A DNA stretch of 64,000 nucleotides from Cavenderia fasciculata (lineage: Eukaryota; Evosea; Eumycetozoa; Acytosteliales; Cavenderiaceae), in contig NW_004457735.1 in the NCBI RefSeq assembly GCF_000203815.1, forward strand, positions 1,302,001 through 1,366,000, written 5' to 3'. Below the pieces are notes generated by a model. The model had not been told where the DNA came from. It worked only from the letters and a program-made list of their open reading frames with translations, and searched no databases. Within the stretch, counting starts at the first letter, position 1, and every line of letters begins with the position of its first letter. Shown one piece after another: positions 1-64,000 of this stretch. A program made the position numbers and the translations under genes.

Positions 1-175
1 GGTTGGGAGATATTTCTCATCTTTTGATTCATAGTAGTAGGAGAAAATGGTGAATGGATGATGATGACAGGCAGGGGGTACTCTATTAATACCAACCAAA
101 GACCGATTAGTAATTGAATTAAACAACACATCAGAGAGAGAGAGAGAGATAGAGATAAAAAAGAAAAAGAGAAAG

Positions 176-3100
176 ATGAAATATTTCATCAATATCATTA
201 TTTCTAGTCTTTTATTACTTTTACTTTTAGCAACAGAGACATGTCACTTTTTTGTTGATAGCGCGCCAACACCCAATATTAGTGGTATGGTATACAATAA
301 ACCATCGACTCAATATGTAGGAGCATTATCACAGTCTTGTAATTGGACAGTTTCATTTGGACTTGTTGACCCGATGGGTCTACCAATGACCAATGTCTTG
401 TTTGGTGCAGTCAATGCACAGTCTTCACAAGATGCATATGGTTCAACATACTATTATGCAATGGTCTATCTTACACCCGATGCAAGTAATAGTACTGCAT
501 CTCTAAAGATTTCAGTTTCTGTCACTACTAGTGTTGGTACTACTATCATTAATACAACTGGTTTATTAATGTGTATATTATGTATGTTTAAATCTATCTA
601 AAAGAGAGAGAGAGAGATATATATATATCTTATATATCTATTACTTACCTCTCTATACTTTTGTTTGTTGTAGCTACAACTGATCCAGCAAATGCATTTA
701 CTGTATCACCTCCATTCTATGATCCACTTAAAAATAAGATAGTTGTATATGCTACAACTACAACTTTGGCAACACCCGATAATATATGTGTATCGTCAAC
801 TTGTAGTCCTTGGAGAGTGATTGCCGATCACTCTGCATCGAGGTTGACAAGAGAAAGAATCTACGAGTTGACATTCATGACATCATCATCCGTCCTTGAT
901 AATAATGTATCACTCTTTGGCAAATCAACCATCATTCCACCTATATTTAATTATATTGGTAAGCTTTATTATTTATATTTATTTATTTCAATAACTTAAC
1001 CTCATTCTTCTTATTCATTTTCTATTGTAGTCTTACCAACTGTTTTATGGGCAACTTTAACAGTTTCATTTAGTGGAATAGTAGGTGGAATGGTAGAGAT
1101 GTATGTTAAAGTAGAGATGAGTGCTCCATCAGTACTCTATGCCTATCCAACCTCTAAATTCTTCCCATATGAAGGTACAAGAACCAATGGAACCTATCTC
1201 TACTACTTTTACACTACCGATGATTCCCCACATCTATGTCCATTTAGATCTGAGGGTACTTCAAATTACCCAAACAAAATGTTAACTTTAACTTTTTCTC
1301 GTATGTTTATAATGTATAATAATAATAATAGAGTAATTGTAACAATTATTAATACTAATATATTTGGTTTACACATTTATAGTTGAACCAGTATATTATT
1401 TTATTGATAGTGAAATGATTATTGTTAATTCAGTCAAACCACAATCTAGTTTGGTGTCGGTTAAAGCCAATAAGAATGTTTCACCAACTCATTTAACCAT
1501 GACATATGATACACAGACCTTTAGTAGATATATTTTACACACATTCCCATTCTCTTATGGAGCTGGTCGTTCTGATCTCTATGTTTCCACACTTTCATTG
1601 ATTGCTCCATCATTCTATCAATATTCTCCAATGTCTGTAGTTATAACTACTGTCAATGCATCTCAATCTGCAGATGCTGTTATACAATCTGCAAGTATGT
1701 ACATTAATTAATTAATTAATATTAATAATTATAAATAATAATCGATATTAATATTTTTTTTTGTTTTCTGGATTTGTTTCTTAGATCAAGATATAATAAT
1801 ACCACAATTACTAGCAATTAATTATGAAATGTTGGATTATAATACTGGTATTATAAAGATGCATGTATCAGATGTTGGATCGGGTGTGTACAAGATATCA
1901 ATTGTTGGAAATGATTTGACGATTAATGATTTGTTGAATGGAACGGTTCGGTTGGGATGGTATGCAAAGACAATCACATTTGATCAATTTGATCAAAACG
2001 TTGCTATTACCATCGAGGATATGGCAGGTAATGTTAGAATGCATCAGATGGGAACTTTGTTTGTCGACGAGAACAAGGTACTACAGACCATTCCAAACAT
2101 TTACGAAATCTCACGTGTTGATGCTTTAAACATTATTGATTTTACGTATATGGCTACTCAGGTCGACGTCACCACAAAGACTCAATTGTTTTGGATTGCA
2201 TTTAATCTAAAGTTTGCTCCATTCCCTTTGGATCGATGGACTCCACAAGTACTCCTCCAAGGGTACGGTATGGCCACACAAAGAAAGATAGTGTATGGAA
2301 AGTATGCCGACGCATACTATGTCAGATGGGAGATCCCCGTTGGAACGATTCCAGGTGAAATGTTCCCATTCATGTTGATCAATCGAGATATTACATCTCA
2401 ACTACTGCAACAACGTACTACTGATGTTGGAATGACTACACCGCTGATTATCAATACTGGATACACCGAGTCGATCGGACCAAAGATATCAATCAATGCA
2501 ACCACCACTACCACCTACACCATCCCACAGGGTAACGGTGGTATCATCAGTTGGACTGGTCAAATATACGGTCGATTGTTTAAAGAGGGTAGTGTCGTCA
2601 TCCAATCTTCTATCGATCCACTGCCATACGAAATGACTATCAACCCAGACCCCTCTAACCAATTCATCCTAACTATTCCCATTGCCAGCAACTGTAGAGA
2701 CCAAAACTTTACGATCACTCGTCTCCAAGTAACAACGATCGTCGATGAAGTATTGGTGTATGATTATTACGGAACGTCAGACTCATTTAACCCACTCAAG
2801 AATGCACAGGTCATTACAATCATGTGTACATTGGTCGATGATACTGAGCCACCCGTACTCGACTTTTGGAATGTGACAGAGGTCGTTCCACGATACCGTT
2901 ACATAGTCAACTTTAGAGTCAAAGAGATTGGTATCTCTGGTATTGCATCTCGACACAATCCAGTTGTCTATGCACTCAATAGTGTCAAGCAACTTCTCGC
3001 CTTTGATTCGGTGCGCTCTGGCAGCGATGGGTTCTTGAGCAACTACCAAGCAGTTGTTGAACTACCGTATGGGTATGCCCTCGGAGGTGGGTTTGCACTC

Positions 3101-4659
3101 TCCATCTATGGTCTTGTTGATAATACCATCAACTTTAATGGGTACTCGACCGATGATCTCATTGCAGAGGGGTACAATGCATTCTTTTCAATGGCCGATG
3201 TTTTGGATCCCGTTATATCATCGGTCGGCACCCTTGTACAAGATTCAAAGGGTGTTGGAAGACTGGTTGTAAAGGGTGATGGATTTGGGTCACCATTACA
3301 GCTGGCAACGGTCAAGGGTATTATAACGTGTGATGGAGGTGCTGTCATTCCCGTACCTGCTATCGAGACACTCCCCTATCAACTGACACTGTATGTGTCT
3401 CGACCACTCACATCGGCACAGTGTACCGTTGCTATCCTCGTCGACGGGTCTCGTATGTCTGGTGCCACCACCTTTAACGTCTCTACCTACACACCCCCAC
3501 CCGTTGTCACACTGTGTCCTGGTAACTGTAACAGCCGAGGTAACTGTACAACCACCGGGTGTGTCTGCACACCACCCTACATTGGTTCTGATTGTCTCGG
3601 TCAATCTGACAACTCTACCAAAACAGTAATCGACCAAAACGTCCCCACAACCAACTTCCAAACCAATCAAACTACCCCTAATAATGGTGGTACTACAAGT
3701 ACTACTGGATCAACAACTGGAGGAGGAGGTACAACCAACACTACAACATCACTTACAACTACCATTTCATTGGTTGAAATTGTTGAAATGGATTTAGACG
3801 ACAATACAGTCATATCTTATAGTCAGTTGAATTGGACGTCTTACAATATAACCACCAACAGTACTGAAAAGCAAGTGTATCTCTACAACACCACCATTCA
3901 ACAAGATAATGGTGCAACCGTCAATGTCACACTTGAATATTTGACAATGGAACAAACCTACAACTTTGCCAACCAAAACTTTACAGTACCCGCTCAATCT
4001 GTCAAATATGCAGTCGGTATATCAAACTATAAATTTGCCAGTCAACTCAATCACATGGTATTATTATTCAATACTAGTATTGGCAAGGATGAATGTGCAA
4101 GTAAAGAGGCTGGATACCTCGACAGTGACAACAACCTATTATCATGGGTACAATTAATAGTAGGTCAAAATGTTTTATATGCAAGATTCCAACAAAATGC
4201 TATGGTCGATGATAGAGTTGTTGCCATTCAAAATGCAATTGTTCAAAAAAATAACAGTGCTAGTACTGGTTCGTCCAATAATACTGCTCTAATTGGTATT
4301 AATTTACCAATATTTTCAAGTTATGCTATTATTGATCCTGGTATGTTATAGAAGAAAACAGAAAATATATATATTTTAATTCCAAACACATTAATTATGA
4401 ATACTTCTTTCATTCATTCTTTTTCATTATAGATTTTTCATTATTGATTACAGATAAAAAATCAAATACTAAATGTATCAATGGAGAGATAGTAGAGACC
4501 AATGAAGAGGATAGTAGTAATTGGAAGATTATTGTGATTGCAGTTGTTTGTGGTGTAGTTGGTGCAACCATCATCACAATCTCATCCATTTATATTATTA
4601 AAAAGAATAAGTGGAAGATTAGAGAATATTCAATTAAATTAAAGAGAGCTGTCAAATAA
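176..4659 (+). CDS. ComC/Tgr-like EGF and IPT/TIG cell-surface protein, six exons
   Basis: Probable exons are 176-581 (donor alternatives at 561 and 573 keep the same phase), 674-958, 1031-1300, 1383-1694, 1785-4340 and 4433-4659, giving about 1,345-1,351 residues. All joins are phase 1 and in frame. A hydrophobic signal peptide opens the protein (about residues 1-29). A long beta-rich extracellular part follows, ending in an IPT/TIG-like stretch (about nt 3200-3480). A compact six-cysteine EGF-like module lies at nt 3515-3601 (CPGNCNSRGNC, then CVC and C). A Thr/Gly linker and a domain like the ComC supersandwich come next. A single membrane helix (about residues 1306-1330) ends in a short Lys/Arg-rich tail. 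This layout is that of dictyostelid ComC/Tgr-type surface proteins, some of which mediate adhesion or self-recognition. The family call is inference; the specific role is unknown. Confidence 0.8.
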
Positions 4660-4782
4660 ATAATAATATTACTGTTATTTTTAGCCAACCATCCAATAAA
4701 AAGACTCACTATTCAATTCCCCCTGATTATTATGCATTTTATTTTTTTGATGGTTGTGGTTGGTTGTTCACTCAACTCAACT

Positions 4783-7700
4783 ATGAAGATTATCAGATCA
4801 TCACCCACTTTTAAAAAGTTAGGTTAGTATGTTAAAAATAGTTGTTGTTGTTTGTTGTTCTTGTTGTTATAATCTAAATATTTGTATTAACAAATAATAA
4901 TTACAAAATGATGTAAATATAATATATTTATATAATTTAGAAAAATCAATCGTTGAAATGATATATTAACTTTTTCTATTAAATTGTGATTATTTGTTTG
5001 TTTGTTTGTTATTACTCTTTCTCTCTAGAGATCAAGTGAAAACTCTTTCATCATGGGCAGATAGAAGAGGAGCAAAAGATGAAGAAAGTATACCAAACAA
5101 CTTTCTATTGTCGATCATGTATTATTATCAATTCAATCGATCGATTACTGTAGATAGAACAAAGGAGATGAATATGGAGACATCAGTCGAGAGGGAACAA
5201 AAGTGTAAAGATTATGCACTACTTGTTGAATGGAAAAAGAATAGAGATACTCAAGAACCAAAACATCCATTCTACAATGCATCAAATTGGGTTCGTCAAG
5301 AGACTCTAGATGGTAGTTTGAAAACAAGACATCCATTATACGATATGTTGGTCTACTTGGCCAATCAATATCGTGTAGACTATGAAAAGAATCCATCGGA
5401 CGACACCATTAAATCACTCTATGGAACCACTTGTTATTGTTTGGGTGTGTTACACAAGTATAGATGGGGTGTTGAAGAAGACAAGAGCAATACATTAAAG
5501 TATTTAATGATGGCTGCAGACGTTGGTGAAATACATGCTTGCTACTTGGTTGGCATGGTCTACTACTTTGGAACTGCCGATCCATCACAATCAAAGATTA
5601 AAATAGGTGATTATAAACCAACCAACTCTTCAAAGTACTTTAAATACCAAGAGTATGGATACTCGGATGATATTGGATCCGACGCCAAGATCTACCACGT
5701 CATTGCTGAACAAAACTTTTTCGTTGCTCGTGACTACTTGTTCAAGGCTGCTCAAGCTGGAATAAAACAATCCAGAAACCTCATTGGAAGAATGCATATT
5801 AATGGTGAATCGTTTCCGCAATGCGCGAAAAAAGCTAGAGAGTGGCATTTCAAGGCAGACGAGTATGGTATATTTGGATATTACAAGTTCTACTTTCAAG
5901 GTAGATTTGTCAAGCAAAACTATGACCTCATCATTGCAGAGAATCGTCAAGACTCTCACGCCGTCATACTCCTCAAAGCACTATGTCTAGATAGTCTTGG
6001 TAAAAAGGAAGAAGCTAAAAGGCAGGTTGCTCACGTCAACTTGGATCTACCTGAAATTCTCGATCTATTTCGTGAGACCTATCTCCCAACCATCCCCTTC
6101 AACTCTATTAAATTGGATGGATTTATCAATCAAGGATGGCATGGAGAGTTGCACAAGATTAGAATTGGTGATAACTATTATGCCCTTAAAGTGGCAAAGG
6201 CTACAAATGATCCTACCACTGTCACCTCTTTTCAAAAGGAAGCTGAAATCTCAATGCTTCTCACTCATCCAAATGTAGTTCAAGTACACGGTTCAACAAT
6301 TATGGGTGATAACAAAGTAGGAATCATTATGGAATTTATAGAATCTAGTTTAAAGGTAAAAAATAGAAATATATAAATATATTTATTATAACTACTTAAT
6401 ATTAACATTAACATTCTATATATATGTGTTTAGGATAAATTATTTAATATAGATCATCAAGAATGGCGTAAATTAGTTAAAGATGATTTCATTCAAAAAG
6501 AAAAAGAACAATCACTTGTAGATTCCATTTTATTCAAAATTTTAAAACAAATTATTACTGGTATGGAGTATCTTCATTCTCAAGAGATTATACATCGTGA
6601 CCTCAAATCTGGTAATATTTTAATTGATTCTAATAATCATATTAAAATTTGTGATATGGGTCTATCAATGGTTGAAAATACAACTAAAACTGGTGTACAA
6701 GAACAATATGATTGTATGTAATATACATATACATATTATTTGTTTGATGCTAAACAATGTTGTTTTTTTTTTTTACTTTTAGTTGAAAGAAAATTAATAG
6801 ACAAGTCTACAAAACTTGACCCAGATATATTTAGAAACAAAGAGATTGATGTTATAGCTTTTGGCATAGTGATTTATGATATACTTAAAAGTCTTGAAAT
6901 AGAAACTGGTTATTTCAGTGAACTTGCAGTTAAATGTCAAACCCCTTATTATTTTAGTAATCATTTTGAAGATCTATTGTCCATGTTTCAAGATGACCAA
7001 GAGAAACAACAACAACAACAAGTCAATACAAAACAAATCAAAAATAATAACAACACAATTGAAAGGGAAAAAGCCAAAGAGATGGTAGAAAGAGAAAAGG
7101 GACGTAATTATACAAAGGCAGCAATGTCTGCCTATCAACTGGGAATGATGTCATTTAGACAAAACAAGGTATCGGAAGCTTTCCAATACTTTAACAACCA
7201 CTCTCTCTACTACTTTCCATCGGCCCTTATGGCATCGTATTGTTACTCTAGTGGAAATGGAGTCAATGTCAACCCAGAACAGGCATTCAAATGGTGTGAA
7301 AAGGCCTATTTCGAAGGATCAAGTATCGATTTGGATAGTGACGAACACGATGTCTATGATGCCAGCCAATTACAATTTCTCAAGAGTCAACTAGAGAGAG
7401 CCACCTTTGTATTGGGACTTTACTATTATAATGGAAAAGGCATTAAAAAGGATGAAAGCAAGGCATTGGAACTGTTTAACAAGGTCAAACATACTGCCGA
7501 AGCATCTAGACTCTTATTCAAATACCATTATTCTAAAAACGAAATGGATATTGCCAATCAATACTATGACAGTTTTATCAACTTGTTCAAACCTCATTAC
7601 AAATCCTATTATCTAAAGTTGATCGACAAACTCCGTGTCCCAATCGATCAATTAACAACTCTTAGTGGTGGACTTTTAAAAGATTATGATGCTCATACTC

Positions 7701-8527
7701 TTTCACAACTCAACAGAATCAACTATAATGGTTCTCAATATGAATTTCAATTCTTTAAAGTTGAACCAAATAATTTAAATGTTGAGGCAATGATTTATTT
7801 TGATATTCAAAAACAAAGGTAAATATAAAAGTATAAATGTATAAATTTAAATATTTTAAATATATGTACTAACCCTTTTTATTTATTTATTTAGTAATAC
7901 AGGACATTTAGCATTACAAAGATTTTATCAATTTGCATATGATCAAGAATTGGGATATTTAGTTTATTTAAAAGAAATAATGTTATTACCAACTTTGGAA
8001 CAATTCCTTCAAACTACTACTAGTCCATCACCCAAGATTTGTTTATCAATTCTAAAGTCATTGTCAAATGCCATGCATATTCTTCAAGAGGATGATAATC
8101 TTGACAAACTAATGATCATCTTGAATCCAAGCAATATTTATATCAAACAAGTGGAAAAGGATAAGGTCTATGATGTTGTTTTAAAGAATGACTTTATCTT
8201 GTCGATTCAACTAAATACTTTACCACAATACAATGATTTTAATGATATTGGTAAATATTAAAAAGGTTGAAAATTAAGACACCAAACCATATTACTAACC
8301 AAACATACTTTTCTTTTCACACAGATTCTTTTAGACCTCAAACAGTTGAATCGTATTTCCATATGGTAGATTATGTAAAGAAATGTTGTCCACAACTAGA
8401 TCATTCTATTGACCAACTGAACGAATCTTTTAACGGTATGTCTCAAGACTTGTCCTTGACATTCTCAATGGTCACACAATATCTTGGAACTTTGATCCAA
8501 AGTATGACCCTTGCAACAGAAGCTTAG
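4783..8527 (+). CDS. Sel1-kinase-Sel1-pseudokinase protein
   Basis: Exons 4783-4822 (weakest), 5031-6355, 6434-6713, 6783-7818, 7895-8250 and 8325-8527 join in frame to about 1,079 residues. Sel1-type helical repeats (ACYLVGMVYYFG, KAAQAGIKQSRNLIGRMHING) fill residues ~140-300. A protein kinase starts near 375: loop QGWHGE, Lys in YALKVAK, catalytic loop HRDLKSGN (~509) and DMG in place of DFG (~529). A second Sel1 block (~660-790; AYQLGMMSFRQNK, KAYFEGSS) follows. The last ~235 residues look like a second kinase fold: a hinge-like segment, then ILNPSNIYI where HRDxxxxN would be, so the HRD is gone. The first kinase resembles TKL-type enzymes and keeps its catalytic Asp. The tail is probably a pseudokinase. 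If the small first exon is wrong, translation would start at the Met codon near 5119. Confidence 0.75.
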
Positions 8528-9164
8528 ATGAGATGAGCCCCCTTGTAAATTGTCACAATTCGAAAATGACGACTTTTTGAACGAATTTGGTCATAAATCT
8601 ACGGTTTTGATCAAATAAACGACGTTCATTTTAATTAATTTAAATAAAATCCTCCTGGTCAGAATCTTCTTTTGTACACGTGCATGCAGTTGTGTTGTGT
8701 ATCTAATCGCCGAATCTAAAGAAAGAAACCTAAGCAAAGCTTTCATTCACCTGTCTCATCTGAGCGTTTCATCTTTTATTTTTTAGTTGCTTGTACAAAT
8801 ACACTCAGAGATATATTTATAGAATGTCTGTCAAATCAAAGCTCTTTATGGCCGCTTTCAAGAGAAAGTTAAAAAAGATCTTTTGTTGTTCTTAACTTAA
8901 ACTACAAACAGTGTTTGCCATGAACGAAAGGGTATTTTTTTTTAAACAAAAGAATCACTACCACACACTGCAAACATAAACTAATACTTCTTATCTTTTC
9001 TTATTTTTATATAACATATCTCTTTATGTAGATGTACATATATTATATCAATAAAAGTTTAACCCTTTAGATTATTTATTATCTTTAAAAACCATCCCCC
9101 TCCTTCTTGTTATATAGTATATATATTTCAAATCTTTACACCTATTTACTTATTTACTATTGAT
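8528..9164. other. intergenic, convergent gene ends, one tiny ORF
   Basis: This is the space between two convergent genes. It holds 3' flanking AT-rich DNA. One short stretch (8640-8900) is less AT-rich and contains a 23-codon ORF listed separately. I see no RNA gene signature here. Confidence 0.6.
8824..8895 (+). CDS. possible 23-residue cationic peptide
   Basis: An ATG in A-rich context (TAGAATG) opens 23 codons ending TAA. The peptide MSVKSKLFMAAFKRKLKKIF ends in CCS. It is strongly basic, could form an amphipathic helix, and the terminal Cys pair could be lipid-modified. An AT-rich stretch with TATTTATA lies just upstream. No family is recognised. Such a short ORF can occur by chance, so this is only a candidate. 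Confidence 0.25.
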   Translation: MSVKSKLFMAAFKRKLKKIFCCS

Positions 9165-11309
9165 TTATCTTCCAAGTTTATAATATTTCATCATTTGAAC
9201 CAACATTACAAGACAAGGAGGAACATCACCTTCAATCAACCATTCACCAGCACCACCACCTGAAGACACCAAGAAATGGCGAGACCATGTCCAAGTGAAT
9301 TGTTGACGAACTGGATAAGAGTCGACTATATAGTTTCGTTCGATTGGTTGGTATAGATATTTGAGGTATGGTTCACGGTCTGTTCCACCAACACCTCCGT
9401 ACCACGCCAAGAATACTCCGTTCCATCGACCTCGTCCTAGCGTACTGTCCTTGTTGTCTGGCGATAGCGTGCATCCATCCCAAGTGTATTCGATTCGTTG
9501 GCCATCCAAGTTTTCGTTGACCAATCGGCCATCACCGCTATAGTGCCACTCTTCGTCTCGATGTTTAAAGAGACCTCCTCTAAACTTGGTGGCTGCTTTG
9601 AAGCTCGAAAGGAATTGCTCTTTGATTGATAGATCCATCAATGATTTGAAATTGGAATGGATGACACCATCGATGGACAACATCCACTCTATCATTTCTT
9701 CGTTGGGAGAGTCGCTTGTTGTGGTGAATACAAAGCTCTTTACCTTTTTCTGTTTGGATGATGCTGCCGCCATGTGTAGATTCGATGATGAAACATTCCA
9801 GTCGTCGACATCCATCATCATCATATTTGCTGATTCGTCTCTGTCGGCACTGGCTCCACCAGATGATGATGGCGATGTTTCATTCTTTGTATAAACAAAT
9901 GATACTGTAAAACAATTTTGATATCCCTCTTTTGTCAAAGGTGTCAATTGAATACTTGTTAAATCACTTAATGATTTTTTATGTAATAATTCTTCTTCCT
10001 ATAAAATAAATAACAAAGATTAAATCAGTTATAAATAATAATTGTTGTTGATTAATATTGTTTTACATACTTTATCATTATTATAAATTAATAAATGTGA
10101 ATGTGTTAATATGACCCATTTGGTTGAAAATTTAGTTCCCAAAGATCTTCCCTTTTTCTTATTTAAATAACCTCTTTTATAAACAATTGACCCAATATGT
10201 GGATGAAGTCCTGACCCGTTACCCATTGTAATACTCATTTCTAATGGTATAGTTGGTACTTCTTTTGGAATTATACTAGCTTGTAAAAACTATAAATAAA
10301 ATAAAATAAAAGAAAAAAGTTATAAATATATTATTATTATTATTATTATTTTGTTTTTCTTTTCTTTTCTTTTTTGACATACTTGGAATATACAATGAAT
10401 TATAGTAAATAAAATATTTGCACGTTTTTTAGTAAAAGATTTTTTAACTTCCATTTTAAGATAGAGAACCTTTTTGGCAAGGAGAAATGTCTTTCTTTCC
10501 ATCTCGTCACCCAAATCAAAATCAATTTCCATATCAATCAAATCGAAACCAATATTAAACTGTTTGATAATTTCCAACATGACTGCAATGTCGTGACGAA
10601 TACGACACTTTTTTTCAAATGATTCTAGTTGCATCAAGTCGTCCAATTGATAGATTGATGTGTTTCCATTGGGGTGTGAGTTTAAGTTCTTTTGATGTTC
10701 ACTGAGTTTAGCCAAAATATATTCAATGTATTCTATTGATCTCGTCTTGATTTCATCAATGTCAATGTCATCTGGTACAAGCCAGGTTTTATCATCACTT
10801 GGTCGCGATACAATGACAATAGGCTCTCCATTCAAACTATTGCTACTACCAGATCCATTAATGTCAAACTTTATATTACCAAGTGTTGTTGTCGAGTTGT
10901 TTAATTCATCTAGTAGTTTTTCTTTTTCCTTTAGTGTAAGGTTATTTTTAGATGGGGTTCGTTGTTTTGATGCTGATGCTGATGCTGGTGGTGCTATTCC
11001 TCCCTTGATCAACAACTCTTCGCATTCTGATAGTTGTGAAGAGTCAGAGTTTGTAGAGGCTGATAGCGAGATGGATGATGATCGAGAGGTGGATGATGCT
11101 GGAGAGACAGCACTTGAAGAAGGTGACTTTACAATTGGTCGAGTATTCACAGTGTTGGATGATGTTGCGGGTGATGTGTTAGTAGTTGAAGGTGGTGGAG
11201 GTACATTGGATAATAAATTAGAACTAGATAATCTCTTTCCAAAAGTTCCTCCAATCATTATATTATTATTATTACTATTATTATTATTTCCATTTGTATT
11301 TGAAATGGG

Positions 11310-11341
<32 letters not shown>

Positions 11342-12498
11342 GATTAGTAGTTGAATCTATTTTTGATCCAACTTTAACTGATAAATTATTATTGCTATTA
11401 TTATTATTATGATTATGATTATTTTGACTTTGATTTAAAAGTGAATGTAAATTTCCAGTGCTAGCATGGTGCAATGGTTGTTGTTGTTGTTGTTGTTGGA
11501 ATTTGGACAAGTTCTCACTGGATGTATGAGCAGTGGCACTCTTTTTTCTGCCAAGGAAATGTGACATGAAATTGCCATTGTTTTTCTTGGAGGGTGTAGT
11601 GGCGGTGGTTGGTATGGCTGGAGAAGCTCCATTCCCATTTCCAACGATATTTTCGTCATTGTTACCACCATTTCCACTTGCAGATACAGTTGTTGTATTG
11701 ACAACTGGCAAGGAACTACTTTTCATCATTTTGTTGTCTTTTTGTTGTTGTTGGTGTTGTTGTTTCTTTTTATCTTTGTTCTTTTTTGTAAGAGTTACTA
11801 ATTTTCCAATACTAAATTTCTCTTTTACTTTATCTTTATCTAATCAAAACAAAAATGAAATTAGAAAAAAAAAAGTATATCTTTTGATTAATATAATTAT
11901 TATATTAATTATATAATATATAGGTAGTAAGAATAAATATAAAAGGGAAAATGTAATATGCATCACCCATCGCTATTCCCAAAAAGAGAAAGAGTATATT
12001 ACCAACCATCACTATCACCCTCTATCCCCAACCTCCTCCAATGGTAGTAGAGTTACTTAAATTACTTTAAATGTGTGTGCATATATATTCATTCCGATAT
12101 TATTTTTAAAAGTGATAATAATAATATTTACCTGGATGATTCTGTTTAAAATTGATCGGATTCCAATCTATCTCCAATTGTGACGAAGATTTTTTTGGTG
12201 AGTCAAAAGAGAGAGTGGAAAAGTTTGGTAGTGTACTGGCACTTTTGCTCCTACTATTGTTGATGTTGCTGCTGCTGCTCGAATGATGATTATTATCTTG
12301 ATGCCTTTTCTGTTTTTTAATTATCTTGTTGCTGGCGTTTTCTTCCTCTTGTTGTTGATGATGTTTAATTGACTCTTTTTCTTCCTTTTCTTCAACCTCT
12401 AATCTTCTTTTAATTAATAACGATATTAACGAAGAGGATGAGGTGGATTTATTCAATTGTTGTTTTAAATTTAAATTGGATTCAGATGAGGAAGATCT
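9165..12498 (-). CDS. PH-domain protein with low-complexity N-terminal half (5' end unresolved)
   Basis: Minus-strand exons 12498-12132, 11839-10383, 10289-10071 and 9998-9165 join in frame to 958 residues. The first listed exon begins at an acceptor (CTCTAG) with no Met before it, so at least one upstream exon is missing. The N-terminal half is Ser/Asn/Gln/Thr-rich. A folded helical segment follows (IKTRSIEYIEYILAKLSEHQ to KRANILFTIIHCIFQ). A pleckstrin-homology domain starts at GYLNKKKGRSLGTKFSTKWV and is split by two introns and a Ser-rich insert; it ends near EEMIEWMLSIDGVI. The C-terminal ~170 residues contain repeated Trp and Gly motifs (EWHYSGDGRLVNENLDG, YTWDGCTLSP) that form a second, unrecognised domain. 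A membrane or phosphoinositide role is inferred from the PH domain alone. Confidence 0.75.
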
Positions 12499-13815
12499 CT
12501 AGAGTGAAGGGAAAGGAAGGGAGAGAGGGAGGGAGGCGGAATATGGAAATGAAATAAAATGACGACGAATAAAGAGTTAATAATTTATAACAACAATAGA
12601 GTAAAAAAAATATATGTTAAATATTAACTAATTCCTGTTCAGGTGAGGATGAGCATGAGATAGTGCATAACAACAACAACCAACAACAACAACCAACATA
12701 TAATATATTTAAAAAAAAAAAAAAAAAAAAAAAAGAGAGAAGAAGGAAAAAAAATGTATGATCAACAAAAAAAAGATGGAGAAGAGTGTTGTGTTGTTTA
12801 TCTCTCTCTCTCTGTGTGTGTATTATTTGTGTGTGTATATGTTGTAGGAAAAAAAAATCCAACACTCCTCCTATTTCATATGGAATAGTACTGAGTGGTC
12901 GACATGTCGATGGGTTGGAAGATGGGTGGGTAGGGGTTGTCACTCACTTGGATCGATTGTGGTAAAGTGTCAATCGATCCAAAAAAAAAAAAAAAAAAAG
13001 GTCATTCACCATCGCCAATTGATGTTAACATGGATTGTATGGATTGGATGGTCTGGTTGGATGGTTTGGTTGATTGGTTGGTTGTCATGACACGCACGAT
13101 ATTTCGCGCGAAGGTGGTTTGGATGACGATTGTGTTCCTTCTTTCTGATCAATCAATCATCATGGTCAAACCATCATATACTTTTGATCAGCCAGAAGAT
13201 TTGTTGATCTTGAGACTGTTGTTGTTGTTGTTGTTGGATTGATTGGAATGAATGGATGGAAGAGAGACATGTACATTTACGTGCCGACAGTCATTTTTAA
13301 TCAATGTCACACTTTTAATGTGGATATGTGACAGTCAAAACATATGCATGATGCTGCACTTACTTTTTCCATTCACACACACGATAAAGGAAATACTACT
13401 ATATTTATATTATTATTATTATTATTATTACTCTGTACGAATATGTATATTTGTGTATGTTTATATGTGTTATGTATGTATGTATGAAATGATTGAGGAT
13501 ATATTTGTTCTATTATTTACGTTTAAAAAAGAAGAAGAAGAAGAACTACTTGAAATAGAATGAATGCTGCTGCCATTGACATCACTCAGTTGAGTGGAGA
13601 TACTAGTAGTAGGTGTGTCCTCCATTATTATTATTATTAATATTATTGATAGATAGTTTTCTTGTTCCTTTTCCTTTTAAGTTAATGTTTCACCGAATCC
13701 GGATTGCGGTTTGAGTCTCCTCGTCTGTCTTTCCTGTCTGTCTACACTACAGTGTGAGTAGTATGTGTCTGTTGAGATGATGATCAAAGCTAAGCTAAGG
13801 TGATTATCCTCCTCA
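12499..13815. other. gene-poor interval with microsatellites
   Basis: The interval contains a T/A homopolymer (about 12711-12735), a second A-run (12980-12998), TG/TC dinucleotide stretches (12800-12840), ATT/AAT trinucleotide repeats (13404-13430) and GAA repeats. It must also hold the missing first exon of the PH-domain gene, because that gene's first visible exon starts at an acceptor at 12498. ORFs up to about 100 codons on either strand are low-complexity and not convincing. Confidence 0.5.
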
Positions 13816-14031
13816 TCAATTAACAATCTCTAAATTGCAATCAAACAGTCGTAAGCGTTGAACAACGGCAATGCCTGTGATGAGGGCAAAGCCGCTGAAC
13901 ATCCCTTCAAATGCGTTGCGTTTTTCTTTGATTAATTTAAAAGAAGCGCCAAATCCCAGCAGATTCATATGAAAACGACCTTCCCATTCGTTATCTGATT
14001 CGGATGAACCGACGTTTCTTTCTTTAAATGG
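13816..14031 (-). pseudogene. coding-like fragment with atypical codon use
   Basis: Seventy-one sense codons run on the minus strand to a TGA, with no good start codon. The translation includes EWEGRFHMNLLGFGASFKLI and NAFEGMFSGFALITGIAVVQ, the latter being a likely membrane or amphipathic helix. Codons such as CTG CTG, CGC, AGC and GGC are frequent, while neighbouring genes prefer A/T-ending codons and AGA for Arg. This gives a bacterial flavour. It could be a lone exon, a relic gene or transferred DNA. I do not recognise the family. Confidence 0.35.
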
Positions 14032-14450
14032 TTATACGAATAGCTTTGGTTTTTTGTACACCTCTGTTTGTTTGTGCAATGTCAATCAATGCAACCCGTT
14101 TCCCATCACCCATCAATTAAGATAATCTCGATTAACATAATCCAAGAGTGACCTTTGGCGATCGCCCACAATGTCAGATATTGGGGTGTGTTTGTTTTGA
14201 TTGATTGATTGATAGGGAATAAAAAAGGAAACAAATAAAGATAAAGATAAAGTTTGAGTTGTATACACCCAAACCCAACAAATAATAAGATACATTTATA
14301 ATATCGAATGATGATTACAGGTCATTTCTACCCCCCTGTCACTCGCACAACTTTAAAAATTAATTAAATTAAATTTTAGTTTAGTTTTATTGTGTTAAAT
14401 AATCATATTCAAAAGACGAAAGATAAGAAGAAGAGAGAAGAAGAGAAAAG
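14032..14450. other. intergenic, upstream of the twin-CX9C gene
   Basis: On the minus strand a second short coding-like stretch (about 14113-14190, ending VNRDYLN) includes the palindrome GGCGATCGCC. The last 100 bases before 14451 are AT-rich with an A/G-rich leader, as expected just upstream of a dictyostelid start codon. Confidence 0.4.
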
Positions 14451-14791
14451 ATGAATACATTTAATGAAAAGATAGATAGTGTAAAGAAGCAATTACAAGA
14501 TACACCAATCAATACAGCAAAGATCATTAGCAATGTAGAGAGAATACATCAAGACCAATTCAAAACTTTTAGATCAACACAAGAAACTAATAATACTACT
14601 TCTGCTTCTTTAGAGTTTGTATCACAATCTAACAACACCTATATGTGATTACACTTTACTTATAATTTACCTTCAGTTTTTGTAACAATGAAGAATCACA
14701 ATTGATTGATTGCTTAAAGACATCCCCATCAAAATGTAATGGTTTTGTTGAAGTTTATTCTAGTTGTATTTCACAATTCACTCGAGATTAA
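14451..14791 (+). CDS. twin CX9C (CHCH) protein, MICOS MIC19/CHCHD3-like
   Basis: Two exons, 14451-14614 and 14677-14791, separated by a 62-bp intron (donor GTTTGT, acceptor CTTCAG), encode 92 residues. The N-terminal half is helical and charged (MNTFNEKIDSVKKQLQD). The C-terminal half, all in exon 2, has a perfect twin CX9C motif: CNNEESQLIDC, a seven-residue linker, then CNGFVEVYSSC. This spacing defines CHCH proteins imported and oxidised by the Mia40 pathway in the mitochondrial intermembrane space. The long N-terminal helix before a C-terminal CHCH resembles MIC19/MIC25, subunits of the cristae-junction complex. Other CHCH families remain possible. A donor at 14645 would leave a 32-bp intron, which is too short. 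Confidence 0.75.
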
Positions 14792-15166
14792 GGTGTAGAA
14801 TGGATAGATTAGATAGAATAACTTGTACAATAAATATTTAAAGGAACTTCACCATCAAAAGGAAGAAGATCTTGCACATGTGGAAACGCAAACAAACACA
14901 CAAACACAAACCAAATCTTGGAATCAAACAACCTCAAAGAAAGATGAGTGCGTAACTCTGTTGTTGCATTCATCATTCACATGAATACTAATACTATTAT
15001 TAGTATTCATCATGTAAGTTGGTTGTACAATATGATAAAAAGTCAATCGGTAAATGCTATTGGTTGGTTGGTTGGTTGTGGGTTGGACCACTGACTGAAT
15101 CGTCGTTATGATCATACATACACATACATACATACATACACATACATACATATATGTTCGCTGGAA
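14792..15166. other. intergenic with ATAC microsatellite
   Basis: AT-rich 3' flank of the CHCH gene. It holds GGTT repeats near 15061-15077 and a CATA/CACATA microsatellite at about 15113-15154. No gene seen. Confidence 0.6.
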
Positions 15167-15598
15167 ATGACAACCCATTCAAAGCAATCGATTTTTGACC
15201 AGATACGGGAACATCAAAGACAATATCAACAAATATCCACCACCACCACCACCACCACCACTACCACCATCAAACAGACAGACAATCAATCAATCAACAA
15301 AACCAAACCAAAGAGCACCATTTGATATCAACATCAATTAGATAGGAAGCTCATTTCCGCTTTCTCTCTCTTATTACTCGAATTGGAATTCGCCAAACAC
15401 AACATAATATCTCTAGAGAGATTGATGACTGACATGAATTTTGTGGAGAAGGAGGAAAGAGGAGGGTGTTGTATATTTTTGGACCTCCTAATATGTCTGT
15501 CCTCCTCACCCCTATATCGAGAACATACCATTTATTGGTATCTATTGATAATGATAGTGATAGTGTTCGTGGGTAAAACAGGCAAATACATCAAGTAG
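15167..15598 (+). pseudogene. possible broken or read-through gene of unknown function
   Basis: From the ATG at 15167, 52 codons (MTTHSKQSIFDQIREHQRQY, then a Thr run from a CCA-type repeat) reach a TGA at 15323. The same frame then stays open for 91 codons to 15598 and reads like real helical protein: QLDRKLISAFSLLLLELEFA, then ISLERLMTDMNFVEKEERGG. No GT donor lies between 15170 and the TGA, so an intron cannot remove the stop. It may be a host pseudogene, a strain-specific nonsense allele, or chance. No family is recognised. Confidence 0.3.
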
Positions 15599-17585
15599 AT
15601 GATGTCAATGCTTGCTGAGTGGTGGTAGTGGTGGTAGAGTTGGAAGTTGGACAACCAAATAGAGATTGGTGGTTGTGATCTGTTGATACTCACAAGTTTA
15701 ACCCCAATTATTTAATTTTAGAACGTACGTGTTTGAATAAAAATCCAAACAGATAATTGAACAGACCAACTCAACCACTTCACCTACCACCATTCATATT
15801 AATTAAATGCATGCAACCATCAAACACCTACCACTTGCTTTTCACTCACACTTTTTTTTTTTTTGGATGCGATTTTCCAAACAAGGTAATTTCCTCCCTT
15901 CAATCCACCCTTATACGATTGTTCTTTTGGGTTATTGCTGCTGCTGCTGCTGTTGCAACAGTACTGCACTGGATTTATTTCTGCTGCTGTTGTTACCGCT
16001 GCTGCTGCTGCTGCTGTTGGTTGATTGGTGATCCTCCTCTTGATTTTATTATCCATCACTATCATCATCATCATCACTATCATCACTATCATCACTATCA
16101 TCAAACCAATAACTAACAAACAATAACATAATATCCATTTCCATCCATCTGTGATTTGATCGTGATGGGTTTGGAAAGAATATCTACTTGACAACGCACT
16201 CTCACATACACCACGCACTCTCATTAAAAAAAAACTCTCAACATCAACTCACAACTCTTTGTTTGGTGGTCTGTTGCCAAATAAATCATCATCATTTTCG
16301 TATATCCCCAAATCAAATGATTTGATTGTTTAAATTAATCATAATTTATCACATATATATATTTATATTTGTTTTTCTCTTAATTCCAACAACAAAACTA
16401 ATTTATTTTTCGCTGGCTGGATATTTTGTTGTCCGCCCGTCAGTCTGTCAGTCCAGTCAATCGTAAAAAAATATTAAATACAAATATCCATTCATTCATT
16501 CATCCATATCTATCCACCAATTCCATACTTGCACTTTTATCCCGAGTCTGCTCGGTTCCAGTAGTACACAATAATAATAATAATAATAATAATAATAGTA
16601 ATAGTAATAATAATTTTATAATATATATATTGAAATTAAATCTCCAAAGAAACAAGAACCATAAGAACAAGAACTATAGAATATTTCTAAATAGGGTAAT
16701 TATCAGTACTAGTACAAAACAACTTGTATTATTTTAGTCTTTTCCAATCGCGCCCACCTTTTCAAAAAAATCAAAAAAAATCCTACTCTAACCAATCATC
16801 ATTCGGGACCAAGAGTTGTTTTGTGAACAGACACAACACACAGGTTGGCACTTTGCTTCTGCTCCTGCTGCTGAGATTAATCAAGATGATCAAACGGTAG
16901 ACACTTTGTTTATTCTTTTCTTTTACTACTCCTACTACTGTGATTGTGTAATCAATCAATGTTTGTTTAGAAGAGTAATCATTTTTCATTGAGCCCAACA
17001 CACACACCCCTGCTCTCCTCCTCTTACATATTAGCTGAATCAAAAACAAAAAGACACAACACCACACGATCAGATACATCAGCAACAGACACAGTAGAGC
17101 ATCCACAATCAACATCATCAGTAATACTATAATCATCAGAGTACTTTTTGTTGTTTCATTTCTTTTAAATACCATAGACCAAGACAAGACAAAGCAGTAG
17201 TTAGCAGCAAGACAACCAAGAAGATCTTCAATTTCGTTTATTGTGTGTCTGTGTCTATGTCTGTCACCGTTATTTAAATTCATATAGATAGAAGAGATGA
17301 ATTAAAATCCCTTGTTTAGATTGTTTAATATATTTTTTCATTTAGATTTAAAAGAGAACAACTACACTACAACAACTCTCTGTTCTCCTTATTTATTTAT
17401 ATATATATACTATTTAGTATTTATAATTTGTTTATTATATTGTAATTATTGTACATTCAATTAACGACCATCATATTATTATTATTATTATTCCTATATA
17501 TTAGATATACATATACATATCATACCTCCTCCTCGATTTCTTTTTTTCTACATCAATCCAAAAATAAATATATACATAAACTACA
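15599..17585. other. long gene-poor upstream region of the poly-Gln gene
   Basis: About 2 kb of AT-rich DNA with dense simple repeats: GCT/GCTGTT runs (15950-16015), ATC/ATCACT repeats (16050-16105) and AAT repeats (16570-16615). Long upstream regions of this kind are common ahead of regulated dictyostelid genes. One 166-codon minus-strand ORF lies inside and is listed separately. Confidence 0.5.
16783..17283 (-). CDS. doubtful 166-residue ORF with membrane-like segment
   Basis: An ATG-started open frame on the minus strand encodes MNLNNGDRHRHRHTINEIED and a hydrophobic stretch of about 40 residues (LMIIVLLMMLIVDALLCLLL and following), then a KRRR cluster. Its length is unusual for this AT-rich region. 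Codon choice (many CTG and GTG) is unlike the well-supported neighbours, and no family is recognised. It could equally be a chance frame in promoter DNA of the downstream gene. Confidence 0.2.
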   Translation of the reverse strand: MNLNNGDRHRHRHTINEIEDLLGCLAANYCFVLSWSMVFKRNETTKSTLMIIVLLMMLIVDALLCLLLMYLIVWCCVFLFLIQLICKRRRAGVCVLGSMKNDYSSKQTLIDYTITVVGVVKEKNKQSVYRLIILINLSSRSRSKVPTCVLCLFTKQLLVPNDDWLE

Positions 17586-17634
17586 ATGATTGCACAAACT
17601 CATGGACAACATGTAGTTGGATCACCAATACATC

Positions 17635-17674
<40 letters not shown>

Positions 17675-18443
17675 CCAACATCAACAACAACAACAATATT
17701 TACATCAACAACAAATGTATCAACAACATTTGAAACAACAACAACAACAACAACAACAACTTCAAATGCACCATCAACAGCAACAACAACATCATCAACA
17801 ACATCAACACCAACAACACCAACTTCAACAACAATCATCATCATTTGTTGATCAAGCACAAAAGAATGAATTCCAAACAAATCCAAACCAAATCAATATT
17901 AATAATAATAATAATCATTTACAACAACAACAACAACAACAACAATCGAATGAAGAGGCAAAACAAAACAAATCAAATGATAACAATAACAACAAGGACA
18001 AAGAAATAATAATTCATGAATCAACAAAAATCAAGGAAGAAGTAACAAACAATCAAAATAGTAATAATAATAGTTATAATAATTCCACACCGGGTAGTAA
18101 TAGTGTAATACCAACTCAACCATATCTAACACCTTCATTATTATCATCAAACTATCCACCATCGGGAGGTAATAATAATGGTGGACCAGAAGAATACAAT
18201 TGGATTTTGTCATTTTTAGATATAGATAATTCAACTAGTACTCTGGATAATCAACAACAACCACCACCACCACAACCTACACAACCTACACAACCAAATC
18301 AGGCAACAACCACCACCACCAACACCAACACCACAGCACCATCCACATCATCATCATCATCATCATCAACATCAAATGGTCAAGAAAATAATCCAACATC
18401 AATAACCAGTTCCACTCCATCCTCTCAAACTTCAACCACCTAA
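17586..18443 (+). CDS. poly-Gln/Asn low-complexity protein, possible regulator
   Basis: A single exon of 285 residues. Residues ~18-100 are almost entirely Gln with His (CAA runs at nt 17632-17830). Asn, Ser, Thr and Pro tracts follow. The only complex segment is EEYNWILSFLDIDNSTSTLD (nt 18187-18246). Its aromatic, leucine and acidic mix resembles an activation-type short motif. No DNA-binding or catalytic domain is visible. The long upstream region suggests regulated expression. Being the sole non-repetitive part, this motif is probably the functional one. Exact function unknown. Confidence 0.7.
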
Positions 18444-18720
18444 AATCCAATCCACCATTGAATAAAATATCATCATCTTTTATAAATTACTAAATAATCT
18501 TGCTTTTGTTTGATTCTATTTGGAATGCCTGACAAACAGTCATGGAACCAATGTTTAGGCTAAAAAGCAATGTTGTTTGTTTTCTATTTGTATATGTATT
18601 ATATTATATTAACGAGTATACTTACTGACTGCTAATTGATTTGATTACTTTTACCTTTTAATGTTTATATTAATAGAGAAAAGAAAAAGAAAAAGAAAAA
18701 AAAGAATAAGAAGAAAAAAA
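18444..18720. other. short intergenic spacer ending in A/G-rich tract
   Basis: AT-rich spacer. The last 60 bases (18675-18722) are an A-rich purine tract directly ahead of the damaged coding-like flank. No gene seen. Confidence 0.5.
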
Positions 18721-19891
18721 GGTTAGGTACACCTTATGTTGAACCTGGTACTATAGTTGAAGGTGTAAATGATGAACACAACTACACTTATGACTATGGA
18801 AATGTTGTGGATGTATAAAAGGTTGATACTGAAAAGAATTGGACCGAAGAAACTCTGGGACAATACTTAAAGGACGCTGGTTTTGTAAGAGGTTGAGGCG
18901 TTACTGGTACACACAAAGATGATCTCATGCCAATCTATGTTTTGCAAGGAGGCTATATGTAGAGGTTTCAAAATATGAGCCTCCCGATGAAGAAGATGAT
19001 ATGCGTATGCTCAAGGTTACGGGTAATCCTGCTGCCGACTTTACCCGAGCCTATTCTGTGATTGGGTCACCCTTTTCTGAAATGTGGAAATTGGTTCTAC
19101 CACCGTCGTTTGTGACGATGCAAGCGTTGCTTGTAGTGGCGTCGTACGTGTTGAAGTTCCCTGGCTACGGCCGTGGCACTTTGCCCAATACTGTCAAGCA
19201 TGTGCTCGTCAAGATGATCCGCGAGGTTCCACGTCTCTTCCCCGACCTCGGTATCAAGATTCGGTACTTTCACAACAAGTACTATGGTCTTGGCGACCAA
19301 CAACGAACGGTGAAATGGGATCTTGCCAAGATGAGCCAGTATCTACAAGGCAACAGCATCAGACAGTACTCGACCACTCGGTACTCGGATACCCAAGACA
19401 GCCACGATTGCTGCATTGCGATATGCAAGGCTATCATGGGTGCCATCATCATGAAGAATAATCAGAGCATCTATACAGAGGAACAGGTCAAGCAGTTGTT
19501 GGAACAAGAAGAGACGAGTGTCGAGGCGGCATTGGACCAGATGGGACGTATGGGGTTGCCCCACTGGAGAACGCTGTCTGATTATGTGCTGCATATGCGA
19601 ATGTATGTGCTCGTTGTAACTCTCATGGCATTCCAGTCTGGCGTAAAGAACTATGTTTCTCCGGTATTGATCGATGGTCTTCAGACAGAGATTCTCGATA
19701 CTTTGGAGTTTGCCCATTTCCAATTTGACCAAGACATGCAAACTACATTCAACAAATTTTATAGGGAAATATTCCATGATACCAAAAGTCACGAGAAAGC
19801 AAAAGTCATGTTTAACATGATGCAAACTCTAAACCTTGACTTTGACAATATCCCAAACATGGAAAAATTAAAACAATTATTCTCCAAATAA
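18721..19891 (+). pseudogene. unrecognised protein gene with broken 5' portion
   Basis: From the ATG at 19001 a clean frame runs 296 codons to 19891 (MRMLKVTGNPAADFTRAYSV to MEKLKQLFSK). It is rich in helices and uses C/G-ending codons, as highly expressed genes of this genome seem to. The 280 bases upstream are also coding-like but are interrupted about three times, so the full-length gene looks broken while its last ~300 codons look whole. No TATA or leader is obvious before 19001. I do not recognise the family and cannot say whether it began as a host gene or as an inserted element. A shorter protein starting at 19001 might still be made. Confidence 0.5.
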
Positions 19892-20129
19892 ATAATATAC
19901 AAAAAAAGAAATTAAGAAATAAAGGTGGCTATCGACTCACCAAAGAGCAAACAGGAAGATATATAATTAAAAAAAAGACATCAACATATTAATTAAAGAT
20001 CATAACAACAACAACAACTTTATGAATGTGCAATTTAAGACGAATAAAGAAGACAAGTATTGTAGGTGTTTAGAAAAAAAAAAAAGTACACTACTTTTTT
20101 TTTTTTTTTGTTATTTAATATTTATTAAT

Positions 20130-21116
20130 TTAAATATCGGTAAAGGTAACGGTAGCATTGCCGTTTGGTAAAAGGTTCTTCTTCATTTGATACATTCTTT
20201 CATCGGCACATTTAATCAACTTGTCGGTTTGAGTTGATTGTGATTTGTTGAACACAACACCTCCAAAGGAAAGAGTTACTATGATTGAGGTGGAGTTGTT
20301 GAGTTGGACAGTGTCGCATTGGACACTTGAGAGGTAGCTGGAAATGAATTGGTCAGCTTGTGTGTTTGATTCTACATTGCGCTTGACAATGAGGAATTCA
20401 TCGCCAGAAAGGCGGACTGGGAGAACTGACTCGTCGGCGAATTGTTGGAAACGATCGGCAACTGATCTGAGGACAACGTCACCATTGTCGTGTCCATGGG
20501 TATCGTTGATTTGTTTGAATTTGTTGAGATCGATAAAGTAGATTGAGCATTGTTCAGATGAAGACTTGGCACAAAACTTTTGGATCTTGTTGTTGAGGTG
20601 GTATCTATTTTGGAGACCAGTGAGTGCATCGTGGGTCAAGGTATTCTTGAGCTTCTTGAGTTGTTGTTTCTCTTGGCTGTTGTCAATCATGATTCCTTGG
20701 AAGACATTGGTCGAAGCATCATACTTTCCAGTAAGACGGTAATAGGAAGAGCAGCTCTTGCTCTTGATTTGAACGTCACTTGGTGAAAATTGATTCATTG
20801 ATGAGATGATATTGTTTTGGAGGGTGATTGAGTCGATGAGATATGATTGACAGAATTGTTCAAGTGATACTGAACTATTATTGGTTTTAACAATACGATT
20901 GTTAAAGTTGATTTCTAAAATACTGATTGATTGATTGGATGAAAGTATTTCCATAAAGCGACTTGATGACTTCTTGTCACGCTTTTGGATGGTATATAAG
21001 AAAACAATGATACAAAAGGCAATGTAGAAATAGTTGGTTGGGAATAGTGTGGTTGGGAATCTATCCAAAGATTGTCTTTGGATGAGTTGATTAAAGTTGA
21101 TAATTTCAATTGCCAT
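20130..21116 (-). CDS. dgcA: diguanylate cyclase, DgcA-like (SGDEF)
   Basis: A single exon of 328 residues. One membrane helix (~24-42, FPTNYFYIAFCIIVFLYTIQ) is followed by a PAS-like region and a GGDEF domain beginning DALTGLQNRYHLNNKI. Substrate and metal residues are present: FIDLNKFKQINDTHGHDNGD, and the signature at residues 237-241, which reads SGDEF. The upstream inhibitory-site position, RxxD in many bacterial enzymes, reads DESV, so product feedback by that site should be absent. Dictyostelids are the eukaryotes known to make c-di-GMP; D. discoideum DgcA makes it as the stalk-inducing signal. The symbol is given by family. Several dgc paralogues are possible. The 5' flank on the minus strand is a ~930-bp gene-free region. 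Confidence 0.88.
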   Translation of the reverse strand: MAIEIINFNQLIQRQSLDRFPTTLFPTNYFYIAFCIIVFLYTIQKRDKKSSSRFMEILSSNQSISILEINFNNRIVKTNNSSVSLEQFCQSYLIDSITLQNNIISSMNQFSPSDVQIKSKSCSSYYRLTGKYDASTNVFQGIMIDNSQEKQQLKKLKNTLTHDALTGLQNRYHLNNKIQKFCAKSSSEQCSIYFIDLNKFKQINDTHGHDNGDVVLRSVADRFQQFADESVLPVRLSGDEFLIVKRNVESNTQADQFISSYLSSVQCDTVQLNNSTSIIVTLSFGGVVFNKSQSTQTDKLIKCADERMYQMKKNLLPNGNATVTFTDI

Positions 21117-22046
21117 TTTTTAATATTGTGTATGGTAGTTGTTGTGAATTTAATTATTAAATTGTTGATTGTTTGATTTGTGATTTAAATAATGAATCGA
21201 AAGTTGCTCTATTTATACTAAACGGTTGCACTGTAAAAGGAAAGATGAACAATTTAATATTTAACTCAATTATTGGTGCGAACTGATCATTTTACCTATT
21301 TTGAACATCTTCTAGTTTTGGGTAATGATAATACTCCAATGATTACCATTTTAAAGCAACTACTCGCTTTGGTAAATGATAATATTCCAGTGATTACCAT
21401 TTTTATACTTAGGTTTTATGTTTGATCAAGAAGAGAGCAACCGAACATTGTACTTTGTTTTTGATCATTATCTGTGCGAGAATGAAACAATATCCATATC
21501 TGTAGTGATTGATAACAATGATCGAATGAATTGTGTAGTTTGAAATGATCTCTTACATATGCCTGATGATGGTGATCCCTTTACTCAAAAGTTGTCACCA
21601 ACGACTCGACTTTGATGATCACCATTTGATAACAACCATGATGATCAAAATTTTAAACAATGAATGAACGATTAGTTGTGTTTTAAAACAATACCCACCA
21701 TTCTTAAAATGGGAATATTAATAGTGATCATTTTTTGTTTTAGCAAAATGGTTTGTGTGGTTCAAAATTAAAAGGTGTTTTAGGATAGAGTTGCTTATTT
21801 TGGTACTGTCGAATCACAATAGATCTTTTAACCTATACTTGCTCTGACTTTCAACCATCTTGATGAATCAAATATTCTATTATACCAACCGCTTTTACAA
21901 GTTGTTATTATTCCTGCCTTCCTTCATCCTACAATGAGATTATTTTAATTCATCAATATAATTATTTCCATTGCTGAATGACTTTAATATGTATTTAGTA
22001 ATTCTCTTAGCAATCATTTGACTTTAACAATTAATCTTTAATTTAT
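21117..22046. other. gene-free interval with hairpin-forming direct repeats
   Basis: This is upstream of the diguanylate cyclase gene. It contains two related copies of a unit starting GGTAA.TGATAATA and ending GATTACCATTT (21321-21350 and 21371-21401); each copy is flanked by its own GGTAA/TTACC inverted repeat. No coding signal seen. Confidence 0.55.
21321..21401. repeat. two imperfect direct repeats, each with internal inverted repeat
   Basis: Copy 1 spans 21321-21350 and copy 2 spans 21371-21401. They share about 25 of 30 positions and each starts GGTAA and ends TTACC, so each could fold or bind a dimeric regulator. They lie about 200-285 bp upstream of the cyclase start, inside its likely promoter. 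Confidence 0.5.
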
Positions 22047-22397
22047 TTAAGCTTGGTAAAAAACTGGAAGAGAGGGGACGATTCTTGCAAGTCCAAATAA
22101 TTGATCAGACGCACTCTCTTGCGTTGTTGGTATTGATACTTTACACATCTCTGAATGATAGTCTTGTAAAAATGATTCTCGTTCCACAAAAGTAAATGTT
22201 TCTGATCCAAACTGAATCATGTATTGTATAGTGTCATGAAATCCAGTAAGGGGAGGAACTCGATAACTACCTTCAGGAGGTTTGTAAAAACTAATATCAA
22301 ATTCACCATCCTCATTCCTTTTGACAATTACCATTGTTAGATGGTCTGGTGTTGAACTGAATTTTAAAAATGCAAATGATCTATTATTCTTTTGTTG

Positions 22398-22429
<32 letters not shown>

Positions 22430-23385
22430 ATTCCATAAACTTGGGAATATAAACTTCTCTAATGTATGGATCTTGTTCGACAGGATAATGTCCTCTTGGG
22501 AAATTTTTAAAAGGACAAATATATCTATATAGAAATGAATAGTAGTAGATTAGGTTAGGTTAAGTTTGATACTCAAACAAATAAATAAATAAATAAATAA
22601 ATAATACTAATTTAAATATTTACCCTTTTGTATAAAGTAGACTTCTTTTTTTAGACCTTTTGATAAATTGTCTAAGAGGCTTTTCCTCCAGAGCGCACAA
22701 GTCTTTAAAACTAACTGGTACTTGTGGACAATGTGGAATGTATGAGTTGAATGTTTCCAAAAATGATTTGAGTGGTGTGAAAACTATTCTACCTTTAGGG
22801 TCTCTTGAAGCTATAAAATAGGTGTTTGGTTTCTTTGACTCTAAATCTGTGAGGTTTTGAAAGATAACCTTTGGTTTTCCTTTGCTGGCTCTCTCTTTTC
22901 CTTCATGTTGATCGTAGAGAATACCAGCTACGTTGAGTCCAGTTTTTAAAGATACCCTGAAATAGATAAATATCTTTCTTTCTCCAACCGAGCTGACCAT
23001 GAGTGACACACTTGCTCTGATAGCCTCTTTGATGAGTTGCTCTTGATCTCCTACACACCAAAAATAATCATTCAACCATAAAAATTGTACTCTAGGTTTC
23101 TTGAACCAACTCTTTATCATTTTCAATTTCTGTATATCATCTTGGATGAGTGAAAGTTTGATATCTTTAAAAAATCAAATCATTAATGTTAGGAGTTAAG
23201 GAATGTAAAGGAGCCATCATCAATGATCATGCATTGCGTAGGTAGGTAGGTAGGTACAACTTACTATTTTTATCTTCTTGTGTAAATGGTCTTAAATGAC
23301 GAAACCAAGGATTATCTATAAAATCTGTACTTGGTGCTGAACTCTGTGGATGCAGTTGTTTGTATTTTGGATCTATTGCTTGCAT
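22047..23385 (-). CDS. unrecognised three-exon protein
   Basis: Minus-strand exons 23385-23265, 23164-22624 and 22524-22047 join in frame (phases 1 and 2) to 379 residues. The start context is CAAATGCAAGC. Recognisable local features are a conserved-looking N-terminal NPWFRHLRPFTQEDKN, a mixed alpha/beta core (RVQFLWLNDYFWCVGDQEQL, ERKIFIYFRVSLKTGLNVAG), a basic patch KRSKKRS, and an Asn tract near the exon 3 start region (after IPKFMEL). Beta-rich sequence with alternating hydrophobics fills both halves. No signal peptide or membrane span is present. I cannot assign a family. The gene looks intact. Confidence 0.75.
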
Positions 23386-23821
23386 TTGTTAGTTATTGGA
23401 ACTATATATATATATTTAATATTATTATTATTATTATTGTGAAGAAAGGATAATCTTATAATATTGAGTATGTTTATTTAATAACCATAATGATTATTCA
23501 TCGATTCCCCTTCTCTCTCTCCCTCATCATTCCTGGGAAGGTGTGAGGAGTGGTGGTTGTGTGCGTGTGTGTGTGTTATCTTTTAAACCATCTCTTCTTC
23601 TTTTTTTAATTAAACCAATGAAACTAATTTGATAAACCTTGTCTACCAACCTAATCACTCGAACTGACAAGCTGACTCTTCGTTGTATGATTTTAACAAA
23701 AAACAATAAAATAAATGAACAGCAACGAAGTGTTGTCCGTCAATCATTTGAGTAATAAATAACATAGTACTCAACAACATATTTACTATATAGATAGTTA
23801 TAAATATATATATATTACGAA
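23386..23821. other. divergent promoter region
   Basis: Shared upstream region of the unknown minus-strand gene and the plus-strand amine oxidase. It has an ATT trinucleotide repeat (about 23418-23441), a GTGT stretch (23556-23577) and TATATATATA close to 23806-23817, just before the oxidase start. Confidence 0.5.
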
Positions 23822-25505
23822 ATGGGAAAGATATATGATACATTAATCATTGGTTCAGGGGTCAGTGGATTGTACAGTGCAAAGTTACTAAAAGAGAAGG
23901 GATTCAGAGTAGCTGTACTCGAAGCAGACTCTATCGTCGGTGGCAGAACTAGACAAAACACAACATTTACTCAATGGCCTGTAGAGTTGGGTGGTGAAAT
24001 GATCCATGGTCAAGATACTCTCTACTATGAACTCGCTAAACAAAATGGTTGGGAAATATTTGAAGTAAGTAGAGACACATCTACATCTCTTTCCCCCTCA
24101 TCACTCTCTATTTTGATTACTAATATTATTTATTCAAATCTTTAGGTATTTGAAGAAGATTTATTTACATCGAAAAGAAAGAGTACCTATTTCTACCTTG
24201 GAAGGGAAAGAAAGTTGGTTGGGCCAGATCAAGTTGACAAGGACATGGAAAAGTTGTTTGGTGAATTAACCTCTCTATCAGAGGTACCTAATCCACCAAA
24301 GAATGAAAACCTATTACAACATCTTGTTAGTAGAGGTGTCCCCTTTAGAATGCTTGGTTTGGCTGATGCTGTCTATTCAAAGACTTGGGGTACCAACCTT
24401 GATAGAATTGGTTTAAAGGTAAAGAGAAAAAGAAAAGAGAATAGAGAAGAGGAAGAGGAGAGGGGAATGAATCAAATTTAAACTAACTAATGATTTGATT
24501 GATTGTTATTTAATTTCTTTCTTTTTAGCAAGCAGGAATTGAAGATAAAAAGTATCACAAGATACCAAAGAATTTCAAGTTACAAGGATCATCCAAAGTA
24601 TTGGTAGAATGGTTATCAAATGGATTGGATATACATACTAATAGTAAGGTGGTCATGATTGATTCATCTAATCAAGATTCATTGACTCGTGTAGAATTGC
24701 AAAATGGAGAGACTATTCTTGCTAAAAAGGTTATTGTCACTGTACCACTTGCCATTCTTAAGCGTGGTGATATCAAGTTTGAACCATCTCTACCAAAGGA
24801 GAAACAAGAGGCTATTCGTATCATGCAAATGGACGGTGGTATGAAGATTATTGCCAAGTTTAGTCACAAGTTTTGGACACATACAACCAGAGTATCTCCA
24901 GGCACCAATGTAGAGTTGGTATTGTGTGGTGACAGCACCGTACCACAAATCTGGATGGATGGTGCACCATGTCGTCATGTTCCCAAGGGAGAGCAACCAG
25001 AATACGTATGTGTTGGTTTCATCACTGGCGATCAAGCCATCTCCTTTGCTGCATTGTCAGAGAAACAACAAATCCGTGTCTTCCTCGAACAGTTGGATGC
25101 AATGTTTGGTGATGTCACCAACCAATTCACACCAGCCTCCAAATGCTACATTTCACACATTGTATTTGATTGGCAAAAGCAACCATTTGTAAGTGGTGCC
25201 TATGCATTCCCATGTACCATTCCAAAAGATTCTTTTATTGATTCTTCTCCAAATATCATTTTATCAAATGTAATTATACAGAATATATAAATATAGAACC
25301 AACCATTCATATATTGATTCAATATACCAACTAACTACATTGATTTATTAATTAATTTTAGAGTGTAAATAATAAATTATATTTTGGTGGAGAAGCAACA
25401 GCAATTGATTATGAAATGGGTACTATTAATGGTGCACTTCATACTGGTGTAAGAGTTGCCAAGCAAGTTGAATCTGATTTCAAGAATTTATTATCAAAGT
25501 TTTAA
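23822..25505 (+). CDS. FAD-dependent amine oxidase (polyamine/monoamine oxidase family)
   Basis: Exons 23822-24064, 24146-24418, 24529-25269 and 25362-25505, all phase 0, give 466 residues. The N-terminus has the dinucleotide-binding fold TLIIGSGVSGLYSAKLLKEK, then the acidic Glu of ADSIVGGR and GGRTRQ. The C-terminus has the second FAD motif YFGGEATAIDYEMGTINGAL. The central part (KFSHKFWTH, VCVGFITGDQA) fits the substrate domain of flavin amine oxidases. Such enzymes oxidise polyamines or monoamines to aldehyde, ammonia or amine, and H2O2. No signal peptide is seen, and there is no SWIRM or Tower insert, so it is not an LSD1-type demethylase. The gene ends 46 bp from the convergent alcohol oxidase. 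Confidence 0.88.
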
Positions 25506-25551
25506 ATAAATAAATAAATATTTAATTACAATTTTATTATTACTATTAATA

Positions 25552-28457
25552 TTATTCTTGAGTTCTTGAAATTGGTAGGTCTACAACGTTATTATTACTA
25601 ATATCGTTTTCACTTATTTCATATGTTATTTCAATCGATCCACCTCCTGCTACATCTCCACTATTTTTACGACCTGGCTTATTATTTAAAGGTGATGAAT
25701 TAGTGGTTGTAGTTGTACTTGTACTTGTTGTAGTAGTACTGGTTGTTGCAATATCTGTTGTATTAATATTCATATTCATATTATTATTCGTAGTATTATT
25801 AATTTTAGCAATATTATCTTTTGATGGTGGTGGATATAATTTAAGAATAGATTGTGCAATTTGATAAGATACAGCATAAATGGTAATCATTGGATTGACA
25901 CCAACTGCAGATGGAAGTACTGATCCATCAGCAATAAACAATTTCTTCATATCCCATGATTCTCCATTTTCATTGACCACTGAATTATTTTTATTTGATC
26001 CCATTCTACAACTTCCCATTTGATGTGCACTTAATACTGCTTGTTTATTTGGCTAACAAAATAAATAAATAAATAAATGTTTTAGTATTAAAATATTTAA
26101 TAATTATTAAATTATATTATTTACCTTATATTTTGTTGATTTCAAATTTTTAATATATGATTCAAGATTTTCACTATCTACAATAGTTGTACCTGCAATG
26201 GGAACACTAAATTTCTTGGCACCGGCAGCTACCAATGCTCGGATGGCTCCTTCAACACCTGGAAGGAGGTTTTTATAATCTTCGTCGGAAAGATTATAGA
26301 CAATCTTTGGTGATCGGTGATCCTTGTCCAGTTTGATTTTGCCTGGGTTCTTGTCACGTAGGATGGGAATGATACAAGACCAAGTCTTGACGTTGTAGAG
26401 ATGCTCTTTGAGCATAGAAGACGAGTCCCAGAGATAGCTGACAATCATAGACACGACACCAAGATGGGCGTTGGGTGTTTCGAGGATGGTACCGTATTTG
26501 CCTTGGAACTCTCGCGAGATGACCGACATGGGAACACCCTTCCAAATTTCGACGGCTTCCTTTTCAAAAATACCGACCGCTGGAAGGACTGGGTGAAGAT
26601 AGAGTGTCTTTCCGATATTTGGATTGGAAAGACCTGATCGCAATAGGAGAGCGGGTGTGTGAATGGCGCCGGCCGAGCTGACGATAATATCGCATTTAAT
26701 AAACACTCTGTGACGTTCGCCATCGGGGTGTGTGACAATGGCGACGACACCGTGTGCTGTGGGTGAGGTTGGCACTTGTCCACCCTTGGGGACGGTGCTT
26801 GTAATCTCCATCGCTTCGCAATGGACGATAATCTTGGCGCCATTGAGACACGCGTCTTCGAGATAGGTAATCATTGAACTCTGCTTGGAACGTGATCTGC
26901 ATCCCATCGAGCAGTACCCACACTGACTCGTATCACATCCCTTTACGTTACGAGCAATGACGTCGCTGTCATAGTTTAGCTCGTCAAGTGCGCGTTGAAG
27001 AATATCGTTTGGTTTGTTGTGTACACTTTCATTCTTGTTGACGTTTAATCGCGCAGACACCTTGTCCAATGCATCGTTGAAACTTATCTTTTCAAATGTG
27101 TTGGGACAGTCTTTACGCCAATCGTCGAGTACGTGTTCGGGCGTCTTAATGGAAGCCGCCCAGTTGACCGTCGTCCCACCTCCCACGCAGCTGCCAGCCA
27201 ACACATTGACACTAATGTCCTCTGACACGAGCGATGCAGCTTGTTCGTACAGCAGCGGATATGCCTCTGCCTCTTTCCAAGTCATAGCATTGGGTGACAG
27301 ATACGACCCCTTTTCAAGGATAATCACATTGTATCCAGCCTCGGCCAAGATAGCCGCTGTCACACCACCTCCAGCACCGCTGCCAATCACCACCACATCG
27401 GTCTTTAGCGACTGCTCGCTGCTTATATTAATAAATGACAATCTCTCCTTTGTCGGGATCTGCTCGGGTGGTGGAGGAAGTGGATAATCCAACAACTCCC
27501 AGTTTGGATTAACGCCATTCGAGTTGAGAGACATTAAAAAGAGAGAACATGTCAATGGCGCAACCGCACGGTATGCCTGTCTCCTCAATGGATTGACAGA
27601 CGTCTTCATCATTGCCAATATCTTTTGTCTCTTTTCAAATGACAGACTTGTAAAACTAGAAAATGTACCAGTTAAAATAAAGCCCGGTCCACTCGAAGAC
27701 ATTAAATACAATAGTTTCTTTAAATCATCTATTTGTGTTCTAGTTTTTGATACAACCAATCTAAGGAATAATGTTGGTATATCTAAATCTGATGCTTTTC
27801 TAAAATAAAATAAGAAGAAGAAGAAGTTAGTATAATCAATGTAGGTTGTTTGGATTAAAATGTATGTATGTGGTACCTCGAAAAGTATTCTTTTGCCAAC
27901 GTCAGTTTTCTTTGGTCATTTGGATCGATTGAATTGATGATTGCTTCGATATCGTCGTCGCTCCCTATAATACTATCACAGATAATAGATAGAGTATTAT
28001 ACTCTTTCATTGTGAATATACCTCCTGATTCCATATGGAGATGTGAAGTTGTTGGATTCTTGGGTAAAGTATTGGTCGTCCTAGCATCATCTAGTTGGTG
28101 TTGGCTTGCTAAATCAACTGTATTCATATGATTTATATTATTATCGCCATTACTATATTGTTGTTTCTGTTGTTGTAGTTGTTGTTGTTGTAGTTGTTGT
28201 GTAGCAACCTCTGATACAGGAGTATCACTCATTTTAAAGAGTATAATAAAAATACAAACTATAAATAGAAATGTACCAAGTAACAATGTAACTAGTGGTA
28301 CTATTGGTTGATTCTCAAATGATGTCGATGAGGATGATGTTGATATAGATACTGATAAAGATGATGATAATGAAGAGATAAAGTGGTTGATGGTAGAAAT
28401 GATAGAACTATTATTATTATTATTATTACTACTGTAAATATCAAACAATAAATTCAT
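25552..28457 (-). CDS. FAD-dependent long-chain fatty alcohol oxidase (GMC family)
   Basis: Minus-strand exons 28457-27877, 27799-26125 and 26052-25552 give 918 residues. A membrane helix ([20 protein letters not shown]) lies near residue 60. The FAD motif [20 protein letters not shown] is near residue 330, followed by the family's Cys-rich segment [13 protein letters not shown]. The GMC C-terminus carries the active-site His (H762 in [11 protein letters not shown]) and [20 protein letters not shown]. Long-chain alcohol oxidases of this type oxidise fatty alcohols to aldehydes, releasing H2O2, in microsomal or peroxisomal membranes. The C-terminus beyond the GMC fold is a Thr/Asn-rich extension. 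The exon around 26200-27500 is clearly richer in GC than its flanks, as for other conserved exons here. Confidence 0.9.
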
Positions 28458-29323
28458 ATGTGATTGTTATTGTATTGTTATTATATTTGTATTTGTATTG
28501 TATTTGTGCTGTATTGTTGTTGTAGTAAAGGTGTCGGAGCAATAAAAGTTAATTAAATTAAAGAAACGGGACCGTTGGTTGGTTGAGTGAACAAGGATCC
28601 TTTCTAGAATTTGAAAAAATCTATTTTCTACTTGTCCAAAAATAAATAAATAAATAAAGTTAGCAATATAATAATAAATTATCCTATCTTTTCATAAATA
28701 AAAAATAGATAAATGTATTATCCAATATTTTAATGACCGGTCATTAAAATGTAATATTGATAGAGTTTGAAGAAAAAGTATTTAATTTAATAATTCGATT
28801 AAAGTGCCAAGCTAATGATTGACAATATATTTTTATAAATATATTTTTATTTATTTAAATTGTCGAATTTATCTATCTTGAGATGAATTCAATTAAATGA
28901 TTCTAGATTATTCGAAGATTTATAAAGCTTACCCTAAATGCAAACCCCTTCGCCACCACAATATTATAATATAAAAAAAAAATAATAAAATCATCAAACA
29001 TTGTGATTGTGTGACTTTTGTTTATTTATTTGTTTTTCTTATCTTTGTTTATCTATCTTGTCTATCTATTATCTATTTATTCATTTGTATATATCATATC
29101 TATCATCAATCAATATTAATATTGTATCATTAAAAAGAAAGAAAGTAATACTACTTATCAACAAACTACGACAACTACAATCTAGATAATCAAACAAATA
29201 TCATCGATCACAAGAAAGAAAGAAAGAAAGATACTATTTTGATGAAAGGAGGTTGTTCAACTTTTATTCATTGTCGATAACACATAACCCTATCATCATC
29301 TAAAAGATAGAAAAGAGAGAAAG
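28458..29323. other. divergent intergenic region with long palindrome
   Basis: This separates the alcohol oxidase (minus) and the NEK kinase (plus). A perfect 24-base palindrome sits at 28727-28750. The NEK leader (29100-29323) is AT-rich with GAAA repeats at 29212-29230. No gene seen. Confidence 0.6.
28727..28750. repeat. perfect 24-base palindrome
   Basis: Half-site ATTTTAATGACC is followed at once by its exact complement, with centre CCGG. Outer CAAT/ATTG bases extend the symmetry with a small offset. It lies roughly 280 bp from one start and 570 bp from the other, so it may be a dimeric-factor site or cruciform. Confidence 0.7.
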
Positions 29324-30857
29324 ATGGATAAATATACAACTGTCAAACAATTGGGTAGTGGATCTTATGGAGATGTGTTTCTTGTCAAGAATAGTATAGA
29401 CAATAAGCAATATGTAATGAAAAAGATATTCTTAAAGGACAAGGAAGACTTTGACAACAAGACAAGAGCTCTAGACACTATATCAGAGGTCAAACTACTC
29501 TCTAATCTTCGACATCCAAACATTGTCGAATTCTATGAATCTTTTCAATCAGACAACCAACATATATGCATCATCATGGCCTATTGTGAAGGTGGTGATC
29601 TATTTTCAACTTTAAAAGCTAGAAACAAAGAGTATCTAGAGGAAAAGGTAAGAAGTCATTAGTTATACTTTTGGTATTATCAATAACCTATCACATATGA
29701 CTGACAGAGATTTGACTTGCGTCTATTATTATTTATAGCAAATTCTTGATTGGTTTATTCAAATTGCATTGGCACTATTATATATGCATCAACAAAAAGT
29801 AATACATCGAGATTTAAAGACACAGAATGTATTTCTAACTAAGAGGAATATAGTAAAGATTGGTGATTTTGGAATTAGTAGAGTTTTGAGTAGTTCGATG
29901 GATCTCGCTAAAACAATGATTGGTACTCCTTATTATATGAGTATGCTAATAATACAATGAAATATCATAGTGTTGATCTCTAATCTATTCTCTCTTTCTT
30001 TTTTTTAGGTCCAGAGGTATTTGAAAATAAATCATATGATTATAAATCAGATGTTTGGTCATTGGGATGTTGTTTGTATGAAATGATAATGTTAAAACAT
30101 GCATTTGATGCAAAGGAAATGCCAGCTTTAATATATCAGGTGTTAAAAGGTAACCCCGTACCGATTGTACAACAATACTCTGATAATCTTCGTCACCTAG
30201 TGTCGATATTGTTGGAAAAGAATCCTGCACAACGACCTTCGATTGCAGATATATTTCAAATGCCATTTATCAGAACTCATATGGAAAATGCTTTAAAATC
30301 ATCATTTAAATCAAAGTCTCCTCCAACCTCTTCACCTCCAATATCATCTCCAAGTATGATAGGTAAACAACAAATATCATTTAGAGGTTTAATTAATTCA
30401 AAAGAACAACAACAACAACAGGCAAATAGACAACAACAGCAGGCAATAGAATCACCTCAACTACCACAATTACCTCAAATTCAAGATAATAGTGGAGGTA
30501 GCGGAAGGCCAAAAAGAAATAGTTTAAAGTTATCATCTTCAAAAATTAATCATCAACATCAACAACACCAACAACATCAACACCAACAACAACAACAACA
30601 ACTATCACCTCAATTAAATAATAATAATAATAATAATTTGGATTCATCATCAGTTTTATTGGATCAACCTACACCTCCGTCACCAAAAAAGGATGGGTCT
30701 TTGCGACGAAGTAGACATGGTCAACAACATTATAATGTTGATCAAAATAGTAACCATCAAGAAGATCATCATATTAGTAATATTCCAAATATTAATATAA
30801 ATAATAGTAATGGGAAAATACCTTTGGAACAATTCCAACAAATTAGTATAGAAGATA

Positions 30858-30893
<36 letters not shown>

Positions 30894-32080
30894 GTGAATT
30901 GGAAGAAGATGATGATTTAATATTATCAATGGATACAGCTACTGGTAATAATATAAATAGATATTGTAAATACATAAATAATAATAGTAATAATAGTAAT
31001 AATAGTAATAATAGTAATAATAGTAATAATAGTAATAATAGTAATAATAATCAAAATCAACAACAACAAAATAATTATTATAGTAATTATTTTAATAATT
31101 ATTTAAATAATAGTAGTAATGGTAATTTAAATTTAAATTATATGATACAAAATGGTGGTGGACCGATTGGATCATCATTTAGAGAATGGCATCCAAGACC
31201 AAAGACTGCATCCTCTTCATCTGCTCTTGAACAAGAAAGAGAGAGAGACATGCAACCTTCAACCAATCTTTTCAGTCAACTAAAGGGACGTAGAGGTTCA
31301 CTTGGATATGATCAACCAACTAGTTTTAGTCATGGAAATCTATTAAACATTGAAAAGGAAAGAAAGTTTTTAAAGGATTTAAAATCAAATAATAATAGTA
31401 ATAGTAGTCCAAGTATTGGTAATAATAATAATAATAATAATAACCCAAATAACAACAATCCAGAAGGGATGAGAATATGGGAAAGAAGATTTATTAAATC
31501 GCCTGTTATATCCCAAGAATCACCAGAATTGGATGGGTATAATAATAACAACTATAATAATAATAATAATAATTTAGTGATTGGAGGTGGAAGAACCAAT
31601 AGAAGTAGTAGTAATGGTGGAGATCCATATCTATATGAACCAACTACACCACCAGTCATATTTGATCTTCCAGCAAGACCAAAAACAAGTAATGGATTTA
31701 ATAGTGGTAATTCCAATAGTGCACCAGCCTATTCGGGAGGATCATTGTTTAATCTAATGTCATCTTCATCTCAATCTACACCTTCCTCTTTATCAGAGGT
31801 AGATATTGATTCGCCTGTAACCAATATTGTACATCATAATCATCATCCCTATAATAATAATCAAAATAATCATAGTAATAATAATTATAGTAATAACTAT
31901 CAACTACAACCTCCACAACAACAATACCATCATCACCATCAACATCATTTTAATTCATTAAAACTTAGTGTGAGTAGCCCTCAGTTGCCATACTATGAGA
32001 AACAAATGGTTAGGGAATTTAAAGAAACTCATTCCAAGCGTATGGAAGATCAACAAGACTCTGATCAAGTTATTCATTGA
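29324..32080 (+). CDS. NEK-family protein kinase with long Asn-rich tail
   Basis: Exons 29324-29647, 29739-29940 and 30009-32080 give 865 residues. The kinase domain opens the protein: [19 protein letters not shown] (Gly loop), MKKIF (Lys), [20 protein letters not shown] (DFG) and [23 protein letters not shown] and the HRDLKTQN form fit the NIMA-related (NEK) family. All catalytic residues are present, so it should be active. The last ~580 residues are low complexity (Asn, Ser, Gln, with AATAGT repeats at about 30975-31047), interrupted by short conserved-looking basic motifs ([27 protein letters not shown]) that could be phosphosites. Roles in cilia do not apply in dictyostelids, so mitotic or centrosomal work is the likelier inference. 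Confidence 0.9.
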
Positions 32081-32339
32081 CAACAAATAATAATATTATT
32101 ATTATTTTCTCTGGATTAATTGAATTAACCCAACAACAATATATACTAATAGCACATTATAAAAATAATTAATAAATTATAACTTTATTTATTATATTAT
32201 TTCTCCTCAAAAACAAGTATTTGTTCCCCAAAAAAAAACTATTTTCATCTTTTTTCGTGTTTGTAGTGACTTCATCATCAATTTAAAAGATATTCGTGTA
32301 TAGAAACAAAGTAAAAAATATATAGATAGATAAGATAGA

Positions 32340-32917
32340 ATGTCTAATCCACAAGCACAACTTCAAGTATTACAAGAACAATTAATAAAGGCTCGTGATG
32401 AGTTTCAAAAGCAAGAAAAAGGTAGATAGATAGGATTGAACGATGAATAGAAGAATGATTATAATGAAACAAAGAGGCATGCCTCTTTCTAACAAGGATC
32501 AATATAATATACATGTAGAGATTCAAAAGATACAACAAGCTAGAGCAACATTATTAACACAACAAAATGAAAATGAAATGGTAAAGAAAGAGTTTGATCT
32601 ATTAGAAAAGGATGCCAATATATTCAAGTTGATCGGACCTGTATTATTTAAACAATCAAAAGAAGAAGCTGAAACTACTATCAATGCTAGATTAGACCTT
32701 ATTTCAAAGAATCTGTAAATATACAAACTAGATAGAAATATAATAGATATATTAACAATTGATGATGCATCAATATATATTTAGTAAACAAGTTGAATCA
32801 AATTATAAAGATGTAGAAAAGAAAGCATTGGATCAACGTACAAAGATCTTTGAAACACAAGGAAAGATGAGATCTATAATGCAACCTCAACAACCTCAAC
32901 AACCACAACAACAATAA
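32340..32917 (+). CDS. pfdn6: prefoldin subunit 6 (beta-type)
   Basis: Exons 32340-32421, 32519-32714 and 32785-32917 join in frame (phases 1 and 2) to 136 residues. Two heptad coiled coils (LQVLQEQLIKARDEFQKQEK and VESNYKDVEKKALDQRTKIF) flank a beta-hairpin core with the family signature ANIFKLIGPVLFKQSKEEAE. This matches PFDN6/HKE2, one of the beta subunits of the hexameric prefoldin that passes unfolded actin and tubulin to CCT/TRiC. A short Pro/Gln tail is added. Length is slightly above the usual ~125-130. Confidence 0.9.
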
Positions 32918-33087
32918 TCAACCACCAATACATAATATATAATCTATTTTTTAAAAGAAAGAAAGAAAGACATTTCATTGGTGATGACTATGATATAATG
33001 ATTAATTGATATTTGATGGATGGAACATTTGGATTTATAATATAATATAGATAGGTAGATAGATAGATATACTCTTCTCTCTCTTGT

Positions 33088-34828
33088 TTATTCTAAATCA
33101 ACTTTAATTGATTTATCAAGGATTGAAAATTGTTCAAAGAATTTCTGAATCAATTGGAAACCATAGGTGATATCGACAACACCGCAAGTCTCTCTGATAC
33201 TGTGCATACTAAGTTGTGGATTGCCAATGTCGACGGTACGGATACCGTAGGAACCCGAGATGATGGGACCGATGGTGGAACCGCATGGCGAGTCGTTCTT
33301 GACGAGGAACTCTTGGACGGGGATACCGTTGCGCTTGGCCAACTCGAGGATGGTGAATGAGGTGGGACCAGTGGTAGCGTAACGGAGATTGGCATTGTAC
33401 TTGATGACGGGACCCTTGTTGAGTTGTGGGCGATGGAGTGGTTCGTGGTGACCAGAGTAGTTGGGGTGGATGGCGTGGGCCATGTCGGCCGAGACGAGGA
33501 ACGAACGACGCAACGACAAGTCGACGATCGTGTTGATGTCTTTGCCAGCTGGTACAAAGCAGTGGTTGACACGGGTGATAGTATCGGTGATGAGTGGGGC
33601 ACAGGCACCTTGAGGCGAGCTCGATCCAACCTCTTCATTGTCAAAGAGGACGACTGACAAGACCGACTCTTCTTGCTTGATGTGTTCGTCAGAGACACGC
33701 AACAAACCTTCGATCGAGCAATACGACATGCACAAGTTATCCAAACGTGGCGAAAAGATGTATTCTTGGAGTGCACCACCGATGGCGGCTGGTTGAGTAT
33801 CACAAATCGACAGGTCAAAGTTTTGAATATCATTGACTGAGCAGTGCAACTCTTTAGCGAGAATATCGAGGAGGATGGGATGATGCTTCTTGTTCTCGTA
33901 GTTTTCACCGTCGCCGTTGGTCAACTTGGCGTTGATCTGACTGGCAAGGATGGGTACAATATGGTTTTGTGCGTTGTATTTGAAGCCGTCCGAGTTGACA
34001 CTACGGTCCAAATGGATGGCCAACGATGGAATACGCAAGATTGGACGCTTGACATGCACCAACTTTGACTCAAAGCTGCCATCGGCACCCTTGATAATGA
34101 CACGACCGGCCACAGTCAAATCTCTATCAAACCAAGTGTACCAAAGACCACCACCATACGTCTCTACACCAACTTGTAAATAACCAGCACTCTCAACATT
34201 TGATACTGGACGTACCTTTAAATTTGGACTATCAGTATGAGCTGCTGCAATATTAAATCCATTTCCTCCATTCTACAAATATAACAAACAAATAAATAAA
34301 TAAATAAATAAATAAATATTGATTATGTATAATATTATATTATATACATACAAACTTTCCACCAACAATAAATGCAGATACACATGATTGATTTCTGGTA
34401 AAGAAGTATTTTCCGTTTGGTTTAATATCCCATTCTTGCTTTTCAGACAATTGAATGAAACCCTTTTGCTTGAGCATCTCTGCTACTTGAGAAGTGGCAT
34501 GATAAGGAGATGGAGCACTATCGATAAAATTGACAAATTGTCTTGCTTGTGGAATGAATGGATCCATCTTTTCTTGTAGTGCTTTGATAGTTGTTGTTGT
34601 TGTAGTTTTAGTACTGCTGTTTGATTTAAATCGAAGATTATTATTATTTAATAATCTATCTTGAAGTAATAATGAACTTGTTGTTTTGTTATTACTTGTG
34701 GTGTTGTAGTTGTTGTTGTTGATAACAAATGAGGAAGATATGAATCGGTATGAAGAGATACTGTTGCTTGTACTACTACTACTGCTAATTAATCTATAAA
34801 CACTATGACGAGAGTGCTTTAACATCAA
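33088..34828 (-). CDS. dnpep: aspartyl aminopeptidase (M18) with N-terminal extension
   Basis: Minus-strand exons 34828-34352 and 34272-33088 give 553 residues. The M18 fold starts at Met88 (MDPFIPQARQFVNFIDSAPS). Metal and active-site motifs are present: AAAHTDSPNLKV, FDNEEVGSSSPQGA, ADMAHAIHPNYSGHHEP and CGSTIGPI. The enzyme removes N-terminal Asp/Glu as a tetrahedral metallo-oligomer, normally in the cytosol. The first 87 residues are extra: Arg/Ser/Asn/Thr-rich with almost no acidic residues (MMLKHSRHSVYRLI), like a mitochondrial presequence. Starting at Met88 would give the usual cytosolic length, so two products are possible. Confidence 0.93.
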
Positions 34829-35482
34829 AAGAAGAAGAATAAGAAGAAGAAGAAATGTGGATTCGAGTTTGAATTGTCAACTTGAAGGAAAACCATCTGA
34901 TCATGCTACCCCACAATTAAAATTAATTTTTTTTTACTTTCATCTACTTTGGGATGAATGAACTTCCTTCATAATTAGAATTCCTTCATTATTAAATTTA
35001 CATCACCCTTCGACCTTCGATTATCAAAGGTTGGTAACTCTCTCTTTTATTAGCAACCTTCTTTTGTAACAATCAAATTTCATTGGTCAACCATACCCCA
35101 ATCTCGCAAACCAAGAGGGTGGTGATCTGAAGAGTGATAGATCAATGAAATTTCACTCTAAATCTGATTATTGGGTTTAATTTTGGTTAGTGCCTTTTCT
35201 TATTGTCTATCCCTCTCTCTCTCTCTCTACCACAGTCACTAATACCATAACATTCTTGTGAACATATATTATACTCATAGTATCACTCACTACTTTAACT
35301 TTAGCTTTAGTAAGAGATAATAGTTGTATAAGAGATTAAAGATAAATATAATTATTAATAGATACATAATAGATAAATTGAGGGAGAGAGAGTAATAATA
35401 CTTTTAATTAAAAGTAATTTGCAAGACTACTACTACTAAGGGTTGTTGATTTAGGACCTATCTATCACAACCCAACTCAAAG
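34829..35482. other. divergent intergenic region with inverted repeat
   Basis: Upstream of both dnpep (minus) and the RdRP gene (plus). An 11-bp inverted repeat (AAATTTCATTG at 35075 and its complement at 35143-35153) encloses 57 less AT-rich bases. A TC/CT run is at 35211-35230. No coding signal seen. Confidence 0.5.
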
Positions 35483-38400
35483 ATGAACATACAAAACTCT
35501 GCATTTTGTAGAAGTTGCAAAAAAGCTTTGTTTAGTCACCAAGAATTATTCTTTTATAGAGGTATTGTAATTGTATAATATAAATATAGATATATATATA
35601 TATATATAATATGTAGATACATTACTCATTTATTTATTTATTTATTAATTTATTAATTTTAGATATAAATGGTGGACTTCATTTAGTGATTGCAAATGAA
35701 GATAAAAGAGACAAAGTTTGGTACACTGGAGATAATCCATCAGACAAGAATAGAAACAAGACACCGTACAAGGTACATTGCTTGGGTTGTAAAAAGGCTA
35801 TTGGTAATCATGTCAATCAGTTTTTGGACCATTTGCCATACGTACTGACACTGGATAGTGAAGAGGTAGCCTTGACACACGAACATCTTGCCATCAAGTT
35901 TTCTAAACAAAAGAAATGGAAAGAGGTTCAAGGACGTGTAGGAAACTTAATTCCAGAGTACTCATCAGCCACTCTACCTGGAGCACCAAAGATAAAGTCA
36001 TCAAACAAACCATACAAACCAACTGAATTGCCAAGGGATGAAGAACACTTTGAGGAAATCTGTCAAACTGTACAACTGGTCTTTAAACCATATGACTATC
36101 AATGGGAGTCAACAAGGCAATCAGTACCAAAAAATACTATTGTCGTCTTACCAACAGGTATATATATATATCAAACCTAATCAATTCAAATCAACTAATC
36201 TTTTTTTCTCAAAGGTAAAGGAAAGACTAAAATAGCAGTAATGGTAATGAAAATTCTTTATCAACTAAATAACTTGAAACAAGAAGAAAAGGAAACCTAT
36301 CAAAAAAGAATGATTCTATTTTTGACCAACAAAATTCCATTGGCTGAACAACAGGCCAAAGCCATCAAACAAGATTGTCCAGATTTAAAGATACATCTGA
36401 GAACTGGAGAAGGTGAGAGTGGTAACATTATGGAGGATCGTCAATATGATGTTATCGTATGTACAGCAGACATTATTAGAAATTGGATTGGATACAATAT
36501 GGCATCGATGAAAGATTTCTATCTTGTCATTTATGATGAGTGCCATCATGCAACTGGTGAACATGTATTTGTTAAATTGGCAGAAGAAATTAAAAAGCTT
36601 GATAGAGAATTTCAACCAAGGTTTAGTTAAAAAAAAAAAAAAAAAGATATCTTTTTGTATTTTTTAATATTAATTTATATTTATTATTTAGAATATTGGG
36701 ATTGACAGCATCACCAAGTACAGGTGGTAAAGATACAAGTCAAATAATGAAAAATATTGATGCTTTGGAAAGAAATATTGGATCGACTATTTTTAGACCA
36801 AAGTCTTTACCAATGGAGAATCCATTAGAGATGGAAAGTATAGTGTATCAATTTACAAGACAGGAAATTGGTACTCGTAAAGAAATTGATAGTGTTTTGG
36901 CAGAAGCTACCAAACGGTTGTGTGACGAGTTAAAATTTACCGATCCAAACCTACGATACAATGATCAAAACTATACATCATTCTATCAGGGGTTAAAGAA
37001 ATTAGATGACTATCACAGAGACCAAAACCCACCTCGCATGACAAGTGTTCCAAGTGGTTTGCTCTACAAATTATTCAATTTAATTGGTATTTTACAAGTA
37101 CAAGGTATCCAAGCTGTACTTACTAGTATTGTAGAGGATTTGCAAATGGATGAACTAGATAGTTATTACACTAGTGCCTACATGTATTATATGAAGAAAA
37201 TACAAAAAGGAGTCTTGGATCAATTTGTTGGAACAAATCCACCACTTTACTCATCAAAGTACAAAGCTCTAAGAGACTACATCAATAACTTTATTGAAAA
37301 ATCCGTTGCAAATGATACCATTTCAGATGTTCGTGGAATTGTTTTTGTTAAAACTCGTCAAGGTTGTTCCGATTTAATTAAATTGTAATGTATATTATAA
37401 TAATAATAGATTTAATTATATGTTTATTTTCTATTTTATTTAATTTTTAGACTTAAAAAGGAACCTGTAAATTTACATATTAAATCAAAATTATTTGTTG
37501 GACATACTGGTGAAGATGGTATGTCTACTGAAAAACAAAATAGAATCATGGAGAGTTTTAGAAAAGGTGATTGTAAATTCCTTGTTGCTACAAGTGTACT
37601 TGAAGAAGGTATTGATGTTCAACAATGTAATATGGTCATTAGTTTTGATCCAGATTTAAATTTAAGAAATATGATTCAAAGAAGGTAAATTAAAAAGAAA
37701 TCAAAAAAGTTGATCCCCTAACTTTTGGTAGATACTAATGTTTATTATTATTATTATTATTCATTTTTTATTTTAGAGGAAGGGCAAGAAGTAAAGATGG
37801 TAAATTTGCATACTTGATTAAAGAAGGTGAAACAGATGAAATTAAATCATTGGAGAAAAACGAAATTCTTATGGCCAAGATTATTTTGGAGTATATGGAT
37901 GTAAGAAAATCGGAATATGAAAACTCGATCAAACAATACAAGTTTATCGATGGATCTTATTCTCTAGATAGAGCTCACCACTCTTTGGTTTTATCTTTCT
38001 ATCATTACGATGAAGACCTTTTACAGGAACGATTAAAGAGTTTGGAACCAAAATCAATTGAAGAAGTGTATTCGAAAAAAGAAAAGAGAAGATACTTGAA
38101 TCAATACTTGTTGGTTGGTATGGAAACCAACACCCAATCATTTGAAGATCTATTCAAATCGGTTGCATTGGCGCCATCAGAGCAAGACCCATCTTCAGAT
38201 GTTGCATCAAACAACCCTTGCTATTTCTGGGGTGCGGCAGTAAACATTCATGAAAAGCACTCGATCAGTGGATCCGACAAGACAGATAGTTACTTTAGTC
38301 GTGCCAATATCAAGGTTGGCAACTTTTCAACGCCAACATGTTTTGTTCCCTCCAAAGAGTACCCATACTCTAGTTTCAAAGTTGATCCTACCCAAAGAAA

Positions 38401-41400
38401 GGTCACTATCGGAACAAAGGATCCAATGCTCACAATTGGGACTATCTATCATGAAATCTACTTTGAAGATTTGGATGACTTTTTGTTGTACGATGTTATT
38501 AAAAAAGTATTTTATATCATCCTCAAAAGACCACCTAAATTCATAGCCAAGACTATAGATGATGCTGACCCGATGAATCTCTTCGAACAATTCTACGTTG
38601 ATTGGAATGGACCTGCAAGAGTTTCCTACAGATACATGTTGCCAACAGACTATGTGGAAATTGGCGCACTTAAAGATTGTTATGCATATCAAATCGAATT
38701 CATAGAAGAGTTGGACATTGAAGACATGTATTATGGTTGGGAAGAGGAACAACCAACTGATACCATTCCATTTGAAAAATTGATTTCTAGAAAGTTAAAA
38801 TCTACCTTTTTATATTATTGTTCAATTTTGGAAGATGATACACATCAAGATGATGATGGATCACATCATTTATCCGATTTACGAAAACCTCTATCTCAAG
38901 ATCATTATTATTTATTAAATGTTTTAAAATCGTAAGAGGAAAAAAAAAAGACAATCATCAATATAATATACTATATACTAATTACCTCTCTTTCTCTCTT
39001 TTAGGAATAAGGAATTTGGTAAAACATTGATAGATTCAAAGTTTTATGAAAATATGGATTTGGTTAAAGGAAAAGAGAATAGATATGAATATTTGATGAG
39101 AGCAATTGATTCAGCTCCATTTGACAATAGATTCTATCAAATTGATAGAATTGGAAAGGTTAATTTGAATTCGCCATTGGATAGTCTACAAGCAACTCGC
39201 GAAAACTATGCATTGATCAAAAATGTATATATCACACCTACTCGAACTCTATTCCAAAAACCATCAATGTACCAACTCAATCGTGCTCTTAGAAGATATG
39301 GTGCCGATAATTTCCTGCTCGTTCATTTTGTCGAAGAGAATCTTGATGAAAAGGTCGAATATTCCAAGTTTCAAACTAAAAGCATCGAAAACATTCTATT
39401 AGAAGGTATAATGATTGAAGGAATTGGAAGATTCCATTATATTGGTAATAGTGCCAGTCAAGCAAGAAGCTCTAGTTGTTGGTTTACAAATAATAGAAAT
39501 GATATTGACACGATTAGAAATCAATTGGTTGATCTTTCAATCAACACTGGTATTGCCAACCCTAGAAAATACCTACGTTCGCTAGGTCTGGTATTCTCTG
39601 GTACAACACCTTCTATCATTATACCCAACAACCAATACAACGAAAACCTAGATGATGTAAGGAATGATGAAGCTATATTTACAGAAGGTATTGGTTTTAT
39701 TGGAAAGAATTTGGCCAACAAAATCAATGCTGAAAATAGTTTCCCGCTTGGAACATCTTCTTATCAAATCCGTATTGGTGGAAACAAGGGTGTCGTATCA
39801 GTACATCACTCTATCGAAAACGGAATCTATCTTCGAAATAGTATGAAAAAGTTCAATACCAACAACAGCGAGATGAACAGAACACTCGAAATCATCTCTA
39901 TTGCATCTAAAAAGAATTGTACACTCAATCGACAAATCATCAATCTCTTTGGTGGTTTGGGTGTACCCGACAGATTATTCTTAATGTTGGTAATGGAATG
40001 TTTAGAGAAATTAGCTCTCATCCTCCAAGATTCATCGATGGCTAGATCAGAATTAAAGAATATAGATTTCTTTAATCAATCTGAACCTACTGAGAAGGAG
40101 TTATTATACGATCCCCTCATTCGTCGTATATTACATACTCTTTACAAAAAACAATTAACCAAATATTTGGATTTTTGTTTTATTCCAATCAAAAATGCTA
40201 GAACTCTTGTATGTGTAAACTCGAAAATTAATATTCATAATTTAATTTATTAATTTAATTTTTATTTATTATTTATTTTTAGCTTGGAGTAATAGATGAA
40301 ACTGGAACATTGGAGGAAAACCAAGTATTTGTTAGAATCACAGCAGATAATAATGAAATTATAGTGATTCAAAGTAATGTTGCAGTTGTAAAGAATCCTT
40401 GTCTTCATCCAGGTGATGTACAACTTGCAATGGGTGTTGATAATCAACTACTACATCATATGCTAGATGTAGTTGTTTTCTCTCAAAAAGGAACCATTCC
40501 ACTCTTTTCCAAATGTTCTGGTTCCGATCTCGATGGTGATCGTTATTTTGTCTGTTTTGACACGGATATGGTCAATACTATCGTACAACACAAAGATTTT
40601 TGCAATTTGCCATCAAAATCTGATTCTACTGTCAAGGAAATCAACAAAGATACAGTGATTCAACAATTTATCGAGAATACTCAAAAGGGAAGATTAGGAC
40701 AAATCGCACTCAGCCATCTTGCCATCTCTGACTACAAGTCACCAACCGACGATCTAGCCATTGAACTTGCAATAGAGCATTTCAAAGAAGTTGATTTTGT
40801 AAAGACCAATATTCATGGTACCGTCCCCGAACAAGCTCTAGAGCTTACAAATTATGGCAGAAGGTATCCAATGTTTATGAAAGCATCGGTTGGTGCCAAC
40901 AAAGAATTTTCAGAGTCGACCAAAGTTCTTGGTAAGATCTACAATCAATGTAGTTCTCTTGTTAGTGTAGCTCAATATCTTCCAGACTCTAGAGTCGACG
41001 AATCAATCTTGGTCAGCGGATATGAAGACTATGTAGAGGATGCAAGACACCAATTTAAAAACTACAAAAAGGAAATTAGATACCTAAGATCAAAGTATAA
41101 TATTGAAAAGGAAGAGGATATTATCAGTAGTTATATGGACAATTCGATGAGTGGATCATCATACTCAAAGAATATAGTAGAGGATGCATACAATCAATTC
41201 TCAGTCCTAGCAGTACATTATAGAGATCTATTCCTCTTACCATTTAAATCAAAGGAAAGTGGTGGTGGTGTTTCAGATGAAGATATCGTCATCAAATATA
41301 GACAAGAAATTGATAAAAAGGTTTCAGCATGGTATTTTGTTTCTTATGGTGATGATAAACTTGAAAAGGTAAATATAATATTAAATAATTATTTAAAATA

Positions 41401-44012
41401 TTGTTACTAATCTCTTTTATTTTTAGGTATTAAGTTTTTATTGGATTGTAAAAAGATATATTAATTTAAATAGTGAAAGATATCAAGTAGATAGAAATCT
41501 ATTATCAAAAGATATTATTTCAAATGTTTTAAAGAATCAATGTGAACTGTTTTCATCGTTTGCAACAAGATGTCAAATATTGAAAAGTGTGATTAGTGGA
41601 TTGAAAAAGTATTGTCCAGAATACTTTTCCGAAGCCAATCTATTGCTTTATGGAAGTTCATCATTTTTCCTTCATTCTCCAACTCAATCTGATATCGATA
41701 TCTATTTGTACACCAATCATGGCAGTGCTCTAACAAATGATGATATATTTAAAAAGGTTGAACTCGTCCTTAGATCAAATGATATCGATGTTGAACACAT
41801 TGAATACATTGAAAAGACGGCAGTTCCTATTGTCACTTTTACAAGCAATGGTATATCTTGTGACATTTCACTCGATTCTAATGGATTTGATAAAACAAAT
41901 TATGTTTGTTCTTATATTGACAAGTATCCATTCCTCTATCCATTCCTTTATACTGTGGTGTCGTGGGGTAGAGAAACTGGACTGTTGATACATCAAGTAA
42001 CCGACATCAAAACAAGAAACCTAAAGACTTGGGCATTGGTTTGGATGGTCATAGAGTATTGCCTCAAAAAAAATATCATTCAAAAGATGGAACCTGTTTT
42101 CTACACGAATGACTCCCCCTTTTCAAAATTAGAATGGTGGACCAATATCTTTAGAATAATTAGTAACGACGTAGACAATAGTATTGAACAAGTCATTGGA
42201 AAGTATGTATTGGACTTTTTCAAATTCTACACCAAAGAGCTCAGTTTTGGTTATTTCAACGCTACTCAATACAAGTTGGTATGTCCTTTGGATCGTGTTG
42301 ATTTACCATCTCTGTTACTCGAGCCTGTTTATCCCAACTATCACTTTTTACAAGAAACCTTCCAACTTGCATTCCACTCGCTTTCGTCCAAGGGTGGAAG
42401 TATCACAGAGTTTTTCAAACACTGTCACAACAAAAACTCTAAAGTGATTTATCTCGATCGTCTGTTGGTACACCGACTCAGGGGAGGTGATGACATGTCA
42501 TTCTTTGAAAACAATTTAAAGGTTAAAACTGGTGCAACCAACGTTGACATTCGTCACATCAAAGGCAATAGATACCAGATGAAGATATCTGGTGATCCAG
42601 AATCCATTCAAATGGTCATTGAAGAGGTTGCAAATCTCTCCAACAATATATCAACCACTCCATTCTCATCGACCAAAAAGATTGTTACTGGAGGTGGTAC
42701 TACTCTTTTAATGGAAGGTTCAGAGACCAATGGCAACACGATTATATTTGTCAATAGTACTAGACGTGTGCATGTTCAACATTTGGGAAAACGACCTTCT
42801 TTCCCAATGCTCAAAGTTCCAAATCAGAATATTGGTATTTTGGATGACGCTCACATGGAATACACCAACACTATCTACCGACAACTCGAAAGATTCTATT
42901 ATTTTGGAGAGGCAGCTGTGCATTGGGGTGATACTCAAGCTCACATTCGATTTGGTCAAATCTACTTTATCAATGTCTCTCATAGTGGTTGTGAAAAGAC
43001 TCTTGCTGAAACAAGATTGGGTATGTCAAAGGGTAGTAAAGAAACGGTCAAATTTGAATTAAGTGGTAATGTAGTCATCAAACAAGACCACATTAAAAAG
43101 GTTAAAGAATCTAAAAAGAAGGATCTTTCAGACTCTGATGGTCAACCAAGTGGACCGATTGTAGACACTGCATCAGTTGCCTTTGTCGATAGAGGAAATG
43201 AAGACGAGGAAAAGCAATCAAACAAAACCTCTGAGCCAAAGTCATCATTCTTTACATTTGTCTTGGATTCTGTCAGATCGATGGAAGATCTTTTACTCGG
43301 TGAGGGATGGACACTCCGTGACAAACCACATAAATCCCCTCTTGTTATCCACATGACACTCAATACTTTGGACCGTCTCAAGAAAAAGACAGAGTACAAG
43401 ATTAGAGTATCCAAAGATTTTAAAAAGATTGTCATGCAAAACCCAACCCTTACATGGTTTGGATCGGATCTAAAGTCTAGAAACGATGAACACTTTGACC
43501 TTCGTTATTCTATACAATCGAGAAAAGCATACCCCAAGATATTTGTTGGTGACGAGGAAAGTTGCAAAGCAGAATGGATTAAAAAACAACCATACATGGA
43601 TGCACATCTATTGGGCAAACTGTTAATCACACCAAACCGTGTCAACACTCTTACCAAATACGAAGTCCATCCAGAGATTAAAGAGAATATTGTATTGATC
43701 CGAGAACACACAAATAATAGAACCTATGTTCCACCGGCCGGACATCCACTTGCCTACTATAACATCTCTGCCACGCTGACAGAAATTCAAGAATTTGATA
43801 AGTCTGGCAAGATCCTAACCAAAAAGACTGAATTGGAATTCTCAATGAACCTTCCAAGACAAGTTGACACTGCCCTCTTTGTAACTCCCTATTGGCAACA
43901 AGGTATCGATTTCTTAAATCTTTTAAACAAAAAAAAGGATGACATTGATTCTGATTGTCATGATAACAAACGTCAACATTATGAAGTTGGTAATGATCAT
44001 TGTTTTAAATAA
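35483..44012 (+). CDS. helicase-RNA-dependent RNA polymerase-nucleotidyltransferase fusion (RNAi)
   Basis: Exons 35483-35561, 35663-36157, 36215-36620, 36692-37384, 37451-37684, 37777-38931, 39005-40208, 40283-41368 and 41427-44012 join in frame to 2,645 residues. (1) Residues 9-69: C9/C12 and C66/C69 with HCLGCKKAIGNHV, resembling the RIG-I C-terminal zinc domain. (2) Helicase: Walker A TGKGKT (192-196), DECHH (299-303), LTASP, EEGIDVQQCN, QRRGRAR (~634-640), of Dicer/RLR type. (3) RdRP: QIRIGGNKGVVSV, CLHPGDV and catalytic DLDGD with Asp1504, 1506 and 1508. (4) Nucleotidyltransferase: GSS (1860), D1873/D1875 in SDIDIYL, third Asp1930. (5) About 525 C-terminal residues with a KH-like start. 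The likely role is secondary dsRNA/siRNA synthesis, by analogy with D. discoideum Rrp proteins. Confidence 0.9.
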
Positions 44013-44119
44013 ATTAATTTAAATTAAATAATTAGTGTGTGTAAACTATTTTGGTCTTCAAGAGTTTAATTTTAAAATTGATCTAATTTTAGAGTATGAC
44101 AATGTCTGTCATCAATCAG

Positions 44120-44141
44120 ATCTATTGATCAATCAATAGAT
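44120..44141. repeat. near-perfect palindrome 3' of the RdRP gene
   Basis: Arms ATCTATTGAT and ATCAATAGAT with a two-base CA centre, about 110 bp after the RdRP stop codon. It could fold at the transcript end. Confidence 0.6.
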
Positions 44142-44200
44142 GGATGGTATTGGTAAAATCAATCGATTGATGACATCACAACACATCAATCCAAATTTAA

Positions 44201-44365
44201 TTTATACTTGATGAAACATTTGTTATTTGTAGAGATGACATTTTAAAATCACCTTATGGAGTGATCACAAATGGAACCATGGAACAAATTGAAACCAAAA
44301 GGTTCCTCAAAATTTCGCCTCTTGAAACTATAAGAGTATGGAAGAAGGGGATTAAATTGAATTGA
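44201..44365 (+). pseudogene. short coding-like remnant
   Basis: Fifty-four open codons without a good start (LDETFVICRDDILKSPYGVI, then QIETKRFLKISPLETIRVW) reach a TGA. The SPYGxI ... ETK spacing faintly recalls the SPDG ... ExK core of YqaJ-type nucleases, which often travel in mobile elements. The resemblance is weak. It looks like a fragment only. Confidence 0.25.
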
Positions 44366-44459
44366 AGGACCTTTCCGAGGTCAAAATATTTATAAATAAA
44401 CTCGACTATGTTCGCACCCCTCTCTACCTTACAACAAACACAAAAAGATAGATATTATA

Positions 44460-44702
44460 ATGGGGCAACAACTTAAGATGGCATTGCCACCCCCCACCTC
44501 TCTCATTTTTTTTCTATCGTTGTGTGTGAAGAGCCAATTATTGATAAAGGGGTTGTTCGGCGGAAGTGTACACCTTTTTGATTCCGCCCGTTATGCCGTT
44601 CCGCGTAAGATCAATCGGCTTGTTTCTTGGGTAGAGCGAATCTACTCAAACAAACAAAGGCAAATATTAACAGCCCAATGCCATGGCTACACAATCCTTT
44701 AA
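44460..44702 (+). CDS. possible 80-residue small protein
   Basis: An ATG after an AT-rich leader (ATTATAATG) opens 80 codons: MGQQLKMALPPPTSLIFFLS and LFGGSVHLFDSARYAVPRKI. The first third could be a signal or membrane segment; the rest is basic. Part of the sequence is GC-richer than its surroundings and contains a GGCGGAA/TTCCGCC inverted repeat (about 44559-44588), so it could instead be a structured RNA. No family recognised. Confidence 0.3.
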   Translation: MGQQLKMALPPPTSLIFFLSLCVKSQLLIKGLFGGSVHLFDSARYAVPRKINRLVSWVERIYSNKQRQILTAQCHGYTIL

Positions 44703-45254
44703 GTAGTCGTCACCATTGTAAAACATAAATAAACAATTAAATATATACATCATTGAAACAAATACAATTACATCAACCTAATCCTAATACAATATTATTA
44801 CAAAAAGGTAAATCTCCTCTCTCATTCTCTCTCTCTCTCTGTATATTACTGCCACAACCATCATCATATCTATCGCACTAGTACTATCATCAATCCATTG
44901 TTTGTTGTTATATACAATGCAATGAAATAATAACAATAATAATTATAATCAAATGATCAATCCTTACGCTTACGCTAAATCACCAATATATAAATATATC
45001 TAACACACTACTAATCACTGCTATACATATATATTTATATTCGTAATGACACACACAAGTATACTTTTAGTGTGTGTTTATCTGTCTGTCTGTTTGTCTG
45101 TGCTCAAACCATTCTCTCTCTGTTCTTCCTTTTTTTTTCATCCACACACTATTTTTGACTATGCTCTTTTCAGTGTGACAATTTCAGATAAAAAAACTAG
45201 CTGAAGATTTTTGTCGGCCAATTTTATATAATGTGAGATGTTTTATGTGACATC

Positions 45255-45262
45255 TATAAAAG
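45255..45262 (+). promoter_or_regulatory. TATA-type element upstream of ras
   Basis: TATAAAAG followed by GGGTGACGG in an otherwise AT-rich region. It is a good TATA match but lies 560 bp before the ATG. A second dictyostelid-style arrangement, TATATAAA near 45475 followed by a T-run (45490-45501), is closer and may be the real core promoter. Confidence 0.35.
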
Positions 45263-45814
45263 GGGTGACGGATCAACCCAATAAACATCAATCATTCTCT
45301 CGTTTAACATCAAGACAAACAACCAACAAATAATAACCACACACCTATACAAACACACACACACAATCAATCAACTAACCAACCAACCACAAAAATCTTA
45401 TTCCCTCTGTCTAATTAATTAAACCAAACCCATCGTACAAGATACCCAAAACAAAAAAAACCCAACAACAAATCATATATAAAGTAATTATTTTTTTTTT
45501 TACACAATATACACCAATACCATCCACCCATACATACATACATACATATATACATATATATACATATATTTTAAACATCATCATATACATACATACAAAT
45601 TAATCAATCGATCATCCACAAAAGCACCATCAAATCAACCATACTGACTTTTTTTTTTTTTCAATAATTTTGTTTCTTTCTTCTCCTCCTGTTTCCTGAT
45701 CACTAATTAATTCATTTAAATTAGACAATATATATATATTCCCTTTATAGAAATTACCAACAACAATAATAATAATTAATAATTAATAATTAATAATCAA
45801 TTTAAAATAGAAAA

Positions 45815-46534
45815 ATGAGCAATTCAAACAAATCAAATAATAATAATAACGGAACTAATAGCAGCAATGGAGCTCAACGTAGTAATACATTGAAAATATC
45901 GGTATTGGGTGATGGTGGTGGTGGCAAGACCTCTATTACCATCCAATTGTGCTCGAATCACTTTGTAGAGTACTATGATCCAACCATCGAAGATAGTTAT
46001 CGCAAGCAAGTTGTCATTGACGAAGAAGCCTGTATATTGGATATTTTGGATACTGCAGGACAAGAAGAATTGACAGCCATGCGTGATCAATGGATTCGTA
46101 GTTGTGAAGGTTTTATCATTGTCTATTCCATCACCAGTCGTAGTAGTTTTGATCAAGTCACCCTATTCAAAGAGCAAATCAATCGTGTCCTTGACCGCGA
46201 ATCCGTTCCAATCATGCTTGTAGGTAACAAGTGTGATCTCGAACATCTTCGTGAAGTCAGTACCGAAGAAGGTCGTGATTTGGCCAAGTGTCTTGGTATG
46301 TTGTTTATGGAAACATCGGCTCGTACTCGTCTCAACATCGAAGAAGCATTTTATGAATTGGTCAGAGAGATGCGTCGTCGTGAACGTGGTATCAAGGATT
46401 CCAAGGACAAGGACAGTAGTGACAAGAAGAGTAAAATCAAGAATATCATCTCTAGCAACGTCCAAAAACTAAACAAGATCAAATCAAAGACCATTCACTC
46501 TGTTAAAAATACTTCTTTTTGTAAAACAATGTAA
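45815..46534 (+). CDS. Ras-family small GTPase
   Basis: A single exon of 239 residues. After a 26-residue Asn/Ser-rich extension come the P-loop GDGGGGKTS (32-40), switch [13 protein letters not shown], switch [16 protein letters not shown] (Gln61 equivalent kept), NKCD and ETSAR. The C-terminus is basic ([21 protein letters not shown]) and ends CKTM, a CAAX box suited to farnesylation, so the protein should sit on membranes. YDPTIEDSY is the Ras/Rap effector loop. The P-loop positions equal to Ras 12-14 read Gly-Gly-Gly, the normal form at 12 and 13. The Asn extension and long basic linker suggest a dictyostelid-specific Ras paralogue. A long upstream region points to regulated expression. 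Confidence 0.93.
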
Positions 46535-46835
46535 ATCAATCATCAAATCCAACAAGTAGTAATCATAATAATAATCAATCAAATAATAATAATAACAACA
46601 ACAAATTGTAAATAGTAAACCCATCAAGAAACAACCTTTTAAACAAACCGATAAAACAATTTTAATAATTAATAACTTAATAATAATAATTAGTAATAAT
46701 AGTAAATAATGATAATAATGTAATTGTATATTTAAATAATATTATCTTATATATATAACAAACAACAAACAACAAACAACAAACAAACAACAACTATGTA
46801 TATTTATGAATAAAAATTCAAACCATCCTTCCAAG

Positions 46836-46876
46836 CTAGCTGCTGTTTATCGTCACATTAAACGATCAGCAGCTAG
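46836..46876. repeat. long hairpin, 10+5 bp stem
   Basis: Arms CTAGCTGCTG and CAGCAGCTAG pair perfectly. Inside them ATCGT and ACGAT add five more pairs after a three-T bulge, leaving an eight-base loop. It lies about 300 bp after the ras stop. A structured RNA, terminator or small-RNA precursor are all possible. Confidence 0.7.
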
Positions 46877-46883
46877 AATCTAA

Positions 46884-46909
46884 TTGAAAAGATCTATCTA
46901 TCTTTTCAA
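46884..46909. repeat. perfect 10-bp hairpin with 6-base loop
   Basis: TTGAAAAGAT, loop CTATCT, then ATCTTTTCAA. It begins seven bases after the previous hairpin, so the two could stack. Confidence 0.7.
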
Positions 46910-47403
46910 ATTTAATAATCAAACCATCATTGTAGCAGTCTTGTATTCTTTATTCTCTTAGTACTCAAATCGATAGATTTATTTCTTTTCTTTAATTTAA
47001 TAGGGTTGAGAGAGATCAGATAAAAGTATGTTTAAATCACATGATGATCTTCATGAAATGCGCAAACACACAATGAATGATTTCATCACTCAGTGATTGA
47101 TAATACAATGCATTGTATGCCACCCAACGTATAAAGTTATCTTTCAGAAGTATCTGTATTTGATTATCATCATATCTCTTGTTTTATTTATACATTGCCC
47201 CAACTCTTGAAGGAGGATGAGGCAAGCCAAAAATAAAAATGTTATCGAAATGATTTAATTTTTTAACAATGAACAGCACTTGATCCACATGTGTTTATAT
47301 TCATATCTGTTCTTTGCTTGTTGTTGGCTCAACTACTATAAAATATATTAAACAATGTACAAAAAAAACAGCAGTTGTTTTTATTTGATGTTCTTATAAC
47401 ATA

Positions 47404-48505
47404 ATGACAGAAAGATTAAACATTACGAGAAACAGAACATCAACCACAATACACAACCAAGGATCGACCCAAGCTTGTTGGGCTCATGCTATAGCATCAT
47501 GCATCAGAGCAGCACAAACCAATAAAATGGACTATGAAGATATTGTACAGCGACTGCTATTAGAAATGGGTTCTACTGAACCACAAAATTCTTTTGGAGT
47601 TTTGGAAACTAAGGCCGAGGAATATGGAGTTACCACAGAATACCTCCAATCAGCTGCTGATGTAGGTACTTTAATTCATTAAAACCATTGCTAGTTTTAT
47701 ATTTAGTTATATTTAATTATAATTAATTAATTATTAATAATAGGTACAAAACTCAATTGATGCTTCATATCGAAAAGAAAATGACGGCCCAACTGGCATT
47801 CTTCTAAAGATGACCTTGAGAAAGAGCCAGTGGAGTTATATTGGAGGTCAAAGTTTTAAAAAAAGGTCAAAAATCATATGGAGCGATTTATTATCCAATG
47901 CAGGCTCTGCTGGTCCTGGCAATCCAGACTTGGGCCATAGTTTGAGTGTTACAGGTTATGCCACCCAAGGGAGTAATTTTTATTTGGTTTGTAAGAGTTC
48001 CTGGGGTGGTACAAAAGAATTCTTATTGGATACCTCAACACTTTCCAACAAAGCAAGATACCTAGAGATCAAAAGCATACCCTCTCACAATAAGCTTGCA
48101 ACAACAGAATTATCCACATTTGATGTGGAAGCTCCATCTCTGCAGCCCCCATTCAGAACAGAGTACTCATCGTCCTTGCCTCCAAAATTAACAGAGGTCT
48201 CTTCTGTGGTGCTTGGATTCTCTATTTTGATTCATGTCTGTTGGATTATTTTATCTGGAGAATCTCATGTGCTTTTATCAATTCTCATTGTTGCAGCACT
48301 TATTTGCCTGGCGCTCCTCGCAAAAGAGATCAAGATACAATCGAAAGGGATCCAAAGAAGAATGTACGGTTTCTTACTGGATTATTTCGCAATGCTTCTA
48401 TGTTTAGTATTTTTCATATTCGATCTATACCAAGCAAGAGCTGCAGCCAATCCAAAACCTTCGAATCCTATAGCATATGGGAGAAAGTCAGACTATGCTG
48501 TTTGA
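47404..48505 (+). CDS. papain-like (C1) protein with C-terminal membrane segments, no propeptide
   Basis: Exons 47404-47661 and 47744-48505 give 339 residues. NQGSTQACWAHAIASC carries the oxyanion Gln (Q19) and nucleophile Cys (C25). The catalytic His is H151 in LGHSLSVTGY. The usual Asn motif KNSWG reads CKSSWGG, so Asn is Ser171. There is no signal peptide or inhibitor-type propeptide: the catalytic region starts at residue 1. After it come hydrophobic segments (VVLGFSILIHVCWIIL, VLLSILIVAALICLALLA, LLDYFAMLLCLVFFIF), so the fold is tethered to a membrane, probably facing the cytosol. With the His-Asn partner lost, activity may be reduced. C1-like pseudo-enzymes are an alternative. Confidence 0.8.
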
Positions 48506-48833
48506 AATGATTGCAAAACCAATAAACTATTATAATGGATGGAATTAAACAATATCTTTGAAAACAACACTCGAAATCGATCCCAAATGATTAAACATGT
48601 AATAATTTATCTTTATTGTAACCTTTCACCCCCATTTTCATTCTATTAATATTTGTTGTTATTTAATATATATAAATAATATTAAACTATATTTATCGTT
48701 GTTCTTTGAAACAGATTGTTCCCAATGATTTTCTTTTTTTTTTGTGAAGATCGACCAACAAATATTTTTAGAAAAAGGTATAGTTTAGTCCTTCATTCTA
48801 TCTCTATATCTCTATATATATATTATACATACA
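48506..48833. other. intergenic spacer
   Basis: AT-rich spacer with TATATATATA near 48813-48824 just before the next start codon. Nothing else seen. Confidence 0.5.
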
Positions 48834-51418
48834 ATGTCAACAGAGATATTTAGATTAATATCACCACTTTTGGATGATGTATCAAAGGAGAGATTGAATC
48901 AATTGATTGCATCATCATCAGTACATGATAAAGGTCAAGATGAAGAAGAGATAATATCAACAGCAGACGACAAAGATAGTAGCAACAACAACAATGCAGA
49001 AGATTTCTATAATACCATCTATGAATTATTGTCTGATGAAAAGGGAACCATCAGAAAATCATATGATGATATTCTATGGGAGTTTGTCAATGAACTCATC
49101 AGAGCTCTCGATTCATCATTGCCAAACTCTGCATTATCCTATGTTAATTGGCAACTTGAAATTACTAATAGTAAGATTTGTCAATCAATTTTAAAGGTAA
49201 ATATAGATATAGATAAATAAATAAATAAAGAGAGATATATACATGTTACTAATTAATCTTCAATTGTTTTGTTATGTAGATATTAAATTGGATATCATTA
49301 AATGCAAGTCCAAGAGAATTCTTATTGATCTTACAAGAGATGGAATCATCTTCATTCTTTAATATATCATTTTGTACAAGATTGATATTGATTGGTTTGG
49401 TTAAAGAGGCATTAAAGAGAATTGACAAGGAGAAGAGATTCAGTTTCCTCGAATCACTCTTACCAAACATCTTATCAACTTTAAACAATGATGTCATTGT
49501 TGAACAACAACAAAAATTACAACATGCAAAAGAAAAAAAGAAAGCAGTAGTAGACGAAGAAGATGATGAAGATGAAGATGATGACAAAGATGAAGACGAT
49601 GATGATGATGATGAAGAAGAAGAAGAAGACGATAGATCAGTAAAGATCATTGGACAAGGGGAAGAAGAACAACTACAACAGAAAAACACCGAATTTGATA
49701 CTAGATGGGAATATCCACTAGCTTGTATTATAGATTTTATTTCAACCTTTATTTCTGATCTTAATATTCAAGTATGTAGAAACTAAAATATAATATAATA
49801 TTATTGAAAATGTTTAATTAATTGTTTCTTTTTATTTATTTAGGTTCCAATTGAAAATAATAATAGTAATGATAAAATGACCGATGTAATTAAACAACAA
49901 CATTTATTCTTGAATGCTATATTCCAAATTATGGCACAAAGTTCAGTTATGAATACACCACAACCCTTAAACTATAAGGGTGTATCTCTCATCAATGTTA
50001 TTGGCGAGATGTTGATGGGATTGGGTGTGTCATGGAACTATGTCTTGACAACCGACCCTAGATTACGTGCTAAACAAAGAGACATTGAATTGGAAGATAT
50101 GTTTCTCGAACAAGGTTTGGAAGATGATGATTTGGTATCTGAAGGTGAAGAGGAAGATGACTCTTCGACGACGGTCATTAAAAAATCACAACCTGCACAA
50201 AAGACTAGTGCAGTCGACGAAGATGACGATGAAGATGATGATGACGAAGAAACAACATCATACGAAGTGATTTATGATTTAGATCTACCATACAGTGGTA
50301 TTGGATATTACTTTTACAGTCTTCTTCTCCGTCCATCAACTGTATCTACAACCTTTTTAACTGGTAGTACTGCTGGCGGTGACACTACTCCACAACAACA
50401 ACAACCACAACACTCACGTCTCCCATCACCTCTTTCACCCATGAGTATGCTCTTGTCCAACCTTCCCTACCTCACTTCACTTTTACAAGAATCCACCAAC
50501 TACAAATCTGGATTCAAGGCAATTCAAATCATTTCTTTCCTTCAAAAGCGTATCAAACCATCTTCCATCTCTGTACCATTAGATTATCTTGTGTCGAGTA
50601 ATGCAAGTAAGGAGTCATCATCATCATCATTTGCAACATGGATGGTAGATGAATCACCAGTGATGGTTGAACCAGCATTTCACTTTTTACAACTAGTTCA
50701 ATGCACGATTGCATTTATGGTACGTTGTCCAGTTGAAAAGATGCGATCGTTTGCATTCCAAACATTGTCGCAGTTTGTCAATGTGTTGGATGCACCAACT
50801 CGATTCAACTTGATGTCGCACTTGATACAAACCTGTGCATTCCCTTCGTTTACAGGGTTACTCGTTCACTTGCTCAAATCACAGATTGATAATGCTTGGG
50901 GTGGCAACACGACCAATTCCATCACCAACAATGCCAGTCAAAGCAGTAGCCACATTACCGATGATGACAAGGCATACTTTTTGTCGCCCAAGGTGTTGGA
51001 CATCCTCTCTATCCCACTCAACCTCTCTACTTGCTCCAACGGTACTGCCATACTCGAACGTATGGATGCACTCATGAATGCACTCAATCTCTACCGTTAC
51101 CTATTGATCCGTGACCAAAAGGATCAAAAGACAGGTGTATGGGCTAGATCAAAGATCATTGGCATCAGAGACCAAGTACTCGATCCTCTTGTCTCCACCC
51201 TCGAGAATCTCAAGACACAATACCGTGACAGTGCCAACGGAGACCAAGAATCCCTCAGAAAAGCTCTCAAACAAATTAGTAAACTCGGTGTCGATAAAAT
51301 GAGTAATCAGGACATTCAACAAGCTTCTCAAATGGTCATCAATCAAATTGATATGGTCATTGATATTGTTCAAAGAATTAAAGAATTACAAAAAACTTTA
51401 GATAAAGATGATAATTAA
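48834..51418 (+). CDS. glmn: glomulin/ALF4-like protein
   Basis: Exons 48834-49196, 49280-49771 and 49844-51418, all phase 0, give 809 residues. The protein is built of HEAT/ARM-like helices (ILNWISLNASPREFLLILQE, SGFKAIQIISFLQKRIKPSS) with two acidic low-complexity inserts (nt 49560-49635 and 50140-50250). The C-terminal part, PTRFNLMSHLIQTCAFPSFT then LLVHLLKSQIDNAW, has the pattern of the glomulin/ALF4 (YAP-binding) family. In animals glomulin binds the RING of RBX1 and restrains cullin-RING ligases. The last helices (MVINQIDMVIDIVQRIKELQ) are coiled-coil-like. The family call is by motif resemblance only. Confidence 0.65.
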
Positions 51419-51733
51419 CAAAAAAACAACAACAAAACAAAGAAAAACAAACCAATCAAACAAACCCGAGAGATAGATAGAAAGATGGAAATAATAATCA
51501 ATAATAATAAATAATAAATAATAAATCAAATACATGTATTTTTAACGAATAATCCAAAGTACTACTGTCCATGGGAACAGGAAAATTTTTGAAAAATAAA
51601 GATTTTTTGATGAGCTTGATGTTTGATTGAATTTTGAGGTCGGATACAAACCATCAAAATTTAATTAAAAGTTTTAGTTGTAGTTTAAAGAAAGAAAGAA
51701 AAGAGATATTAATATAGATATAGAGGTAGGAGA
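51419..51733. other. short intergenic spacer between glmn-like and WASH genes
   Basis: AT-rich, with AAT repeats (51490-51530) and GAAA repeats (51688-51700). No gene seen. Confidence 0.5.
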
Positions 51734-53232
51734 ATGTCAGCACAAATCTACCAAGTACCAGTAGTTTGTAATGGATTAAGAGAACCAGAATCGATTGCAC
51801 AAATTGTAGATGCATTAGATAAATTAGACAAGGTGTTTAACGATGTCTATACAACCATCAACAGTAGAATACAAAGAGAAAGAGGTAGAATGGAGAGTGT
51901 AACGGGTCGTCTAAACAACGTACAATACCGTGTCAATCAAGTGGTTGGTAGTAAGAGTGCAATCACTGTATTCAGCTCTGCCAGATACCCAACTGAAAAG
52001 AAATGGCCCGATTACTCTCCATTACATGCTGATAAATCAAAAGCACCATTTAAACCATCACATTATCATTTACATGGCATTCCATTTGTAACTATCAAAT
52101 ATATATATATATATATATACATATGATATTTCTTTTTTAACTTACTTATATAAATTATTTATTACCTTTTACCTTTTTGTAGAAAAGAAATGATGATAAT
52201 TATTTAGAGGTAAATGATTTGGTATTTATTGAAAAGAGTATTGATTCGGCTGGAAGAGAGATTTTGGCGACTGAAGGATTGGGACATTTGCCAGGACACA
52301 TTCCAAGTGTCTCTAATCTATTGTTGTTTAATACACAAGAGAACCCGTACAAGAAATACACCAATACATTGGATAATCTACAAGGTGTGCAATCTGATGC
52401 TGTGCCACAAGTGCGTACCGACTCTAAAAAGAAAAAGTTGCAAGCTGCTCCAGTCACTGTCGAGAAGGGAGACGTTTTGCCTGCTATGGAAGGTACCAAT
52501 GTTAATTACAAGACGGTTATTAATCCCGCTGAACTTCCTACATATGATTTCCCAAGTGCACTTCCTCTAAGAGGTGTAGCTGAGAATATTGGTTGGGTAG
52601 TTGACAATTTATCAACTATTGCCCCCTCCAATCAAGTTAGTGCAGCTCTCCCTATTTTTGATGGTCAACAACCAAGTGCTGATAATTATACTGAACCAGT
52701 TGCAGCAACACAATCTGTTGCAGTACAACAACCACAACAACCAACACAACAGATTGCACAACAATCACAACAACAGAGTAATATGGGAATGGGTATGATG
52801 GCACCTCAACAACCTGTTACCACAAACCAACAGCCACCTATTTACACCAATCATACTACCACACCAATACAACCCAATATACCAACATCTATACCAGCCA
52901 CACTTGTTCATGGTGGTGACGATGATGACGACGATGACAATGACGAGCAAACTTCAAATGGATCACCCATTGGAAATCTTTTAGCCGATATTAGAAAAGG
53001 TCACAAAAACAGACTCAAAAAGGTAGAGGTCAAGGGTGGTGGTGACGATGATGAAGATCAAGATGAAGATGACAAACCTCCTCCAAAAAAGGGTGGAGGT
53101 GATGTAATGTCTGATCTCTTCTTGGCACTTTCTCGTCGTCGTTCCAGTATTGCTGCAACCAAAAAGAAAGGAAAAAAACAAGTATCTGATAGTGAAGGTT
53201 CAGATGATGATAATGAAGATTGGAAGGTCTAA
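51734..53232 (+). CDS. washc1: WASH complex subunit 1
   Basis: Exons 51734-52087 and 52183-53232, phase 0, give 467 residues. The N-terminal WASH homology domain (IYQVPVVCNGLREPESIAQI, FSSARYPTEKKWPDY) continues over the intron into DDNYLEVNDLVFIEKSID. A Gln/Pro/Thr-rich linker follows. The VCA end is clear: an actin-binding WH2-like segment (IGNLLADIRKGHKNRLKKVE), the C segment (VMSDLFLALSRRRSSIAA) and an acidic tail ending DNEDWKV with the Trp needed for Arp2/3. WASH activates Arp2/3 on endosomes; in Dictyostelium it drives V-ATPase retrieval from late endosomes. Confidence 0.93.
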
Positions 53233-53397
53233 AAAAAAAAAAGAAAGGATAAAGAGATAGAGAGAGAAAGAATATATGTATAGTTTTGTTATTATTTTTG
53301 TGTGTATTTATATGTATTTAATATATTTTTTAAAAATAAATCAAATAAAAGAACCAATGATCAATTGATGGAAAAGATAATATATTATTATTATCTC

Positions 53398-53432
<35 letters not shown>

Positions 53433-53482
53433 TTAGATAAGTAATGGTATGGTGGTCGTAGTAATTATATATATTTGTTTGA

Positions 53483-54889
53483 TTACCTGGCTGATTGGAA
53501 AGCACCAACAAAATAACCAAGTTGTAATTTTTCAGATGCACCAAATGACAGATTATACTCAATCTCTGCCAACTCTTTAGATATCGATGTAATAGCTCTT
53601 TCATCCATATTCCTTGCTTTATGAATCAATACACTAACATCTTTAATAATATCAACTAGTGAAAATCCTTTTTCTTTTTTCATATTTGATAAATCTAAAT
53701 AAATAATAATAAAAATTAATAATCTTATTCTATCCTATTCTATCCTATGAAATAATAATAATAATAATAATAATAATTATTGTTTTCATAAATACTTTTA
53801 TAAGCTTCATCAAAATCTTCACCAATACACCATTGTAGAATTTGAACAGTTTCTCTTTTAGATGGTACACCCGCACATCTGTAGATATCGGCATCTGTTA
53901 TTTGTACACCATCATCACTAGACATGGAAACTGATTGTAAAAGATTTAAACTCTTTCTCATATCACCTTCTGCAAGTAATTCGATCGATGTAATTGCTTC
54001 ATCTGAAATATTCATTCTAAACATAACATTGGAATGGATGGGCGGGCAGTCAGTATGAGTTTGGAATATATTAATTGGGAGTTTGTCTGTCATAATTATA
54101 TCATACTTTTCTTGTTCAACGATTTCTTTAATTCTCTTGATTGATTGTGGTTTACCCAATCTACCAAATCTAAATCTAGTACATCTAGATTGAAGAGCAG
54201 GAATCAATTTACCAACATAATTACAAATCATACAGAATCTAGTTGTTTTGGTGTAGGTTTCAATGACTCTTCTGAGCGCAGTTTGAGCTGCATTGGTCAT
54301 TGAATCTGCTTCATCCAATATAATTAATTTAAATTGATTGGTACTGCAAAGTAAAGCAAATAGCAAAGTAGTTAGTTAGGGTTAGATATCATCGAGTATC
54401 ATTATTATCATAATCATCAATCATACTTGAATATACCCATTGAACCAGCAAATGATTTGATTTGTTCACGAACTACATCGATACCACGATCATCGGATGC
54501 ATTCAATTCCAATACCATTCTTGAATAGTTATCTCCATATAATTTTCTAGCTACTGCTTGAATGGTCGATGTCTTACCAGTGCCTGGTGGTCCATAGAAC
54601 AATAAATGAGGTAATGAATTCTTATCGATTAGTTTTGTAACTAAATAATATTTAGATTGCATGTTTGTTAGTTGATACAGTATTTGATGTAGGTGTATTG
54701 AGACATAACATATGTAACATCAACATAGTTCATAAACCTCAATCATCATGACATACTCGTATCTATAATATCTTCATGAGAGATTAACTCTTTTAAACTC
54801 TTTGGTCTATACTTTTCAACCCATGGTAAACTATCATGTATTCTCTGTTCTTTTGTTTGTTTTCTTAAGTATTCTTCATCCATATCCAT
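53483..54889 (-). CDS. rfc5: replication factor C small subunit (RFC5 type)
   Basis: Minus-strand exons 54889-54757, 54640-54427, 54343-53796 and 53694-53483 join in frame (phases 1, 2, 1) to 368 residues. [20 protein letters not shown] opens the AAA+ module. Walker A is [12 protein letters not shown], Walker B ILDEAD, and the SRC motif is [10 protein letters not shown]. The C-terminal collar is [20 protein letters not shown]. The order of these, with [14 protein letters not shown], matches human RFC5 (yeast Rfc3), part of the clamp loader that opens PCNA on DNA. The third donor is GTATTT, before an ATT repeat. The alignment [13 protein letters not shown] supports that join. Confidence 0.93.
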
Positions 54890-55075
54890 ATTGTATTGTG
54901 TCTATTCTCTTTTTCTATCTATCTTTTAATCAAAACAAATAAATACAAATATATAATACTAAACTAAAAAAAAAGAGAGGGAAGCTAATAATTTTCAAAT
55001 TGTTGATGTTCATTTCTCAATTTATATGTGTATTATACAATTAATTAAGAATTATAATATTAAAGAAGGATTACG

Positions 55076-57272
55076 ATGATACGATCAATCATTCAATACA
55101 TTAATAGAATAGATATAGATAGTCACAAGAAAACACTATTACTAGTGTTGATAGTGTACAGATGTATAGATGCATTGCTTGTAAATACATTCTTTGATCC
55201 AGACGAGTATTGGCAGAGTCTAGAAGTTGCACATTACTCTGTCTTTGGATACGGTTATCTTACATGGGAATGGAAGGAAATGATTAGAAGTTATCTACAT
55301 CCAATGATGTTCTCTGCACTCTTTCATCTATTAAAATATCTAAACATTGATTCTACATGGCTTGTTGTATGTTAATGAATGAATGATACAATACATATAT
55401 ATATATATATGTTGTTTTGGATACTCATTCTCTTTCTTTCTCTTCTTTTAGATTATGGCACCAAAGTTATTACAAGGTGTTGCAGCTGCAATTGGTGACT
55501 TTTATCTTTACCTTTTATCTAAATCATTGTTTGGAAAGGATACTGCTAAATGGGCTGTAAGTAATCAATCAATCAACCAACATACCATTGTATTAAAAAT
55601 TTAATTTAATATTTAAATGTATTAAATCTTCTAAACTATATAGTTAACATGTCAATTAATATCATGGTATATGTTTGTTTGTATAGTTAGAACCTATTCA
55701 AATTCAATTGAAACTATATTATTTGTTATTTCTTTATATTATTTCCCATTACCTTTGAAACAACAGTATGTTTACATAAACATAACATACACGATATACA
55801 AACACATCTTAACCAACTATTATTATTATTACTATTTTAGACCAAGTGAAAAGAATTACAAGATATGGAATAATATTCAAATATCGGTAGTTTTAACTAC
55901 ATTTGCATTTGTTATTCGTCCAACAACTTGTATCATGTGGTTGTATCTTGTTCCATTATACATTGTCAAAAATGTTAGATCAGTCAAATCATTGTTTAAA
56001 TTTATCATTGTAGACTGCTTTATACCCTTTGCACTGGCATTTGGTATCTCTATTGCCATTGATTACATCTACTATGGCCAAATAACCATCGTTGCATACA
56101 ACTTTTTATATTTTAACGTTGTAAAGAATATTTCCTCATTTTATGGAACTCATCCATTCCATTGGTTCTTTACTCAAGGGTAAGAAGAGAGAAAGAGAGA
56201 GAAACTAAAAGATGAAGGTATTAATTAATTGATTTATTTATTTAATTAATTTTAGATTCCCAACAATAGCATATACGACGCTACCAATATTTATTCTATC
56301 ATATTATCAATTATACAAAAAGGGTGATACACAAAGACTACATCTTGCCAATGTAGCATGGTTTACCATTTTCTTTTACAGTTTACTTGCACACAAAGAA
56401 TTTAGATTCATCATGCCAATCTTACCAATTGTTATGATTTACGCTGGTCATTTTATTTCATCTCTACTAAATATAACACAATCAACTAAAAAGGAATCAA
56501 AGTCAACTAAAGATGATCATCCATCTACTTCTGCGTCTCAATCAACACCTACAACTAAACCAATTTATATTACATTAATTGGAATATTATTATTATTAAA
56601 TATTCCAATGATTGTATTCTTTACAACGTTTCATCAACGTAGTCCAATCGATATTATGCATTATATCAATAGTGACATTTCTCCATTGTATCCAGCCAAT
56701 GGAAATGCCAATGTATCGGTACATCTCCTCATGTCCTGTCATGCCACACCCTTCCAAAGCTATGTCCACAATCCAAGAGTGAATCTAAAGATGTTGGAAT
56801 GTCCACCACCTATCCATCAACTACACGACGATCACCAGACACAGACACAAACCCAAACACAATCAGTATTATACCAAACTGAAAAGGATATCTTTTATGC
56901 AGACCCACGTAAATATCTTACCACGAGATACAATCTTACGCCACCAAAACTATCCAAATTCCAAAAGCCAAACGATCGTCAAACGACTACTACTGACAAC
57001 AATAACAACAAGGTCATTATAATGGAGATTCCAGATTACTTTATCATCAACGATGACTTGGTTGATCAGTTTTTGAATACAACTGCCATTTCAAAATATT
57101 ATAAACAGGTATGTACATATATACATATAAATATCTATATATGATGTTACGACGTTGTGATTGATCAAGTGCCGTTAGACTAATCTCTTCTCTATCTCTA
57201 TCCATTAAGGTTCACCAATTCAAACGATTACTTGATATTACCTCTTCGACGGTTTTCCAAAAATCAACTTAA
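55076..57272 (+). CDS. pigB: GPI mannosyltransferase 3 (PIGB)
   Basis: Exons 55076-55366, 55452-55556, 55644-55765, 55841-56179, 56256-57108 and 57210-57272 give 590 residues. The first lumenal loop has DPDEYWQSLEVAHYSVFGYG with the catalytic acidic pair of GT22/ALG9-family enzymes. TWEWKEMIRSYLHP and the conserved HKEFRFIMPILPI are family hallmarks. About ten hydrophobic segments fit a multi-pass ER protein. PIGB adds the third mannose to the GPI anchor from dolichol-P-mannose. A lumenal stretch near the end has a short Gln/Thr run (QTQTQTQTQ). PIGB is preferred over the related PIGZ and ALG9 by the loop sequence, but not proved. Confidence 0.88.
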
Positions 57273-57692
57273 CACAAACAAATAAAAAATCAGAGTGTGC
57301 TTTGGTCGCTCTGACCCCAAAAACAAATATTTGTTTTGTTTTTTTTTTTTTTTCAACGTGCTTTATAAACACACTCGTTGACCCAAACTTTTATTAATTA
57401 ATAATTTTTTTCTACAACTATTAAATTTCGAAAAGAATAACATAGAGAGAGAAAGAAACTAGATATCAATATACACATACATACACATACATATAGCATT
57501 ATATTTATATAATTACCTCAAAACATTAATATACAGTTAATCATATAGTATATATAATATATAGAAACAAACTGTTGTAATAACAACTAAATAAATCACA
57601 CCCCCAACAAACAACAAACATATATAAATCAAACAACAATACATACATACATACATACAACCTTTTTTAAATTCATATATATAAATTAAATA
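57273..57692. other. akirin upstream region with palindromes
   Basis: An 18-base perfect palindrome (57320-57337) and a CAACG...CGTTG arrangement around TTTATAAA (57354-57380) flank a T-run (57338-57353). ATAC repeats follow at 57471-57490 and 57639-57660. Probably the akirin promoter and leader. Confidence 0.5.
57320..57337. repeat. perfect 18-base palindrome in akirin promoter
   Basis: AAAACAAATATTTGTTTT is its own complement. A very similar motif, AAAACAAGTATTTGTT, occurs at about 32208-32223 upstream of pfdn6. The two may be copies of one regulatory site. Confidence 0.55.
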
Positions 57693-58445
57693 ATGTTAAA
57701 GTTAATGACCAATAATAAGAGAGGACATGATACCATGTCAATGGATACTTCGCCCATCACACCTCCATGTACTCCATTTGATTTCTCTCAACAACAATTA
57801 CAACAACAACAATTAGAACAACAACATCAACACCAACAACAACAATACCAACAACATCAACAAGAGCAATTTAATCGCTCTATGATATTTTCATCACTAA
57901 ACAATCAACAACAACAACAACAAAATATCAATAGTAATAATAATGATGCCCATAGAATTAAAAGAGTTAGACAACAAACACAAACATTTGCTCGTAAAGA
58001 CTATGATTATTTTAACAAGGCAGAGAGTCCAATCAACTCTGTCGTAACCAACCTCTTGTCAAAAGAGATGGAAAAGAAGGAAAAGAAAGATAGCAACGAT
58101 ATGTTTAAATTCAATGGAGGTCAAAATGATCATTTGTTAAAGATGGATAGTAGTTTTGTTCCACAACAACAACAACAACAACAACAAAAGAATAATAGTT
58201 TTAGTCTGGGTGGTGAATCATCCTCATCATCATCGTCGTCTGGCGGCGACAAGAAAATATTTTCATTGGAAGAGGTTAGAGTATTGATCAAAAAGGCATT
58301 GGAAGAACACGAGGCAAAGCTCAGACAAGAATATGAAACCATTTTACAAGATAAGATGCACGAACAATTCCAATGTTTCACTAGATACAACGAAGATTAT
58401 CTTTCAAAGCAATTGCGTGAAAGTGATTTTAGTTACATGTCTTAA
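57693..58445 (+). CDS. akirin homologue
   Basis: A single exon of 250 residues. The C-terminal ~63 residues are the akirin helix-rich domain: IFSLEEVRVLIKKALEEHEA, YETILQDKMHEQFQCFTRYN, ending SDFSYMS. This matches animal akirins, which end in SYVS. An N-terminal basic patch (NNKRGHD) and an internal one (RIKRVRQQ) could be nuclear signals. The middle has Gln-rich runs (CAA repeats at nt 57795-57925 and 58160-58190) not found in animal akirins. Akirins are small nuclear adaptors linking transcription factors with chromatin remodellers, and they help import proteasomes into nuclei. The gene looks intact. Confidence 0.85.
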   Translation: MLKLMTNNKRGHDTMSMDTSPITPPCTPFDFSQQQLQQQQLEQQHQHQQQQYQQHQQEQFNRSMIFSSLNNQQQQQQNINSNNNDAHRIKRVRQQTQTFARKDYDYFNKAESPINSVVTNLLSKEMEKKEKKDSNDMFKFNGGQNDHLLKMDSSFVPQQQQQQQQKNNSFSLGGESSSSSSSSGGDKKIFSLEEVRVLIKKALEEHEAKLRQEYETILQDKMHEQFQCFTRYNEDYLSKQLRESDFSYMS

Positions 58446-59197
58446 TTTTATTTATTTATTAAATTTATTGGCAAAATCATCACTAAAAATAATCAAAAAA
58501 GAAGAACAAGAAATAGCCAATCAATCCATAAATTTAAAGAATATGTCATTCTAGATACCCTCCCCTACTCCCCAATCAACCAATCAAACTAAACCAAACC
58601 CTCCCCATCGTAAATAATAATCAAAATATTTTCCAACCAACAACATGTTAATATAGTATATAAATAATAATAATAATCCAATACATAAATCAAATCACCC
58701 GATCTCTGTGCAGAATAAATAATAGTAATAATTAAATAATAATAATCATTAAAAATAATAATAATAATCAATATACAACAAACATACCAACCAGATCCAA
58801 CAAGCCAGCCAGCCAACCAACCATATAACCAATTTTTTTGTAAACCTAAGATCCACTATTCTTAGTTCCCCCCAATATCATAGAATAAACTACCTCCCCC
58901 AAATACCATCATCGTGTACACAACATATACACCTAAATCTCACCTCTAAAATATATGATATATATGATATTCAAGATACCTATAATTATTATAGAGTACA
59001 TACATCAGTTTTTTGAGTTGATTTTTTTTTTATTTTTTTTTTTATTTTTTTGATAGACTTTTGTTCAATGAATGCACATGAAACCAAATGTTTGTCTATT
59101 TTAGTTTAGTTTCAACAACAAGTCAGAGACACTGAGAGCAAGCATAGAGATATTTCAACTTCACAATAATCTATAACGATTAAAAGAACAAGAAGAG
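58446..59197. other. intergenic spacer, AT- and C-rich patches
   Basis: The 3' flank of akirin with AAT repeats (58640-58770) and C-rich patches (58556-58610 and 58860-58910). T-runs lie at 59024-59050, before the next gene. No coding signal seen. Confidence 0.5.
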
Positions 59198-60530
59198 ATG
59201 ATTGGTGGTGGTAATAGCAGATATTCACCTTCAACGTCTAATTCAGGTGCATTGTATAACAACAATAACAATAATAACAATAACAATGGGAACAATAGTA
59301 GTAATAATACCAACAACAATAATGGAGGAATAAATTATAACTACTATATAATGTTATCATTAAACTTTGATTTGGATGATCAAGTGAGCGAGCTTGAATG
59401 GATTGTTATAGATGTAGATAAACAATTTGCAATTGAAAAGAGAAATCTATTTGTCTATGATGATAATTCAAATAGTTCACATCATGGTATTCATGATAGA
59501 AACTCATTATCAAATACTTTAAATGTTGTAAGTAGTAAAATAATAATAAGATCATATTATGCATCAACTGATCTGCATTGAATCCATTAGATTGATTGAC
59601 TAATCTCTTCTCTCTCCTATATATATATCAAGTTTAACAACTATGTGTTTTCTACATTTATTATGAATCAAAAATCATTTTGTATTGTATCTGTTAGACC
59701 TAATTATATGGTTACTTTGATGTAAGTCGAAAAACAACAAAGAAGAAGAAGAAAAAGAAATAACCGAAACCCTTATTAACAATATTTTTTGATGAATTAG
59801 AAATGAAGCATTAATGAAAGGGATTAAACCATTAAGATACTTTTATAATTATATCAATTTATGTGAGGATCTCGGTCTTTACTATGGTATCAATGGATCA
59901 CTTGAAAGTTTTGGTAAATGTAAGATTATAAATAGTTCAACAACAACAACAACAACAACAACTATCCTTTTTTGATATCTAAATCATTTCATTTTATTAT
60001 TATTTAATTATTTGTAGCATTGGATATTAATACAACAATGGAACAAGAATTACCATTGGCATCACAGATTGTGTTGAGACTATTAAAACAAGGACATTAT
60101 TTTACACCGGTCGATAGTTTTTCGACGAGTAATAATGGTGTACCAGTAGCATCAGCAACCGCAGCAGGGATGCAAGGCCAGTATCATATTCCTCCTAATA
60201 CCTTTTCCATGGGCGATTACTCTCAGATGTTTGGGTCTTCGGCATCGGCCACTACAGCCGCGGCTGGAGGCAATATGATGGGGGGTATGGGAATGGGGGC
60301 AATGTTTGGTCCTACCTCTAGCAACGGCAGCAGTGGTAGTAGCGGTACTATGGGCTCGATTCGTTCATTTGGGTTGGGGAATGATTTTGGAGGTGGTTCC
60401 ACCTCTGGGTTATCAGCAGCCGGGAACAACAACAACTTGGGAATGAGCGGTGGTGTCAACAACAACAACAACATGGGTGTTATGGGTCATATGACCATGG
60501 GTGGTATGGGTGGACACAATTTCAACACTT

Positions 60531-60561
<31 letters not shown>

Positions 60562-62299
60562 TCAACAACAAGTACCAACCTATGGTTATGGAAATATTGG
60601 GGTTTACAATAATGGTGGAAATAATAATTATCAATTAGGAGGAGGAAACAATAATAATAATAACAATAACAATCATCTTCATAATAATCAATACAATAAT
60701 AACAATAATAATAATAATAATAATAATAATCAAATGTCATCACCAACACATCATCCAAATAATATTAATGCATCGGTATTGTTAAGAGGGTTGCCATGGG
60801 GAGTTAGCGAAGATGCAGTGCGTGAATTCTTCCAGCCGCTAGACGTTTCTTTCATTGACATCTTTTACAATTCCAATGGCAAGCAAACCGGAGATGCTAG
60901 TGTTGAGTTTGCCACCGAGGAGGATGCAAACCTGTCGCTTGATCGTCACAAGCAAATGATGGGAACCAGATACATTGAGGTTATTTCTCGACGCAAGCAC
61001 CCACCTCCACCACCTCCACCATCCCCTTCACAGTTGCAACTGCAATCATCGTCGGGTCAAAACTCTGGCTCTGCCTCTGGTGGCTCTTCAAATACTACCA
61101 CTTCTAATGGAAAGGTATTAAAGTTGAGAGGACTACCATTCTCCATCTCTACCATGGACATTAGAAAGTTTTTGAATGGCTATCCCATCAAAAGCAACAA
61201 CATTCTCATGACGATGAATGATGAAGGTAGATTCAGTGGAGAGGCATATGTAGAGTTCCAAACCTCTGATATTGCTCAAGCTGCCCTTTCAAACCTCCAA
61301 AACAAAACAATGATGTCTCGTTACATTGAATTCTTTACTTGTGATAGATTCATTCATTTCCATTCTGATCATCAAAATATAAATAATAATAATCATCAAA
61401 ATAATAATAATCATCATCACAATTCAAGTTATCATGGTCAACAACAACAACAACATCATCAACAACAATATAATAATCATTCTCAACGTGATAACCATTA
61501 TAATAATAATAATAATCAAATGAGTCATCATAATAACAATAACAATAATAATAATAATATGATGGGAGGAGGGGATTATTTTAATCAAAACAATAGTAAT
61601 AATAATAATTACCATCCATATATGGATAATAATAATCACGGAGGTGGAGGATATCACCAAAACAATAACATGGGAGGAAATAATCACAATAGTCACAATA
61701 GTCATCATCACGGAGGTCACCATCACAGTGGAGGTAGTAGTAGTGGATCAACCATCAAAAAAACAAAGCCATATGGAAGTAAACCTTATCAAAACAGCAA
61801 ACAACAACAACCATCAAATGGTGGTGGTGGGGGTGTCGTTGCCAACATTGGAGGAGGTCCACAACACAAGGCCGATACAGTTAAATTGAGAGGTTTGCCA
61901 TTCACAACCACCGAGAGTGATATATCTACATTCTTTAATGGGTTGGACATTGTGCAGGGAGGAATCAAAATTGTATATCAAAGGGATAGACCAATGGGAA
62001 TAGCATATGTAACGTTTACAAACTCTGATGACTATCATCAAGCACTCTCTAGAAACAATCAACACTTGGGTCCAAGATACATTGAGGTATTCCCAAGCAC
62101 CTCTAAAAGTGGTGAAAAAAAGAGAGGAGGTGCAGGAGCAGGAGGAGGTGAACAAACCAGCAGCAGAGACAACCAATCATCAAATGATTCAAACGAAGCA
62201 AATGCAATTGCACTTGTCAAATCAATAGGTAACAACACAACATCACCAACAACTACAACAAAAAAAGATGATGAATCAAATGAATCCAACCAACAATAA
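59198..62299 (+). CDS. ESRP/Fusilli-like RNA-binding protein: exonuclease-like domain plus three qRRMs
   Basis: Exons 59198-59527, 59633-59721, 59801-59919 and 60018-62299 give 939 residues. An N-terminal ~220-residue region (ELEWIVIDVDKQFAIEKRNL to QIVLRLLKQGHYF) resembles a DEDD/DnaQ-type exonuclease fold. Three quasi-RRMs follow: SVLLRGLPWGVSEDAVREFF, VLKLRGLPFSISTMDIRKFL and TVKLRGLPFTTTESDISTFF, each ending RYIEV/F. RGLPW/F plus RYIE is the mark of the hnRNP F/H-GRSF1-ESRP family, which binds G-rich RNA and steers splicing. Asn/Gln/His/Gly-rich linkers separate the domains. The N-terminal domain plus three qRRMs is the ESRP layout. The exonuclease carboxylates are not all evident, so that domain may be inactive. 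Confidence 0.8.
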
Positions 62300-62381
62300 C
62301 AACAATCCAGAAGGCTTATTTATTAAATTGAACCATAAAATAAAATTTATATAAATTATTTCAATCAACAACAATTCTATT

Positions 62382-63796
62382 CTATTTATTATTTTTATTT
62401 TGTTGTTGATATAAAGAATCTATAATCTTTGTTGATCCATCTTCATATTTATGTTGAAGTCTCTTCTTTTTTTTACCAGATGATTCTCTTTCAGCTATTT
62501 GTTTTTTGTTATTCTTTGCTCTTTCTTTTTGATAATGGCTATACATTTCCTCTATTTTAGCTTTTGATTTTTTTGGATGTGCAGAGGTTATTGCTTGTAA
62601 TAATTTCTTGTATACTATACCTTCTGGTGATATAAAAGTTCTTTGTTTTATAGTCCAATCATTTCCTAATATTTCTTTTAATAATTCTATAATAGAATAA
62701 TTATAATATTAATAACAATTATAATTTATAGGCGTGTTTATAAACAACATACCTTCTCTATAAGTATTGACTTGACCATCTTTGTTTTCTGATGTCGGTG
62801 GTAAATTGGTCATTGGTACAAGATATTGTACTCTTGGTATTGCTTTTTCTAAAGATGATTTAAATCTTGTATTAAAAAAAAAAAGGTTAGATAGATGAAT
62901 GATGGAATAGCTATTATTATTAATAATGCTTGAATATTTAATATCTACCCTGATATATTAGTTAAAGATTTAGCAGCTTTAATAAGATCATCAATTTGAA
63001 TTGGTTGATTACTTTTACCTCCTGGTAGTGATTCAGCCACTTCATTATTGTAGAATAAAGAGTCCAATAATTGTGTCAACATATCGGTTGACATCATTGA
63101 TAATACTGTCAACATTTGAGGTGTTAATGTTTCTTCTTCTTGTTGTTGTTGCTTTTGTTGTTGGTTCACTCCATTTGATGATTGTTTACAAGCCCAAAGA
63201 TATCTAATCTCTTCCTCTAAAAGATCAATATATTGATCTGAAAAGTTGTCAGGCAAGACTTTATGTGAATGATAAGATTGACCATATCTTTTATCATAGT
63301 AAGGCCATCTAGATGGTAACTTGAATTGTTGATTGAAAATGATAGTTGATTCGCCAATGACCCGGTTTATGTCGTTTTCTTCAAATTTCTCTGGTTGTTC
63401 TTGTTCATCTTCTTCGTATGAACCAGTAGTAGCAATGATTGCACCAGACTGATCTCTATTATTATCTTCTTTGTTTGTTTCTTTTGATGATCGAGGTATG
63501 TATTTATAGGTATACCTATATTGTTTCAAATTGGTGTCTACAATAGTAGTAGGAGGTTCCATGATTGTTTTTGTTTTCTTTTTTTGTTGTTGTTGAGGAC
63601 GAGCAATTGATTCATCGTATTCATCAAATGAGTCTATCGATGGTAATCTCTTTTTCTTTGGTGTTGTTGGTTTTTGAGTTGTAGATGTAGTAGAAGTAGT
63701 CGATGTAGATGTAGTTGAAGTAGTTGATGTTACATCATTGCCATCATAATCTATCTGTTCTTCGATATGAGATCCTAACTTGTCCCAAAATGACAT
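62382..63796 (-). CDS. unrecognised basic protein, three exons
   Basis: Minus-strand exons 63796-62949, 62865-62753 and 62686-62382 join in frame (phases 2 and 1) to 421 residues, starting MSFWDKLGSHIEEQIDYDGN. The frame stays open upstream but has no ATG there. A Ser/Thr/Lys-rich linker gives way to conserved-looking segments: PSRWPYYDKRYGQSYHSHKV, FSDQYIDLLEEEIRYLWACK, TPQMLTVLSMMSTDMLTQLL. The C-terminus is very basic and helical (HPKKSKAKIEEMYSHYQKER, GKKKKRLQHKYED). This suggests a nuclear protein binding DNA, RNA or chromatin. I cannot name the family. It converges on the ESRP-like gene with 82 bp between stops. Confidence 0.75.
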
Positions 63797-64000
63797 GTCT
63801 ATCACATCTAATATAACAATGACGATCGATTTTGCAATATGTGATTGGTTATACAAAGCTTTGTCGTCTGACCATTTGCATAAATTAAATTAATTAAAGT
63901 TTTTTAATATTATTACCCTTCCTTTAATTTCAGTTGGTAAGCCTGACTGTTATTAAATTACTTTTCAGAGTACTCTGAGGACTATTCAAAGTATTGGATG

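Follow-up and report, generated by a model that had tools for sequence, protein, structure and literature searches.

The question that is raised by this locus of Cavenderia fasciculata is whether a helicase, an RNA-dependent RNA polymerase (RdRP) and a nucleotidyltransferase are encoded by one gene, and what such a chain might do. In yeast and Tetrahymena, the RdRP and the nucleotidyltransferase are separate proteins; the silencing RdRP is accompanied by a nucleotidyltransferase in yeast, ciliates and worms, and in some of them by a helicase as well.

Gene model and enzymatic domains

The gene is located at 35483..44012 on the forward strand of the window, i.e. the whole stretch of 64,000 nucleotides that has been analysed. 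In our splice model it consists of nine exons (35483-35561, 35663-36157, 36215-36620, 36692-37384, 37451-37684, 37777-38931, 39005-40208, 40283-41368 and 41427-44012), which make up 7938 nt and encode 2645 amino acids and a stop codon, with no internal stops, as the frame without a break in the earlier note had suggested. The eight introns are all of the GT..AG type and 57-101 nt long, with a GC content of 8-25% versus 28-38% in the exons; the start codon and the boundary of exon 1 are putative, having been placed by conservation alone. The domain order is zinc-type domain, helicase, RdRP, nucleotidyltransferase and C-terminal extension. In the full-length Pfam scan, the RdRP (E 4e-135), Helicase_C (1.6e-21), ResIII (1.1e-15) and PF22600 palm (1.3e-8) matches each exceed their own curated cut-off, so the domain identities are not due to chance; a search of NCBIfam gave no match.

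The helicase (36094..37786, forward strand, residues about 171-639, exons 2-6) is identified by the Pfam families ResIII, DEAD and Helicase_C, by the motifs TGKGKT (residue 191), DECHH (299) and QRRGRAR (634), and by its closest relatives in the PDB, which are AncD1D2 (which we take to be an ancestral Dicer helicase), MDA5, RIG-I, LGP2 and Dicers among the best 60 of 91 matches; it is thus of the RIG-I/Dicer type, a class within which the PDB search does not separate RIG-I-like receptors from Dicers. The RdRP domain is located at 39231..40948 (forward strand, residues 1097-1644), with the motif DLDGD at residue 1504; the match to PF05183 (E 4e-135) covers positions 1-581 of the 582 of the profile, and all seven PDB matches of exon 8 are cellular RdRPs (RNA-dependent RNA polymerase 2, QDE-1 and others), which places it with the cellular, QDE-1/RDR-type polymerases that carry DxDGD.

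The nucleotidyltransferase unit, of the Cid1/TUTase type, is located at 41427..42491 (forward strand), with its palm at 41583-41915 and its predicted catalytic residues at G1860-S-S (motif GSS), D1873 and D1875 (DID) and D1930 (the third aspartate, CDIS). When exon 9 is searched alone, PF22600 is matched with E 4.1e-9, while the PDB comparison is weak, with Tailor at E 0.015 and chance matches as well (myoglobin, 0.95). A profile built from this gene and its paralogue, described below, matches 13 distinct PDB sequences at E<=0.1 (best E 7e-7), every one of them a terminal uridylyltransferase or a poly(A) RNA polymerase, and its alignment to Tailor extends to chain residue 265. The nucleotidyltransferase similarity that the earlier note had expected after 41427 is therefore clear.

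The second gene of the same genome holds its RdRP (residues 84-640) and PF22600 (820-949) within one uninterrupted frame of 1893 codons, with its helicase and N-terminal domain located upstream of that frame. The two genes are about 36-50% identical and the active-site motifs are retained; at aligned positions, the identity is 49.6% for the RdRP, 35.6% for the linker and 41.2% for the nucleotidyltransferase. Two introns occur at the same position and in the same phase in both genes, namely a phase 1 intron at PTG|GKT and a phase 2 intron before FGKT; for the paralogue, this was determined by visual inspection of its DNA. Since this deeply diverged gene has the same domain order, the fusion, judged by these comparisons, is older than the duplication that gave the two genes.

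The frame, the Pfam matches and the paralogue bear out what had been claimed for this locus, and we regard it as confirmed for the predicted protein that the helicase, the RdRP and the nucleotidyltransferase share one chain, in that order. The catalytic motifs of all three enzymes are intact; the activities themselves are predictions. In terms of its sequence, the gene is a dictyostelid Rrp-type helicase-RdRP that carries a terminal nucleotidyltransferase at its C-terminus and a cysteine-rich domain at its N-terminus.

Proposed mechanism and alternative readings

We consider it probable, by sequence and by analogy, that this one protein constitutes most of an RNA-silencing amplification machine, including a mechanism for tailing the template. 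The N-terminal domain and the RIG-I/Dicer-like helicase would bind and remodel the template or duplex RNA; the nucleotidyltransferase, by analogy, would extend the target RNA at its 3' end with untemplated nucleotides, and the tail would make or mark a template for the attached RdRP, similarly to the tail-then-copy model in which a separate RDE-3 serves the RdRPs of worms, as Cid12 may serve Rdp1. The double-stranded RNA made by the RdRP would then be passed to the Dicer-type enzymes of the genome, which are without a recognised helicase. Tailing, unwinding and copying would thereby be coupled on one RNA.

The nucleotidyltransferase may instead act on the products, tailing siRNAs or the ends of double-stranded RNA for turnover or strand selection, as fission yeast Cid14 and Cid16 are described to tail Argonaute-bound small RNAs (PMC5458512). 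Sequence cannot distinguish template from product; we regard this alternative as unlikely, as both the coupling to a polymerase and the tail-then-copy precedent of worms favour the template, although this is an argument and not data. Still less probable is a role of the nucleotidyltransferase as a scaffold or an RNA-binding module without catalysis: the PAP-associated family (PF03828) is not listed for the whole protein at E<=1 or for exon 9 at E<=5, and the PF22600 scores are modest (32-49 bits), but the palm has the pattern G[S/T]..DxD..D, and the triad 1873/1875/1930 has stayed intact in both genes despite an identity of about 41%. The silencing-related tailing could also be carried out by other genes, since the genome search has found other PF22600 genes (14 rows); in a rough tree, the two fused nucleotidyltransferases cluster together and apart from seven stand-alone ones, with a support of 0.965.

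Intron 8 (41369..41426, forward strand, 58 nt; GTAAAT..TTTTTAG, 10% GC) separates exon 8, with the RdRP and linker, from exon 9, with the nucleotidyltransferase; the paralogue has no intron at this position. That two neighbouring genes have been wrongly joined here, i.e. a helicase-RdRP gene that stops around 41370-41410 and a nucleotidyltransferase gene whose start is close to 41427, is highly improbable: the intron is assumed, the unspliced frame stops at 41410 and yeast and Tetrahymena encode these activities separately, but the exons are only 58 nt apart, the paralogue is unbroken across the joint, and the first ATG of exon 9 occurs only at residue 1991, beyond the whole catalytic triad. 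Because the paralogue holds the RdRP and the nucleotidyltransferase in one open frame, the joint is settled at the level of the sequence, and this frame together with the late ATG makes an end of the gene near 41370 very unlikely.

Comparison with known silencing systems

Helicases of the Hrr1/ZNFX1 type belong to SF1, and the RNA-directed RNA polymerase complex (RDRC), a nuclear complex that acts in heterochromatin, is not known to have a domain similar to the RIG-I C-terminal domain. In C. elegans, the RIG-I-like helicase DRH-3 works with an RdRP in the amplification pathway that RDE-3 also serves, and the DRH helicase, the RdRP and RDE-3 are separate proteins, unlike the one chain of the window gene. 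As described for S. pombe, the RDRC (Rdp1-Cid12-Hrr1) combines an RdRP, a Cid-type nucleotidyltransferase and an RNA helicase, as does the window gene, but as separate proteins and with a helicase, Hrr1, that is the orthologue of ZNFX-1, whereas the window gene has one chain and a RIG-I/Dicer-like helicase (PMC9276528). The earlier note had equated the helicase with Hrr1 and proposed a single-polypeptide RDRC; the joining of an RdRP and a Cid-type nucleotidyltransferase on one chain stands, while the PDB relatives of the helicase contradict the former equation, given the ZNFX-1 orthology of Hrr1 (PMC9276528). An RDRC on one chain is therefore a functional analogy. The nucleotidyltransferase RDE-3 and RdRPs are reported to serve one amplification pathway in C. 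elegans, where the tails added by RDE-3 recruit RdRPs (PMC12265681).

The D. discoideum proteins RrpA, RrpB and RrpC carry the helicase and RdRP domains on one chain, as the window gene does and as the earlier note had stated (PMC3661229); the helicase-then-RdRP order is found in both fusion genes. In that source, only these two domains are described for the Rrp proteins, and its main text does not contain the string 'nucleotidyl'. The helicase-RdRPs of Phytophthora, Hydra and Nematostella are also given with the order DEAD/Helicase_C - RdRP, according to PMC4791657, whose main text mentions no nucleotidyltransferase (no occurrence of 'nucleotidyl'). No report of the present fusion was among the matches listed by our literature search, with key D. 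discoideum papers located outside its coverage. Eleven published D. discoideum oligonucleotides, translated and compared with both genes, gave shuffle p values of 0.037 and 0.050 for two and 0.157-0.913 for the other nine, sequences of this length being too short for the comparison; restriction-site prefixes had been removed and one further lox/rox and the non-rrp oligonucleotides omitted, while one of those compared also bears the label lox/rox.

Two Dicer-type loci, each with a dsRBD and two RNase III domains, and three places with an Argonaute have been found in the genome. No helicase is recognised at the two Dicer-type loci (0 of the 18 rows of the genome helicase search); a Dicer without a recognised helicase is thus common to this genome and to D. 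discoideum, whose Dicers are described as being without a canonical helicase base (PMC10328071, PMC4791657). Two further helicase genes, one on C21 (presumably HelF-like; its dsRBD match is weak, E 0.0037) and one on C4 (presumably FANCM-like), have no RdRP within the stretch inspected.

We slightly favour a broader reading, in which the dictyostelid RdRPs would be self-contained RNA sensor-amplifiers with four parts, i.e. a RIG-I-type end-sensing domain, a RIG-I/Dicer-type helicase, an RdRP and a terminal nucleotidyltransferase; this chain would be ancestral to both RdRP lineages, and hence also occur in RrpA/B/C of D. discoideum; the sensing helicase would be located on the polymerase and absent from the Dicers. 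According to PMC3661229, the rrp deletions of D. discoideum were designed on the basis of the helicase and RdRP domains as annotated; if D. discoideum shares the fusion, they left a third enzyme out of account. A single chain fixes the stoichiometry of helicase, RdRP and nucleotidyltransferase, and the target RNA and the action of the latter become testable by point mutation of one gene in editable amoebae, a Cas9 protocol for dictyostelids being described (PMC13046832).

The N-terminal domain and the C-terminal extension

The earlier note lacked the N-terminal domain, the C-terminal extension of about 500 residues and the second fusion gene. In RIG-I-like proteins, the C-terminal domain is located after the helicase, whereas the similar domain of the window gene, with a CxxC...CxxC pattern, is located before it, at 35483..35943 (forward strand, residues about 4-120), and spans exon 1, intron 1 and the start of exon 2. 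When searched alone, it matches PF11648 (RIG-I_C-RD) with E 2.1e-4 and 21.9 bits over positions 4-108 of 117, and the domain of the paralogue with E 0.025 and 15.2 bits, both below the cut-off of 25.6 bits; this similarity of the isolated domain appears in two of two paralogues versus none of ten shuffles with fixed cysteines. PF11648 is absent at E<=1 from the whole-protein Pfam scan of the window gene, and the N-terminal profile found only myotilin at E 0.1 in the PDB, i.e. no relatives; a six-frame genome search for RIG-I_C-RD gave no match and its controls were silent too, the domain of the window gene being split by an intron. When taken alone, the domain resembles the RNA-end sensor of RIG-I, with a score below the cut-off.

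Residues 2121-2240, after the nucleotidyltransferase, are 45.3% identical in the two genes at aligned positions. A possible KH-like stretch at 42504..42647 (forward strand, residues about 2144-2191) is weak, KH_1 being matched in the paralogue only (E 0.058) and not in the window copy. The conserved extension that follows (42648..44009, forward strand) belongs to no Pfam family, two of its pieces giving no match. When the C-terminal alignment was used to scan other public sequence, there were 87 pattern matches in viral_contigs and 52 in genome_contigs, with no confirmed relatives. Residues 2241-2645 are 35.5% identical to the paralogue at aligned positions, and the search of the genome itself has placed all three rows for the extension in the two fusion genes only.

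Gene model and continuity of the chain

The nine exons that the earlier note had joined in frame, all on the forward strand (exons 1-5: 35483-35561, 35663-36157, 36215-36620, 36692-37384 and 37451-37684; exons 6-9: 37777-38931, 39005-40208, 40283-41368 and 41427-44012), do splice into a protein of 2645 residues with zero stops, and the introns between them are of the GT..AG type, 57-101 nt long, with a GC content of 8-25%. In Pfam, the helicase matches ResIII/DEAD (residues 171-336) and Helicase_C (residues 536-639) are followed by the RdRP (residues 1097-1644, E 4e-135) and by PF22600, the MTPAP-like central palm domain (residues 1837-1947, E 1.3e-8), whose score of 35.5 bits exceeds the cut-off of 27.

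The weak joint of the model is intron 8 (41369-41426); three facts back it, and with it the earlier claim that helicase, RdRP and nucleotidyltransferase share one chain. First, the first ATG of exon 9 does not occur before residue 1991 and the catalytic residues lie at 1860-1930, so that a separate start of the nucleotidyltransferase at an ATG is impossible. Second, an intronless open frame of 1893 codons on contig C5 of the same genome carries both the RdRP (84-640, E 1.3e-134) and PF22600 (820-949, E 6.3e-12). Third, the likeness of the window gene and this paralogue holds along the whole compared length, with identities at aligned positions of 49.6% (RdRP), 35.6% (the linker between RdRP and nucleotidyltransferase), 41.2% (nucleotidyltransferase), and 45.3% and 35.5% (two parts of the C-terminal tail).

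Upstream, the paralogue also has the N-terminal domain and the helicase; two introns, at PTG|GKT and preceding FGKT, are common to both genes in position and phase, the introns of the paralogue being read by eye from its DNA. Its helicase half contains a frame change (L005:8616-8697, minus strand, in the paralogue's locus), which a short intron would explain, as would an error in the sequence. Its C-terminus (L005 about 1170-1700, minus strand) is an RS/RD-rich tail with no counterpart in the window gene.

Identity of the nucleotidyltransferase

Profile searches, which the earlier note had proposed, uphold the nucleotidyltransferase: besides the PF22600 match above cut-off, when the two copies are combined into a profile, 13 distinct sequences of the PDB match at E<=0.1, and every one bears the name of a terminal uridylyltransferase or a poly(A) RNA polymerase, among them RNA uridylyltransferase 4 (best, E 7e-7), Tailor (1.3e-6), TUT4, TUT7, Poly(A) RNA polymerase protein 2 and GLD2; exon 9 alone reaches the uridylyltransferase Tailor only at E 0.015. 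The G-S/T, DxD and third Asp are intact in both genes.

PF22600 has 14 rows in this genome, two of which are the fusion genes. Ten PF22600 loci were fetched, three of them left out for want of a usable pattern (one being the paralogue's own locus); in a rough, long-branched tree of the remaining seven (two nearly identical) and the two fusion genes, the latter group together (support 0.965), which fits a single fusion event, earlier than the gene duplication. PF22600 matches are clustered on C7:305215-330908, and one has a nearly identical copy at C18:461265.

Helicase and N-terminal domain

Among the best 60 of 91 PDB matches, the closest relatives of the helicase are AncD1D2 (E 3.6e-49), an ancestral Dicer helicase, MDA5, a plant Dicer homolog, RIG-I and LGP2. 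The one-to-one correspondence with the S. pombe complex RDRC (Rdp1-Cid12-Hrr1), as drawn in the earlier note, therefore fails for the helicase subunit, since Hrr1 is given as a ZNFX-1 orthologue in an excerpt of PMC9276528.

Residues 4-120, not remarked on previously, carry a CxxC...CxxC pattern. Searched alone, they align with the profile of the RIG-I C-terminal domain at positions 4-108 out of 117, with E 2.1e-4; for the paralogue the alignment spans positions 4-107 at E 0.025. Both scores stay below the curated cut-off. The match occurred in none of ten shuffles with the cysteines fixed. Other results speak against it: it is not listed in the Pfam scan of the whole 2645 residues, a profile of both N-terminal domains found no RIG-I in the PDB, and, by E-value, the short C2H2 family ZNF451 beats the RIG-I profile in the window copy (4.6e-6, over only 15 residues), and is absent from the paralogue's domain. 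From these comparisons, the domain is probably, though not provenly, RIG-I-CTD-like.

Silencing setting, proposed mechanism and surrounding DNA

RNase III matches occur at two loci, on C8 and C21, two per locus; the main ORF of each has a dsRBD at its N-terminus and no helicase match, and all 18 rows of the genome helicase search lie elsewhere. In this they resemble DrnA/B of D. discoideum, as described in part of PMC10328071. According to section 15 of PMC4791657, Dictyostelium, Hydra and Nematostella combine helicase-RdRPs with Dicers that lack a helicase, although other passages of that paper state that oomycetes retain a helicase in one Dicer. Argonaute is found at three places in the genome. 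Separate from the RdRPs, the stretch C21:936500-943000 holds a gene for a RIG-I/Dicer-type helicase, presumably HelF-like, in which a dsRBD is matched weakly.

In the mechanism that we propose as probable, a target RNA would receive a 3' tail from the nucleotidyltransferase, be held and cleared by the helicase and the N-terminal domain, and be copied by the RdRP, after which the Dicers of the genome would cut the resulting duplex; this order is inferred from RDRC and from worms, where RdRPs are recruited by the tails that RDE-3 adds (PMC12265681, in part). It is also possible that the nucleotidyltransferase tails the products, or that its role is non-catalytic.

The helicase-RdRP fusion is already known, and the passages of PMC3661229 on D. 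discoideum RdRPs describe helicase and RdRP domains only. Among the open-literature matches listed, a scope outside which the key D. discoideum papers lie, there was no RdRP-nucleotidyltransferase fusion; protein databases may already show the nucleotidyltransferase domain on such proteins.

Full RdRP domains in the genome (31.0 Mb, 21 contigs) are those of the window gene and of C5, with an RdRP fragment on C18. There, L006:4956-5640 is a copy of window 38714-39390 (the end of exon 6, intron 6 and the start of exon 7), 98.0% identical over a 686-column alignment, intron included; it is a recent DNA-level duplication of a fragment of the RdRP gene which, speculatively, could feed silencing of the window gene if transcribed. 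An M18 aminopeptidase gene (33091-34272, minus strand) immediately precedes the fusion gene and runs in the other direction; farther off, a GGDEF diguanylate cyclase domain, which along with genome size and gene set suggests a dictyostelid such as Cavenderia fasciculata, occurs in this eukaryotic genome (20133-21119, minus strand, E 7.6e-35), in a gene that is probably the dictyostelid DgcA.
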